Below, in pieces: positions 1 through 64,000 of a stretch of DNA of 64,000 bases. The DNA comes from Kryptolebias marmoratus (lineage: Eukaryota; Chordata; Actinopteri; Cyprinodontiformes; Rivulidae). A model generated the notes under the pieces. It made no database searches. It worked only from the letters and a program-made list of their open reading frames with translations, and was not told where the DNA came from. Where the stretch lies: NCBI RefSeq assembly GCF_001649575.2, contig NC_051445.1, forward strand, positions 28,900,764-28,964,763, read 5' to 3'. Numbering within the stretch: position 1 is the stretch's first letter; each line of letters begins with the position of its first letter. Made by a program: the position numbers and the translations under genes.

Positions 1-469
1 AGCAGGTGAGGTGGGCGTGGCAGTCATGAATGGAAAAACACTGAGGAGGTGAATAGTGACAAGACATGAACACAGAAACTTAAAAGACAACCAAAGCAAA
101 ACAAACAAAGCAGAACAATCAAACAAAACACCAAAACTATGACAACAAGTTCAAAATTAAAGCATTAAAAACAACACTGATGAGTACAAATTAGGAAAGA
201 GGTAGTGCAATGGTGGCCGAGCACACATAATGGAAGAAAGAAAATGGAAGTGTTTGGGAATGACAGCAAGTCAGCCACAAATACATAACATAATAACATA
301 ATACAATACATAATTGGAATTTTGTTAACAGGTGTTGAGGAGACAAAATATTACCTAAATGAAACTCAAACTTTAAAAAACCTCTCCTCATGACGGACCG
401 GAAAATGCACAGAGAAACCAGGAGTCAAAAATGGTCAGAAACAGTATCTTCAGTTACAAAGATTTATTA
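1..469. other. No gene recognised; AT-rich spacer
   Basis: A-rich sequence with no open frame that resembles a protein family. The start (about 1-60) is purine-rich and resembles generic interspersed repeat, but I could not match it to another part of the window. Confidence 0.5.
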
Positions 470-874
470 GCCTTAGTACTAAGGGTGACACTCCTTACCA
501 GCTCACAGCAGGAACACCAGAAGATGTCTGAGCTAAATCACTAAGACATAGCATTTTAACCAAAACAAAGAGCTGGCCCATCCTCATTCAGTCATCTCTC
601 CGGAACCCTTCTGTGCTTAGTACCAGCAGTCCCATAAACTCCCATGCCCTCGCCAGCTAGTGCAGAGTTATACTCATCCTTAGGTTAATACAATCAATAG
701 AATTACAGAACATTAATACATGACTAACTGGTAAGGAGTGTCGATATTATAGTTTTCACTTCACACAGGATTTCTGCTGTTTGGGCTTGGAGGCTACATG
801 GCGTATTGTGAAATTCAGATGATGTTGGCAGCTGTTTGGGCCTTTCTAAGGCTGCCTGGCCTGTGTGAAGGGAT
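470..874. repeat. Interspersed repeat, copy 1 of 2 (short form)
   Basis: This block is nearly the same as 2761-3261, from the shared start TAGCCTTAGTACTAAG to the shared end GTGAAGGGATGT, after which the flanks differ. Inside it a 15-bp inverted pair, GACACTCCTTACCAG at 487-501 and its exact reverse complement at 728-742, could fold into a long stem. It lacks about 95 bp present in the other copy (about 2901-2995). No coding signal was seen. It is probably a non-autonomous mobile element, class unknown. Confidence 0.75.
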
Positions 875-2760
875 GTGCTGAGCGGTTAACGCTCAGACTC
901 AAATGCTGTGTTGAGCAGAGACGCAGACTAGACGCGACTCTTGTGATTCGCGGGCCAGATATGAACCCTGGAACTCGCTGGTGGGATGGAATTGACCTTG
1001 GAGAAGTTATTAGCTCAATCCAGCGGAAATGGCCACATGAATTTGGCTGATTAGAATCATCATTGAGATGTACCGGTGAGAACTCTAAGGAAGACAGGAA
1101 AATTAATGGCGTCTGCCTGACCTAAACAGTTTTGCTATTTGAATCTGGCTCCACTGAGTCAGCGTTAAAAGACTAACAGTAACAGGACTATGGCAGGGAG
1201 GGCTGTCTGGGACAGTGTTCATGGGCTTACCTCCCCCTAAAGTCACTGTCTTCACTGGCACCCTCCCCATTCCTCCCTCCCTCTACACCCCCATCCCCCA
1301 CTCATCCCTCTCCCGTTCCACATATCTCTGTTTTTATGTTGTTTTAAATGTTGCTATGTGCAGACATTTTTTTTTCTTTCTTTTTTGATTTTGTTCTCCT
1401 CATCCACCCAATGTTTTTGTTTTTACATCCAATGCTGCCTTTAGGGTTTTTTTTTAAATAGCTTTTTGGCATCCTTACTTGGCCTTTTATTGAAATGTTT
1501 TAACTCTTAGTTGGCCTTTTGGTACTTTTAGTTAGCCTTCTGGTACCTTTAGTTTAGTCAATCTAAGCTTGTATCATTTCTGAGCTATTCAGCTGAGGTT
1601 TTTAAAACCTAGTTTAGCTTATGTTAGCTTACTATCAGTTTATTATATTTTGTTTAGTTTTCCTTAGTTTATTTTAGTATGACTTAAGCCCTATTCCACA
1701 GGATTAGTTTTACCTAGGGACAAGACGCTGTTTGTAATAATTATGGTTTGTGTTCTTAATTGCATGTGAATCAGCCATGTCAGTAATTTGTAAAGTAAAA
1801 ATTCCCCTGCAAATTACCTACTATATTTTTCTGACCTCTGAGGTCCTGTGATATAACTAATCCAATCTGAATAGGCATCTCTGTGATTTGGACAGAAATA
1901 AGCAGGATCCAATTTGTAATTAGGCTGTTTGTGTGGGCAATGAAGGCTGCATCAGAGTGCATGAATAACCTTTTGTGTCCCAGGCCAGCAAAACTTTAGC
2001 GACCCATAATGGTCACCATAAAAAAAGAATAGGCTGAAGAGAACGAGCAAAATCATATGTAAATGTTGGCTCATATCATGCATATCTCTTTGTGGTAAGA
2101 ATAATTTTCTTCTGTTTGTAGCCTACTATATAGCATGGTAGCTGTGGCCAAAGCCTGAAAGGTAATTTTAACATCAACTCACGTAAGCGAATTTTAAGAA
2201 AGACGCAGCGCATTAATAACTTACCCAAAGATATCTGTAAATTTCAGCATTGTTATCCCGTGTGAATGCGCCACATAATCTAGGCAAAACATTTTTAAAA
2301 AGACTTCTCAAAAGTTAATGTGACTTCATCAAGTTTTAGTAAAATATTCCATAGAAAAAATTTGTACAAATATTAAAACCTAAACTATTATTGTATAAAA
2401 ACTGTTGAAGATACCAACTATGTCAGTGCAGACATGAAAGTTTTTATTTTCTGTGACCTGTTTAAACCTTTAATAATGTTTGTACAGTGAAGTATGTCTG
2501 AGCTATGGAGCTCCAAATAAGGCCGGATTTTCCCCCATTCCCCATTTGTTTTGCCAAAATCCTATTGATCTTCATTATTTTATTTCCTGAAGGTTTTTTT
2601 TTTTTTTGCAAATTTTATAATGGTACCAGAAGACAAAGTACACAATTCCTTATTGAGCTGCAAGATTTGGTGCATAATTTACTTTTAATTTTTTTAACAG
2701 GTGTGCAGATAAAGGCCAAAAAGGCATCATAAGGAAAAAAATAAATAAAAATTAACGGGA
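875..2760. other. No gene recognised; AT-rich spacer
   Basis: Contains T-rich runs (1370-1465, 2590-2610) and a stretch with recurring TTAG and TTAGTT words at 1500-1680. The short open frames here do not resemble known proteins. I see no RNA gene. Confidence 0.5.
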
Positions 2761-3261
2761 TAGCCTTAGTACTAAGGGAGACACTCCTTACCAGCTCACA
2801 GCAGGAACACCAGAAGATGTCTGACCTAAATCACTAAGACATAGCATTTAACCTAAACAAAGAGCTGGCCCATCCTCCTTCGGTCATCTTTCCGGAACCC
2901 TGTATATGGACTTGTTTTTCTCCATCTTCTGCAGGTGTCCTCCTTCGGAGGGGTTCCGGCTTCCGCTTAGCTGACTCCCCCAGACCACGTTATCTTCCGT
3001 GCTTAGTACGAGCAGTCCCATAAACTCCCATGACCTCCCCAGCTAGAGCAGAGTTACACTCACCCTCAGGTTAATACAATCTATAGAATTACAGAACATT
3101 AATACATTATTCTAACTGGTAAGGAGTGTCGATATTATAGTTTCACTCCACACAGGATTTCTGCTGTTTGGGCTTGGAGGCTACATGGCGTATTGTGAAA
3201 TTCAGATGATGTTGGCAGCTGTTTGGGCCTTTCTAAGGCTGCCTGGCCTGTGTGAAGGGAT
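2761..3261. repeat. Interspersed repeat, copy 2 of 2 (long form)
   Basis: Second copy of the 470-874 repeat, with the same ends and the same 15-bp inverted pair (2780-2794 and 3116-3130). It carries about 95 bp more GC-richer sequence (about 2901-2995), either an insertion here or a deletion in copy 1. The two copies lie 1.9 kb apart in the same orientation. Confidence 0.75.
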
Positions 3262-3394
3262 GTACACTGGCACCCTTAATAAAAATTAAACATTTTGCCA
3301 AATAATGTATAGCTCTATTTTATGCCAATAGTTTGGAGGTACTTTAATTTAGGAAAAGTTAGTGAAGTTAAGAAAAATTGGTCAGAACATAAGA

Positions 3395-4020
3395 TAAACT
3401 CTGTCTCGCCATTCCTCTTGAGACCAAAGACCTTCAACCACAGCCTCATTCCAGCCAGTCTACCTGACACCCACCTGAGCATCCGTCCAGACAGCACTGC
3501 CTACTGAGAGCCAAACAGCTGTCTGTTGAACCACCTGAAACCGGCCCGAAGGTTCTTCTCAGCTCCCATTGACTGGGAAGTGTTCTGGAGACTAAATCTC
3601 TCGAACACCTTTCATCAAACCGAGGTCTAAAATTCCCACCTGGTACCGAATGTAGCAACTGACAAAAGTCAAATCTCGGTCGGAACAAAATATTATATTG
3701 TGCTTCGAGTGAAACAGGCTACAGGTCTTCGGCTCAAATTTAATAAGTTTTCCACTACAGTTTTCCTAAATTCATAGTAATTATTGTTATTTACGCTCTC
3801 ACGTCAACTTTAACATTTCGAACCCTCCTTTTTCCTCAAAGTTTTAACTTCTTTGGTTTAATTAGACTCTCCAGTTTAACTTTTATGTAAATTGAACATC
3901 TAAGTCAATATTTTGGTACCAAATTAAAACATTCAGTAATTTTCATAACCTGCCATAACTTGTGATATATTTATTTGTTTAGTAAATGTCACATAAATGG
4001 TGCAAAACTTAATTCAGTTG
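3395..4020 (+). repeat. Diverged interspersed repeat (family shared with 11050-11640)
   Basis: Similar in order to 11050-11640: a GAGACC-centred start, a CCGAAGGTTC block followed by a TGGAGAC block, then a 3' part containing CATAACCTGCC and GTCACATAAAT. The two copies are clearly diverged. The 11-kb copy is preceded by a polyadenylation-like AATAAA and promoter-like sequence, so this may be the U5 and adjacent part of an LTR element. The class is not certain. Confidence 0.55.
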
Positions 4021-4029
4021 TGTGTGTGT

Positions 4030-5724
4030 GTTTTAAAATAATTGTGATCTTACTCCTAAGTGAAGAACTCATGGTTTAGGGTAACTTACCTTTTTGAGAC
4101 TGATAAACATATAAATCCTAGATTTATATATTTTTTTCCCTCTTTTTAAGTGTTGTGCCCTGAGGTTTATAATTTATAAACTGTTAATGATTCATAACTT
4201 CGCTATCATATTTCATGTACCCTGTTACATTTTTCTGCCCTTGGATTCAACACCTGTTTTTCAACATAACAAAGCAAATGAAAGATTCTATCAATTATTG
4301 AAACAAACCTTTTCCTACTTAATAAAAACTGCCTGCTCCCAAACATGTCTTGTTTTAAAATTATACTTTTATAAAACCTGAGTTAACAAACCATACACGA
4401 ATTAGGCCTAGTTTAAAACTAAAAACCTGCTAGGAAGCAGATGTGTTTAGCTCACTGTCAGAAACTAAACAGCAAGCAGTAAAATGCATATTTTACATTC
4501 TAAATAATAAAAAATAACCTTTATACCTAAAATATCAGTTTCTCCATATTATTAGGGTGAAACACCATCAGTGTTTATTGTTGTTTATATTAGTGCTGCT
4601 GCAGTTCTTCTCCTGCACAGTAGGTGTGGCTAATGATAATCTATTAAACTGCAGAAAGTGTCACCAGAAGAAGAGTTTTTCCACTAAAGAAATAAAAAAA
4701 CAAAGGGTTGGTTCTTTATACACAATTGAAATACTTTTAAAAAAAACTTATTTTTTTGTATATTTGATGCCTGTAAAAATAAATCTGCTTCCACATTTTT
4801 CATATGATCATAATGGAAAGTAGAGCAAGTAAAGAGCAGCAGATTGAGGAAATGTAGTCACTTTGTCCTTAAGCAGTCTAAGCCTATAACAGCATAACTA
4901 AGAGATAGCTCAGGAATCCCAAGCCAAGCCCAACTTTAGGATTTATCAAAAAGACAAGTCTTAAGCTTAGTTTTTAAAGTGGTACAAAGATGTCAAACAG
5001 ATGCACCAAGATTTATACACAAAACTGCATTGGTATACATGGCTCCTCAACCAATCCAGTTGTAATGTGCTTTTTTGCATTCTTGAATTAGAACAAATGT
5101 GTTAATCTTCAGATCCTTGCAAAATTCTAGATGTGTGTTCGTTTTCACTTTGTCCTAAAAAGTTTTACAACAGCATGTGTTGGTTCTTGTTAGGTTACAT
5201 GGCTCATTAGCTCTCCGGTTCATTTAGTGTAGTATAGTACAACTGAGGGAACAAATGAACATGTTGGAAATGGCTCTGCCATTGACACAAGAGACTTTGT
5301 TTCATTTACTTAATTTTCCTATTGGGTATCTTTAAAACCTCAAGGCAGCTGATTTCAAATCGCATTTGGTTTTCAAACTTATTTTGTTTGATATGTCTAT
5401 TGTTGGTCTGCTTTCTGACAAGGATTACCAAGGAGGTTTCTGGGTTTCAGTCCCCTCACGATTTTGAACAGAACAAAGTGGTTACAAAAAATGTAGAATG
5501 AGTGTCTGGTTTGTAGAATATATTTTCCATATTTGATTTAGTTCTGTAAGTCTCAGTCATGTATGCATGAATTTGTAAATGCTTGTATGCATCTTCACTC
5601 AATGCGTGTCCATCCTGCTGTCAAATGTATTTGAAGCAAACTCTTGAACTATTCAGTTTAAACTCAGTGCACATCCATTATCTAATTTTGAGTAATATGT
5701 AATGTCAAAGATAACAGTAAAGTC
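4030..5724. other. No gene recognised
   Basis: AT-rich sequence. Open frames up to 88 codons (for example 4557-4823, plus) show no recognisable domain. The leucine-rich start of that frame looks signal-peptide-like but stands alone, with no support from neighbours or splice sites. A short GT run lies at 4020-4032. Confidence 0.45.
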
Positions 5725-5729
5725 TACAG

Positions 5730-6366
5730 TGACAAGGCAGGGCTTGACAGGATTCAGTACTCGCAGACACTGACAAAGTTTTAGAATGTTTATTGTAGAC
5801 GAACAACAAAAAGGATTTCTGTCTCTGGACTGGACACTCACGTGACTACCTGGAGGCAGGACCAGAACAGGTAAGTCTGTCGAGGGTTGTTGGTCAAGTG
5901 CAGACAAGAGTGTCTGAATGGGGCTTGTGCGAGAGAGAGAGTCCGGGGCCAGGCGAGGGGCTTAAACCAGTGCGTCCAGGGTAAGCAGCCAAATCCAAAA
6001 AGGGGTAATCCAAAGAGCGAAGTCCAGTAGGGAGAAGCGAAGTTGGTAACCGTGAATCAGAGTCCAGAAAGTTATCCAGCAAGGAGAAGGCAAGGCTCGT
6101 GGGTGGTGGGTCAGGCAATGGTCAGGAAACATGAAGTCAGACATGGGCTGTGGAAATACTCTAGACATCTACTAGGAAGAACCATTAAATAATCTGGCAC
6201 TGAACTACTGAGAGAGGTGAGCTAATATTCTGAGAGGATCAGGTGAAGCTAATTGCAGTGATTACAGAGGCGTGGAACTAGGAGGTGTGGCAAGGCTGTG
6301 GAAAGTTACTGGGACTGTGGCATGACTGAGAGCAGGAGGCGTGACAGGAACAGTGGAGCTGTGACA
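5730..6366 (-). mobile_element. Solo LTR with TACAG target duplication
   Basis: A 637-bp block begins TGACAAGG and ends GCTGTGACA on the plus strand, so it has TG...CA ends in both readings. It is flanked by the exact 5-bp duplication TACAG (5725-5729 and 6367-6371). A TTTATT at about 5788-5793 reads AATAAA on the minus strand near one end, so I orient it minus. There is no internal coding region, which fits LTR-LTR recombination that left one LTR. The style resembles 60575-61170. Family assignment (Gypsy or ERV) needs a library search. Confidence 0.75.
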
Positions 6367-6404
6367 TACAGAGCTTTTTATTTATTTGAAATTATCTGCC
6401 TTGT

Positions 6405-6955
6405 TGTGTTTGTGCCAGTGCACAGTAAATTTTGCAGTGTAAAATCAACACTTAAAGAGTTAAATTTACCACTGTGTCCGAGTCTACTTGGTCCTTATCG
6501 GAATTTGTGTCAATTTACCTCTTTCCATAGTGTTACATTTTCAGAGAACAATTTACCTCAAAATAGAGTTAAAAATTAACACTGACAAACACTGTACAGT
6601 GTTAATACAACTTAACAATAGTAGTCAAATAACTGATGAGAGTAAATATGATTCGAAGTAGAGTTAATAAGTTACTCCACTGTGGTGAAAAATCCACTCT
6701 GATTATCATGCTTTTTAACACTGCATAAAGTTATTGAGGGTTAACACTGAAGGCTCATAACTCCTATGAGTGTTAATTTTACACACTACTGTGTTGATAA
6801 TTTACTCTTTTGCTGTGAAAAACCAACTTAGTCAAAATCTAACACTGCACAATTAAACATGTAGTGCTATTTTTACACTTTTGTAGAGTTAAATGGCATC
6901 AATACATTAAAATTCTACAATTGAGTAAAATCAAGTTACCACAGAAATGCATTTA
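6405..6955. repeat. Tract of recurring GTGTTAA / TTAACAC motifs
   Basis: About 550 bp in which short words such as CAGTGTTAA, AGAGTTAAA, TTAACACTG and TTTTACAC recur in both orientations. The tract could fold into many short stems. It has no coding content. It lies just past the probable 3' end of the broken minus-strand gene that ends at 9348, and could be subterminal repeats of a DNA transposon. That link is inference. Confidence 0.5.
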
Positions 6956-7314
6956 ACTTCACTTTATTGAACAAAAGCACATTTTAAAGATCCATCGTCA
7001 ACTTTTAGTAGTGTTACAGTGACATATGATGTACTTCCATAGCAGGCTTTGAGTTGACCATAAAAATGGTTTCAGATGTGCCTGCCGTGTCAAGCAACCA
7101 ATCTCAAGTCTACAAACAGTTTGTGACAGTTTTCAAAAGAATTTAATAACAAAAAGAGAAAACTACACAACAAAAATTCTGGGGGTGCCTGTCAGGCATC
7201 CCTCCTGACAAATAGGATAATTTAATTTAAATACTTTTGCATACGACACACAAGGTGTCGACCCTTAATTGGTTAAATGACAAACAGAATTTTTTCTTTT
7301 TGAGCAACAGCACA
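6956..7314. other. Spacer with a minus-strand polyadenylation signal
   Basis: TTTATT at about 6962-6967 reads AATAAA on the minus strand and could serve the minus-strand gene relic at 9348-13517. Otherwise no feature was seen. Confidence 0.35.
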
Positions 7315-8130
7315 TTAACCCTCTGGGGTCTAGGGTGAAACTGGACGTTTTTGGACAATTTTAAATTTCCTTCATATTTCATCCTAAAAGTGGTTTAACC
7401 TGCCATGTTTGGGGTCATTTTTTTCAGCACAACCTCCCAAGTGTGATTTTTAAGTAATTTTTTACTTTTGACATACTGTATTACCACAACAGACCTAAAA
7501 CCACACAAAAACATAAAATCTGAGTGGAAAATTCTTATTTTTTTTTACTGTAAAAACCACAAACATACTTAATAAAATGTTTTTACAACTTAGAATGCAA
7601 ATATAATCAGTAATATTCATAAACATGTGAACAAATTGAGCTAACAACAAAGTTATATACACTTTCTCCATTAAAATGCAGATAATTTCTTAAGCGTTTT
7701 TTAGACCAAACAATCAGGAGTTCTAAAAATTGCCATAAATCCTTTGTACCACTCATATAAACAGTTTCTGTTCAAAACAAGGCAGAGGGGCACATCACAT
7801 TCTTAGTTTTGGCCATTTTCTATGTCCTGTTCATGCAGGATCATTCAGGTAAATGTTATAAAATATATCCTGATGCATGCTCAAAATATGCTTCCAAAAG
7901 ATGAATCTGAATCTGTCTCTTGTTATCATTTTGGCTGGAAGGGAGACAGACGAAATGTGATTCTGTTTCCAGTAATCCTTCTCTAAAAAAAACAATTGAT
8001 CACCTAGTTCATCAACAAAGTCCTCACTCTCTGTCCCAGTCTAAATGACACCCTAACTATAAAATCCAAACACACTAAATATCACAAAACACGTAACTCA
8101 CTCCCGCGCTCGCGTTTTTTTTTTTTTTTT

Positions 8131-8343
8131 AACTTCCTTTAATTTTTACGCCTCTTTCTTCTTCTCCCTGTGGATTTTTAGTCGCTTGACAGATAACGTT
8201 GAGCCTCCGTCAGATTGAAGAGGAGGNTTTTTTTTTTGGCGCCGCTGAACTTCCTTTAATTTTTACGCCTCTTTCTTCTTCTCCCTGTGGATTTTTAGTC
8301 GCTTGACAGATAACGTTGAGCCTCCGTCAGATTGAAGAGGAGG
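8131..8343 (+). repeat. Exact 96-bp direct duplication across a one-base N
   Basis: 8131-8226 and 8248-8343 are identical over 96 bp. They are separated by a single N (8227), a poly-T run and GGCGCCGCTG. An exact repeat abutting an assembly N suggests two overlapping contig ends that were not merged, rather than a biological tandem. Confidence 0.8.
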
Positions 8344-8624
8344 GGGTGTTTTTTCATTCAGCTGGGTTGGGGGTGAGATCGGACGGAGGATGGGGGAGTT
8401 TTCTCCTGAGAACTCCCCGGTTTTGGTGCTTCTCGCTCTAACGCGCTGAAAATATGACGCCGATTTTCAAAAAAAATATATGTGTCATGAAAAATTTATC
8501 ATAACTCTGGTTTTCCTTGACCTATCGAGATAATTTAAAAACTGGTGTAAAGCTTGAAGTCTGGACTTTAGAGATAAATTAACACGGAGTCTCTGAGAGG
8601 GCGGATATTTTCCGCTAGAGTATT

Positions 8625-8692
8625 TTAACCCTTTAAGGTTGACGCACGCTCTGGAGCCCGCTCTGGAGTGGGCGTCGACCTTAAAGGGTTAA
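8625..8692. repeat. 68-bp hairpin with TTAA ends
   Basis: Arms of 19 bp (8627-8645 and 8672-8690) are reverse complements except for one G:T-compatible position. Both outer ends are TTAA. The loop holds the direct repeat GCTCTGGAG twice. It could be a minimal piggyBac-like terminal structure. Confidence 0.7.
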
Positions 8693-8699
8693 AGGGAAA

Positions 8700-9347
8700 T
8701 GAGCGGCTTGTCACAAGTTAACTTCAGCCTAATAAGGACACCACTAGCACAATGACCCTAGGTCTGCATAAAATGGCAATATGGAACCACTGTTGCGCAG
8801 ATCTGCTCATGAGTTCAGATGTGGGTGCATGCACACACATTAGTGTGCCACTCTGCAGCACTTCTTAGCAGGTGAAAGAAATCTGGTTCAATCAACAACA
8901 CCCTAAACTCAGGTCATATAAGGAATCCACCAACCATTTGCCTGGTTTCGCATCAGAGCTGAGGAAGGCAAACACAGCCTCCAATAAGCATGTCATGGGA
9001 AAGGACTTAAACTAAACAAGGACTACCGGTAAGCCTTTCACTGTACTCAGTTAAAATGCAAATTTGATTTTGGTTTTACATTTGATAAAAAAGACATGGA
9101 AATTCTAAAACTGAGATGGAATGTAATTCTAAAATGTTTGGATTAATTCTAAAATGTTTGGAATTGTTTAATTAAACCAAACTCAGAGTTCAATAATTTA
9201 ATACTTAAATTTATGGTTAAAATTGTTGAAGAAATGTATGTGTAAGGTTAAAAATGGAATTGGTCATTAAGATAAATTAACTTTAATCCAAATGTCTAAA
9301 ATGTTTGTTAAAAAATGTTGTATGTGTTTTGTAGGTTTTTCACCTCT
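8700..9347. other. No gene recognised
   Basis: AT-rich. The phrase ATTCTAAAATGTTTGGA occurs twice in tandem at about 9127-9161. Nothing else was recognised. Confidence 0.4.
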
Positions 9348-9839
9348 TCATTGCTTCACACTCACCTGTGAAAATAAAAAAGGTTTGAGTGAAATCCTGA
9401 AGTCTCTGAAGTCCTCCTTTTCAAGTGTGGGAAGCCATGACATTATAGAACACTTGACAACCACATATAAGGATGTTTCTGTCATACCATACTTCATTTG
9501 AACATCAAATGGTTTGAAGTAGAAAAGATCATTTATATGCAAAACTTTTCGAACATTGTCTGGATGGAGCTTGACCTTAAAGGCGTGGTAGTGGTCATCA
9601 AAACACATGGTTTCCATCAATTTTCCACAGAGCAAAACACTTTCATCTTTTATAGCAATTGTTTCAAGCTTACAAAATACAGGCATCTCATATGCTACCT
9701 CAGTACATACAATAAAGTCAGGACGGTACTCTGAACCATAGTATTTTATCCACTTGGTAGAAAACACACCGGTTGACAAAACAATTCCAAGTTTTGCAGC
9801 AATCGCTGCACCCTCTTTTATCTCATAAAATGTGTTGGG
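9348..9839 (-). pseudogene. C-terminal part of a broken fish-expanded zinc-finger family gene
   Basis: A 143-codon open frame (9779 down to 9348) ends in a natural stop. It contains phrases such as KWIKYYGSEYRPDF, YEMPVFCKL and HYHAFKV, which I associate with the C-terminal end of an uncharacterised, transposon-like protein family expanded in fish. The frame can be extended upstream to about 9839 (ending near SAIAAKLGIV). The matching N-terminal parts lie at 12703-13517 on the same strand, about 2.9 kb away. The interval holds unrelated repeats, so the gene was split by insertions and the middle is missing. A promoter or splice signals were not found. Confidence 0.55.
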
Positions 9840-10840
9840 TCACATGTCAGTTTGGGTTATTTTTGCATTAATAGCCTAATGCAAAACAATGAACTGTTTC
9901 ACCTAAACTAAAATAACCCAGTGTTTTAAGAAGAAACCCAGATGTTTCTCTGATCTTATCGGGAGGAGAGAAACAGACCCCCTTTGCAGCAGACTAAAAG
10001 AATGCATAAACTAATCACTGTTGGTGACTCTAAACCGGAATTTACACCCTCTTTTCAGACTTCAAGCTTGAAAGACTGGATCCTAAGTGTCAAGAGTAGT
10101 ACTTTGGGTGAAATTTACATTCTGAGAAAGGAACAACCAAGGACTTGGTTAAACTCAAGGAAAAGATAGCGCCTTCGGTCTACTGACATCAAAGGAATTA
10201 CCACATTCCTTCAAATCTAGTTAAGCTCAAGCACCCCAACATCCTGGGCTCTGCTTAGTACAAAGTTTGAACTATACCAACCCTATTGTGAACTTTCTAA
10301 TCTGTTCCAAATAAGTTTCTGGACTGCAACCCTCATGTTAAAATGTGATATTTGTACTAATAGTCTTTTCTCCTTTCAGTTACAAGAGTCACATGTTTCA
10401 TCTTTTAATGTTTGTAGTTGTCTATATATTTTCTGTTTTGCTATCAATCATTTGCATATCACATGACAGATGAAACATTATTAACATTATCCTGACTCCA
10501 GGTTGCAATCGTATCAATGTGTTTACAGAGCTAATAACCATGATTCATTGAGATTAACTTTATGTGAGAAGACTTAATTTAATCACTGATCGAGACTGCT
10601 TCCCCTTTTGCTAACTAAATTTAATTTTTGAGGCAGAAAAGGAATGCAGAGATCAAATTACGATAGTTTCTCCTTAAATGTCAACAAAAATGCCCCTCTG
10701 AAGAGGAGCAATGCTCATTGGCTGAATGATCACAGAAACATCCTGCCTTTTTTTGAGAACCGCGGCTCTGATTGGACAGTAGGTGTGCAAAGGCCAACCC
10801 CCAACTTTGTTTAAAAGTTGCTGGTTCCTGTTTCCAGCTC
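9840..10840. other. No gene recognised
   Basis: AT-rich spacer between the C-terminal gene relic and the repeat at 10841. Small open frames lack recognisable domains. 10700-10830 is GC-richer with a TTTAAAA box and may be promoter-like sequence of the following LTR-like repeat. Confidence 0.4.
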
Positions 10841-11640
10841 TGCTGTTTTTCCCCCGTTCCTGCTCCCAGATTCTTCTTTGTTTTTCGTTCTCTGTGCGTT
10901 TTCCTCGTCCCATCTACTTTTACTTTTAGACCTCTTGTTTTCCGTGTTGCTGACTTCATCAGATTTTTGTTTTGAACCAAATTTTTTACCATTAACATTG
11001 ACGCTAATTTAGTAAATCAGTGAAATAAATAACAGTCCGAGCCTTTATTAAATTCCCCTGCGTCGTCTTCATGAGACCGACTCTTCATTCAGCCTAGCCA
11101 TCAAAACCAGCTACAAACGGCTCTCCTAGAGTCGTTCACCTGTCTGCTAAAGACGAGCTGCCGACTGTTTGGACCAACGGAACCAGCCGAAGGTTCAACT
11201 CAGCTTCCGCTGACAGAAAGTGCCCTGGAGACGAGCCCTCCCGGTCACCTTCTCCCCGCCGTGGCCTAAAGGTTCCCTACTGGTACAGAGAGACAGCGGC
11301 CAGATGGATCCTTCTCTTGGTAGGACAACTCTTTGAACCATTTGCTGGCTAACTTCTGGTGGTGCTCTGTGCTGGTCGATAAGAGTTAGTTTCACCCAGG
11401 TGGCCAAATTAACAACAATAATCGTCATTTCCATTAGTTAATTCCTCAAACCCTCTCTGCCTCAAAATCTTAACCTCTTAGATTTGATCAGACTTTCTGT
11501 ATAACCTACATGCCATTATAACGCCTCGATCAGTATCTTATTACCATATTCAAATGTGTAACATTTTCATAACCTGCCAGAACTTGTGTTATATTTGTCT
11601 GTTCAATAAACGTCACATAAATAGTGCAAAACGTAATTCA
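10841..11640 (+). repeat. LTR-like interspersed repeat (family shared with 3395-4020)
   Basis: Sequence with a promoter-like start and an AATAAA signal near 11027 is followed by 11050-11640, which is similar to 3395-4020 (shared GAGACC, CCGAAGGTTC, CATAACCTGCC and GTCACATAAAT blocks in the same order). It sits inside the interval that splits the zinc-finger-family gene relic, so it probably inserted there. I could not define TG...CA ends or a target duplication. Confidence 0.45.
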
Positions 11641-11735
11641 GCGTAATTTTGGTGCTTTTTCGTTAATGTTTTTGAAGCTTTTTAAGTGTTGCTTGAAGAA
11701 ATTATGTTTGGCTTCATAACGCATGCACCATGTAT

Positions 11736-12690
11736 GCAGGGGTGGAAATAAGCACCCCAATTTGATCAAGACACACGCCACTGTGGCGGGTTGGCAATTT
11801 GAAAAGAAAAGGTGTTATTTGTCCTCTTGACATATAGGAGGCAGCAATGTGCTCGAGTTGCTGCTAAATGCAAGAAGGAGAAAAGTTTATCAGACACTTT
11901 TTACCAGTTGGTGGCGGTATTGATTCCTTCAGTTGTTTACCAACCACCAATAAAAATCAAGAAGAAGAAACAATTTGAAGAACAGCATTAGCAATGTGGC
12001 GTAACATTTCGGGAGTTAAGCGGGTGGCAGACAACAAAAATGTTTTTCAAGAGTAGTCGAGGGAAGAACCGAAAGTTAAACGTTTTTTTAAACTAAATCA
12101 ATGACGTCATGACGTCGGTCAGTGTGCGTTCGCACCTACAGCCAGTGTTCTGACGATCTGTGCTTCCTCGTCAGATTTTCCTACCATAGCCTGGCTAAAC
12201 AGCTATGTCTAACTGTTGGTGGTACCCGTCAAAAACTGCTACCGTCATGTTTACAAACCGAAAACTATAGCGGTTCATGAAGTGGAAGCTTAGGAGTTAT
12301 GCTTAGCATAGCATTGGAACATTTATATCCACAACGAAAACCTTTCTAAAACCACAAAAATCACTTCCTTCATCAGAATATCCTACTTGTTAAATATAAG
12401 CAGGTAGCACAAATAGATCTATGCATTAAAAGCAGCAAGTGTCTGAAAAACATTACAACTTACATACAAAAACTTACAAAAGCACAACAGAAATACTTCA
12501 AAAACACTCCACAGAAATAAATTTCACTTGTCTGAATTTTGTATGTACAGATATGCATCTTTTAATGGTTTAAAATAAAAAAATAAAATAAGAAAAATCT
12601 AGTTATTTCCATGCAGTGTCCAGAAAGAGGTGTTGTTCAGCTTGTAGGGCACCACAACTGCTTCCACCCACCTCGATCATCATCATCAGA
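11736..12690 (+). mobile_element. Possible hAT-like fragment
   Basis: CAGGGGTGGAAATAAGC near 11738 resembles the terminal sequence of hAT/Charlie-type elements. A matching right end was not found. The interval up to 12690 has no recognisable transposase frame. It lies between the two halves of the zinc-finger-family pseudogene. Confidence 0.3.
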
Positions 12691-12702
12691 AATAACTTTT
12701 AG

Positions 12703-13517
12703 TCACAACAAAAAATAGTCGCTGGTAAAATATTTGAGTGGCTGGTAAAAAAAATTAAAAATTAAAAAATTAAAGAGCCTGAACATTTCTGCAAGTTCTT
12801 GTTTTTGTAAAATGCTCTTCAGTGTTTTCAAAATAGGTATGTAAGCAAACCTATCAGTTACAATGACTTGATCATGTGTCCCAGTACTTTTGTTCTTTCT
12901 GCAGTCAAATCTTGTGCCAAGCACTTTTTTAATAGGCTCAACAAATCCCCATTTCTCTAAGTGTTTGTTTAGCTTTGCCTATAAATTTAGAGGTGTAAAT
13001 GGATTTTGCAATGTTTTGAATGATTGTTCTATTTTGTTCCTGTTTTCTGTATCCTCTGAAGACAAGCACTGTAAAGCTACATCCATAGCCTGACTTTGAG
13101 TCTCAAAAATCACTTCTTCCATGGATGAGACAAATCTCTTAACATTAGACTGGCTTAATCCAGCTGCTCTGAGTTGTGTGACAGCAGTAGCACACATATC
13201 TAAAATGCTGTTGTTGGACTTCAACCGAGTAGAATGTTGTGGCTTTCCTTTCTAGATTAGCTCTCACCAGCTCTCCTGCGTCACCAAGGTCTGCTCTGCT
13301 TGAATTTACATTGCCTACTTGTTGGTCAATATTGTTGGTGTGTTTGGTGTTTAAATGTTACCTAAACCTAGAAAACGTTCCAAGCACACGACCACATCCA
13401 GACTGAGCACATTTAAGGCAAAGATTCTTTTCTATCCAAGTGACCATGAACTACTCGTATATGCCAAACAAGTGCATTTGTGCAACTTAACTCTTTCTTA
13501 CAAACAAAACACTTCAT
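12703..13517 (-). pseudogene. N-terminal and central parts of a broken zinc-finger family gene
   Basis: Reading down from an ATG at 13517, the frame starts MKCFVCKKELSC and continues to WHIRVVHG, a C2H2-type finger. A second cysteine-rich segment (CLKCAQSGCGRVLG) is in another frame, so there is a frameshift near 13400. Then come an open stretch at 13224-12979 (ending near SSEDTENRNKIEQSF, TLQNPFTPL) and another at 12924-12750 (GTRFDCRKNK, YIPILKTLKSIL). These belong in order to the same fish-expanded uncharacterised family as the C-terminal piece at 9348-9839. At least two frameshifts and a 2.9-kb interruption make it a pseudogene. The ATG lies 22 bp beyond the stop of the neighbouring pseudogene. 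Confidence 0.6.
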
Positions 13518-13539
13518 GTCAAACAGATCTGTTTAAGTA

Positions 13540-14690
13540 TTAATGAAGCAACTTAGCACAAATTTCTGCCACACGAGGACTTTCCTTCACTTTGCCCTCA
13601 TCTATGTTGTACACAGTGGTCTGGATGAATCTAAACATGTTGCACATCATGGTGTTGTATGTTGTGGCAAACACATAATGTGCCTTAAACAGTTCATCAA
13701 AGGCAACAAAAGAGGAGGTTGACCTGGATACAATGGCATTTTTGTCAAGGATGATGAAGAACTAGTGGACTACTTTCTTGCTCCGTCCTACAGCCAGGAG
13801 ATAAGGTTGTGTGCTTGTCATGATCGCATCAAGATGTTCCTGGATGTTGGTTCCTGTCTGAGAAAAGAAAAAAAAAAACAATACCATTACAATTCCATGG
13901 CTGTAACATTACACAAAAACAGCTTTCATACTCCCTCAGTGAAAGAACCTCAAATAAAACATTAAATAAAATTTGCAAGAAATACAAACCCTTCTTTAAG
14001 ACCACAAGATGCTTCTCTGCTTGTGAAGCAGACACTTTCCCTGGTCTCTTACGATCCAAGGCAGAGGGGGGAATCAGGTGCAGCAGCAGTGGTTGGAAGC
14101 TTTCTGCATTGTTGGATGATCTTTCTCTTGAATGTGGTTGTCCATTTCTCCAGAAATTTGTTTGAGACATCTTCTCCAAACATCAGAACAAAATCCTGCT
14201 CCACCTAGGATATGGAGAGTGAAAAACTTTAACATTTCATAGCCAGATTAATGGTATTCATTTTCACTTGTCACAAAAAAACCCCACATTTTTTACATAA
14301 CTGAAATTATCAACACAGTCGAAATAACCATTTAAATAATTACCAAGCCTTTGACATCTTTTAAACATGGAAAGACAGAGAGCACATTGCTTGACTGTTG
14401 GGGGTCAAGGACCATGTTGCGTCGGAAGTCAAATGTGAGCTTCATCTTATTCTTGATTGTGTCCTCATCGGCTGAATGCTTAATCAGTGCGATGGCTTCC
14501 TTACACTCTTCTTCACCCAGGACAGTCTCTGGAACAAACTGGGTCTCTCATCTAGCAGCTAGTCCTCCAAGCCCACATTCACGAGATGCTTCTTCGGATA
14601 ATGCTTACTCGTCTGACTCTTGCAGTGGATCTCTGAATAGTTTTCATCCTCCAGGCCAAGTACACAGTACTACTTTCATAATAATGTTCC
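13540..14690 (-). pseudogene. Three-exon relic of a SAMD3-like fish-expanded family
   Basis: Three exons can be read with canonical introns. Exon A runs from about 14550 to 14344 (…VFPCLKDVKGL, then GTAAT donor). Exon B is 14204-13990 (VEQDFVLMFGEDVSNKF…, later RKRPGKVSASQAEKHLVV). Exon C is 13853-13540 (NIQEHLDAIM, YLLAVGRSKK, FVAFDELFKAHYVF, VYNID, stop). Exon C has one in-frame TAG at 13764-13762, where a sense codon is expected. The phrases match the C-terminal half of a protein family often labelled sterile-alpha-motif-domain-containing 3-like in fish, probably transposon-borne. The N-terminal half is missing. The name is by pattern memory; a protein search would settle it. Confidence 0.6.
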
Positions 14691-14774
14691 TTGGGGATTA
14701 AAAGGATAACAAAAACAGACACCTAAACATATTTGATAGCCACAGTCAGACTCAGATCTAAAAGCTGGTAAAAG

Positions 14775-15239
14775 ATTTCTATGCAAACTGAGGTAACTGG
14801 TCTGCATCTGTGCCATCAGGCGATGGGGCCTGAGCTCCCATTTTGAGACACTCTCTTCAGCTACAATCCCTTCTTAGGAAGTGAATCGTGGGCTCTTACG
14901 CTCACGTTGTCGGAAAGCAACTGCACGAAGACGAATAGGGAAAGTTATCTGTTGCACGTCTGAAGACCCCAGCTTATGACCATATAGGGAATTGAATGTA
15001 CTTGAATTCGTACTGTTCAGGTCCATCCCAGTGGGACGTGTGTGTGTGTGTGTTATTATACAGCTGGGTGTGGTAAATGTTTATAAAAAGAAGCAGCCCC
15101 AGAGAAACAGGGGATCTTCACTGATTGGGCCAGAAGTCTCGATTTGGCACGGACTCTGTTATTTTGAATAAACTCTCACTGTTCAAGAATAGCTTATGTC
15201 TGTAAAGTCATTTCTTTTGATCAGTACATCGTTGTTGCA
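14775..15239 (+). mobile_element. Retrovirus-like LTR, copy A
   Basis: Looks like the U3-R-U5 of an LTR: a TATA-like TTATAAAAAG at 15081-15090, an AATAAA at 15167-15172, and an end near GTTGTTGCA at 15239. A GT microsatellite lies at about 15040-15052. The U3 part is related to 59015-59370 in reverse orientation (shared phrases for CCCACTGGGA, TACATTCAATTCC, CCTAAGAAGG and CAGATGCAGACCAGTTACCTC read there). The 5' edge is not sharp, since similarity stops near 14775. A gag-like relic follows 600 bp downstream in the same orientation, which fits a 5' LTR of a broken provirus. Confidence 0.6.
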
Positions 15240-15884
15240 ATTATGAAGACCCAGAAGAACGTCCACCATTTGAAGACACTTAACACTTCTAGTTAAAACT
15301 ACAAGCAGGTGAATCAGAAAATAAACAACAAATGCCAATAAAATGACAGATCACATTATTTTGACCAAATGTGCTGAAAGCAGACATCTGAGAATCTAAA
15401 AATATAACTTGTCACAATCCACCCAGAAGTTAGACCATTGCATGCACACCCAGTATGTGCACCCACACTAACCTGCATGTTGCGTTACTATGGCAGTGAT
15501 GCAATCATGTCAAGGAGGTATTACCAGAAGGCTGGCATCCTGAAGGTGAAAACTCCAATTTTTTGTGGAGCTTGTACTGTTTTGTCTGATTTCAGAAAGA
15601 AACTGTTTTGAGCAATGGCATGACAAGTACAGTTGAATGCCATAAGGTTCCAAATGTTTGATGACAACTTTTTGATTAGACTTGTAAAAACGTTTAGTCT
15701 TCACATTTAAAAGTTTAAATTAATATGCTCCATTTGGTGTCAAACACAGAAGCTTCTCTTGTTTTATTAAAATCAGATAAAATACATGACGGTAATTAAG
15801 TAAAAAAAAAAAAAAATCATAGTATTTTAGACAAGGGATGGTGGCATTTTTAAAAATTTAACCCCTGAAGCACCTCCAGAGGAT
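15240..15884. other. Probable proviral leader; no gene
   Basis: Between the LTR-like block and the gag relic. It contains a poly-A run at about 15800-15815. No clear primer-binding site was recognised. Confidence 0.35.
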
Positions 15885-16657
15885 GTGCCTAGCATTAACA
15901 CGTATCCGATGATTGCTGTGGCCAACCCAAATTCAGGTGTTGAAACTGCTCCACAGGTTTATGTTTTCCATCACTGGACCTTAGAAGAGGCCAGGAAAGC
16001 TGTGGAAGGAGTCAGTCCTTCTAAGGATGTGGAAAAATGGATTAAAGACATGAATGGGGTTATCCATTCTTACAGATTAAATGGTTTCAAAACAGGACAA
16101 GCCACGATGTCCTCATTAACTAGACACTAGGCAAAAATACAAGGTGGTTACACAGGAAGAGATGCACAAAATAGACCTTTAGATTACAATGGGAACAATC
16201 ATAAATTGGCTGGTAAATATGACATGCAGTGGGAAGCTCTGTGTGACTGTGTGCGAGAACAGTTTAAAAAACAAGCAAATTATGATCACTTAGCGGGAGA
16301 AGATTGTGATGAGTTTAAAATAAGATTTGAAAAAGAATTTAAAAAATACACGGAATCCCACAGAGCAATGATGACAGCTCAGCCTATTAGCAGAATTTAA
16401 AGAGATCTCTGTTGATTGGTTTTTGCCCCGAGCTGTCAGCCTGGATCTCAACAAACCTCATCGGTGTAGAAACATGTCCAGTCTCACTCTTAATGGAGTA
16501 TGCTGGACATGCTGAAAAAATAGTAAATACTAATAAAAGTGAGGGTGTTTTTCACGTAGATTGTGAAGATGATTTCTCCACTGATAAAATGTTTTATCAG
16601 GGCCCTCCCAGAGGAGGTCCAAAAAAGAGGAAGAGGGCGCAGGGGTTTTCAGCATGA
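15885..16657 (+). pseudogene. Endogenous retrovirus gag (capsid) relic
   Basis: Reads like a retroviral Gag capsid region. A proline/valine-rich stretch with a WTLEEARKAVEG phrase starts near 15990, a helical region lies at 16206-16400, and a basic C-terminal tail (GGPKKRKRA) lies near 16620. There is an in-frame TAG at 16128-16130, a TAA at 16398-16400 and then a frame change before 16412, so it is not functional. It follows LTR copy A in the same orientation. No zinc knuckle was seen. The class (epsilon- or gamma-like) is uncertain. Confidence 0.6.
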
Positions 16658-16669
16658 CTGACTGTATCC

Positions 16670-16959
16670 GTGCCCAGCGCTATAAAAAAAAAATATATAT
16701 TTATCCCTCCCTCTCTCTCTCTCTCTCTCTCTGGTGGTGGTGGTGAGTCTGCAGGTGGTGAGTTCGAGAGAGTGAAAGTGACCTAAACGGTGGTTATTTT
16801 CTTTCTTTCTTTTATTTTTTTTCATGTAAGTGGTTTCTAATAGTTTTGACTTNNNNNNNNNNNNNNNNNNNNNNNNNNNNNNNNNNNNNNNNNNNNNNNN
16901 NNNNNNNNNNNNNNNNNNNNNNNNNNNNNNNNNNNNNNNNNNNNNNNNNNNNCATTAAA
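16670..16959. other. Microsatellites and 100-bp assembly gap
   Basis: A-rich and AT run, (CT)n at about 16709-16731 and (GGT)n at 16732-16745, then N at 16853-16952. The gap probably reflects the simple repeats. Confidence 0.85.
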
Positions 16960-17450
16960 ACCAGAGAACATCCTTTGTTTCCTCAGACAATCCTGGGGTG
17001 ATGGCTTGACTAGTTTTCAAGATGATCTGTGTCTCATTCCCATCGATTGTCTCCCAGATGCATCTGGTTTTATTATTGTATGAATGTTGACTAAGGGTGT
17101 TTGAATAAATGTGTTAAAATTTAAGGTAACGTCTCCAGGTCTTTCCCAACAACCAACTCGGGGAGAGAAAGGTAGTATATATATCTCGACAGGGCCATCC
17201 CCAAACTGTTCCCACAAAGTTGGGAGCATGAAATTATCTAAAATGTCTGTTGAAGTCCATCAGATTGCCAGACAGAGGAGCATGATTTGTCACTCCAGAG
17301 AATATGTCTACACTGCTCTAGAGTCCAGTGATGGCATGATTCACACCACTGCATCCAATGTTTTCTATTGCAATTGGTTATGTAAGGCTTAGATGCAGCT
17401 GCTTGGTCATGAAAACCCTGTCCTAATCTGAACTTGATAGACTTTTGAGA
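16960..17450 (-). pseudogene. Tc1/mariner transposase fragment
   Basis: Reading the minus strand from about 17420 down gives phrases typical of Tc1-like transposases: SKPYITNCNRKHWMQW, then HWTLEQCRHILWSD (the second catalytic Asp region) and VWQSDG. After a stop near 17255 a related frame resumes with MLPTLWEQFGDGP. Both ends of the element are missing or lost in the gap at 16853-16952. This is a dead internal fragment. Confidence 0.7.
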
Positions 17451-17530
17451 CGAATTTGAGCTATTTTTTTAGCTGAGACTGCAAGCCAGGCATTCTTGTC
17501 CAAAATCAGTGACCTCACCAATGTGCTTCT

Positions 17531-18208
17531 TTAAGAATGGTCAAAAATTCTTATAAACACGCTTCGTTTATCCTTGGGAATGGGGATGTTGATGTCTATA
17601 AGGATAGCCAAGTGGTCTGAGATGTTGAGGCTCGAGAACTGATGTATTGTGAGGCCAGAGGAGCAGACAAGATCCAGTGTTTGACCTTGAGAGTGAGTTG
17701 GAAAGTTAATATATTGTGTGAAATTAAGGCAATGTAACAGATCCAGGAACTCTGGAGCAGCCTTGCAGTTAGTGTCATCAATGTGGAAATTATGGCACAT
17801 AACTGGGTCAGAAAGTCAGAGAAATCAAAAAAAAAAAAAAAATTAGGGATTTATCTTATGAGATTGATACATGACTGCAATAACCAGAGGAGTGGGACCA
17901 GATAGCTTAAAAGTAATATGTTTAAATGAAGAAACATTGCAAAATTGGAAATGAAGGTTAGTTTAATATCTTTCCTATGTACAGCTGCAACACCACCTCC
18001 ACGCCACCTCAGGGCAAGCTTTCTCAATGTATGTGAAGCTGGGTGGTGTGGTTTGGTTTGTAGAGAAATAATCTAGGGGTTTATGCCATATTTCATTGAG
18101 ACAGAGAAAATCAAGATTATTATCCGATATAAATTGAAATTCAAAACTGAAACACAAAGAAAATGTCGTACCACAGTGCAAAAACCCATAAAAAAAACAT
18201 AATTCCAA
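17531..18208 (-). pseudogene. LINE apurinic endonuclease domain fragment
   Basis: The minus frame from 18208 holds NLDFLCLNEIW, the E-containing motif of APE-type LINE endonucleases. The frame from 17800 holds NFHIDD, FPTHSQGQTLDLV and SDHLAILIDI, the catalytic C-terminal motifs. The two parts are in different frames with an A-run and stops between (17820-17975). This is a truncated copy, with no reverse transcriptase attached. The clade is probably L2/CR1-related, not certain. Confidence 0.7.
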
Positions 18209-18554
18209 AATTAGAAAGCATAAAAATCAGATGAAATGGTTAAGATCATAAATCATAAACATAAAAATGAATTGAACAACAAATCATGAAAGCAAATTAA
18301 AATGGAATCATTGATAAGTGCAAAAATCAGAAAGGGAATAAGAATTGAGAACCAGAAGGCATAAAACAAAAATGAACGACATGTATGTACCTCCATCAAC
18401 TTCTGAAACCTTAATTGTAAAAACATCGCTGCAAGAAATGCTTTTCAATTAAAACATCACAAAACAACTTTTCTATTCTTCACTGAAAACACAGGTCTCT
18501 TTCAGAATTAAACTTCATATTCAGCTTCACGGAAAGGGCACAGTTTCACCACGA
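18209..18554. other. No gene recognised
   Basis: A-rich spacer between the LINE fragment and the retroviral env relic. Here one would expect the 3' LTR of the minus-strand provirus, but I see no LTR-like signals. Confidence 0.4.
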
Positions 18555-19121
18555 TCGCAGCCCACCATGGCCGCCATCTTCATCTGTACCAGCGTCTGGG
18601 TCACTGCTCTGGTCATACTCCTAAGACAGGGGATGACACAACAGAAAAACAGAGAGAACAGTAACAACACAAAGATCACTGGGATGAACAGTTTGCTGCC
18701 AGGTCCCAGATGTCAGCCAGGACCACAAGTCGAACAGTCCAGAGCTGTGGGTGGCAGACTTCACATAACAGCGGAGCTCTTCGAGGTCTTCTAGGGCGTT
18801 GTGAATCAAGCCTCCCTCCCCCGTCTCATTAGGGATGTATGTACAACCGACAGTCCCAATAATCTTGCAAACTCCATTCTGCAGAACCCTCTGTCGGATG
18901 GCAGACAGCTCAATTTGTTGTCCTTTAATGATCTGAAGAATCAGGTTCGTTAAAACCTTCAACCTATAATTGACCGTCTCCAGGCGTAGTATGTTTTTCT
19001 TTTCCCATGATGGAGGTTTAGGGTGTGTGTGAGGGTGACACATGCAACAACCACAACACAACAGGGGATCCACCACTTCATGTGTGGAGTCCTCATTGTT
19101 GCTCAGTCTACAAAGACACAT
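18555..19121 (-). pseudogene. Endogenous retrovirus env transmembrane relic
   Basis: The frame from 19121 down contains a heptad-like region (LKVLTNLILQIIKGQQIELS) followed by the segment where retroviral TM proteins carry CX6CC. Here it reads CX6GC, one cysteine short. A tryptophan-containing segment and a hydrophobic stretch (about 18670-18625) that could be the membrane anchor come next. The N-terminal surface subunit is missing. It lies downstream of the integrase on the same strand, as in a provirus. Confidence 0.6.
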
Positions 19122-19415
19122 AAGCCCTCTAATAGCCTAATGGAACTGGGATCGGGTGTTTTCTTCACTGACATTGAGACACCCCAATTCTGAACAGTAA
19201 GGCCCCTTTATAGTCAGACTCCCCCCAGTTCTGGTGCTTTTAAGGGCACTCTTTGCAGCTTACAGTGGCTGAGATGTATCCAGCTTGGCCTTTCTGCAAT
19301 CTTGACAGCAGTGGGAGTGATCAACGGCAGTGAGAATGCTCCCTCCCACCATGGGCTGGTCCAGTTTTTTTTTTCCTTTTTACCACTTTGACTTACACCC
19401 ACTCCCCCGGTTGGA

Positions 19416-19995
19416 TCATGGGTCTGTGTCCTGTTGGGAAACAGAATCAGATGGCAGTAAATTTGCATTTGACACTTCCTTCATTTTCATTGTTCTGATC
19501 ATGTAATCTGCCAACGTTTGTTCTTCTTCTGCTTGCTCTAAATCTGGTGAAAACAGTGGTAATTTGTATGGTCTTCTATAAACGATTTCAAAAGGAGTTA
19601 ATCCATCTTGTGTCAGAGTAATTCTCATATAGAGTTTCACTAAATCCAGATAATCTAGCCACGGCCTGCCAGTTGTCTCCATGCACTCCCTGAGCCTGCT
19701 TTTCACTGTCCCATTTGTCCTCTCAATGAGACTGGCGGACTGCGGATGACAGGAACAGTGGTTCGTTAACAAAATGTGGTCCGTTATCACTGTAAATTGT
19801 CTGGGGAAGACCATACACTGGTATGATGTTTTTACAGATAGCTTTTGCAACTGTTAAAGCGTCCGCAGGCTTTGATGGAACAATTTCAACCCATTTTGAA
19901 AAAGCATCAATCATTACAAGACAATACTTGTGTGGACCACTTTGTGTTAGTTCAATAAAGTCCATGTGCATGGTCTGAAAAGGATAAGATGGTTT
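19416..19995 (-). pseudogene. Endogenous retrovirus integrase relic
   Basis: Catalytic-core motifs are visible: HMDFIELTQ (first Asp) at about 19971, IYSDNGPHF (second Asp) near 19790 and a SLIERTNGTVK phrase (Glu) near 19735. The first two are in one frame and the third is in another, so there is a frameshift at about 19740-19800. A following TPFEIVYRRPY phrase is typical of the core's end. It is non-functional as it stands. Confidence 0.75.
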
Positions 19996-20358
19996 TGGAA
20001 AATGAGCCCCTTTTAGGCCTCATGTTCCCCTCCTGTTTGCACATGTGTGTCAACACGTGTGTCAGTATCGCAGCCATTTTTTAAAGGGATTTAGGCAAAA
20101 CAGGTTTGTTGCAAACCTGATAAAGGCCATCAGTTGTAAGTACTGCCCTTTGTTTAAACACATTTGTTTTCCTGTTACAGAAGCTTGGTTTTGCATGTCT
20201 TTTAGAATGTTTTTGTCAATCAAACACTCTTTTTTTCCAAACAAAAAGTTTTAATGCCCATTTCCATTAGACACATCATCTGTTCCTGCTGTGTGAGGAG
20301 TACATTTGCATTCTGCTAATTCATGATGCATGATTCACTGGCTTACCAGTAGAGGTCA

Positions 20359-21440
20359 TCAACTCTCTGCGTCCCCACCGTTTAGAAAAAAAAAACAGTG
20401 TGGAAAAAGCATATTGACTGTCAGTGTTGCAGGGTTCAGAACAGTGCATCGTTTAATTCTGACATTTTTGGTTGTGATAACAGGACAGCTGTGTAAGATA
20501 GGTGTCAAGCTGGACATGTTTATCTTACTTTGCAACAACAACACGTCAACAGCATGGGGGACCAACAGGCTCATTGCACGAAACACAACAACATAAGCAG
20601 ACAGTTCCACTGCCATCGCTGCTGCACAAACTGCCTGCACACATGGTGGGGGAGATCTTGCAACAGGATCCAGTTTTTTAGAATAAAATGGTTGTTTTAG
20701 CTTTCCTCCATGCTTTTATAACAAACAGATGTCATAAACCCATTTTTGCAGTCTACAGTTTGAACAAATGTTTTACTATAGTCTGGAAGAATTAATGTTG
20801 TGGTTTGAATCAGCATTTGTTTTAAACCTGACAAAGCTTGGTTTGCTTCTTCTGTCCAGGTTATTATTTTTTCTGTCATTGCCATCAGGACACTGTGAAT
20901 CAGGTCCTGCAGTGGCTGTATGGTTTCCGCATAGTGTGGAATCCACGCTCGGCAATAATTGCACAGACCAAGGAAAGTCATCATTTGTTTCTTCCTGATT
21001 TTTGTAGGTGTTGCAACGGAGCAAGAGTCGCTGCTTTGCAAGATGTTTCTGGGCTTGATACAATAAGCAAGTCATCTACATACACCACTAACTGACAGCC
21101 CGCAGGTAGCTCGAAATCACCACAACTGGCCATTATAGCTTGAGTCAAAATAGTGGGGCTGTCAGCGAACCCCTGGGGTAATCTTGTGTAAGCGTACCCC
21201 TGGCCTTTAAAAGTGAACGCAATGCAGTGTTGTGAATTTTCATGAACTGGTACTTAGACAAATGCATTACTTAAGTCAGTTACTGTGAAAATTTCATTTT
21301 CTGGCTTTAAAGAGTTAAAAATTGGGGTGTTACAGAGGAATCAAAACATTTTCTAATAACCCCTGCTCGTAACAGATCTTTTATAACATGGTCAATGCCT
21401 TTAATGGCTTCCTCTTTTAAATGGATGTTTAAAGATCCAC
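20359..21440 (-). pseudogene. Endogenous retrovirus reverse transcriptase relic
   Basis: The YVDD active-site motif is read near 21085. The thumb/connection part (LGLCNYCRAWIPHYAE) is at about 20970, and a connection region ending IKRCTVLNPATL is at 20640-20400. Upstream, a GIDHVIKDLLRAGV phrase (about 21400) is followed almost directly by IFTVTDLSNAF, so the palm segment normally between them appears deleted. Several stops and frame changes are present. RNase H catalytic motifs were not recognised at 20000-20350. Confidence 0.65.
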
Positions 21441-22267
21441 ATCTGATGGACCCTGGGTCCATATGTCAGTTGGTAAGTCTTTTAAGTCCTCTTCTTCCTC
21501 CTCAGAGAGGAAGCTGTCTGTGTGTCAGTCAAGAGAATGCACCTGGGCTTCTCCCGTCACCACTTCACACAAACTTTCTCCACGTCACAACTAGGGCTGT
21601 AGCTCCAGCCCACTTCCTTGTTTTCTTCATAATCTGTCGCGGATGCAGCATTTTGTATTCTCTTCCCACATCAGAGCATAAGGCTTAAACAGTTAAATGT
21701 GGGGTATATGTGTGGGGTTATAAGACATTTGGGATTCTGGATTTGTTAGCTGTGATTTGGCCTCTTGCAGTATATTGCTTGGAAACATAAGGACACAGGA
21801 GGGATGTGGGGAAAGGTAAGATTATAGGAACAGTAGATTTGCTCATGTTGGTGAAGGGCATAAACATCAATGTTTATTTTTCTGAAGGCATGCATTCCAT
21901 CTCTGATGGGAACAAAAACAATGCCTAACTTTGTCATTAAATCTCTTGTCAGAAGGTTTATTTAATGCGGACATCAAGGACAGAGAGAGAAAGAGACGTA
22001 TGTGTGTGTGTGTCAGATGTGTGGGGGTGTGTATGTGTGTGTGTCTGTGTATGTATGACTTCTTGTTCCTTGTCTTTGAAAGAAGAAGAGAAAAACCCAG
22101 AGTCAAAATTGGGCTTTAAATTCTAAAATAACTAATTCTAACCTAACACATGTAACAGACAAGTCAAAATAAAACAGCACACAAAATACAAACCAAAACA
22201 CAGAAAAACACAAACCAGCAAACAAAAGGAACTCCTTCACCCCTCTTAGGAAAGTATTTAAACCATG
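21441..22267. other. Spacer with GT microsatellite
   Basis: A (GT)n-rich run lies at about 21998-22055. I see no supported gene. The open frame at 21395-21688 (plus) is on the opposite strand to pol and has no recognisable domain. Confidence 0.5.
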
Positions 22268-22271
22268 CTAT

Positions 22272-22360
22272 ATGATTTAATTATAGGTGCACCAGTATAT
22301 AGATTTACTCAGGTCGGAGTAAACTTTAGACTTTGCCTTTTAATTGAAACGTTCCAATCA
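22272..22360 (+). repeat. 89-bp direct repeat, left copy (target duplication of LINE)
   Basis: Identical over 89 bp to 23860-23948. The two copies bracket the LINE fragment exactly: the LINE 3' tail starts at the next base and its truncated 5' end abuts the right copy. Four more bases to the left match with one difference. Confidence 0.9.
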
Positions 22361-23859
22361 GAATCAGAATCACTTCATTGCCATTGCCAGTAAACAAGTT
22401 ACAGGCTAGGAAATTGTTTTGGTGTACTGGTGCAAATAAAACAAATACAAATGAATAAGTAAACATGAAAAAAAAGAAAGAAATTAATTAAAGTGTACAT
22501 GTGCATTATGGCAGGTGGATAAAGTGGCTGTGTCGTACTAGAGTNNNNNNNNNNNNNNNNNNNNNNNNNNNNNNNNNNNNNNNNNNNNNNNNNNNNNNNN
22601 NNNNNNNNNNNNNNNNNNNNNNNNNNNNNNNNNNNNNNNNNNNNNNNNNNNNNNNNNNNNNNNNNNNNNNNNNNNNNNNNNNNNNNNNNNNNNNNNNNNN
22701 NNNNNNNNNNNNNNNNNNNNNNNNNNNNNNNNNNNNNNNNNNNNNNNNNNNNNCGTAGTCTTTTGCCTGAGGGGAGAGGATTAAGCAGGCTGTGTCCAGG
22801 GTGGGAGGGGTCAGCTGTAATTCGACCTGCTCGTCCTAAAGTCCTGGAGGATTACAGGTCCTGTACGGGTCGGAGGTTGCAGCCGATCACCCTCTCGGCA
22901 GAGCGCACAATGTGTTGCAGTCTCTGTTTGTCCCTGCTCGTGGCCCCAGTGTACCACACAGTGATGGAGGTGGTGAGGATGGACTCAATGACAGCTGTGT
23001 AAAACTTCACCATCAGCTCAGTTGGCATTTTAAGTTTCATCAGCTGTTGTAAGAAGAACATCCTCTGCTGTGCTTTTTTGATGATGGAGCAGATGGTCGG
23101 CTCCCACTTGAGGTCCTGGGTGATGGTGATACCCAGGAAGCGGAAGGAGTCCACAGTGGCGATGGTGAGGTCCTTGATAACAAGAGGGCGTGGTCGGTCT
23201 GCGGCTTTCCTGAAGTCCACAATTAACTCCACCGTCTTCTGGGTGTTGAGCTCCAGGTTGTTTGAGCTGCACCAAGACACCAGCCGATCCACCTCCGTCC
23301 TGTAAGCAGACTCATCCCCGTCCGAGATCAGACCGATGACAGTGGTGTCATCCGCAAACTTAATCAGTTTTACAGACTCATGGCTGGAGGTGCATCAGTT
23401 GGTGTAGAGGGAGAAGAGCAGATGTGAAAGTACACAGCCCTGGGGGGAACCGGTGCTGATGGTCCGAGTCTCCGAGATGGTCGTCCCCAGCCACACACGT
23501 ACTGCCTCCTATTAGTTAGGAAGTTGGTGATCCACCTGCAGATGGAGTCGGACACTCTGAGCTGAGAGAACTTATCATGGAGCAGGTGTGGCAAGATTGT
23601 GTTGAATGCAGAGCTGAAGTCCACAAACAGGATCCTGGCGTAGGCTTTTGAGGTGTCCAGATGTTGCAGAATGAAATGGTGGGCCAGGTTAATAGCATCG
23701 TCTACAGACCTGTTAGCTCTGTAGGCGAATTGCAGCGGGTCTAGGGAAAGGGCTGTGATGGTCTTGAGATGGGAGAGGACCAGTCGCTCAAATGTCTTCA
23801 TGACTACAGGCGTCAGAGCCACAGGCCTATAGTCATTAAGACCAGTAATCTGAGGCTAC
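22361..23859 (-). mobile_element. 5'-truncated L2/Rex1-like LINE (reverse transcriptase part)
   Basis: Minus-strand reverse transcriptase. From 23822: ALTPVVMKTFERLVLSHL, LQFAYRANRSVDDAI, ILFVDFSSAFNTI. Then FADD at 23358-23347, and from 23292 a C-terminal region (ELNTQKTVELIVDF, FRFLGITI). There is at least one frameshift between 23520 and 23370. The 3' end at 22361 has a (TGATTC)-type tail read on the minus strand, as in several fish LINEs. The copy is 5'-truncated near 23859, has a 209-bp N run (22545-22753), and is bracketed by an 89-bp direct repeat. Confidence 0.8.
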
Positions 23860-23948
23860 ATGATTTAATTATAGGTGCACCAGTATATAGATTTACTCAG
23901 GTCGGAGTAAACTTTAGACTTTGCCTTTTAATTGAAACGTTCCAATCA
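23860..23948 (+). repeat. 89-bp direct repeat, right copy
   Basis: Exact copy of 22272-22360 on the other side of the LINE. Confidence 0.9.
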
Positions 23949-24884
23949 AAAATCTATCTTTTATTTATTTATTTAAAGTGAATATCGAAATGCATAAAGT
24001 TCAGAAGTATAACTCAGCAAACAACCAAAAGCTTTTTTCTAAGTTTAAAATAATGAAATAGTTCCACAGTTCTAAAACGGCCATCAGGGTAAAGTTTATA
24101 TAATTCTATAATTAATAAAGAATAATGTTGTGAAAATAGTCTGTTTCCTTTTTCTTTTCCCTTTTGCTATTGTAATTTAAAATTCTAATTTTTCATTTGT
24201 TCACAGAGAGCTAAATTGAAGCTTCCATTTTTAAGTCACAGTGAAAAAAACAATAGAGAGAGAGACAAAGTTATCTGTATGGTAGGCCTTTAATACAACC
24301 CAACTGGTGCAGCTGCTTGCTTTTAAGCCTGGCAGAGAGAGAGAGAGAGACAGAGAGAGAGAGGTTTGAGGTTTAAAAAATCCTTTATTTTACACTCCTT
24401 ATGTCAAACAACAGACAAAAAGCAATCATAAATACAAACTCAAACAAAAGAAAAAACTAAAGAAGCCTCATCCAATGTACACAAAACATTGTTAATTCCC
24501 CATTTGCTTACAAATCCATCAATGTTCTTTGTCAACTTAAAAAACTCAAACTCCACCCGAATTCTAGCAATTATCAGTCTCTGAAATAAAACACAAGCAT
24601 CATCTGTTTNNNNNNNNNNNNNNNNNNNNNNNNNNNNNNNNNNNNNNNNNNNNNNNNNNNNNNNNNNNNNNNNNNNNNNNNNNNNNNNNNNNNNNNNNNN
24701 NNNNNNNNNCTTCAAAAAGCTATGTACAGAGAGTAAGATTTTAATTGCTTATAACTTTTTTTTTTTTTTTTACAAAACTCCACTAAAAAATGCCCGGAAT
24801 AGCTCTATAGAGTCTCAAACTCTGTTGACAGATACCAAATGTTGTTAATGAAGATTTAGGGCACTGTGTTTTTGTTTGTTATCC
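23949..24884. other. Spacer with (GA)n and assembly gap
   Basis: Contains a (GA)n run at about 24330-24362, N at 24610-24709 and poly-T at 24760-24773. The minus frame flanking the gap (24609-24440) reads through an LTKNIDGFVSKWGINN phrase, possibly repeat-derived. I do not recognise it. Confidence 0.45.
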
Positions 24885-25235
24885 TTCTATCCATTCACCT
24901 TCTTTTCACTTTTCTGTGAAACGTTGCAAGCTATTGCAGTCTCCAGTGGTCTTTGTGTAAGAGTATGTGTACACCCTGAACCTGTCCCAAGTCCATCACA
25001 AGGCCACATAGAGACAAAAGAGACAGACAACCATTCAAAATCTCACTCACAACTTGTGACAATTTTGAGTTATAAATTAACCTGACATGTATGTTTATGG
25101 GGAAACAGGAGTACCTGGATAAAACCCGTGCGTGCAGAAGAACACACAAACTTCACACAGATAGGCCCCAGGCAAGAGTTGAACCTGCACCCTTTTGCTG
25201 TGAGGAGACAGCTCTAACCACTGCCCTGCTTAGCC
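24885..25235 (-). repeat. Common fish LINE-tail/SINE-like repeat (reverse)
   Basis: Reverse-orientation member of a repeat also present at 27610-27870 and 33880-34115, with shared phrases for CAGGGTGTACCC and AACATGCATGT-type segments. Such sequence is a very frequent interspersed repeat in fish genomes. The exact family needs a library search. Confidence 0.55.
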
Positions 25236-25440
25236 AGCTTGTTTGTTGTGTTATTAATAAAAACGATGGATTTTTGTTCTTTTTGTTTTTTAGTCTGTGG
25301 CACTCTGATTACTGGCTCCAGTAGACTCAGGGAAGTGCGTGGTGTGTTGATTGAATTTAGAGAGCAATTTGTTCAGCAAGGGAAGACAGTATAATCCAGT
25401 CCCCACAGACTGCCTGAGTAAGTGTTTGTTTTCTATTAAT

Positions 25441-25600
25441 TAGCGTGTGTGTGTGTGTGTGTGCGTGTGTGTGCATGTGTGTGTGCTTCAGCTGGTTACT
25501 TTAGTTTCCCTATTTGCATGAGTGTATTTGCCTTGGGGTACTCATTTACAATGTGTGTGCGCGTGTGTATGTGCGTTGGTGTGTGTGTGTGTGTGGTAAT
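25441..25600. repeat. (GT)n microsatellite, interrupted
   Basis: GT-rich runs at 25443-25488 and 25553-25596. The valine/cysteine-rich open frame across it is a by-product of the repeat. Confidence 0.9.
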
Positions 25601-26982
25601 GTTTATGAATGCACATACATGTCTGTGTTAATATTCTAATCTGCTCCACTGTGCATCACATCAGAGCCAATCACACTGGATGGTTTTCTGCTTTAATTTG
25701 GAACTTTCAAAGAAATCACCAGATGTCTGAGAGCACTCTGTCACAGATGGGCTTCATGCCCTCCATGTCCACACTTCATTTATGCCCTTGAGGCACATCA
25801 CTAATGTATATGAGGGCATGATTTTAACAGGAAAACTATCTACAGTATGTTGCAAAGATTCAAACCCTAAAACCTGCCAGCGATCAAGCATATCACTCAC
25901 TACCTGTTAAAAGTCCATACCCTATTCTGGTACTACGTTACCCATTATGCACTTGTTTGTTTTGTAGTTCCTCTCCTTCATAGCCTAGCGAGCTGTTTTC
26001 TTTCACGGGAACAGGAATTGCCATCCGCTGCCAATTCCTTGTTACTGCTGTGTGTATTCGCCCTGTGTGCGTTCTAGTAATGTAAGTACACCTGTTCAGG
26101 CCGGAATTTGTATTTCCACTGATTATTAGCCTCGGTGCTAAAATCGTCCCTGTGCCTAACTAGCAACAGTTGAAGCAAGGGTTTATATAAAGAAATATAT
26201 TGAGTTCTGGATTATGCTTTACAGAAAGATGTTGGGACTGTAGTAGCAAACATGAAATTTACTGTTTATTCCATTCTTTCGGATATTTGACATGTGTATG
26301 TTTATGCCGTTGATCAGTAATTCATATATGGTGTTATAGTGCCCTCTAGGGGATTTTCTGTGATACTGTAGGCAAACCGTCACACTGCCTCCATGTGTAA
26401 CTGCCGTTACTTATGTGGCTATTAATGTACACTTTATTGTTTCTCTCTGTTTCAGATAACCACACACACGACCGATAATAGCCATCTGTAATCCCATCTG
26501 TTGTGTACCCGCTATTACATTCTCCACAATAAACCTTCTAAGCTGCACCTCTTGGAGTGAACCTTTTCCTTCTGACCGAGGAAGATTCAGTTGACAAGCG
26601 ATCCGAAACTAGCGCCTGCTGAACACACACACTCTCGTACCTACTGTTTTTGTCCTGTTGAGCTCTCTTAATTGTCAAAAATATTAGCTTTATCCAAACC
26701 ATCAACATGTCTGCTAGTTCCCATCACACCCAGACTGTTCAAAAAGGTGTTTCCATTAATTCCCTTAAAGTTTCCCAACTTCGTATATGCTTAATCTGTC
26801 TTTAATAAATGATTTTAAGGTTGATGTAATTAAACTTTTACTTAAAAATCCTGATCTCAATTCAGGAGATCCATATATGGAACTATATCCAATCTGCCAT
26901 TTATCTAAATAAATCTTGAGAAAATACAATTGTGTGAATATCTGGACAGAAATAATCTGTTTGAGTATCACGATTTCGGATT
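25601..26982. other. No gene recognised; possible LTR-like stretch
   Basis: An AATAAA with GC-richer flanks near 26528 and a TTTCAG at about 26450 resemble transcript or LTR ends, but I could not define TG...CA termini with a convincing target duplication. The minus frame at 27160-26765 has no recognisable domain. Confidence 0.4.
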
Positions 26983-27530
26983 TGTCAAAGTAGAGTAACC
27001 CAGGAACGAACAGACATGGGAGAACAATTACAAGGCAAGTGATTTTATTTACAGTGTTTTCAGATTTACAGGGCGGGATCTGGAAGAGAGGAATTAAGGT
27101 AAGTAGCTGATCAGAGTGGCAACGAGCGGAGTCAGGAACACTGGACAGGCACAAACACAAACATGGTTACTACTTTTCAGAAAAGGGTAAGCTTAGGAAC
27201 GGCTCAGACTGATTACCAGCATCAAGCGATGCTTTAGCGTCAAACTGCTCCTCAATACTGCCTTAAGAACTCTGGTGTGGGTGATCTTGATCCGTAGCAG
27301 CTGTGAGTGATTACTGAACCAACCAATAGGAACACAACTCACCTGTCCAATCTCCATGACAGGGCAACCACTGTGGAGATGGCTGAGATGGCTGGCATGA
27401 CCCACACCAACAGCATTCTTCCTAATCCACCACCACAAACACCTGGATCATTGAGGGCCATCATCCTTTGGAGGGTAATTTTCTGTACAGAGGGATTGGG
27501 TAGAGATGATCCCGGAGCTTGATTTATTCA
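26983..27530 (-). repeat. LTR-like interspersed repeat (putative)
   Basis: Has the same look as the solo LTRs at 5730 and 60575: TG start, TTTATTTACAG near one end (AATAAA on the minus strand), and short phrases such as ACCTGTCCAATC. A matching target duplication was not found, so the boundaries are tentative. Confidence 0.35.
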
Positions 27531-27609
27531 CCCTTATTTATCAGGCGGCATCATGAAGCATAGCTGAACAATGTTTAGAGGTGTTGCCTCACTACAAGAA
27601 GGTCACAGT

Positions 27610-27870
27610 ATTGCTTCCCAGCATTAAATTTTTCTGTGTGGAGTTTGCATGTTCTCCCTATACAGATGTGGGTTTTCTTCTGGTACTCTGGTTTCCTCCT
27701 ACAAACCAAAAACATGCATTGTAGGTTCATTGGTAACTCTAAATTGTTCTTAGGTATGTGGTGTAAATGATTGTTTGTCTCTCTGTGTCCCAGTGATAGA
27801 CTTGTGACTTGTCCAGGGTGTACCCTGTCTCTTGTACAGTGACTGCTAGAGATAGGCCCCAGTTGCCCCA
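27610..27870 (+). repeat. Common fish LINE-tail/SINE-like repeat
   Basis: Phrases TTTGCATGTTCTCCC, GGTTTCCTCCTACAAACC, AACATGCATTGTAGG and GTCCAGGGTGTACCCTG follow in the order typical of this frequent fish repeat. The family is also at 33880-34115, and reversed at 24885-25235. Confidence 0.65.
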
Positions 27871-27959
27871 CAACATGGAGAGAGAAAATGAGTAAAGAAA
27901 TTGGATGAATATTTTTTTATCAAATCTTAACAGCTGAAAGCTAAATCAATACAGTACAG

Positions 27960-28700
27960 GGAGCTTTGATCCTATCTATTACCAGTAAAAGAGAACAAAG
28001 GGCCTGAAGACTGGACAACTTTATTAGTTATTCCCTTACCTAAAACAGTAAACCTTAGGAAGTGCCAAAAGTACTACAGCTTATTAGTCATCTAAGCAAA
28101 ATATTGCTGAAGGTCTAGTTGCAACATCTCAAACCACAAGCTGAGGCATTGCTTGCAGAAGAACAGGAAGGGTTCCATAAAGGTTGCTCAACTACAGAAA
28201 AGGTCTTTAACCTATAACTGATTTGTGAGAAGTATATCAAGCTAGGCAAGCCAGTCTACCATAATTTTGTCCATTATAAGAAATGTTTTGAGGTCTACGG
28301 GCAATCATGATAAGATTTAACATTAGCAGAGGCATAATCAACGTCACATAGGCAAGGTATGAGGCAGCAAAGAATATGGCAATGATTAGTAACAACATCG
28401 GTAAGTTTTTGGGGTTTTTTCAATTACAGTTGGCATTAAGGCTGTCTACTCTTGCCTACATTTTGTAATATAATCTTAGAAGATATATCCAAAGCACTGA
28501 TCAAAACTGATTCCTATGTAAAACTAGGAGGAAGAGTAATCAGAAACCTTTATCTTATGGATGACATAGACCTTATAAATGGTTCTACCAATAATCAAGC
28601 TAGTCAAGTATATTATTTTTTAAAAACCTAGGCATTGTGATTGATTGTCATGGCATATAGATTAGTGTTGAGAAAACCAAGTTCAAGGTATCTGCTAAAC
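27960..28700 (+). pseudogene. Decayed LINE reverse transcriptase
   Basis: The plus-strand translation in shifting frames resembles a non-LTR reverse transcriptase: GPEDWTTLLVIPLPK near 28000, a degenerate motif region to 28250, and LYLMDDIDLING near 28550 where the FADD box is expected. There are many stops and frame changes. It is old, and I do not assign a clade. Confidence 0.55.
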
Positions 28701-29180
28701 AGGAGCATGTGATAGTAAACACCGGGGAGCTAGAGTATTAGGGTTAGAGGAATTAGGGTTAGGGTTTAAGAATGCTCTGTCTCTTCTTCTTCTTTGTCTT
28801 TCAGCTGTTCCATTTTCAGGGGTTGCCACAGCGAATCATCCTCTTTTATCTAACTTTGTCTTTTGTGTCCTCTGTCCTCACTCCAACTACATCCATGTCC
28901 TCTCTAACTGCATCCATATATCTCCTCTTTTTCCTGGAAGCTGCATCTCTAACATTCTTCTATCAATATATCCACTGTCCCTCCTTTGCACATGTCCAAA
29001 CCATCTCAGTCTTGCCTCTCTAACTTGATCTCCCAGTTGTTCAACCTGTGCTGTACCTCTGATGACCTCATTCCTATTCCTATCCATCCCTGTCACTCCC
29101 AAGGAGACCCTCAACATCTTTAACTCTGCCACTTCCAGTTCTGTCTCCTGTTTTTTGACAGTGCCACCGACTCCAAACCA

Positions 29181-29545
29181 TTAGCTTAGGTTAGGTTACT
29201 TTATTTATACCCAAGGGTAGATTTGTTTTGAAGTGATTCAAAGAATACATATCATACGCACACTGTAAAAAGTAAAAACACATCAACATAACTAGAACCA
29301 TGTAATAATGCTTGAGGCAAATCAAAGTCAGACACAAAAAAGGACAGTAAGACTTAAAAATTAGAGTAAAATATACATAAAATGGTGCTGAAATAAAAAT
29401 AACACTAGATTTCATTTAAATGAATTCTGTTAAAAACTGCTGAGAGTCATTTGACTTTGTTCGTATCAAAAACAGCAGTAGGAACAAAACTGTTTTTAAA
29501 ATGTCTTGTTCTACTTTTAGGGACTAAAAACCTCCATCTGGAAGG
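29181..29545 (-). mobile_element. Nested LINE 3' end inside the RTE-like LINE
   Basis: The RTE-like sequence stops after ...CTCCAAACCA (about 29180) and resumes near ACAACATAGCTAGTC (about 29547). The insert's minus frame reads a LINE C-terminal phrase (TRHFKNSFVPTAV) and ends in a plus-strand TTACTTTATTTATACCC tail. It is a 5'-truncated LINE copy in the same orientation. Confidence 0.6.
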
Positions 29546-31157
29546 AACAACATAGCTAGTCTCACCACTGTCTTGTAAACCTTTTTTTTTTACCTTTGCT
29601 GCCACGCTTTTGTCACAAATCACTCCTGAAACTTTTCTCCATCTACTCCATCCTGCATGGACTCTCTTTTTCACCTCTTTACAACACTTTCCATTTTCCT
29701 GGACAGTCAACCCTAAGTACTTAAAGTCCTGCACCTTTGTGACCATGCTGCTCTATGTAGCCTCACTGTTCCACCTACCTCCCTCTCATTTACACACGTA
29801 ATTTGTCTTGCTACGGCTGACTTTCATCCCTCGTCTTTCAAGTGCATACCTCCACCTCTCCAAGTTCTCTTCCACTTGTTCCCTGTTCTCACCACAGATA
29901 ACAATGCCATCTGCTAACATCATAGTCCACAGGGATTCCTGCCTGACCTCATCTGTTAGTCTGTCCATCACCACAGCAAACAAGAAGGGGCTCAGAGCCA
30001 ATCCTTGATGCAGTCCCACTTCCACATTGAAGCTATCGGTCACTCCTACAGCACACCTCACCGCTGTCCTGCTGTTCTCATACATGTCCTGTACCAGGCT
30101 AACATACTTCTCTGCCACTCCAGATGTCCCCATACAATACCACAGCTCCTCCCTCAGCACCCTGTCATTTGCTTTTTCTATATCCACAAAAACTGTACTT
30201 CTCCATCAACATTTTCAAAGCAAAGATGACATCTGAGGTGCTCTTTCTTGGCATAAAACCATACTGCTGCTCACAAATAGTCACCTCTTGACTAAGTCTA
30301 GCTTCCTCAACTCCCTCCCAGATCTTCATTGTATGGCTCATCAACCTAATTCCCCTGTAGTTGCTACAACTCTGTACATCTGCCTTGTTCCTAAAGACTG
30401 GCACCAACACACTTCTCCTCAATTCTTCAGGCATTTTCTCACTCTCAAAAATACCATTGAATTATCAAGTCAGAAACCAGCTCCTCAAAGTACTCCTTCC
30501 ATCTTCTCATTACACTGTTCTCACTTGTTAAAACATTATCATTTCTATCTTTAACAAGCCTAACCTGCTGCACAACTTTTACACCGTGGTCACTCTGTCT
30601 TGCCAGTCGATACAAGTCCTTCTCTCCCTGCTTAGTGTCCAGCCTCTTGTACAATGTATAATACACTTTCTGTTTTGTCTTTGCTATCTTCCTCTTTGCC
30701 CTATGGTGCATCTCCCTACATTCCTGTCTACTCTCTTCAATCCTTTCACTGTCCCATTTCTTCTTGGCTAACCTCTTCCTCTAGATGACTTCCTGCACTT
30801 CACTTTTCTGCCACCAGGTTCCCTTATCATCTTTTCCCTGTCCAAATGACACACCATGTAGCTTCCTACCTGCCTCTCTAATCACTGCTGCTGTAGTAGC
30901 CCAGTCATCTGGAAAGTCTTTCTTACCACCCAGAGCCTTTAACAGGTCCTTTCTGAACTCCTCACAACATTATTCCTTCCTCAACTTCCACCATTAGGTC
31001 CTCTTCTCTGCCTTTACTCTTTTCCTCTTCATCACCTTCATCGTCATTTTACACACCACCATCCAATACTGTGTGGCCACACTCTCCTCTGCCACAATCT
31101 TACAGTCGGCAATCTCCCTCAGGTTACCTCTTATACACAGAATGTAATCTACTTGCA

Positions 31158-31165
31158 TACTCCTG
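31158..31165 (+). repeat. Target duplication, left (TACTCCTG)
   Basis: Matches TATTCCTG at 39820-39827 in seven of eight bases. The RTE-like LINE runs up to this point and resumes after the right copy. Confidence 0.6.
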
Positions 31166-31480
31166 TACAGTGGCCCTGAAGTGCAAACCACAACAACATT
31201 AAGGAAGCACGCAAACAAGAAAGGAAACACACAAACAAAACAAGAAACACACAAACAAAAGACGAAGCACGCAAACAAGAAAGGAAACACACAAACAAAA
31301 AACGAAGCACGCAAACAAAAAAGGAAACACAAATAAAAAGACGAAGCACGCAAACAAAAAACAGAAACACAATTACATTAACAAACCGGAAAAGGTAGGT
31401 CCCAGTGGGAGACCTGAGAAATCGCTGATTGGACGACACCACGTTTGGCTTTTGAACCGGAAGTTTTTCTGGCTTTAGTG
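31166..31480 (+). repeat. Left terminal inverted repeat with 20-bp tandem units
   Basis: Its reverse complement matches 39525-39819. Inside (31203-31370) are about eight units of about 20 bp alternating GAAGCACGCAAACAA and GAAACACACAAACAA forms. The unique inner part (TAGGTCCCAGTGGGAGACC, GGACGACACCA) also matches the right arm. It ends just upstream of the integrase ATG. Confidence 0.85.
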
Positions 31481-31494
31481 CGTTAGTTAAAAAC

Positions 31495-33182
31495 ATGAAT
31501 GTTATCGGTGATCCAAATGTTGCTACCGCTATCCAAAAATATTTTAAGTCAGGACATACATACGAGGTGATACTGGACATGCTCAGGACTAACCACGAAG
31601 TGTCAGTTAGTATGTGTTCACTGAAGACATATTTGAAAGCAGCTGGACTGTACAGACAACGTAACTACTCTCCACTTCCTGAGGTGAGGCATGCCATTAT
31701 GACCAAGCTGAGAGGACCAGGGCAATTGTTTGGCTATCGGACCATGTGGCAAATTCTCAAACAAAAACACAACCTGCGTGTCAAACGTCATGAAGTAATG
31801 AGACTGTTGAGGCAGCTGAACCCTCAAGGCATCGCTCTGAGGACTCGCAGGAGGTTTACAAGACGCACGTATCATTCTATGGGGCCCAATTACATATGGC
31901 ATGTAGATGGCTACGACAAACTGAAGCCATTTGGCTTGGCCCTCTCGGGATGTATTGATGGTTTTTCAAGAAGAATGATGCGGCTTGTTTATGGGGCAAC
32001 AAACAACAATCCTTCTGTCATTGCCCAGCATTATATAAACTGTGTCAAGAGTCTTGGAGTGATACCAATGAGACTACGAACAGACCTCGGGACAGAGAAT
32101 GGGACTGGCAGCAATACAGTGTACCCTCCGTCATGCACATACGGACTATTATGCTGGATCATCAAGCCACAGTTATGGATCATTCACAGGGAATCAACGC
32201 ATCAAGTCATGGTGGTCTTTTTTTCAGAAGAGGAAGGTGGGTACATTTGTTTTGTAGATGTGATGTACAGTGAAAGTTAATCAGTACTGATTTTATAACA
32301 TTTTTTTGTTTTGCCAGTTATGCCATATTGAGTTTGTTCCCAAAATTACTTAGTATAAGCAAATATTTTGTTGTAAAAATTAGTATTTTCCGTTGTTTGG
32401 TTACACCAACATTTTTAGACATATATCTGTGGAAAAGTAGGAAGCAAAATGAAATGAACAAAATGAACAAAAACAGAACCATTTTTAATACAATGTATCC
32501 CCAGGTCTCAGTTTTGGATGGACTTGTTTGGAGACTTAAGAGATGCCGGACACTCCAATGGAAGCCATGAACACCAAAGCTTGCTAAGATTCTGCTTCAG
32601 CAGAGTTCTGCAGAAAGATCTGAATGAATGCAAAGACCTCTGGAATAAACACAGGATCCGGCCAAGCAGACTTGCATCATGTCCTGGGGGGATTCCAAAC
32701 GAACTCTATCTCTTGCCTCACAGGTAATTAACATCTTCACAGACAGAAATAATGTTTTGATTACATAATAATGCAAAGTGTTGTTATAGCACAAGTTGGG
32801 AAATATATTGCATTATATCATTGTACAAGCTACAGCTGTTAATTTTCTAAGCTGTCACTGCTAGTGCTCAATTATACTGGGTCATATAGCTAGGAAACAA
32901 ATCTGACAGTTCAAACTATTTGTAGTAAATATAGAAAATATCCTTCACAATTCTATTATTAATTCTATTCTGACTTTGCAGATATGGTTCAAGAGACTGT
33001 GGATTTGCTAGAGCGAATTGGATGTCTTCACTGAAGCAAGGCAAGCGATTGAATTATGTGGTGATCAAAACATTGAGGAATACCTACAACAGGCTGTACA
33101 ACAAAATGGACTACAGCAGCCACAAGACTGGGAATCAGCCTCAGAACTGTATTTATTGCTCAAAGACATAGCCAGGCTTTAG
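31495..33182 (+). pseudogene. IS3-type integrase/transposase of the transposon, three exons, frameshifted
   Basis: Exon 1 is 31495-32236 (GT donor at 32237), exon 2 is 32512-32723 and exon 3 is 32982-33182, ending in TAG; AATAAA follows at 33353. The N-terminal part looks like a helix-turn-helix (SVSMCSLKTYLKAAGLYR). The integrase core follows: YIWHVDGYDKLKPFG (first Asp), LRTDLGTENG (second Asp), then QRIKSWW, where related proteins have Glu in place of this Lys (codon 32204-32206). A frameshift near 32103, just after LGTENGT, moves the rest of exon 1 to another frame. A second near 33010-33025 is needed to reach the exon 3 stop. Without these the product would be about 385 residues. It would cut and insert the element's DNA; this copy is inactive. 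Confidence 0.8.
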
Positions 33183-33565
33183 ACACAAACAACCACAATA
33201 TAAACTTTTAATCTTTTGTCTCCTGCTCCTTTTGCTCAAATGAAACCTGATACATTATTCAGAACAGCAACAGGTGGATTAAAACATTTTTTACACTAAA
33301 ATCTGTATATTCAGTCTGAACCCTGAATACAAACCTGACACTTTAAATTCTGAATAAAACTGTATAACAAAGTGTTCAGCATTTGTTTCAACTTGCCTAT
33401 AGTGTAAACTGTTTAGCTCTGAGAAAGAAAAAGCAAAAGGTGATTTGCAAAATAAAGTAGGTTTTTGCATTACTATGTTACAAAAGTACCTTACAGAGAT
33501 GGTATGCCAACAGCATCTGAACTAGACTGGCTAGGAATAAGTAACTGATATTTGACCTTTGAGAT

Positions 33566-35529
33566 TTAATAACATCTGAATCCCGGAGCATTTTGGATCC
33601 CAAAGTCCATGTTTGCCTTAAAAACACTGTAGGATTCCAAAAACGGCAGCTTCAGTGTATTTGCACAGGTGTTTGCAACTGGAAAAGGTGAATCACTTAA
33701 AAACTCAAGGCGTGGAGATGGCATCATGCCTGCTGGTGGAAGCGTTGCAAGACCTGTAGCAAACATCAGCAGGTCTACCAGAGAGACAGCAGTAATTTTC
33801 TCTGAAAGAAAGTAAACATTGTAGTTGTTGGATTCTGCATTAAAGACAATTAATTTCCTTATTTCTGGTTTCCTGCATGTGGGTTTACTCTGGGTATCCC
33901 GGTTTCCTCCCACAGACCAAAAACATACATGTTAGGTTAATTGGTAACTCTTAAATTGTCCCTAGGTGTGAGTGAAAGTGTGAATGGTTGTTTGGCTCCA
34001 TGTGTCCCTGTGATGGACTTGTGACCAGTCCAGGGTGTCCCCCGCCTCTCGCACAGTGACTGCAGGGGATAGGCACCAGCTCCCCAAGATCGGGTTAAGA
34101 AAATGGATGGATTTCTTCTTTCCTTCCATTAAAACAAAATTTAAAAAAAAAAAAAAACATTTTCAAACAACACATTTTTGAATAAAACAATCTGTCCATG
34201 CAAACCTTCAGAATCAAGGAGAGAATCTGCCCAAAAGCCTAGTGTTTTGCTCTCCTTTTGCCGCCTGTTGCTTCTGTCTGGGCTGAGATCTGGTCTGAAC
34301 ATGGTCTCCAAGTCTGAAGCAGTCAGGGCCTTGGGAGAGAAGCATAAGACTGGGGACAGAACACTGAAATGCTGCTGCAGTGCCGGGAGGAAACCAAGAC
34401 TTGCCAGTCTATATTTGAATCTGTTAAAGATAGACACATAAGTGTTATACTTGATTTATAGCATAGATATGAACTATTTGCATCAATGTGTGTAAATATC
34501 AACCAGATTTTTAATTGAATATATTTAAAAAAANNNNNNNNNNNNNNNNNNNNNNNNNNNNNNNNNNNNNNNNNNNNNNNNNNNNNNNNNNNNNNNNNNN
34601 NNNNNNNNNNNNNNNNNNNNNNNNNNNAAAAAAAAAAAAAAAAAAAAAACAAGTAAAGCTAAGGTGTGTATGTAGGACCACTCATACACAAAACCTTTTG
34701 CAGTGCTCAAAAATCATTAGTAAATGAGGACAAAAAGATTATTTACACATTTTAAAAAATGTTTTCACTCTACAATAAACCAAAGTGTGTCAAGGAACAT
34801 CATATTTTTATAAATCACTTTGAAAATGTATTTATGTACCATGACTATGATTACTCTGGGTAATTGTAAATCATTCTAAACAACTTCTAGAGTTCTGTTG
34901 TCAAAAGATGACAAAACCTATTCTACATAAATGTCTTATTGGATAATAAAAGTGGTGAAACTTATAATTTGGCAAGTATTGCTCAATATATTCCAACATT
35001 TTCCACTTACACAGATTTTACCAGAAGGGGACAAAAGAGGTGTTACCAACTGAAGATAAAAACAAACAAACAAAAAAATTAAGGAAAGATGATGGTTAAA
35101 TTTGATACCTGATCAGGTAATAATGTGATGTTTCTTATCAGATGGCATGGTTGTTACTTAATTAGTTTTTCATAATAAATTAAGATCTCATGATGTCAGT
35201 GGCAGCTGGGAAACAACTGGAAATATGTAAATCATAATGAGTAAGGAGCTTAGAACTTTGGAATAGTTTTAAAATATTTAAAACTATTAATAGCAGACAG
35301 GTTATTTGTTACCGTTGAATGGCACTGTGGTTTCTGTCAATGATGTACCATCTGAGATACTCCTCCACAAAAGCTTTCTTCACACAAGTCTTCACACCTC
35401 TGAGGCAGCCAGCAGTTTGGAACATGGTGCTGTTTTGCAAAATTATATTTTGCAGAGATTCTTCTGATTCTGCTTCCAGGACCTAAAAAACAAGCTGTTT
35501 ATTGTACAAACAAAACAACCCCCCCCCCC

Positions 35530-35570
<41 letters not shown>

Positions 35571-38500
35571 CTATCAATATGACATTTTTTTTTAACAAAT
35601 ACAAATATAGCATAAAAATTATTGTGATTTCACATCTGTTGAGACAGGCTTAAATCTATCCTTTCAAAACAAATAATTCTGTCAAGCATAATCTTTTATC
35701 TGAATGTGAAAATAACTTTTTAGTTGTTCTACAGTAAATCTATTCCCTAAGTCTAGGTCATCTCCTACCTGTTGTAGAAGTTTCCCTATCTCCTCATCTT
35801 TAACATTTTCTACTGTGGCGCTGAAACTTGGATTCTCTGTCATGTAGTTGACCAGGTTCATTGAGAGAAAATGTGGTGCTGGCCCCCCATGTACAATGGA
35901 TACAGCAATCATCTTTCCTGCTAAAAAATACTCATCTTCCCTGGCAGCTGGTATATAGAGCACAGTTATATTAGTTAATTAATACTTAGATCTGTCTATG
36001 ACAAAAACATTAGCATATTTTGATTTTAGTAGTACAACTACTTCACTAAACCTAAAATGACTTACCTCTTGAATTGCACACAAGATAACGGCTTTCTGGG
36101 GGTCCATCGAAGATAGGGCGATTTCTCAAATGGTTCATGAGAAGTGTGAGGAATTCATGCCTTGGGCCACCTGTATCCAACCCTTCTTCAAAGCAGCCAG
36201 CATCATCATTAAACTTGATGAACATGTCATGGTTGTCAGAGTATGTTCTGCGCTGAAATCCGCAAACAGCTCCATCCCACAAATCTGACAGAGATATATT
36301 GAACCTGCTGACCTTCTTGTGGTCAATAGCCAGTGCAAGATGTGCGATAATTTCATGTGCCTGCACATTTGTTTCTCTAGAAAAATAAAAAACTTATTTT
36401 AAAACAGCGTATGTATCTCTTTACTGATTGATCAGACTTTGCATAATGTAATTATGTGCAGGACCAGATGCCGGTTAATTGAATACAAAATGTTAAAATT
36501 ACTAACACTGGTTCTTCTAGGGGCAGATCTTTCTTTTTGTTATCAGTTAGATCTTCAGTGTCATCTTCATTGTCAACCACAATGGGTTCAAACAGGTTGG
36601 TATAGTTTCTGCAGAGAGAAAAAGTGTACACAGTATAGATGAGAACAAACAAATGCATAAACATGCAGTTTCAGCTTTCCTTAACTAAACATTTAATTTA
36701 TGTCAGATGTCAAATATAAAATATTTAAAATAAATACATTTATAATAGGGGTGTCTATATCATTTTGTTACATCTCCTGGAATAATTACAGGAGCACACC
36801 TGTAACCTGTACACACCTGTAATAGGAGCTCTGGACAGTGAGACATTCACTTGTGCCTGGATTGTTTCCGTTTTTATCTAAATCTATAACCTGAAAACAC
36901 AGAAAGAAGAAAGAATGAAAATTAATTTTTGACCAATCTAGAATTATTTTAATATCCTAATAATTTACTTAAATGATTGAGATGGAAATCTGTGGATTTT
37001 GTCAGTTGAAAAAAAACGTTCATATTCTGCATTAGACATTGCTGATGGAAGAACATTATAGGTCAAGCATATATATTAACTTGTATTTGCTTCTATACAG
37101 ACTCTAAAGAGCTTATAGTTGACATGTATGATAATATGAAAATACGGGATGTGAGGAAATGTACTGTACAACAACATTAATTAAAACTAGCAAATGGTGA
37201 ATCAAAATCTAATAGCAAGTGAAGGCAGTAGAGATGCTCTGTTTGACTAATAAAACAGTTTTTACCTGCTGTACTTCATTTGTGAGCACAAGATCCCCAA
37301 CACCATTCCTTAGAGGACAAAGAAAACCATGTTTTTGTGTATTATGAACATATGCAGTCCTGTAATAAATAATAAGATCACCCAGTTTTCATAAATATCT
37401 TGTTCACTTTATTCCCTTGTAACTCCTCTGCGAATCATGCAACTAAAAAAGACAAATGAAAACATGGAATGCCTGAAAGCACTGTTTTTGGAAGTACAAT
37501 GCCACCACTATTGAAGTGAAGTGATTTTAGTCATTATCACAAAAAACATGGAAAATTACTAGGTACAAGTTCTTGAATTAAACTCTTATGAGCTATTTTT
37601 GTTACATTTGTCTAAAAAAATCTTTACTTGTAAAATGAGCAAGACATTGAAGAAAGCAAGGGTTGTCTGATAATTATTTCCATGCCAGTATTTTTGACCC
37701 TTAAAAAACAAGCATCTAGAAAATCCAACTCAGAGGATTTTTTAATAACAATCTCGGGGTCAGAGTCAGACAAGTCTGACAATTTTCCAACTGCAAAACA
37801 TAAAAAAACAAGCTGCCTTAATTTCTACTAAGTGATAGTACTATATTCTGTTAACAATATTAAATTGTATCTCAAAGCATACACACAGCACTGGTAAAAA
37901 CTCATGACTTAGTAGATCCCAAAGTTTCTGCATTTCAAGTTTCCAGGAAGTTACTTGACATGTAGGAGCTAATCTATGTATACTATTGACTTGATTGGTT
38001 TATGCCAGTGATGCTTAATTGCACAATTTCAAATTTTAGATTTGTTGAAGTTAAGGGAATGTGCCAAACTCCACACACAAACATCTCAGCTTACCTTCTT
38101 CAAAGTCCCTTTTCAAGCAGATGAAAAGAGTTATCCTTTGATATGGCTTGCCAAGTTCAGCCTTATAAGCCACAAGGGTAAAAGGTCTTTGTGTCCCAGG
38201 GATATTAATGACCTCTGTCCTATCTGGATACAGAAGGAGGAAAGGTCCATCTTTTACATCTTTGTTGAAGTTTTTAACAGCCTGATTGAGCAGAGTTGTG
38301 GCAGAGACGTCCGGGTCTGTTGCAAGTGAAATAGTTCTTCCACGTTGTGGCCTTAGACCATCCTTCTGAATGACCATCAAACCAACATTTATCTGAAAGA
38401 AAAAAGATGTGGAGGCCTGAGCAATGTTTAAAAAAATCATTGTCAATTTTTTTATTTTTGTTTTTAATTCCTGTTGTATTACGTGTTGCAGTAACAACCA

Positions 38501-39495
38501 AATAGACCAATTAATTACTAATAACAGTAAAAGCAGAGTGATGCAAACTTTTACTTTTAAACTGCAGATTTGATACAAACATAACAATAGTTGTTAATTT
38601 ATTAATCAATAGCTGATTTCCTTTTTTGACTGACCATTAATTGGCAATTTATTGTTACTGTTAAACAAATATTCTGCATAGCTTTGCTATGCTGAACTTT
38701 CTTCCTAACAGACGAATAGTTAAAAGCTCCTTGTTTTCAGTCGGAGCCATAGCAAACCTACCCAAACTTTTATTTTTCCCTTCTGCTTTAACCCCTTTCT
38801 CCCAAGAGAATACTTTTGCCGCTCCTCATTTTTCTTTTGTCGGTATTCAAGGAAGGTGCTGAGGGCTGGAGTCGGGCAGGATTGGATAGTTTGTTGTTCT
38901 AAAGTCAAGGAAAGAAGTAATATTACAATATCGCACATCACATACATGCAAACAGGCAACATGTGGTACGAACCAGAACAACACAGTTTACCATAGGAAA
39001 TAGTGCCCAAGAATGTAACAGACATTTATATCTGACCTTTACATTGCTGCTGTATTATTGATTTGTATGTGTACTTTTAATTTAGTATTTGCAGGGCTCT
39101 CAAGTTTCGATCTGAGCTTGGAGTGAGATCTTGAGCCACTAGACGTTGTTAGAATACATCATCACCTAATTTGCATATTTGGTGATGTTAATCAGGCTTT
39201 AGGAGAGAGGATTATCAACATTGGCAAGACAAAATTGAGTAAAAAACACTCAAAGTATGTTTAGAACTATGAATGAACTTTCTATGTAATTTCAAAACTT
39301 TATTGCTTTGCTAACGTTAGCGGTCTCAGCAAATTACTTCATCCATCAGAAACATAATCCTTTATTTATGCTTATTAACTTACTTGAAGGTTGTGGAGTA
39401 TTGTTGATACACGTTTTTTGAAGCCTCTTGCCACAACTACTACAAAAGTTCGGTGACTGCTCAACCAGCTCTTTTCCACAGTTTGGGCAATACAT
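33566..39495 (-). CDS. Zinc-ribbon plus HECT E3 ubiquitin ligase carried by the transposon, 12 exons
   Basis: Exons read on the minus strand: 39495-39384, 38898-38762, 38392-38095, 37790-37628, 37308-37266, 36890-36817, 36608-36507, 36376-36066, 35947-35769, 35482-35313, 34420-34206, 33801-33566. Their sum is 2040 nt (679 codons plus TAA). All introns start GT and end AG, all phases agree and no stop interrupts. Residues 1-25 form a zinc ribbon (Cys 3, 6, 18, 21). A HECT domain fills roughly 320-679: [25 protein letters not shown], and [10 protein letters not shown] with the catalytic Cys (codon 33667-33665, about residue 647). HECT enzymes pass ubiquitin through this Cys to substrates. It resembles fish G2E3-like genes. 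Exon edges are my reading; expression is unknown. Confidence 0.8.
33880..34115 (+). repeat. SINE-like fish repeat inside a HECT intron
   Basis: Same family as 27610-27870: GGTTTCCTCCCACAGACC, ACATACATGTTAGG, GTCCAGGGTGTCCC and GGATAGGCACCAGC, then an A-rich end. It lies in the last intron of the HECT gene. Confidence 0.7.
34529..34649. other. Assembly gap in a poly-A run
   Basis: N at 34534-34627 is flanked by A runs on both sides. It lies in the intron between exons 10 and 11 of the HECT gene, so it does not hide a predicted exon. Confidence 0.9.
35519..35567. repeat. Poly-C and (AC)n microsatellite
   Basis: About 14 C followed by AC repeats, in a HECT intron. Confidence 0.95.
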
Positions 39496-39524
39496 GGTGC
39501 TGTGACTGTCTTCCCGCCTACTGA

Positions 39525-39819
39525 AACGCTGAACGAGCAAAAGCCCGAACTTCCAGTTCAAACATGGTGTCGTCCAATCAGCTATTTCTCAGGTCTCCCA
39601 CTGGGACCTATCGTTTCCGGTTTGTTAATGTAATTGCGTTTTTGTTTTTTGTTTGCGTGCTTCCTTTTTTGTTTGTGTGTTTCCTTTCTTGTTTGCGTGC
39701 TTCGTCTTTTGTTTGTGTGCTTCCTTTTTTGTTTGTGTGTTTCCTTTCTTGTTTGCGTGCTTCATCTTTTGTTTGCGTGCTTCGTTAATGTTGTTGTGGT
39801 TTGCACTTCAGGGCCACCG
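39525..39819 (-). repeat. Right terminal inverted repeat
   Basis: Reverse complement of 31166-31480, with the same 20-bp unit tandem array (39640-39785) and the same end GGTTTGCACTTCAGGGCCAC. It lies just upstream of the HECT start codon (39495). That ATG is about 325 bp from the element end, as is the integrase ATG from the other end. Confidence 0.85.
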
Positions 39820-39910
39820 TATTCCTGCCTCCACTTTTATAGGTCACCCTGTGTTCCTCCCTCTTTTGGAAATAGGTGTTGACTACAGCTATTTCCATCC
39901 TTTTAGCAAA
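39820..39910 (-). pseudogene. RTE-like LINE, continuation after the transposon
   Basis: Begins with the TATTCCTG copy of the target duplication and continues the RTE-like sequence interrupted at 31165 (CACCCTGTGTTCCTCCCTC). It ends near 39910. Confidence 0.6.
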
Positions 39911-40275
39911 GAGGAATATGTGAGCAATATGCATTCATTGAAGGAATGCTAGGCCTTTATTTTTTTTAATTTATTTTTGTAACTTCAGCAGTGGTTCAAC
40001 TTCCCCCTATCCATTACCCAGGCCTCTTACCGCCCCCCCCCCCTTTTTTTTGTTGATTTTTTTTCCTGTTTACATGAATAAATCTTTTTTTTTATTCATG
40101 GATTTATAAAATATAAAAGTTGATCTTGGGTATGGCCTATCAGAACATCTCTGTGGGCCATTCCCCACCATGTACTGCCTCAACAAGTCCCCCACTTCCT
40201 GTGGTGAAGGCCATTCAGATGGATCTTCTGAGTAGGGCCTTGCCCCAACCTTCTTTTCTGCACCTCTCTGTTCCT

Positions 40276-40328
<53 letters not shown>

Positions 40329-41600
40329 CCTCTCTTGTCCACATTCTCCTCTGTGGTGACTAACTTGCCATGTCTGCCTGCACTAATTTTCCCAAAATGA
40401 CACAGTGGTGGTCAGCAGAAGTTCAAACCCTTGTGGCCTCACTCATTGAATTATTCCTACCTGATGTCATCTCTGGTCTCCTCTATAGCAGCTGATCACC
40501 AACCTCATGTCTGTCTCCTTCATTCCTTCTCTGTGTTCTTTTCTAAGTCACATAAATTACACATCTTTCTAATGCACTTTTTTAATATAAATAATATTTT
40601 TAAATTAATCAGCCGGTATTAAGTGGCTGTTCCTAAACTTACAGCTAATATGAGACCAACCTGTCTCCTTCTCCTGTCTGTCCTGATTCTTTCTCTCCAT
40701 CCTCGCAGCTGAATGACATGAACTTTGTGTTCAGGAGGTTTAAAAAATACAGCAGTCAAACCACATATATAAAACATGAAATCTTAATTTTAAATGATAT
40801 CCTTGTTGGATATCAGTTACTGATTGGACACTTCATCTGATCAGACTTATCAGATTCATTACAACAGCTCTGTAGAATTATACCCCAGAGAAGACATTTA
40901 AACTCCCAACTTCTATAATTTATCTGCTTTATGATTCACTACCGAGTTCAACAAATGATTACTTTCTGAACAACAAACTAACACAAACAAGTTCCTTTAT
41001 TTTTTCCTGTCATGCTGTGTTCTATTGTAAATACTGATCAGTAAACAGTTGTAACCTGAACATTTCCAGGCCTCCACTTCACACTTGTTTCATGGAAACC
41101 TGACAGAACTTCCTGCTGTCTTTCAGCGACTTTGAAAAGCTTTCTTTCATCTTTATCCTTCTGCCTCTTCAGTTTTCTGCCTCTCTATCTTTAGCTATCT
41201 GTCATCAGATGACAAGACGATTCAAATAAAAAAGCAATCATGCTTCCGCGCATGCTCGAGGAGAGCGCAACAGGAGGGGAGGTGAAGGAGCAGAGGGGCA
41301 CCTGATCAGTGACGTGCCTCTGTTATCGATTATATCATTTACACATGCACAGATAGCTGGTAAATACAGAAAATGCAGACCGGAATCTTTTCCCGTCATC
41401 GCTTTCGGGCCCCTCTAACACGCCCCTATGCGCCACATATACTGCATACCCACTTTTTGCACCCCTGTGGACACAGTGGAGCAGGTCTCCTCTCTGCTGT
41501 GAGATTGACAGCTGTCAGTGCTTGGGGAAGTGCGCGTGGCTAACAGCATGCTGCAGAATGATTGATACTTTCTCACATGTAGTCAGTAGATTTGTCGCTA
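39911..41600. other. No gene recognised; simple repeats
   Basis: Poly-C at about 40033-40043, T-rich runs and (CAT)n at about 40279-40328. A minus frame (40342-40070) reads an Asp run from the (CAT)n and then GARPYSEDPSEWPSPQEVG. I do not recognise it and would not call it a gene. 41200-41480 is GC-richer without identified content. Confidence 0.45.
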
Positions 41601-41639
41601 GTCGCTTTAAAAAATTGGCCAGACAGATCTGAAAACTTG

Positions 41640-41822
41640 CTAAATTGGCCCGCATTGTACTCTAGCCAATGTGGAAAACACTGCATTGCACATTGGTCTT
41701 TCTAAAAAAGGGCGTGTGCGTGTGTATTTTTTTAGCGTGAGAAATACAAAAAGTTGCGTGTGAGCATTTGCTCTTCACAAAATGCGCGTCTTACGGTCAA
41801 TGCATGAAACTTGAGAGCCCTG
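41640..41822 (-). mobile_element. Possible hAT-type terminus
   Basis: The minus strand starts CAGGGCTCTCAAGTTTCATG (41822 down) and continues with GACCGTAAGACGCGCATT-like sequence, which I associate with a common fish hAT end. No partner end with matching 8-bp flanks was found. A similar end at 39092 lies inside the transposon and is not a valid partner. Confidence 0.4.
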
Positions 41823-42164
41823 CTTTTATTCATAGATTAATTAAAGATTGTGACTGATAATAAGACTTTAAAATTCACAACGACACAAATAAAGTTGCAG
41901 AGAAAAGTTGCAGCGGTGTTAGCCGACATCCATCTGGTGTTACACCGGCTGATGCAGTTGCTTTTAGAATATTTTATGTTTTATTGTTGGTTTGCATTCA
42001 TATGCTTTGGCAACGCTGTTCCGCAGTCATGTCAACAAAGCATCTTGTTCAGAAAAGTGTTAATGTGAGCCTGGATGCTGGACGCTTTCAGGGAAAGTCT
42101 GACAACAAAATATTGCTCTTGTAAATGTTTAACCACTGCAATAACAATGCGCTCACGGTGTATC

Positions 42165-42797
42165 TGTCAGAGTCTGGTGATCCTGGTTGGGTTTTGGGTG
42201 CATTTCCTTCAATCTCCAGTAGATGGAGCCAGCTCTACTGGAGGTTCTGCTGACAGGTGTTCCTCATCTACAATCAACAAGGGAGGCTTAAAAGGAGTTG
42301 GCAGCCAGCATGTCACTGTCAGAGTGTTAACTCGTACTGGTACGTTTGTTACCGCCCTGGCTCATGTTCTTGTTTCTGGAACTTGTTAATATTTCCTTGC
42401 CTTGTTTCAGGATTATTTAAGCCATTGTTCTTTACCTGGAGGAATCTTCAAGTGCTGACTGGTCTCTGGGATCTCCACGCTGCTTTCTTCCTGGACGGCC
42501 TCCTTTGACCGAACCCTGCTCACTCTCCCTACCACCAAGGACCCAACCCAGGCTCTGCTCCTCTCTCCCTGGCGGTTCACTATCCACTCACCCGTAAGCA
42601 ACTGTTACTGAGGATCATTTCCCCCATAAGACAAGAGATTCTGAATAACCACCTTCCTCCATCACAGTGCCATTCCAGTTCCTGAGCTGCTGGTTCCTCA
42701 TCACTACGAGCATTCTAATAAACATTAATTGCATTTTCACTCTGTCTCCTGAAGTGTGTTCTGCATGTGGGCCAAATCTCTGGCTAAGACCATGACA
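42165..42797 (+). repeat. 5' LTR of the Gypsy element
   Basis: 633 bp, TG...CA ends, with a TTAAA at about 42288 and AATAAA near 42717. The gag ATG (42792) overlaps its last bases. Confidence 0.95.
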
Positions 42798-43772
42798 GAA
42801 CACTCTGACCATACCGAACCCACAGATACGCTCAGGAGAGCTCTTTGTGACAAACAGCAGAGGATTCAGTCTCATGAATCCATGTTAAGATCCATTTTGG
42901 AACAACAACAGTGTCAGACTCAACAACTGCAACAACTAACGGGACTCTTCCAACAAGCCTCTTCCAATCCACCAGATGGCCCTGCTTTGTCCACGAGCTC
43001 ACCACCATCTACCCTCCATCGTGAGGTCACCACCCCAAACCTGGAAAAGTTTACTGGAGAGGTTGGTAGTTGTGGTGGGTTTCTGCTCCAATGCTCTTTA
43101 GTTTTTAATAGATCCCCTCAATCTTTTCCCCACAATGGGGCCAAGATTTCGTTTGTGCTCAGCTTGTTATCTGGGAGAGCTTTAAGATGGGCGGAGGCCA
43201 GATTCACGAACATTGATAATTTTGGGTGTACTTATTAGGAGTTTTTGACTGAGTTTAAGCTCACCTTCTCACCCAGTCAGGATCAGGCGGGTGATTCTCG
43301 CCGTTTATGGGCACTCAGACAAGGAAACAGACCCATATCAGACTTTGTCATTGAGTTTAGAACTCTGGCAGTCGCAGCTGGTTGGGATGACACGGCATTT
43401 AAGGCTGCGTTCTATCAGGCCCTTGATGAGTCTCTTAAAGACGATCTATCTCCGTTAGATGAACCTAGGACCCTAGATGAAATAATTTCTCTGGCCACCA
43501 AGTTAGATAACAGGTCTCATGAATGAAGAAGGGCTAGACTATACAAGATGTCTCCTAAGATTTAGACTTTGCCTATTACGCCGAGTCAGTGCCTCCCAGC
43601 TCCGACTATTAATATGACTGAACCGGAACCCATGCAGATTGGTCATACCAGGTTATCTATAGATGAGAGAGAGAGACGCAGGAATCTTAATCTGTGTTAC
43701 TACTGTGGTTCTTCAGATCATGTGGTGTCCAGATGCCCGAGTCGGCCAAAAGATCAGGTCCGTCGGTTTTAG
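42792..43772 (+). pseudogene. Gypsy gag
   Basis: One reading frame from [10 protein letters not shown] with a Gln-rich coiled segment (about 42900-42950), then a capsid-like region (LWALRQGNRPISDFVIEFR), and a CX2CX4HX4C zinc knuckle (CYYCGSSDHVVSRC, 43695-43736). Three stops interrupt the same frame: TAG 43236, TGA 43524, TAG 43563. It would form the particle shell and bind RNA; this copy cannot give the full product. Pol continues in the -1 frame from about 43694. Confidence 0.85.
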
Positions 43773-44263
43773 TGGGGGAATCGACGGACCAAGATCAGGT
43801 AGTAAGACCACCACAGCCTGAGTTTGCTGTTGTCATCTTGTCCAACAGATCACAGTACAAACTTCCGGCCATGATTGATTCTGGTTGTGACCAAAATTTA
43901 ATTGATTAAGATTTTGTTTTTCGTTCTCAGATAGCCACTGAACTGCTCCCAGCCCCTCTGGTGGTTACCTCACTAAACGGCAATACACTACCTAGAATCA
44001 CGGATCGTACTAAGCCCGTGGAGTTGGTAGTTTCTGGTAATCACCGGGAGATAACCTCATTCTATGTCTTTCCCATTAATAACACAGAGGTTGTTTTAGG
44101 GTCAGGATGGTTAAGACAACATAACCCCCACATAAACTGGAACCAACTAAGTATCACGTCCTGGTCTACTAATTGTCTCTCCTCCTGCTTGCAGTCAGCT
44201 GTACCCCCCCCAGTCCACCGGTACCAGTGGACAGTGATAGCGAGGAGACTGAATTATCGGTGA
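43740..44263 (+). pseudogene. Gypsy protease region
   Basis: Aspartic-protease-like: AMIDSGCDQNLID with the DSG catalytic triplet near 43877, then an in-frame TAA at 43907-43909. The same frame continues (ATELLPAPLVVTSLNG, VVLGSGWLRQHNP) to 44263. A frame change to the RT frame occurs at about 44190-44210. Confidence 0.8.
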
Positions 44264-45798
44264 TGCCTGAGGAGTACCATGACTTGGGGGCTGTTTTTAG
44301 TAAGGGTAACGCTAAGTCTCTTCCCCCCCATCGGCCGTATGATTGCGCCATTGATTTGTTAGACCGAGCTCCCTTACCCTCCAGCAGACTTTACAACATT
44401 TCTCAGGCCGAAAGATCTGGTCTAGAGACCTATATTAGTGAGTCACTGTCTGCGGGACTCATCCGCCACTCTACCTCTCCAGTAGGGGCGGGTTTTTTCT
44501 TTGTGGGTAAGAAAGATGGCACCCTACGGCCTTGCATTGACTATCGTGGACTAAACCAAATCACAATCAAGAACAAGTATCCACTACCTCTCCTGTCATC
44601 TGCCTTCGAGTCTGTCAAGGGGTCCACCATCTTCACCAAGCTAGACCTCCGTAATGCCTACCATCTTATCAGAATCCGCCAGGGAGATGAGTGGAAAACT
44701 GCCTTTAAGATGCCTATCGGACATTTTGAATACCAAGTCATGCCCTTTGGTTTATGTAACGCTCCTGCTGTTTTCCAGGCCCTGGTTAATGATGTGCTCA
44801 GAGACTTCTTAAATATTTTTGTTTTTGTTTACCTCGATGACATTCTTATTTTTTCCAGATCCATCGCTGAACATCGCCGTCATGTCCGTCTAGTCCTACA
44901 ACGACTTCTGGAAAACCGATTATTTGTCAAGGCAGAAAAGTGTGACTTTCACTCCTCATCAGTTTCGTTTCTAGGATTGATCCTGGAGGGTGGGCAGGTT
45001 TGGTCAGACCCGAGTAAGATCAAGGCGGTGCTGGACTGGCCCATTCCAGAGGATAGAAGACAACTACAGCGGTTCCTGGGGTTTGCGAACTTTTACAGGC
45101 GGTTTATCCAGAACTAGTCGGGTGGTTTCACCTTTGACTGCTCTCACTTCCACTAAACGAAGGTTTGTCTGGACTCCTAAGGCATCCAAGGCTTTTAACG
45201 ACCTTAAGGAGAGGTTTTCTCAAGCCCCTGTTCTTGTCCAACCTGATCCTCAAAGACAGTTCAATGTTGAGGTTGATGCCTCTGATACAGGGGTAGGGGC
45301 AGTACTGTCTCAACGCTCTCAAACAGATAACAAACTAAATCCATGTGCATTCTTTTCACGAAAATTGTCTTCCACGCAAAGGAATTATGATGTTGGTGAC
45401 TGGGAACTCCTTGCCATTAAGTTGGCCTTGGAGGAATGGCGTCACTGGCTAGAAGCAACTGAACCCCTGTATTGATTTGGACTGATCATAAGAACTTGTC
45501 ATATATATCGTCTGCCAAACGTCTGAATCCCAGACAAGGTCTGTTTTTCTCGCAATTTAACTTGAATATTTCTTTCCGCCCAGGGATGAAGAACATCAAG
45601 CCTGACGCACTTTCCCGTCAGTACTCATCCAATGATCAAGCCAAGGAACTAACTACTATTCTTCCTCCTAGCTGTGTCATAGGATCCCTGTTCTGGGAAG
45701 TTGAAGAGATGGTGCAGCAAGCTCTTCAAGTTGAACCTGATCAGGAACTGGACCACCTAACTGCACCTATGTACCTTCATCCGTTCGTTCTAGACTGA
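44173..45798 (+). pseudogene. Gypsy reverse transcriptase and RNase H
   Basis: The RT domain is intact in one frame to 45117: [43 protein letters not shown], and YLDDILIF (44830-44841). A stop and frame change near 45113 lead to RNase H ([37 protein letters not shown]). Another frame change near 45470 comes before TDHKNLSYI, PDALSRQ. Stop at 45798. Confidence 0.9.
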
Positions 45799-46850
45799 TT
45801 CATTGGTTTCATTCTTCCAAGCTCTCTGCTCACCCAGGTATAAGCCGTTCTATAGCCATCATTTCCAGACGGTTTTGGTGGTCCTCACTACACAAGGATG
45901 TAAGAGACTATGTATTAGCCTGTCCTGTCTGTGCACGTAACAAGTCTTCCCACAGACCTCCTGCTGGGTTATTACAGCCTCTGGAGATACCCAAGAGACC
46001 ATGGTCCCATATAGCATTGGACTTTGTGACCGGACTTCCTTGTTCTCAAGGTATGACCACTATCATGACCATTATTGATCGGTTCTCTAAGGCTTGTCAT
46101 CTGATTTCCCTCAGGAAGTTACCATCTGCCTTTCTCACAGCACAACTACTGGTGAAACATGTTTTTAGGCTTCATGGTATCCCTCAAGACATACTCTCTG
46201 ATCGTGGGCCCCAATTCATTTCTCAAGTGTGGAAACAGTTCTGTCAGGCACTCAATGCTAAGGTCTCACTCACGTCAGGTTACCATCCACAATCCAACGG
46301 CCAGACAGAATGTATGAACCAGGAGCTAGAATCCACACTCAGGTGCTTTACTTCCACTAATCCTTCCGACTGGAATACATTCCTCCCATGGGTCGAGTAC
46401 GCACACAATGCTCACGTCTCTGTTGCCACCGGTCGGTCTCTCTTCGAAGTTTCCCTGGGTTACCAGCCACCTCTGCTTCTCATCTGAGGGGAACAGATTT
46501 CCATTCCCTCAGTTCAGCATCACATCCGCCGATGCAAAAGAGTATGGTCCAACACAGTTTTAGCTCTTCAACGCACCGCCTCACAGAATCAGAGACTGGC
46601 TGACCGTAGACGGACACCAGCCCCTCAGTACAGTCCTGGACAAAGGGTTTGGCTCTCGTCCAAAGACATCCCTTTAAAGGCCATGTCTAAGAAACTTTCT
46701 CCTCGTTTCATTGGGCCGTATGTGATAGAATCTGTCATCAGTCCTACTGCTGTCCGTCTCCGTCTTCCCTCCGATCTCCGCATCCATCCCACATTTCATG
46801 TTTCACAGTTAAAACCAGTGGTATCTAGCCCATTGTGCCCTCCAGCCAAG
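45785..46850 (+). pseudogene. Gypsy integrase
   Basis: The zinc-binding region ([19 protein letters not shown]) is in a shifted frame after about 45785. The catalytic core at 46017-46487 keeps its Asp-Asp-Glu set ([24 protein letters not shown]). An in-frame TGA at 46485-46487 interrupts, then the same frame continues to the C-terminal GPY-like region ([21 protein letters not shown]) until the 900-bp insertion at 46851. Confidence 0.9.
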
Positions 46851-47750
46851 TGTGGCGGTCAACAAAATGACGACGACGGGATCAGGAATCAGGATAATTT
46901 TATTCCTGTTTAAAACAAGAAAATGTCACTGCAGCAACTCCTGGGCTTCAGCTTCCACACACAAACACCTCTCCTCAGCGCAGCTAGGCGCGAACTCAGC
47001 GAAATGCGTTAAACAAAACTAAATTTCTGAGGTTCATTAACATTAAAATAAATCTACAGTCATACAAAACAATTAAAGTAAAACCTAAACAGAAATAATC
47101 AACTCTATAATTACAATTTTCTACCATAACATTGAAATTCACTAAATACGTTAATCTAACATCCGAATAAGGTTTTAAACAACACACATACCTGTTTAAC
47201 ACAAGAAAATGTCACTGCAGCAACTCCTGGGCTTCAGCTTCCACACACACACACCTTCATCAACCAAAAAAAAACACAAAACAATCACCTTGGCGAAGAA
47301 AACCCGACAGATATTACAAACTTGGGAACCAAAGGCCCAGTAAGGTGCTGCTTCAAACATAAAACAACCGAACAACAATATATATATGAAAACTTATGAG
47401 TTTACAACGTACTTTAGAACATTTCAACGCCTCGATACACAAACAGAAAAACGCTCACCTCTCCTCAGCGCAGCTAGGCGCGAACTGAGGAGGCACGGCG
47501 GGAACACACGGGATATGACACAAAAACAGGAAGTAAGACAATAAAAGCTTCCCCACCAAAATAAAATACAATTAAGAAGCAAAGAAAAACTAATATTCAT
47601 AGATGAGGATGGATTTCTACATACTAGGGACCAAAAACAAAAGCAATATAAAACAAATAATACATAACAGACATATCAATTCCAAAAAATTGAGTTTTGA
47701 GAAGATTCATAAAGAAAATTAAATAAATAAATAAAATTGACTCTGCTACA
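46851..47750. mobile_element. 900-bp nested LTR-like element with CAAG target duplication
   Basis: Starts TGTGGCGG and ends TGCTACA, with CAAG at 46847-46850 and 47751-47754. It separates the Gypsy integrase C-terminus from its chromodomain. It has internal direct repeats: CACTGCAGCAACTCCTGGGC at about 46925 and 47210, and CTCCTCAGCGCAGCTAGGCG at about 46971 and 47461. No coding region. Most likely a solo LTR; the 4-bp duplication leaves the family open. Confidence 0.7.
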
Positions 47751-47985
47751 CAAGCCCCCTCCACCCGCCCGAGAATTTGAGGGGCACCCAGTCTATATGG
47801 TTCGACGGATCGTGGACTCCCATCGGCGAGGCAGGGGTTGGCAATTCCTCGTTGATTGGGAGGGATACGGTCCTGAGGACCGCTCTTGGGTGCCCCACTC
47901 TTTCATCTGCGACTCCACGCTTATCTCAGACTATTGGGCTTCTGTGCCATCTTCCTCATCTCGGCTGCCAGGAGCCGTCCGTTGA
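47751..47985 (+). pseudogene. Gypsy chromodomain (3' end of pol)
   Basis: [36 protein letters not shown]: chromodomain aromatic and acidic features. In chromoviruses it guides integration to marked chromatin. It is cut off from pol by the nested element, and the stop lies just before the polypurine tract. Confidence 0.9.
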
Positions 47986-47996
47986 GGGGGAGGTGA

Positions 47997-48629
47997 TGTC
48001 AGAGTCTGGTGATCCTGGTTGGGTTTTGGGTGAATTTCCTTCAATCTCCAGTAGATGGAGCCAGCTCTACTGGAGGTTCTGCTGACAGGTGTTCCTCATC
48101 TACAATCAGCAAGGGAGGCTTAAAAGGAGTTGGCAGCCAGCATGTCACCGTCAGAGTGTTAACTCGTACTGGTACGTTTGTTACCGCCCTGGCTCATGTT
48201 CTTGTTTCTGGAACTTGTTAATATTTCCTTGCCTTGTTTCAGGATTATTTAAGCCATTGTTCTTTACCTGGAGGAATCTTCAAGTGCTGACTGGTCTCTG
48301 GGATCTCCACGCTGCTTTCTTCCTGGACGGCCTCCTTTGACCGAACCCTGCTCACTCTCCCTACCACCAAGGACCCAACCCAGGCTCTGCTCCTCTCTCC
48401 CTGGCGGTTCACTATCCACTCACCCGTAAGCAACTGTTACTGAGGATCATTTCCCCCATAAGACAAGAGATTCTGAATAACCACCTTCCTCCATCACAGT
48501 GCCATTCCAGTTCCTGAGCTGCTGGTTCCTCATCACTACGAGCATTCTAATAAACATTAATTGCATTTTCACTCTGTCTCCTGAAGTGTGTTCTGCATGT
48601 GGGCCAAATCTCTGGCTAAGACCATGACA
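47997..48629 (+). repeat. 3' LTR of the Gypsy element
   Basis: 633 bp. It differs from the 5' LTR at three positions near 48033, 48108 and 48149 by my reading, and is followed by GTATC. Confidence 0.95.
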
Positions 48630-48634
48630 GTATC

Positions 48635-50785
48635 CTTCAGAGAAATTAACCCATGTAAGAGACAGAAATAATTCCATGGGTAATACCACTAAAGAGCGTT
48701 TCTTTTCTCAGAGTTTACAAAGTAACTGTCATGTGGGAGAAATTATAGACGAGCACGGAGCTGCAGCCAAAGAGAAACACCATCAATAAAGTTGCTGTTC
48801 CATGCCGGTTTTAATGTTTTAGGCCATAATATTTTTGCAAGTAGTTCAAAGTTTAAACTGATATTGTTGTGAATCTTTGGTGGAAACTTTACATTCAAGC
48901 AAACGCCCCCGCAAAAGAATATCAGCACCCCCTTTTTGAAAATATTCCTGCCAGTGTCCCCTGTCATCCTCTCAACGCCCCCGTTGAGAAAAACTAAGCT
49001 AAACAGAGATGCGCCAGGACCAAAGTGGATTCCAATCTCAAAAATTTTAGAGGTTAATGAAATCACGATTTTAAAAATATTTTACATACTGCAACTGTCA
49101 ATTTTATACTACACTAATTTTGCACAAAAGGAAAAGCAATAATGTTTTTGCCCATGTGTGTGTCTGTAGGTTTAGCAAAATATCTCATGAATCACTGAGT
49201 CAATTTTAATGAAATTTTCAGAAAGTAATCATTGGGTTGTCATTTACAACTAATTAACTTTTAGAGTTAACTAGATTTAAGATTACTGAAAGCAAAATGA
49301 CCTATGAAATGTAGGGAAAAGATGTAGAGTTTAATATGTTAATTAAATATTCAATGAAATGATTTAATAAGCCCTTAAATAATTGCACTGATAGGCCACT
49401 ATCCCAAAAGGGGAAAAAACTGTAACATTGTTATCAGTCTTACCAAAACCCTAAAATTTCATATGAAGACACCATAACCCCACACACAAGAAATGGAAGA
49501 CTGGTAATTCATTTTTGGTTATATGTCCATGAGCAGAATTGAAAATAAAAACATCTATTGCAGGAAGTAGCTAATGATAGATCTGTTTAGATTGATCTAC
49601 TATATGTCGGAGTTATGATTAAAATGGGAGTAAAGTGACTGATAAAGGTAAAGGAAAAGTACGGGGAAAATGTTGGCCTATAATGTATTTTGAGGCACAA
49701 GATCGAAATGTAATAAATTTAAATGGTATTTTGGTGAGGAATAAAGTTCTAGGAGGGGAAATTATTAAAGCACTAGACCAAAAATAAATTCTACTACTAC
49801 TGGGCATCAGGACTCATCACCCCCAAAACAAAGTTGGTCTCCTTACCGGGAGATGAGTTCAGCATCTTCAGTGATAGAACACAGGGATGACTCCACCGAA
49901 GATAAAAGGTTGGCACTTATGAGGTGGCGCGTCTTCCAGAAGAACCGAACTGTCAGCCATGGCTGAGAGATGGATGCCGTCTGTTACTGTGTGGTTTGCC
50001 AGTAAGCTGTTCAGGCACTTTCAATGATCAAGTCAGTGGAAAGTCCAGTGCACAGTGCCAAATGAGGAGGATTGGTTTAGTGATACTTCAGGTGGTTTGA
50101 CATCTTCAGTCTGGCTCAAGTGTAAGTGTAAATTTGCATTTACGAGTGTTGGGACTAGTTAAAAACTTCTGACTGTCTATTTACATGTCACTAACTGACT
50201 TGTCCTGATCTAACCTGCGTGTTTGACTGGACAGTATGGGCTAGACTGAGTACTTAACTAATAATGCAGCAAGTTACAGCACAAAGGAAAAAAAATGAAA
50301 ACAGAAGAAAAAAGAAGGAACAAAAAGCAGCCACTGCTTTCGTGCCAATCATACAGTTTTAAGCTTACAATAGGGGTGTGATTGGGACACTACTTCCTCC
50401 GATCAGAAGAGTGGGTTTGTCTGAGGGTTTGTCACATTTGACAGACTCTAAACCAATCAGACCTCATTGCTTCATCCAGGACTGTTCACATGTACCCAAA
50501 TGAAAGGGAAGAGTTTTGGTTTGGTTATCTGTGAAAAAATAATCCAAGTATCTGCCTCAAGAAAAAGAAAAACAATAAGTTTTAGTAAAACATGTTATAA
50601 GTCAACAGTCCTATGAGGTTTAACAATAATATCAAACCTAATCACCTAAAGTATTCAGACTGAATCACACAATCAAACCTGTTCATGAGTGTGCTGTTAC
50701 TGGTGCATGTCTAATGCAAAGGCTATCTAACACCTTTCTCATATCACAACTCTGGAGACTGAAGATTGTTGTCACCAGGTTTATT
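48635..50785. other. No gene recognised; contains diverged repeats
   Basis: 49165-49480 (TTAGCAAAATATCTCATGAA, then AGAAAGTAATCATTGGG) resembles 53717-54050 and is a common fish interspersed repeat type. The rest, including frames at 48743-49066 and 49619-49807, shows no recognisable protein. Confidence 0.45.
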
Positions 50786-50789
50786 GACA

Positions 50790-50958
50790 ATTAAAGGGTG
50801 AAACTGAAAACAAGACAAACAGGAGGACACTTTTTGTTTAAAGAATGTTTATATCTGACCGCTTGTGTACTTGTTTGTATTTGTTTTAATGTGTCTTGTA
50901 AGCCTATGTGGGCTGGGCACATTTGAAAATAAAAATCAAATTTAATCAAATCAAATCA
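50790..50958 (+). repeat. LINE 3' tail
   Basis: Ends in a run of AATCAAATC-type units after AAAATAAAAATCAAATT, as at the 3' ends of several fish LINEs. There is no reverse transcriptase upstream in the window, so only the 3' end was copied. It abuts the BEL/Pao fragment. Confidence 0.55.
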
Positions 50959-53720
50959 AAATCCTAAACTCACATTAAGTTGGCTGGATTGCCACTTGCA
51001 ACATAACTGAAGAGTAGGAAGGAACTCTTTCTTCCACTTGTCACAAAAGGTGTTTGACAGATGCTGCACCTGATGCCTCTGGTGTCTGTAAATATCTGAA
51101 GCTGTGAAGTTACCAGCTGGAGCCTGAAAAGGGATGATCTTCTGGATTAGAAGAGCAGCTGGGGTTAAGATGAAAGGGTCACTTGGAGTCTGAAGAAACT
51201 GGGACAAGAGGTCTAGAATTTATAATAGCTGCCACCTCTGCCATGAAGGTGATGAGAACTTTATTAGTGAGCTTTATGGGCTTGAGTTTGAAAAACATAG
51301 AGACCAATATTTTCCAGGCCAGGTCAATCATTCTTTCCCACGACCTGCCAAAATGGGAAGCACGTGGTGGGTTAAAAGTCCAAGTACATCCATTCTCTTT
51401 TAAGTAGGTATGTAGAGCTGTGTTATACATGTTTGAGGGGATTTTGAGTTCCTTACATGCACTGACAAAATTGGTACCACAATCAGAATGAATAGTTTTT
51501 AGAGGTTGTCTTATTGCCAGAAAACGTCTAAATGCATTAATAAAGCTAGATGTGTCGAGTGAATCTATCACCTCAATATGAACTGCTCTAATACTCAGAC
51601 ATGTGAATATAACAGCCCACCTTTTGATTTGATTGACACTTCCTCTGGTGCGTCGGGAAGACACATACCATGGACCGAACACATCTAAGCCCACATTTGT
51701 GAATGGAGGGTCTATTGCAAGACAGTCTGGAGAGTGGTTTGACATTTTTTGTGTGCTTAGAGGAGCACTAAGTCATGGATGCACAGTGATAGATGACTGT
51801 GCTCACCTATATTTTTCCACCCACTATCCACCATCTTGCAGAATATTTAGCTTCTTCCATAAACAAGTGACCTTGATGATGAACCCGATTGTGGTAGTGC
51901 TTTATGAGAAGAACTGCAACATGGTGGTGGCTTGGAACTAGAAGTGGGTTCCTTTCACCTTGGGTTAAGTTTGAGTCAGTGATGCGACCACCTACTCTGA
52001 GGAGTCCATTTTCATCCAGGTAAGGGTCCAAGTTCTTGAGAGGACTGGTTTTGGGTAGACTCTCGTTGTTTTGTATACACTGGATTTCTTCCGAATATAC
52101 GTCCTGTTGTACTGCTTGAATCACAATATTTTGAGCTTGTTTAAACTCGTCCACAGTGAGTCCTGTCCCACAGTAATGCCAACCACAGCAGCAATTGCTT
52201 ATTATGCTTGGTGGTGATTTGAAGTTGTGAATGAGTCTAGAAAGAGCATGCACAAGTGACCTCCAGGTGGAAAAATTACTGAATCTCTAAGAACCAAGTC
52301 GCCTGATTGAAGCTGTAGTTTGGAGAGTAGTTACATCAGGTCTAACATCTGAGTCCATGTTAGGGTCCACAAGATCGTAAAAGTCATTAGCAAACTTTTG
52401 GACTTGGAGCACAAAGTTGAGGCCAGTGAACCAGTTATGAAGGGGCAGCTGGTATGCAAGAAGAAAACGAGTGGCGTGATCTGCGGGATTCTGACTGCTA
52501 GCTACATAATGCCATTGGCTTGACTGAGAAGATCTGCAAATCCTGGTTACACGGTTGCTGACATAGACATAAAATCTCCCAGTCTCATTGGAGATATAAC
52601 CTAAGACTACTTTATTGTCTTTGTAGAATGTGGTGTGTGGCTTGATTTGTTCAAGGTCAAGTTCATCTGTGACTAGATTTGCAAGCTCCACTGCCAACAC
52701 GGCAGCACTAAGCTCTACTCTTCGTATACTATGATCTGGGCATGGTGCAAGCTTTGCCTTGCCGAGCATCTGAAAATACACATAACTCTCTTTTTGTGGC
52801 TGTTGAGGGGGAAATGTCTGTGTATGCTCAGATAGTTCTGTAAATGAGCCCTTCCAGAGAGTCCAGGACTCTTCCTTTTCTTCAGGTAATGTAGCATCCC
52901 AGTTTCCATTTTCAACTGCGAGTTCACGCAAAATAGACTTTCCCCGTATAGTGACTAGCACTACAAAACCTAATGGATCATAAAGGCTGTTAATTGTTGA
53001 TAACACGCCTCTTCTTGTGAAGGGCTTTGTCTCATCTGTTTCTTGAAAGGTGAAGCAGTCTCTACCTAGGTCCCAAAGGAGACCCAGGCTACATTGCATG
53101 AGGACTGACTCGGCTTCAAAGTCTAAGTTTTTTAAATCTTTAGTGTGATCTTGGGTAGGGAATGCTTCTAACACTTCCTTTCTGTTGGCTGCTATTTTAT
53201 GCAGTCTGAGATTTGATTTCACAAGTGTGTCACAGGTTTTTTGGAGTAGGAACACAGCCATACCAATGGTGGGAAGAGATTTGAGTCCATTGTCCACGTA
53301 GAAGTCCCATGTGACAAACTGTTTCACATCTGGATCACTGTCTGGCTCACTGCGTAGAACAGACTGATGCAAGCCATATATGGCCACAGCTGGTGACGGG
53401 CTATTTCCAAAGACGTGGACTCTCATCCTATACTCCACAATGTCTTTAGAAATGTCATTGTCTCGGAACCACAAAAAACGCAAGTAGTTCCTGTCTTGCT
53501 CGTGAACAATGAAACAGTAAAACATCTGTTCAACGTCTGCTGTAAAAGCTACAGCTTCCTTTCTGAAGCGTATTAAAATGCCTAGCAGTGAGTTGTTAAG
53601 ATTGGGTCCTTAACAACTCACTGCTAGGCATTTCAGTGATACACCCTCGTATTTGGCGCTGCTGTCGAAGACGACCCTGATCTGTTTAGGTTTACGTGGG
53701 TGGTAAACACCGAACTCTGT
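50956..53720 (-). pseudogene. BEL/Pao retrotransposon pol fragment
   Basis: On the minus strand: RT from about 53720 (FGVYHPRKPKQIRVVFDSS), then a 412-codon frame 53525-52287 with RDNDISKDIVEYRM, FYVDNGLKSL (active site YVDN where YVDD is usual, 53300-53289), YDPLGFV, RVELSAAVLAVELA (RNase H) and HYVASSQNPADHATR. The integrase zinc region is at 52253-51807 (HHHVAVLLIKHYHNRVHHQG), the core at 51745-51179 (VGLDVFGPWYV, TIHSDCGTNFVSA, SWERMI), and a C-terminal piece is at 51207-50956. Frames are broken between these parts. 5' pol, gag and LTRs are missing. A foldback at 53576-53633 disrupts RT. Confidence 0.9.
53576..53633. repeat. Perfect 25-bp inverted repeat within the Pao RT
   Basis: 53576-53600 and 53609-53633 are exact reverse complements, separated by 8 bases. 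One arm is the normal RT sequence (NNSLLGIL on minus); the other replaces the few codons expected just upstream and creates a stop. This looks like a copy made by template switching. Confidence 0.9.
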
Positions 53721-54050
53721 CTGTTAGCAAAATATATTTTGAACCACTAAAAGAATTTTAATGAAACATTTAGGAAATATTCAATGTATGTACAACTTCA
53801 AGTAAATAACTTTTGTAGTCAATCCTATTCAAGATGGCCACCACAATCTAATGATCTTAGAAAACACAAATGACTAACTTAGCTGATTTTATAGACATTA
53901 AGCTACAATTTGCTGTGGTTGTAGCTGAGTACTGTCTATAACACACATGTTGTGTGCAAAACATTATGGGACATCGTTGCTTAAAACTTTGGCACTAAAT
54001 GTTGGAGCCATCCGTGTTTGTCTGTTAGCAGTGAATATGCATTCTTTCAA
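53717..54050. repeat. Common fish interspersed repeat
   Basis: GTCTGTTAGCAAAATAT at the start, AAGATGGCCACCACAATC in the middle, and GTTTGTCTGTTAGCAG near the end. Similar to 49165-49480. Class unknown, non-coding. Confidence 0.5.
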
Positions 54051-56020
54051 AGAATGCTGGGACTTTAATTCAATGCCTGTAACATGTTTTAAATCTCTCC
54101 ATAAGTTATTCATATAGTGCAGAACAAATATGCCAGGTGCTGATATTATTTTGTTGGTTGAAGTTCTCTGCAGCAGGATTGGTAAGACACAGAAGGTGAC
54201 CTTTACTATATATTTGCCCTAACCCGTCCCAATCCTGCCAGAAGCAGACTGCTATGCTCATTAAAATAGCTTTTTACCACTCAAACACCTGCCACCATTC
54301 ACAGCAGAACAACAAAAAAAGCTTAGTTCAACCTCCACACTTCTGTCAACACACTTCCTACGTCGCAGGCATACAGCCCAACCAACACACACACACACTT
54401 CATGCTAATATTTTCACCAGCATCTGTGCACTTACATGTTTATGTGCTTGTGTGATGAAGGTGAGAATGACAGCTCCATTTGGTTGAGTATTACAAATGC
54501 ATTATCTTTATAGACAAGTAGGCAGCTGGGGAGGAAGGACTAGATAATGTGTGTGTGGGTGTGCGTGTGTGCGTGTGGGGGGTGTCAACGTACAGATTTT
54601 TTGTATTGATAATTAAACAAGAAGGCTGCATCTTTTCACTTAGTCTAGTTAACTCATAACCCAAAATGTGATTAACATTTGAGTGGCCAAGAATTAATTT
54701 CTATCCCCCTACACATATGAACCCTGGTCATTTTTAAAGTGATGTTCTGTCAATAGTACCATTGAAATATACTGTAACTAGAGACAGCACCAGAAGCTGA
54801 AAGTTGAAGCTAGAAAGAATGAGTGCCCCCTAGTGGCTGGCTGCAGTACAATTTTGCAAGCCCCAGCCCTCTATGTAAACAAATGATACATTTTCCTAGC
54901 TAAGAAATAAAAATACACTTCAGATCATTTATTTCAGGTATTGATTTTTGTTAATTCATATAGTTCTTACCTTGCTGCTGTATGTTTAAACAATCATTTC
55001 CCCCAATATGTTTAGGTTTAATCATTTTTATTGAAGCTTAAAAAAGTGCCATGTTACAGCATATGAATGTGTTCAGCAATTTGATCATACCCTTTAAAAC
55101 TATGGAATAGTTCTGCAAAGAATATGTTTAAAACACATACCCCGAGGCCCTATAAAGATAAGAAGAAAGGCATTCTTAACTAAACTAAATCACGGTCACA
55201 TGAATGCTCTCTGTTTTTCCACAGTTCAATTAGGTTCAAACTAATTTATATTAGGTGCTTAAGCGCATGTAGTCCACTTTAGGGGACATTTCTGTAACTG
55301 CCTGAAAAAATCTAATTTTTGAGGAAAAAAGAAGTTCATCATTGTTTTTTCCCATGCCCTAAAAAGAGTATAGAGACATTTAAAAAATTCTTGTCTCATG
55401 ATTTCTTAATTCGTGCATCAGAGAGTTAATAACAGCGTTTGCTTCTCACTGATATAATGCATAAAAAGTCAGCTTTTGCTTAATCTAGTATCGTCTCCTG
55501 ATCAGAGGTCTCGCTGTTAGTTGCTTTATCAACAGCATTGGGGACATGTGTTGGCATTAAATTATCCCATGCCTAACCTGACACTCGGGTAGGCAAACTT
55601 GGAGTGTTTTCAAAGTCATTCTTAGCCATTAAGATAACTTTAACCTCTGTAACAGGTGTTGGGACTGTTTTAGTAGTAGTGAATTCTGTTCTTGTTTCAC
55701 TTGAGTGGAGGCTTGTTTTGTAATCTCAACCGGTGTAGTCATCCTGTTTAAACTTCTGCATCACCTACTTGTTGTATATCTGCAGGCCAGAACACTGGTG
55801 TGACTGGTCCAGATTATTATGTGCTGTGTTGTACTCATCTGTTCTAAAGAAGATGGATCCCCCCTTTGGGACTTTCGTCACATCTCCTCTGCTGGATGCC
55901 TCTGGTTCTGCACCTTGTTGCTCCGACTTCTCGTGCTCTTCTCTGCTTTTGTTGATTTGAAGTGGGCTGTATGTGGGTTGTCCCTGTGACGTTAGCTGTC
56001 AGCCCGTCTCTTCTTTCACT
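54051..56020. other. No gene recognised
   Basis: A (GT)n run lies at about 54549-54585. The short frames have no domain. The outer end of the large inverted repeat's left arm may lie in 55500-56020, but its partner is outside the window. Confidence 0.4.
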
Positions 56021-58707
56021 GCTCCTTAAAACACCACTTCTGGCAACATCCACAGTTGATCAGTAACAGTTTCATTGTTGCAGTTTTCCTGCTCAGCCTT
56101 TTATCAAAGTCAACTTTAGCTTTGTCTGTGGCATAAACTTTGGTGCAACGAGTCAGATGATACCACGTGTTGCTTCCTTCTAGTTGAACAGCCGTCGGAG
56201 TTGCCCTTTTGACCTCAGCTGCAGGTTGTTATCACTTGTCCTCTGCCCAGGCAAGTTCACTTTGGTCTGACCCGTATCTATCAGCCTCTGAAGAAAGTCC
56301 TTGGATGCAGGGAACACAATAGCATCCTCAGGTCACCACTGTCACTGCAACAGAGACTCAAAGAAAAGTTTTAAGACATTTTCACTTCCCAAACTAGGAC
56401 TCCAGCAAACTGTTGGATGAGTTGTGATCTCTGGAAATCTACTTTCATTCCTTAATTCTTTTGAGAGTTCAGTAAATCAACTCAAGGCCTTGGTGATATC
56501 GCCATCTGGAATTAGTTAGTTTCAAAAGTTCAACAATTAAATCAGACACTTACAAGCAAAAGGTTTCTTAGCATAAAATACAGTATCTCTAAAGTCAATC
56601 TGTTTGTCAGTCTCGGCTGTTCTGCTAGACTCTTTATCACATCTTTAGCCAATTACTGTAGGACTGTCACATAGTACATGTAATTCCCAGAAAGGATCTG
56701 GTAAATGTAGGTAAAATCACACAAAACAGTTGGAGGTAAGTCAGGTCTCTCTACATTTAGTTAAATCAAACTATTAGAGGATTGGTATCTCTGCACAGCT
56801 ATGGTTAATGTTAAACTTTAACCAGTTATTCTGAAAGGTGTCATGAAGCCAGTCTCACAGATAACTATCTTCCTTTGCTAGTTCCCTTTTTCTGTCGCTT
56901 ACTATTTATTTCACACCCTAGGTGTTCCTTTCTGGCCGTTGGTTTCTTCACTGGGTTTGAGACGAGTCTTCTACCTAGAGAAAGACCCCCCTTTGTAGCC
57001 AGACTTTGCCTTCCAGGAACGTTGGTGTGTGTTTACTTTTCCTGCCTCATCAGGGGAAACTAACTAACTTACAGTTAGAGGAATATATCCATGACCTCCT
57101 TCCAGTTATTTTCAGTGTTCTTAATGTAGTGATAAGAACTTGAAATGTTTCTTTCCACCAATCTGGTTTTATTTTCTAATAATTTTCACCAAAGATTAGG
57201 CTCCCAGCCTTAACAGTACATAAAACTTCTGAATTTTCATCTGTAAGAAAGGTAACACCAAACACTTTCTGCTTGTTAACATTTTACTGCAGTCTACTAG
57301 TTATTGGTTGAGGTCTGTGTTCACACCATAATAATGATTTTACTTTGATAAAACCTACAAACAAGTAACATTTAAAAGAAAACTGAAATCAAATATTAAA
57401 ATCTTGAAGGTATTTTAGTGAAATACTTATTTTAAACACTTCAGGGACCAGTTTCTCTTACCTGTAACTTAAATGAGTAGTTTTAGCAATTGGTTAATAA
57501 AACCTGGGATGGGATGATTAAGCTGCGGTCTTGAGTTCATGACGTACGCTGAATTATGGGTTCAGATTGCTTAATTACTAAGAATACTGTTCCTATCCCA
57601 TTGTTTATTAGTTGAAATAAAAGAAGTCATAACTTTACCAGCTGTTTAATTAAAGAAAAACTCTTCCTTGTTTAATTTTATGAAAACAAAGACAAAAAAT
57701 AATGTTGTCAGAGATTATCACTTCAGTAGATTAATTTACATTTAATCAAATGTCAAACTTGTAAAAATACTCTGTTTTTATACTGAAGAAACAAGTAAAA
57801 TTGTTTATCTTTGAAAGCATTGTAGACTAATTTAAATATTGGAATACTAAATATTATAGATTTTATTGTATTTTAAGTAAGTCAGTTTTCTGGTCTGAAT
57901 TCTTAATGTTTGCTTCACTTACTGTTTTCTTTACTCTTTTTACTCCTTTTACTTTAATATTGTATACTTCTTTCAGGTTTGTAAATCAAATTTGCACTAA
58001 AAGTTAGAGCAACATTTTCTTTGTAACATTGGTATTTTTATTTCTTCAAAGTTGCCAACAAAGGTCAACATAAATGCATTTTATTATTAAAATTAAAAAG
58101 TAAACTTGAAAATAATTTAGATGTTCATGAAATAAACATGCTGGTTAATATAGAAGTACTGGTTCTGTAATCTGTGCATTATGAAAAAAAAACCAAAAGC
58201 ACCTGAGTGTTTTTCAGTTAAAAAATAAGTAATCTTTGGAGGTTCTACAGCAAGTCTATGTTATGATTTATTTAAATTAATGTTAGCTTCAAAACACTTC
58301 TTAATTCTTCCTTAAATAATCATAGCTGATTGTTAGCTTTATCTGAGCCAAAAGAATCCTCTGAACAGAATGTTTGAATTTAGAATCAATATTTTCAGTT
58401 TCTTTTCCACGCAAGAATTTGGAATACTTTAAACTATTTTGGTAAATACCTTACTTTAGAATTTGGTCAACAGATGTTGTCAATACTGCCAGGTTGTCGA
58501 TTCAGTTTTCATGAAACGTCAGATTGGAAGTAGATGTTATTTGTCCTTTTCATCAGTTAAAATAAAACAGCCAGACCCAAATTGGCTTCTCCTTATCTTG
58601 GTCATCACACAGAGTTAAAGGTGCCTCACTGGATCAGAACCTGTAGAGGGCCAGTCATCATTTCATCACATTAAGGCCTAGAGCCAGTTGAGGGTCAGAG
58701 GTCAGCG
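56021..58707 (-). repeat. Large inverted repeat, left arm
   Basis: Reverse complement of 61353-64000, with many single-base differences and a net 39-bp length difference. Matching landmarks: 58560-58707 with 61353-61500, and 56021-56070 with the last 50 bases of the window. The inner edge meets the N run at 58708. The outer part (minus strand, 56515 to about 56040) has protein-like phrases (DGDITKALS, HPTVCW, LQRLIDTGQTKVN) broken by stops. I do not recognise the protein. Confidence 0.9.
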
Positions 58708-59014
58708 NNNNNNNNNNNNNNNNNNNNNNNNNNNNNNNNNNNNNNNNNNNNNNNNNNNNNNNNNNNNNNNNNNNNNNNNNNNNNNNNNNNNNNNNNNNNN
58801 NNNNNNNNNNNNNNNNNNNNNNNNNNNNNNNNNNNNNNNNNNNNNNNNNNNNNNNNNNNNNNNNNNNNNNNNNNNNNNNNNNNNNNNNNNNNNNNNNNNN
58901 NNNNNNNNNNNNNNNNNNNNNNNNNNNNNNNNNNNNNNNNNNNNNNNNNNNNNNNNNNNNNNNNNNNNNNNNNNNNNNNNNNNNNNNNNNNNNNNNNNNN
59001 NNNNNNNNNNNNNN
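58708..59014. other. 307-bp assembly gap
   Basis: N run at the inner edge of the inverted repeat's left arm, next to an LTR-like fragment. The true spacer length is uncertain. Confidence 0.95.
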
Positions 59015-59370
59015 TGCTTGTTTTTATGAACATTTACCACACCCTAGTAAGAGTAACAAGACACCCACATCCCACTGGGACGGACCTGTAGGATTCAAGT
59101 ACATTCAATTCCATTTATGGGGATAAACTAGGGTCTTCAGACAAGCAACAGCTAACTGTCCACGTTTTCGACAACGTGAGCATAAGAGCCCACGGTTCAC
59201 TTCCTAAGAAGGCGTTGTGGTTGAGGACAGTGTCTCTCAAAAGGATAGCTCAGGCCTCATGGCCTGAACACAGATGCAGACCAGTTACCTCACTACCTTA
59301 TCAACAAAAGGTGCTGCATGAAAGTTCTACATGCCTAGGACTCTTGAAGATGAGCTGACACACATTAGAC
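59015..59370 (-). mobile_element. Retrovirus-like LTR, copy B (U3 part)
   Basis: The minus strand is related to the U3 of copy A (14775-15090), including CCCACTGGGA, the CCTAAGAAGG block and the GACCAGTTACCTCA block. A likely start is TGTGTGTCAGCTCATC near 59366. The R-U5 part would lie in the gap. No gag follows. Confidence 0.6.
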
Positions 59371-60569
59371 TTCTGAATACTGCCTGTGACATCACACTCT
59401 TAACTGCAGCTCTGTTCAAAAACTTGTGACACGCTGCAAACCGTTCAAACAAAAGACTGAAATCTGAAACGTGTTCACTAGAAATACAGCCCTACACTTT
59501 GGTAAACATGACTTTCTTCAGTGGCACAGTGGTAATACAGATCACCACTGGCTTGCTGACCCTAGTACTCCAAGTGTATGTCTCTGACCTTGACTTTATT
59601 CCTTTTCTTATCTGTAACGATCATCTTGACAGACTTCCGCCCCTTAATATATAATTTCATTTAATTCCAGACTGAAAATGTGAGCACAGGTACCTAAACC
59701 TCTGTCAGTCTCTTAGTCTCGTGAGCTCAGTCCACATTATTATGTGCTGGAGACCACAGAAAACTTAGACATTAACTGACCTCATTCGAACCAGACAGGC
59801 CAGAACCAATCAAGAAATGCTCCCTCTGAGACTGTGGTGAAACACACCCAGCCAAAACAACCGTTGGAACAGTTTCTATCTGAACGTGACACTCTTCTTT
59901 GCTCTTTGTATCCACCAAAATCTGCTGGGTCCTTCACACTTTTCTCAGACATAAGCTTTGACCCCAATGCCATAGGTCACACTAACTTTGCAGATAAAGA
60001 ACAAAACAGATTATTAATAAACACAAGGTGATACAGTGGACCACTGAAGTAATACCAGCGCTAATAATTTTAAGAAACGCAATTTATACAGTAGAAGAGA
60101 TGTTAAACAACAAAATGTTGTAAGTGCCAAACTTATTCAAAAATTAAAAATGGTGATGTTTATTGATTTACACCTCAAATAAACAAAATAATGAAATAAA
60201 TTTGGGATGAAAGCGCTTCAAGGAAAAGATGAAGTCTAAAGTTTATTCTGACGTCAGTAAATAAATACACTTGCGTACCTATAACTAATTATTTTTTATT
60301 TTATACCTTTCTAAAGGTTGGTGAGGAGAAATCTGATTTCATTGCTACAATAAGATCTAGTTATTTAATTCTGAAAGCTGTTGAAACATGAGAAAAGTGT
60401 TAGAGTGTGAGATTACTCAAAATGAAAAATTATTTAAATGTTTTATAAACTTTGTCTTTCTTGTTTTGCAGGAAAATTAGTCTGAGATACGAGTAAAAGA
60501 ATCTTTGGGCAGAATGAGGTAAATTGGTTCTGCTCACTGCAAGGTCTGAACATTCTCATTGCTATCAAA
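59371..60569. other. Spacer of the inverted repeat; no gene
   Basis: Contains a 65-codon plus frame (59834-60031, HTQPKQPLEQFLSERDTLL) with no recognised domain. The rest is AT-rich. Confidence 0.4.
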
Positions 60570-60574
60570 CTAAG

Positions 60575-61170
60575 TGACAGAAACCCAGGATTATTTGTCC
60601 AGAGAGCAAAGCCGAAACCAGACACGGAGGCGTAACTAAAGGTAAGTGAGTTTATTTACAGGTGGTGCCAATATATATATACAGTGAGCAGGTCTTGGGA
60701 GCAGTCTGCAATGCAAGAAGAACTGGGTGAGTCTCGGGTACGATTTTGGTCAGTGTAGTTCAAAAGGATGAAGGAAATAATGTCTCTTGTTCTCTTACAG
60801 ATCCAGGAGGTGATTTACTGCGCAGAGGAGGTGAGGAGCAGTTCCAGGGTGATCCAGGAGATGACGAGCCAGTTCCAGCAAAGGTAAGTATCCGACAGGT
60901 TCCAGGTAAGTTCCCATAAAGGTCCGTAGTCTTGGCGTGGCAAAAAACTTAAGTTTCAGTCAAGACAAAGAACGTAATTAGCACAATGAGCATAATCGAG
61001 GTTAGACGCTGAGGCGGAGAATCTAACCCGGAAGGTTTGATGCTCCAGCAAAGATCTGGTCTCAGCCTGAGGCTTAAATGCTGGATGGTCTCGTCAGCGA
61101 AATCAGGATCACCTGTGAAGTGAAGGTTAGTGACGCCACCCAAAGGCGGAGCTAAACCCAGATCCTCACA
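60575..61170 (-). mobile_element. Solo LTR with CTAAG target duplication
   Basis: 596 bp beginning TGACAGAAACCC and ending ATCCTCACA (TG...CA). Exact 5-bp flanks CTAAG at 60570-60574 and 61171-61175. On the minus strand AATAAAC near 60650 lies close to the 3' end, giving minus orientation. No internal genes. It lies in the spacer of the inverted repeat and has no counterpart beside the left arm, so it probably inserted after the arms formed. Confidence 0.85.
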
Positions 61171-61352
61171 CTAAGTTTGATGGAGGAGAAAGCCTTGGTG
61201 GGTGATGGCAAATTAGTGTTTGGCATTTAAGGTCTAGCAGACAAAGTTGAAAGAAAACCTATGTTAAGAAAAAAATTTTCATTCTGTGAAGAATACATTG
61301 TTCTAGGTTGCCCTCAAAGACATCACCACCCCTCAGGTGACCTCGAACGGAA

Positions 61353-64000
61353 CGCTGACCTCTGACCCTCAACTGGCTCTGGGCCATAATGTGATGAAAT
61401 GTCGACGGGTCCTCCACAGGTTCTGATCCAGTGAGGCACCTTTAACTCTGTGTGATGACCAAGATAAGGAGAAGCCAATTTGGGTCTGGCTGTTTTATTT
61501 TAACTGATGAAAAAGGAAAAATAACATCTACTTCCAATCTGACGTTTCATGAAAACTGAATCGACAACCTGGCAGTATTGACAACATCTGTTGACCAAAT
61601 TCTAAAGTAAGGTATTTACCAAAATAGTTTAAAGTATTCCAAATTCTTGCGTGGAAAAGAAACTGAAAATATTGATTCTAAATTCAAACATTCTGTTCAG
61701 AGGATTCTTTTGGCTCAGATAAAGCTAACAATCAGCTATGATTATTTAAGGAAGAATTAAGAAGTGTTTTGAAGCTAACATTAATTTAAATAAATCATAA
61801 CATAGACTTGCTGTAGAACCTCCAAAGATTACTTATTTTTTAACTGAAAAACACTCAGGTGCTTTTGGGTTTTTTTCATAATGCACAGATTACAGAACCA
61901 GTACTTCTATATTAACCAGCATGTTTATTTCATGAACATCTAAATCATTTTCAGTTTTACTTTTAAATTTTATCAATAAAATGCATTTATGTTCACCTTT
62001 GTTGGGAACTTTGAAGAAATAAAAATACCAATGTTACAAAGAAAATGTTGCTCTAACTTTTAGTGCAAATTTGATTTATAAACCTGCAAGAAGGATAAAA
62101 TATTAAAGTAAAAGGAGTAAAAAGAGTAAAGAAAACAGTAAGTGAAGCAAACATTAAGAATTCAGGCCAGAAAACTGACTTACTTACAATACAATAAAAT
62201 CTATAATATTTAGTATTCAGTTATTTAAATTAGAGTCTACAATGCTTTCAAAGATAAACAATTTTACTTGTTTCTTCAGTACAAAAACTGAATATTTTTA
62301 CAAGTTTGACATCTGAGTTTAAATTTAAATTAATCTGCAGAAGTGATGATTTCTGAAAACATTTGTTTTTGTTTTCATAAAATTAAACAAGGAAGAGTTT
62401 TTCTTTAACTAAACAGCTGGTAAAATTATGACTTCTTTTATTTCAACTAATAAACAATGGGATAAGAACAGCATTCTTAGTAATTCAGCAATCTGAACCC
62501 ATAATTTAACGTACGTCATGAACTTAAGACAGCAGCTTCACAGCCTAATCATCCCATCCCAGGATTTAGCATAAATGCTAAAACTACTCATTTAAGTTAT
62601 AGGTAAGAGAAACTGGTCCCTTGAGTGTTTAAAGAAGTATTTCACTAAAATACCTTCAAGATTTTGATAATTGATTTTGGTTCTCTTTTAAATGTTACTT
62701 GTTTGTAGATTTTATCAAAGTAAAATCATTATTATGGTGTAAACAAAGACCTCAACCAATAACTAGTAGACTGTGCAGTAAAATGTTAACAAGCAGAAAG
62801 TGTTTTGTGTTACCTTTCCTAGAGACGAAAATTCAGAAGTTTTAGGTACCATTAAGACTAGGAGCCTAATCTTTGGTGAAAATTATTGGAAAATAAAACC
62901 ATATTGGTGGAAATAAACATTTCAAGTTCTTATCACTACATTAAGAACACTGAAAATAACTGGAAGGAGGTCATGGATATATTCATCTCACTGTAAGTTA
63001 GTTAGTTTCCCCTGATGAGGCAGGAAAAGTAAACACACACCAACGTTCCTGGAAGGCAAAGTCTGGCTACAAAGGGGGGTCTTTCTCTAGGTAGAAGACT
63101 CGTCTCAAACCCAGTGAAGAAACCAACGGCCAGAAAGGAACACCTAGGGTGTGAAATAAATAGCAAGGGACAGAAAAAGGGGAACTAGCGAAGGCAGATA
63201 GTTATCTGTGAGACTGGTTTCATGACACATTTTAGAATTACTGGTTGAAGTTTAACATTAACCATAGCTGTGCAGAGATACCAATCCTCTGATAGTTTTG
63301 TGTGATTATACCTACGTTTACCAGATCCTTTCTTGGAACTGCATGTACTATGTGACAGTCCTACAGTAATTGGCTAAAGATGTGATAAAGAGTCTAGCAG
63401 AACAGCTGAGACTGACAAACAGATTGACTTTAGAAATACTGTATTTTGGGCTAGAAAACCTTTTGTTTGTAAGTGTTTGATTTAATTGTTGAACTTTTGA
63501 AACTAACTAATTCCAGATGGCGATATCACCAAGGCCTTGAGTTGACTTACTGAACTGTCAAAAGAATTAAGGAATGAAAGTAGATTTCCAGAAATCACAA
63601 CTCATCCAACAGTTTGCTGGAATCCTAGTTTGGGAGGTGAAAATGTCTTAAAACTTTTCTTTGGGTCTCTGTTGCAATGACAGTGGTGACCTGAGGATGC
63701 TATCGTGTTCCATGCATTTGAGGACTTTCTTCAGAGGCTGATAGATACGAGTCAGACCAAAGTGAACTTGCTTGGGCAGAAGATAAATGATAACAATCTG
63801 CAGCTGAGGCCAAAAGGGCAACTCTGACGGCTGTTCGACTAGAAGGAAGCAACACAAGGTATCATCTGACTCATTGCACTAGTTCATACTACAGACAAAG
63901 CTAAAGTTGACTTTGATAAAAGGATGAGCAGAAAAAATGCAAAAAATGAAACTGTTACTGATCAACTGTGAATGTTGCCAGAAGTAGTGTTTTAAGGAGC
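61353..64000 (+). repeat. Large inverted repeat, right arm (runs off the window)
   Basis: Reverse complement of 56021-58707, starting at CGCTGACCTCTGACCC and still matching at the last base. The same decayed reading can be followed on the plus strand from about 63515 to the window end, with the TGA after ITKALS in both arms. The arm is thus at least 2648 bp. Confidence 0.9.

Follow-up and report, generated by a model that had tools for sequence, protein, structure and literature searches.

A transposon with IS3EU-type ends, an integrase gene and a predicted HECT ubiquitin ligase gene in Kryptolebias marmoratus

Positions 31166-39821 of the window (the whole 64,000-nucleotide stretch of Kryptolebias marmoratus DNA that was analysed) form one DNA transposon with TA...TA termini. 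The element has ends of the IS3EU type and two convergent genes, and on the sequence comparisons below we tentatively prefer the explanation that its predicted ligase aids the element by attaching ubiquitin to a silencing protein of the host at the element's own ends. An earlier note on this DNA had proposed an IS3EU-like integrase transposon with a HECT gene between its own inverted repeats; this proposal is borne out by several copies, which fall into two deep families, and by an in-frame empty site in a LINE.

Limits and genes of the element

The left end lies where the earlier note had placed it, and the right end was moved from 39819 to 39821 because the termini read TA...TA on both sides. 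A flank match described as 7 of 8 positions resolved into the TA of the terminus and a 6-bp target duplication, CTCCTG on the left and TTCCTG on the right, in which 5 of 6 positions are equal. The inverted repeats, put at about 300 bp, measured ~290-320 bp, and a 20-bp tandem subrepeat makes up much of each. The proposed interruption of a LINE also held: a LINE reverse transcriptase was detected left of the element on the minus strand (RVT_1, 2.6e-16), and the flanks, when joined across one duplication, form a single open frame, ...KREEHRVTYKSGGRSMQVDYILCIRGNL.... This frame closes exactly once the element and one duplication are removed. Between the inverted repeats the two genes lie tail to tail, as had been described, with the integrase on the plus strand and HECT on the minus strand. 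The features are as follows.

31160-31165, unstranded: target duplication, left copy, CTCCTG (in-frame LINE empty site)
31166-31484, plus: left terminal inverted repeat, starting TACAGTGGCCCTGAAG, with 20-bp subrepeats at 31204-31361
31495-32106, plus: integrase exon 1, first part, with catalytic Asp residues in WHVDGYDK and RTDLGTENG
32108-32230, plus: integrase exon 1, second part, following a frame break, with NQRIK in place of the catalytic NQRIE of relatives
32506-32721, plus: integrase exon 2
33015-33179, plus: integrase last exon (the part after the second frame break)
33569-33799, minus: HECT gene exon 12, catalytic cysteine and C-terminus
34207-34419, minus: HECT gene exon 11
35312-35482, minus: HECT gene exon 10
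35769-35948, minus: HECT gene exon 9
36067-36375, minus: HECT gene exon 8, where the HECT domain begins
36506-36607, minus: HECT gene exon 7
36816-36890, minus: HECT gene exon 6
37266-37307, minus: HECT gene exon 5
37705-37791, minus: HECT gene exon 4 (3' boundary uncertain)
38096-38392, minus: HECT gene exon 3, a 99-residue predicted ubiquitin-like (beta-grasp) domain
38762-38896, minus: HECT gene exon 2
39385-39495, minus: HECT gene exon 1, carrying the start codon and the zinc ribbon (CPNCG...CSSCG); it lies a short way inward of the right inverted repeat
39532-39821, minus: right terminal inverted repeat, ending ...CTTCAGGGCCACCGTA, with 20-bp subrepeats at 39641-39800
39822-39827, unstranded: target duplication, right copy, TTCCTG (in-frame LINE empty site)

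Identification of the plus-strand gene as an integrase was confirmed by Pfam rva_4 (3.6e-26 for the window copy; 3.7e-78 for the family II integrase). The window integrase is of the IS3EU type and is broken in this copy by two frame breaks and replacement of the catalytic Glu. In an alignment of 18 integrase relatives the D, D and E columns, which we take to be the catalytic residues, are invariant; the window copy has Lys where 18/18 relatives carry Glu. The element shares with the IS3EU superfamily as described an integrase-like (IS3-type) DDE transposase, TA...TA termini, a 6-bp target site duplication and inverted repeats, a likeness of features rather than of placement in a tree against Repbase entries. 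It differs in its HECT gene, the word HECT being absent from the main text of the describing paper.

The minus-strand gene comprises 12 exons (39495-33569) and, as previously proposed, encodes a zinc ribbon (Zn_ribbon_3, 1.4e-6) and a HECT domain (1.8e-16 by Pfam). All 12 exons are open and the catalytic Cys is kept. The HECT domain is full-length, with Pfam HECT covering positions 13-304 of 306, and has a fold match to solved HECT domains. Its cysteine, in the C-terminal lobe, is invariant in 21/21 aligned sequences and aligns with the HTCFN cysteine of WWP1, in the TC motif of AREL1 and WWP1. With E up to 1, Pfam matched the window HECT protein to HECT, to several zinc-ribbon models and, weakly, to FYVE (0.4); no PHD finger was found at this threshold. 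The zinc-ribbon/ubiquitin-like/HECT protein is predicted to be an E3 ubiquitin ligase.

Pairing and mobility of the two genes

At 13 of the 15 places in the K. marmoratus genome with HECT exon 8, an integrase faces that exon; 12 of these convergent integrases came from one query pair and the 13th (C14a) was added by profile. The number expected by density was 0.0009 convergent integrase loci per HECT place, and the pairing of integrase and HECT is not chance. Viewed from the integrase side, a HECT match lies beside only 16 of 50 loci.

Termini reading TA...TA at both ends were found in the window element and in C12, C14a, C14b, C1b, C7b, C9b, C5, L036, L037 and L038. Eight HECT-bearing elements had both ends read, and perfect 6-bp duplications were present in six (C12, AGAACG; C5, TACCGG; C14a, GTCCAG; C1b, TTTATG; C7b, CAGGTC; C9b, ATACAC; each 6/6); the window element matched at 5/6, and C14b, in which both genes are present, had no matching duplication. 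C5 has HECT and its perfect duplication, yet no integrase was found there. Four copies, which lie at separate sites, share 99.8% identity with C14b across 9.7-10.7 kb. As these near-identical copies demonstrate, the integrase and HECT genes are mobile as a unit.

The identity matrices of HECT and integrase were correlated (r 0.87, Mantel p 0.0005) across 14 pairs, two of which were linked by chromosome only, and this co-divergence indicates a long association of the two genes. Between the window element and C12, which are 80% identical, dN/dS was 0.30 for HECT (645 codons) and 0.21 for the integrase (372 codons), indicating purifying selection on HECT between these copies. Comparison of the window element with its closest copy, C1a, gave a HECT dN/dS of 1.07; the C1a HECT gene lacks exons 2-6 and has a stop, and this ratio is as expected of decay after insertion and lends no support to constraint. 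Since the same two genes have been kept together in related elements, the predicted ligase is probably an aid to the element against its host, not a chance passenger.

The earlier note had held that other copies lacking HECT would count against its proposal. Such copies exist, and the same-family copies that were read (C2 and C21) are internal-deletion derivatives that retain the final HECT exon and a portion of the preceding one. Duplications matching at 6/6 flank L036, L037 and L038. L037 and L038 have one HECT deletion junction in common, each matches C12 at 99.94% identity over 3,392 bp, and their perfect duplications differ (AGTTAT and AAAAAC, respectively); a form without most of HECT still moved. 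A different family in the same genome, represented by C8 and its twin C11, has an integrase and no HECT, and has also transposed. Among the end pairs listed, 16 of 25 span 0.2-1.3 kb, too little to hold either gene.

The spread of HECT-deleted copies, the many short end pairs and the transposition of a HECT-less relative would all suit a captured host G2E3-like gene that is dragged along without benefit to the element, as would the database name of many relatives, G2/M phase-specific E3 ligase-like. Such a passenger is nevertheless improbable in view of the HECT dN/dS of 0.30 between the window element and C12, the presence of HECT in two deep families where it co-diverges with the integrase, the pairing at 13 of 15 places, and a different domain make-up, with a zinc ribbon and predicted ubiquitin-like domain and no PHD finger found. 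Because the HECT-deleted form moved, cut-and-paste chemistry probably does not require the ligase in cis, and the ligase can probably act in trans; this dispensability in cis speaks for an anti-silencing rather than a catalytic role.

Possible action of the ligase

In the mechanism that we propose, the transposase would cut at the TA-terminated repeats and join the element to staggered cuts in the target, which would produce the 6-bp duplication. The inverted repeats would probably drive both genes, as each start codon sits just inside one repeat. In some related fish elements the zinc ribbon heads both proteins; it would guide the ligase to whatever DNA or complex the transposase also uses, and ubiquitin would go from the HECT cysteine to a repressor at the element ends.

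A similar N-terminal zinc ribbon is present on the HECT protein and the integrase in five fish groups (78-97%). The two ribbons are 97% identical in Archocentrus (HECT P0033 and integrase P0135), as are those of P0048 and P0145 in O. latipes. From the two proteins we infer a ribbon exon at both ends of these elements; for Archocentrus, one annotated exon may instead have been joined to both gene models. If inside the inverted repeats, a shared ribbon would be an unusual means of aiming two proteins at one target. The fullest form of this idea, which we consider doubtful, is a transposon with its own targeted ligase: the inverted repeats would carry a coding zinc-ribbon exon that gives transposase and ligase one address domain, by which the ligase would reach the ends and strip host silencing factors, and the window's lineage and others like it would since have lost the transposase-side ribbon. 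The zinc ribbon is absent from the window-family integrase, so a shared address does not apply to the window element as it stands.

The same ribbon would fit a ligase that acts on its own transposase, either through integrase turnover as a brake on over-activity or by removal from the ends after strand transfer, with the common ribbon in several fishes bringing both proteins onto the same DNA or complex. Consistent with this somewhat unlikely explanation are the similar N-terminal ribbon in five fish groups, the pairing and co-divergence of exactly HECT and integrase, and the comparable constraint on both. It is less easily reconciled with the movement of the HECT-deleted form (L037 and L038), although HECT was possibly supplied in trans, with the existence of a HECT-less relative, and with the ribbon-free integrase of the window family.

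Comparison with known systems

None of the papers searched contained both IS3EU and HECT. According to PMC12730594, transposons encode enzymes that counter DNA methylation and histone marks, and fungal IS3EU elements carry TET/JBP dioxygenase and alpha-kinase genes, the dioxygenase being proposed to counter host silencing. These fungal elements resemble the window element in superfamily and in having additional enzyme genes, of which one runs in the opposite direction to the transposase gene; they differ in encoding a DNA-modifying enzyme and a kinase rather than a ubiquitin ligase, and in belonging to fungi rather than fishes (PMC12730594). By analogy, their dioxygenase offers a precedent for anti-silencing cargo (PMC12730594). 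A dedicated ubiquitin ligase, kept over a long time, would extend the arms of transposons to protein tagging and would give a handle on the fish proteins that silence them.

RAG1-RAG2/ProtoRAG is a two-gene transposon in which the RAG1 ligase, of the RING type, is part of the transposase. It resembles the window element in having two genes and an E3 ubiquitin ligase, whereas the ligase of the window element is a separate HECT protein. The N-terminal domain of RAG1 is named as an E3 ubiquitin ligase by a title in the reference list of PMC4411706.

The vertebrate G2/M phase-specific E3 ligase, G2E3, shares a HECT domain with the window protein, and relatives of the latter bear its name in databases. 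G2E3 has N-terminal PHD-type zinc fingers; the window protein has a zinc ribbon and a predicted ubiquitin-like domain, with no PHD-type finger found by Pfam, and several copies of the window-type HECT gene sit between transposon ends. The G2E3 name, probably an automatic label, would suit a host-directed ligase acting away from the element ends, perhaps on proteins of the cell cycle or of DNA repair, such that gaps left by excision mend in a favourable phase; the predicted ubiquitin-like domain could then be a general partner-binding module. We consider this improbable, as the analysis provided no link of the HECT protein to the cell cycle and the ribbon similarity in several fishes points to targeting of the sites that the transposase uses. 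The transposon setting suggests that part of the many fish genes annotated as G2/M phase-specific E3 ligase-like are transposon genes, an origin that bears on gene-family counts in fishes.

The paired genes and their joint descent

We show that a mobile unit carries both the HECT gene and the integrase gene, and that the two are retained together and under constraint. HECT exon 8, the start of the HECT domain, was searched for in the 680.7-Mb genome of K. marmoratus and matched 15 places, the window among them. Ten of the other 14 were read with ~8-10 kb on either side, and an integrase convergent with HECT was present in 9 of these 10 (10 of 11 including the window). Eight of the nine were found by tblastn, and the one at C14a (loci are named by contig) by a profile of fish relatives applied to 6 of the 10 places. 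At C5, no integrase was detected by tblastn or by this profile; its open frames (L022/L023, joined 10402-12227), which by eye we take to be piggyBac-type transposase-like, lie in a HECT-bearing element with a perfect target duplication and are probably a nested insertion.

When pairing was scored from coordinates only, using two single queries, 12 of 15 places formed convergent pairs ≤12 kb apart; relative to sequence reading, this scoring added C10, C6 and C9:1.13M and missed C14a, C5 and C2:36.3M. With C14a counted, 13 of 15 places had a convergent integrase, against an expectation from integrase-locus density of 0.0009 per HECT place. When all HECT fragments were counted, 16 of 25 loci were paired with an integrase and HECT adjoined 16 of 50 integrase loci, both lists being lower bounds.

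Linked pairs in other species were chosen by eye among 120 of 199 HECT and 120 of 597 integrase relatives listed. Consecutive gene numbers were found in Archocentrus centrarchus (LOC115776738/9), Notolabrus celidotus (LOC117828943/4) and Dissostichus mawsoni (F7725_007646/7), equal-sized records in Takifugu flavidus (31,142) and Brachyhypopomus gauderio (463,084), and gene numbers near each other in Poeciliopsis prolifica; two Oreochromis pairs were linked by chromosome only. Contig sharing in these pairs was taken from same species and equal size, and was read without orientation. Across 14 pairs (8 from other species, 5 own-genome loci and the window), HECT and integrase identities were correlated (r 0.87, 91 comparisons, Mantel p 0.0005). 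Some pairs share species history, so the correlation is evidence of joint descent but not of what caused it. Between the window and C12, whose HECT is 80% identical, dN/dS was 0.30 for HECT and 0.21 for integrase; between the window and C1a the values were 1.07 and 0.34.

Ends, target sites and copies without HECT

The window element spans 31166-39821 (8,656 bp). Alignment of its inverted repeats extends over ~290-320 bp; their first bases are TACAGTGGCCCTGAAG and TACGGTGGCCCTGAAG, and 20-bp subrepeats occur in runs within them. The termini are TA...TA, and the adjoining flanks (left CTCCTG, right TTCCTG) match at 5 of 6 positions. A minus-strand LINE flanks the element left and right (RVT_1 2.6e-16 in the left part), and subtraction of the element and one duplication gave the in-frame reading ...YKSGGRSMQVDYILC... 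Thus, the flanks represent the empty site and the target duplication is 6 bp; the duplication proposed in the earlier note is present, but the rest of its 8-bp match is the element's terminal TA. Within the HECT gene, a presumably SINE/LINE-tail-like insertion (judged by eye) occupies the last intron at 33840-34110, with open exons on either side, and 94 N at 34534-34627 in intron 10 mark either an assembly gap or withheld bases.

Both ends were read for eight HECT-bearing elements: the window element, C12, C14a, C5, C1b, C7b, C9b and C14b. C1a, C9a and C7a, where one end was missed or lay outside the sequence read, were left out of this count. The 6-bp duplication was perfect in C12 (9,405 bp), C14a (8,101 bp), C5 (11,486 bp), C1b, C7b and C9b. 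C1b, C7a, C7b and C9b were each 99.8% identical to C14b across 9.7-10.7 kb; therefore this family (family II), whose integrase is ~30% (29%) and HECT ~40% identical to the window's, moved recently with both genes. C14b itself (L026/L027, joined 4260-15407) is a complete element with unmatched flanks, ATGTTG and GACAAA, perhaps from recombination between copies; the flanks of its sisters C1b, C7b and C9b match. Family-II HECT relatives beyond fishes were P0341, P0342 and P0301 (the bird Erpornis, named G2E3 ligase; the hemichordate Ptychodera; the frog Spea). Either the group extends past fishes, or some of the non-fish entries are host genes or contamination.

Ends of the window element's family (family I) occurred 356 times in the same genome (190 + 166; reversed control, 0), and the 100 end places listed yielded at least 25 facing pairs. 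Sixteen of the 25 listed pairs were 0.2-1.3 kb long, one 2.5 kb, two 3.7 kb, one 9.4 kb (C12) and five 11.9-15.6 kb. In two of these five (C4:29018842-29032513 and C3:15334461-15347694) the first 10 kb were nearly all N, and such pairs are perhaps recent copies beyond the assembly's resolution.

Copies on C2 (L037) and C21 (L038), each 99.94% identical to C12 across 3,392 bp, retain C12 integrase stretches, with HECT reduced to the last exon and part of the preceding one. They have one common deletion junction and different perfect duplications, AGTTAT and AAAAAC. Thus, the HECT-deleted form moved after the deletion, which argues against a requirement for the ligase in cis. A 4,675-bp element on C8 (L036) had TA...TA ends, a perfect GAATTT duplication and an integrase, and HECT was not found in it; C11 has a match equal to it in length and nearly equal in score. 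Since the C8 integrase is nearer the window's (41% identical) than is that of family II (29%), HECT was either lost in C8 or gained more than once.

Proposed role and relation to known IS3EU elements

In the proposed mechanism, the TA ends would be cleaved with a 6-bp stagger. Both genes would be expressed from the inverted repeats, because GCTGATTGGACGACACCA occurs in both, 54 and 70 bp ahead of the two start codons; on the opposite strand, GATTGG contains a CCAAT box. The predicted ligase, led by its zinc ribbon, may tag a host silencing protein at the element ends. An anti-silencing role is preferred over transposase control mainly because of a fungal parallel: in PMC12730594, IS3EU elements with TET/JBP genes are proposed to counter silencing, a role stated there as not experimentally validated.

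IS3EU families end in TA...TA and their target duplications are usually 6 bp, according to PMC10045372, and both features were found in the elements here. PMC12763893, PMC9945428 and PMC4255032 do not use the word HECT in their main texts, and none of the papers in the collection searched combines IS3EU and HECT; Repbase entries, which lie outside that collection, may contain a HECT frame never described in print. We regard the HECT-carrying element as a variant of the known IS3EU kind.

Zinc ribbons on both proteins

A CxxC...CxxC ribbon was found near the start of 38 of 120 listed integrases (37 by another rule) and in 45 of 120 listed HECT proteins. For 5 of the 38 integrases, a ribbon of their own species, genus or family was the nearest one on HECT (78-97% identical), and it surpassed the nearest other integrase ribbon; species labels were assigned by hand, with some rows unlabelled. 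For the other 33, the nearest HECT ribbon was from another or unlabelled species, or ranked below the nearest integrase ribbon.

Identity between integrase and HECT ribbons
Archocentrus (P0135/P0033): 97%
Oryzias latipes (P0145/P0048): 97%
Takifugu: 83%
Polypterids: 82%
Misgurnus: 78%

The adjacent Archocentrus genes P0033 and P0134 have a common stretch identical up to one point, beyond which the proteins differ, and the shared ribbon there is possibly an annotation using one exon twice. The O. latipes ribbons differ by one residue, so at least two ribbon copies exist in that species. Since the elements read carry the two genes in convergent orientation, a ribbon exon would lie at both element ends, as deduced from the proteins rather than from that DNA. 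The window family has the ribbon on HECT only, and C9a has one upstream of its integrase.
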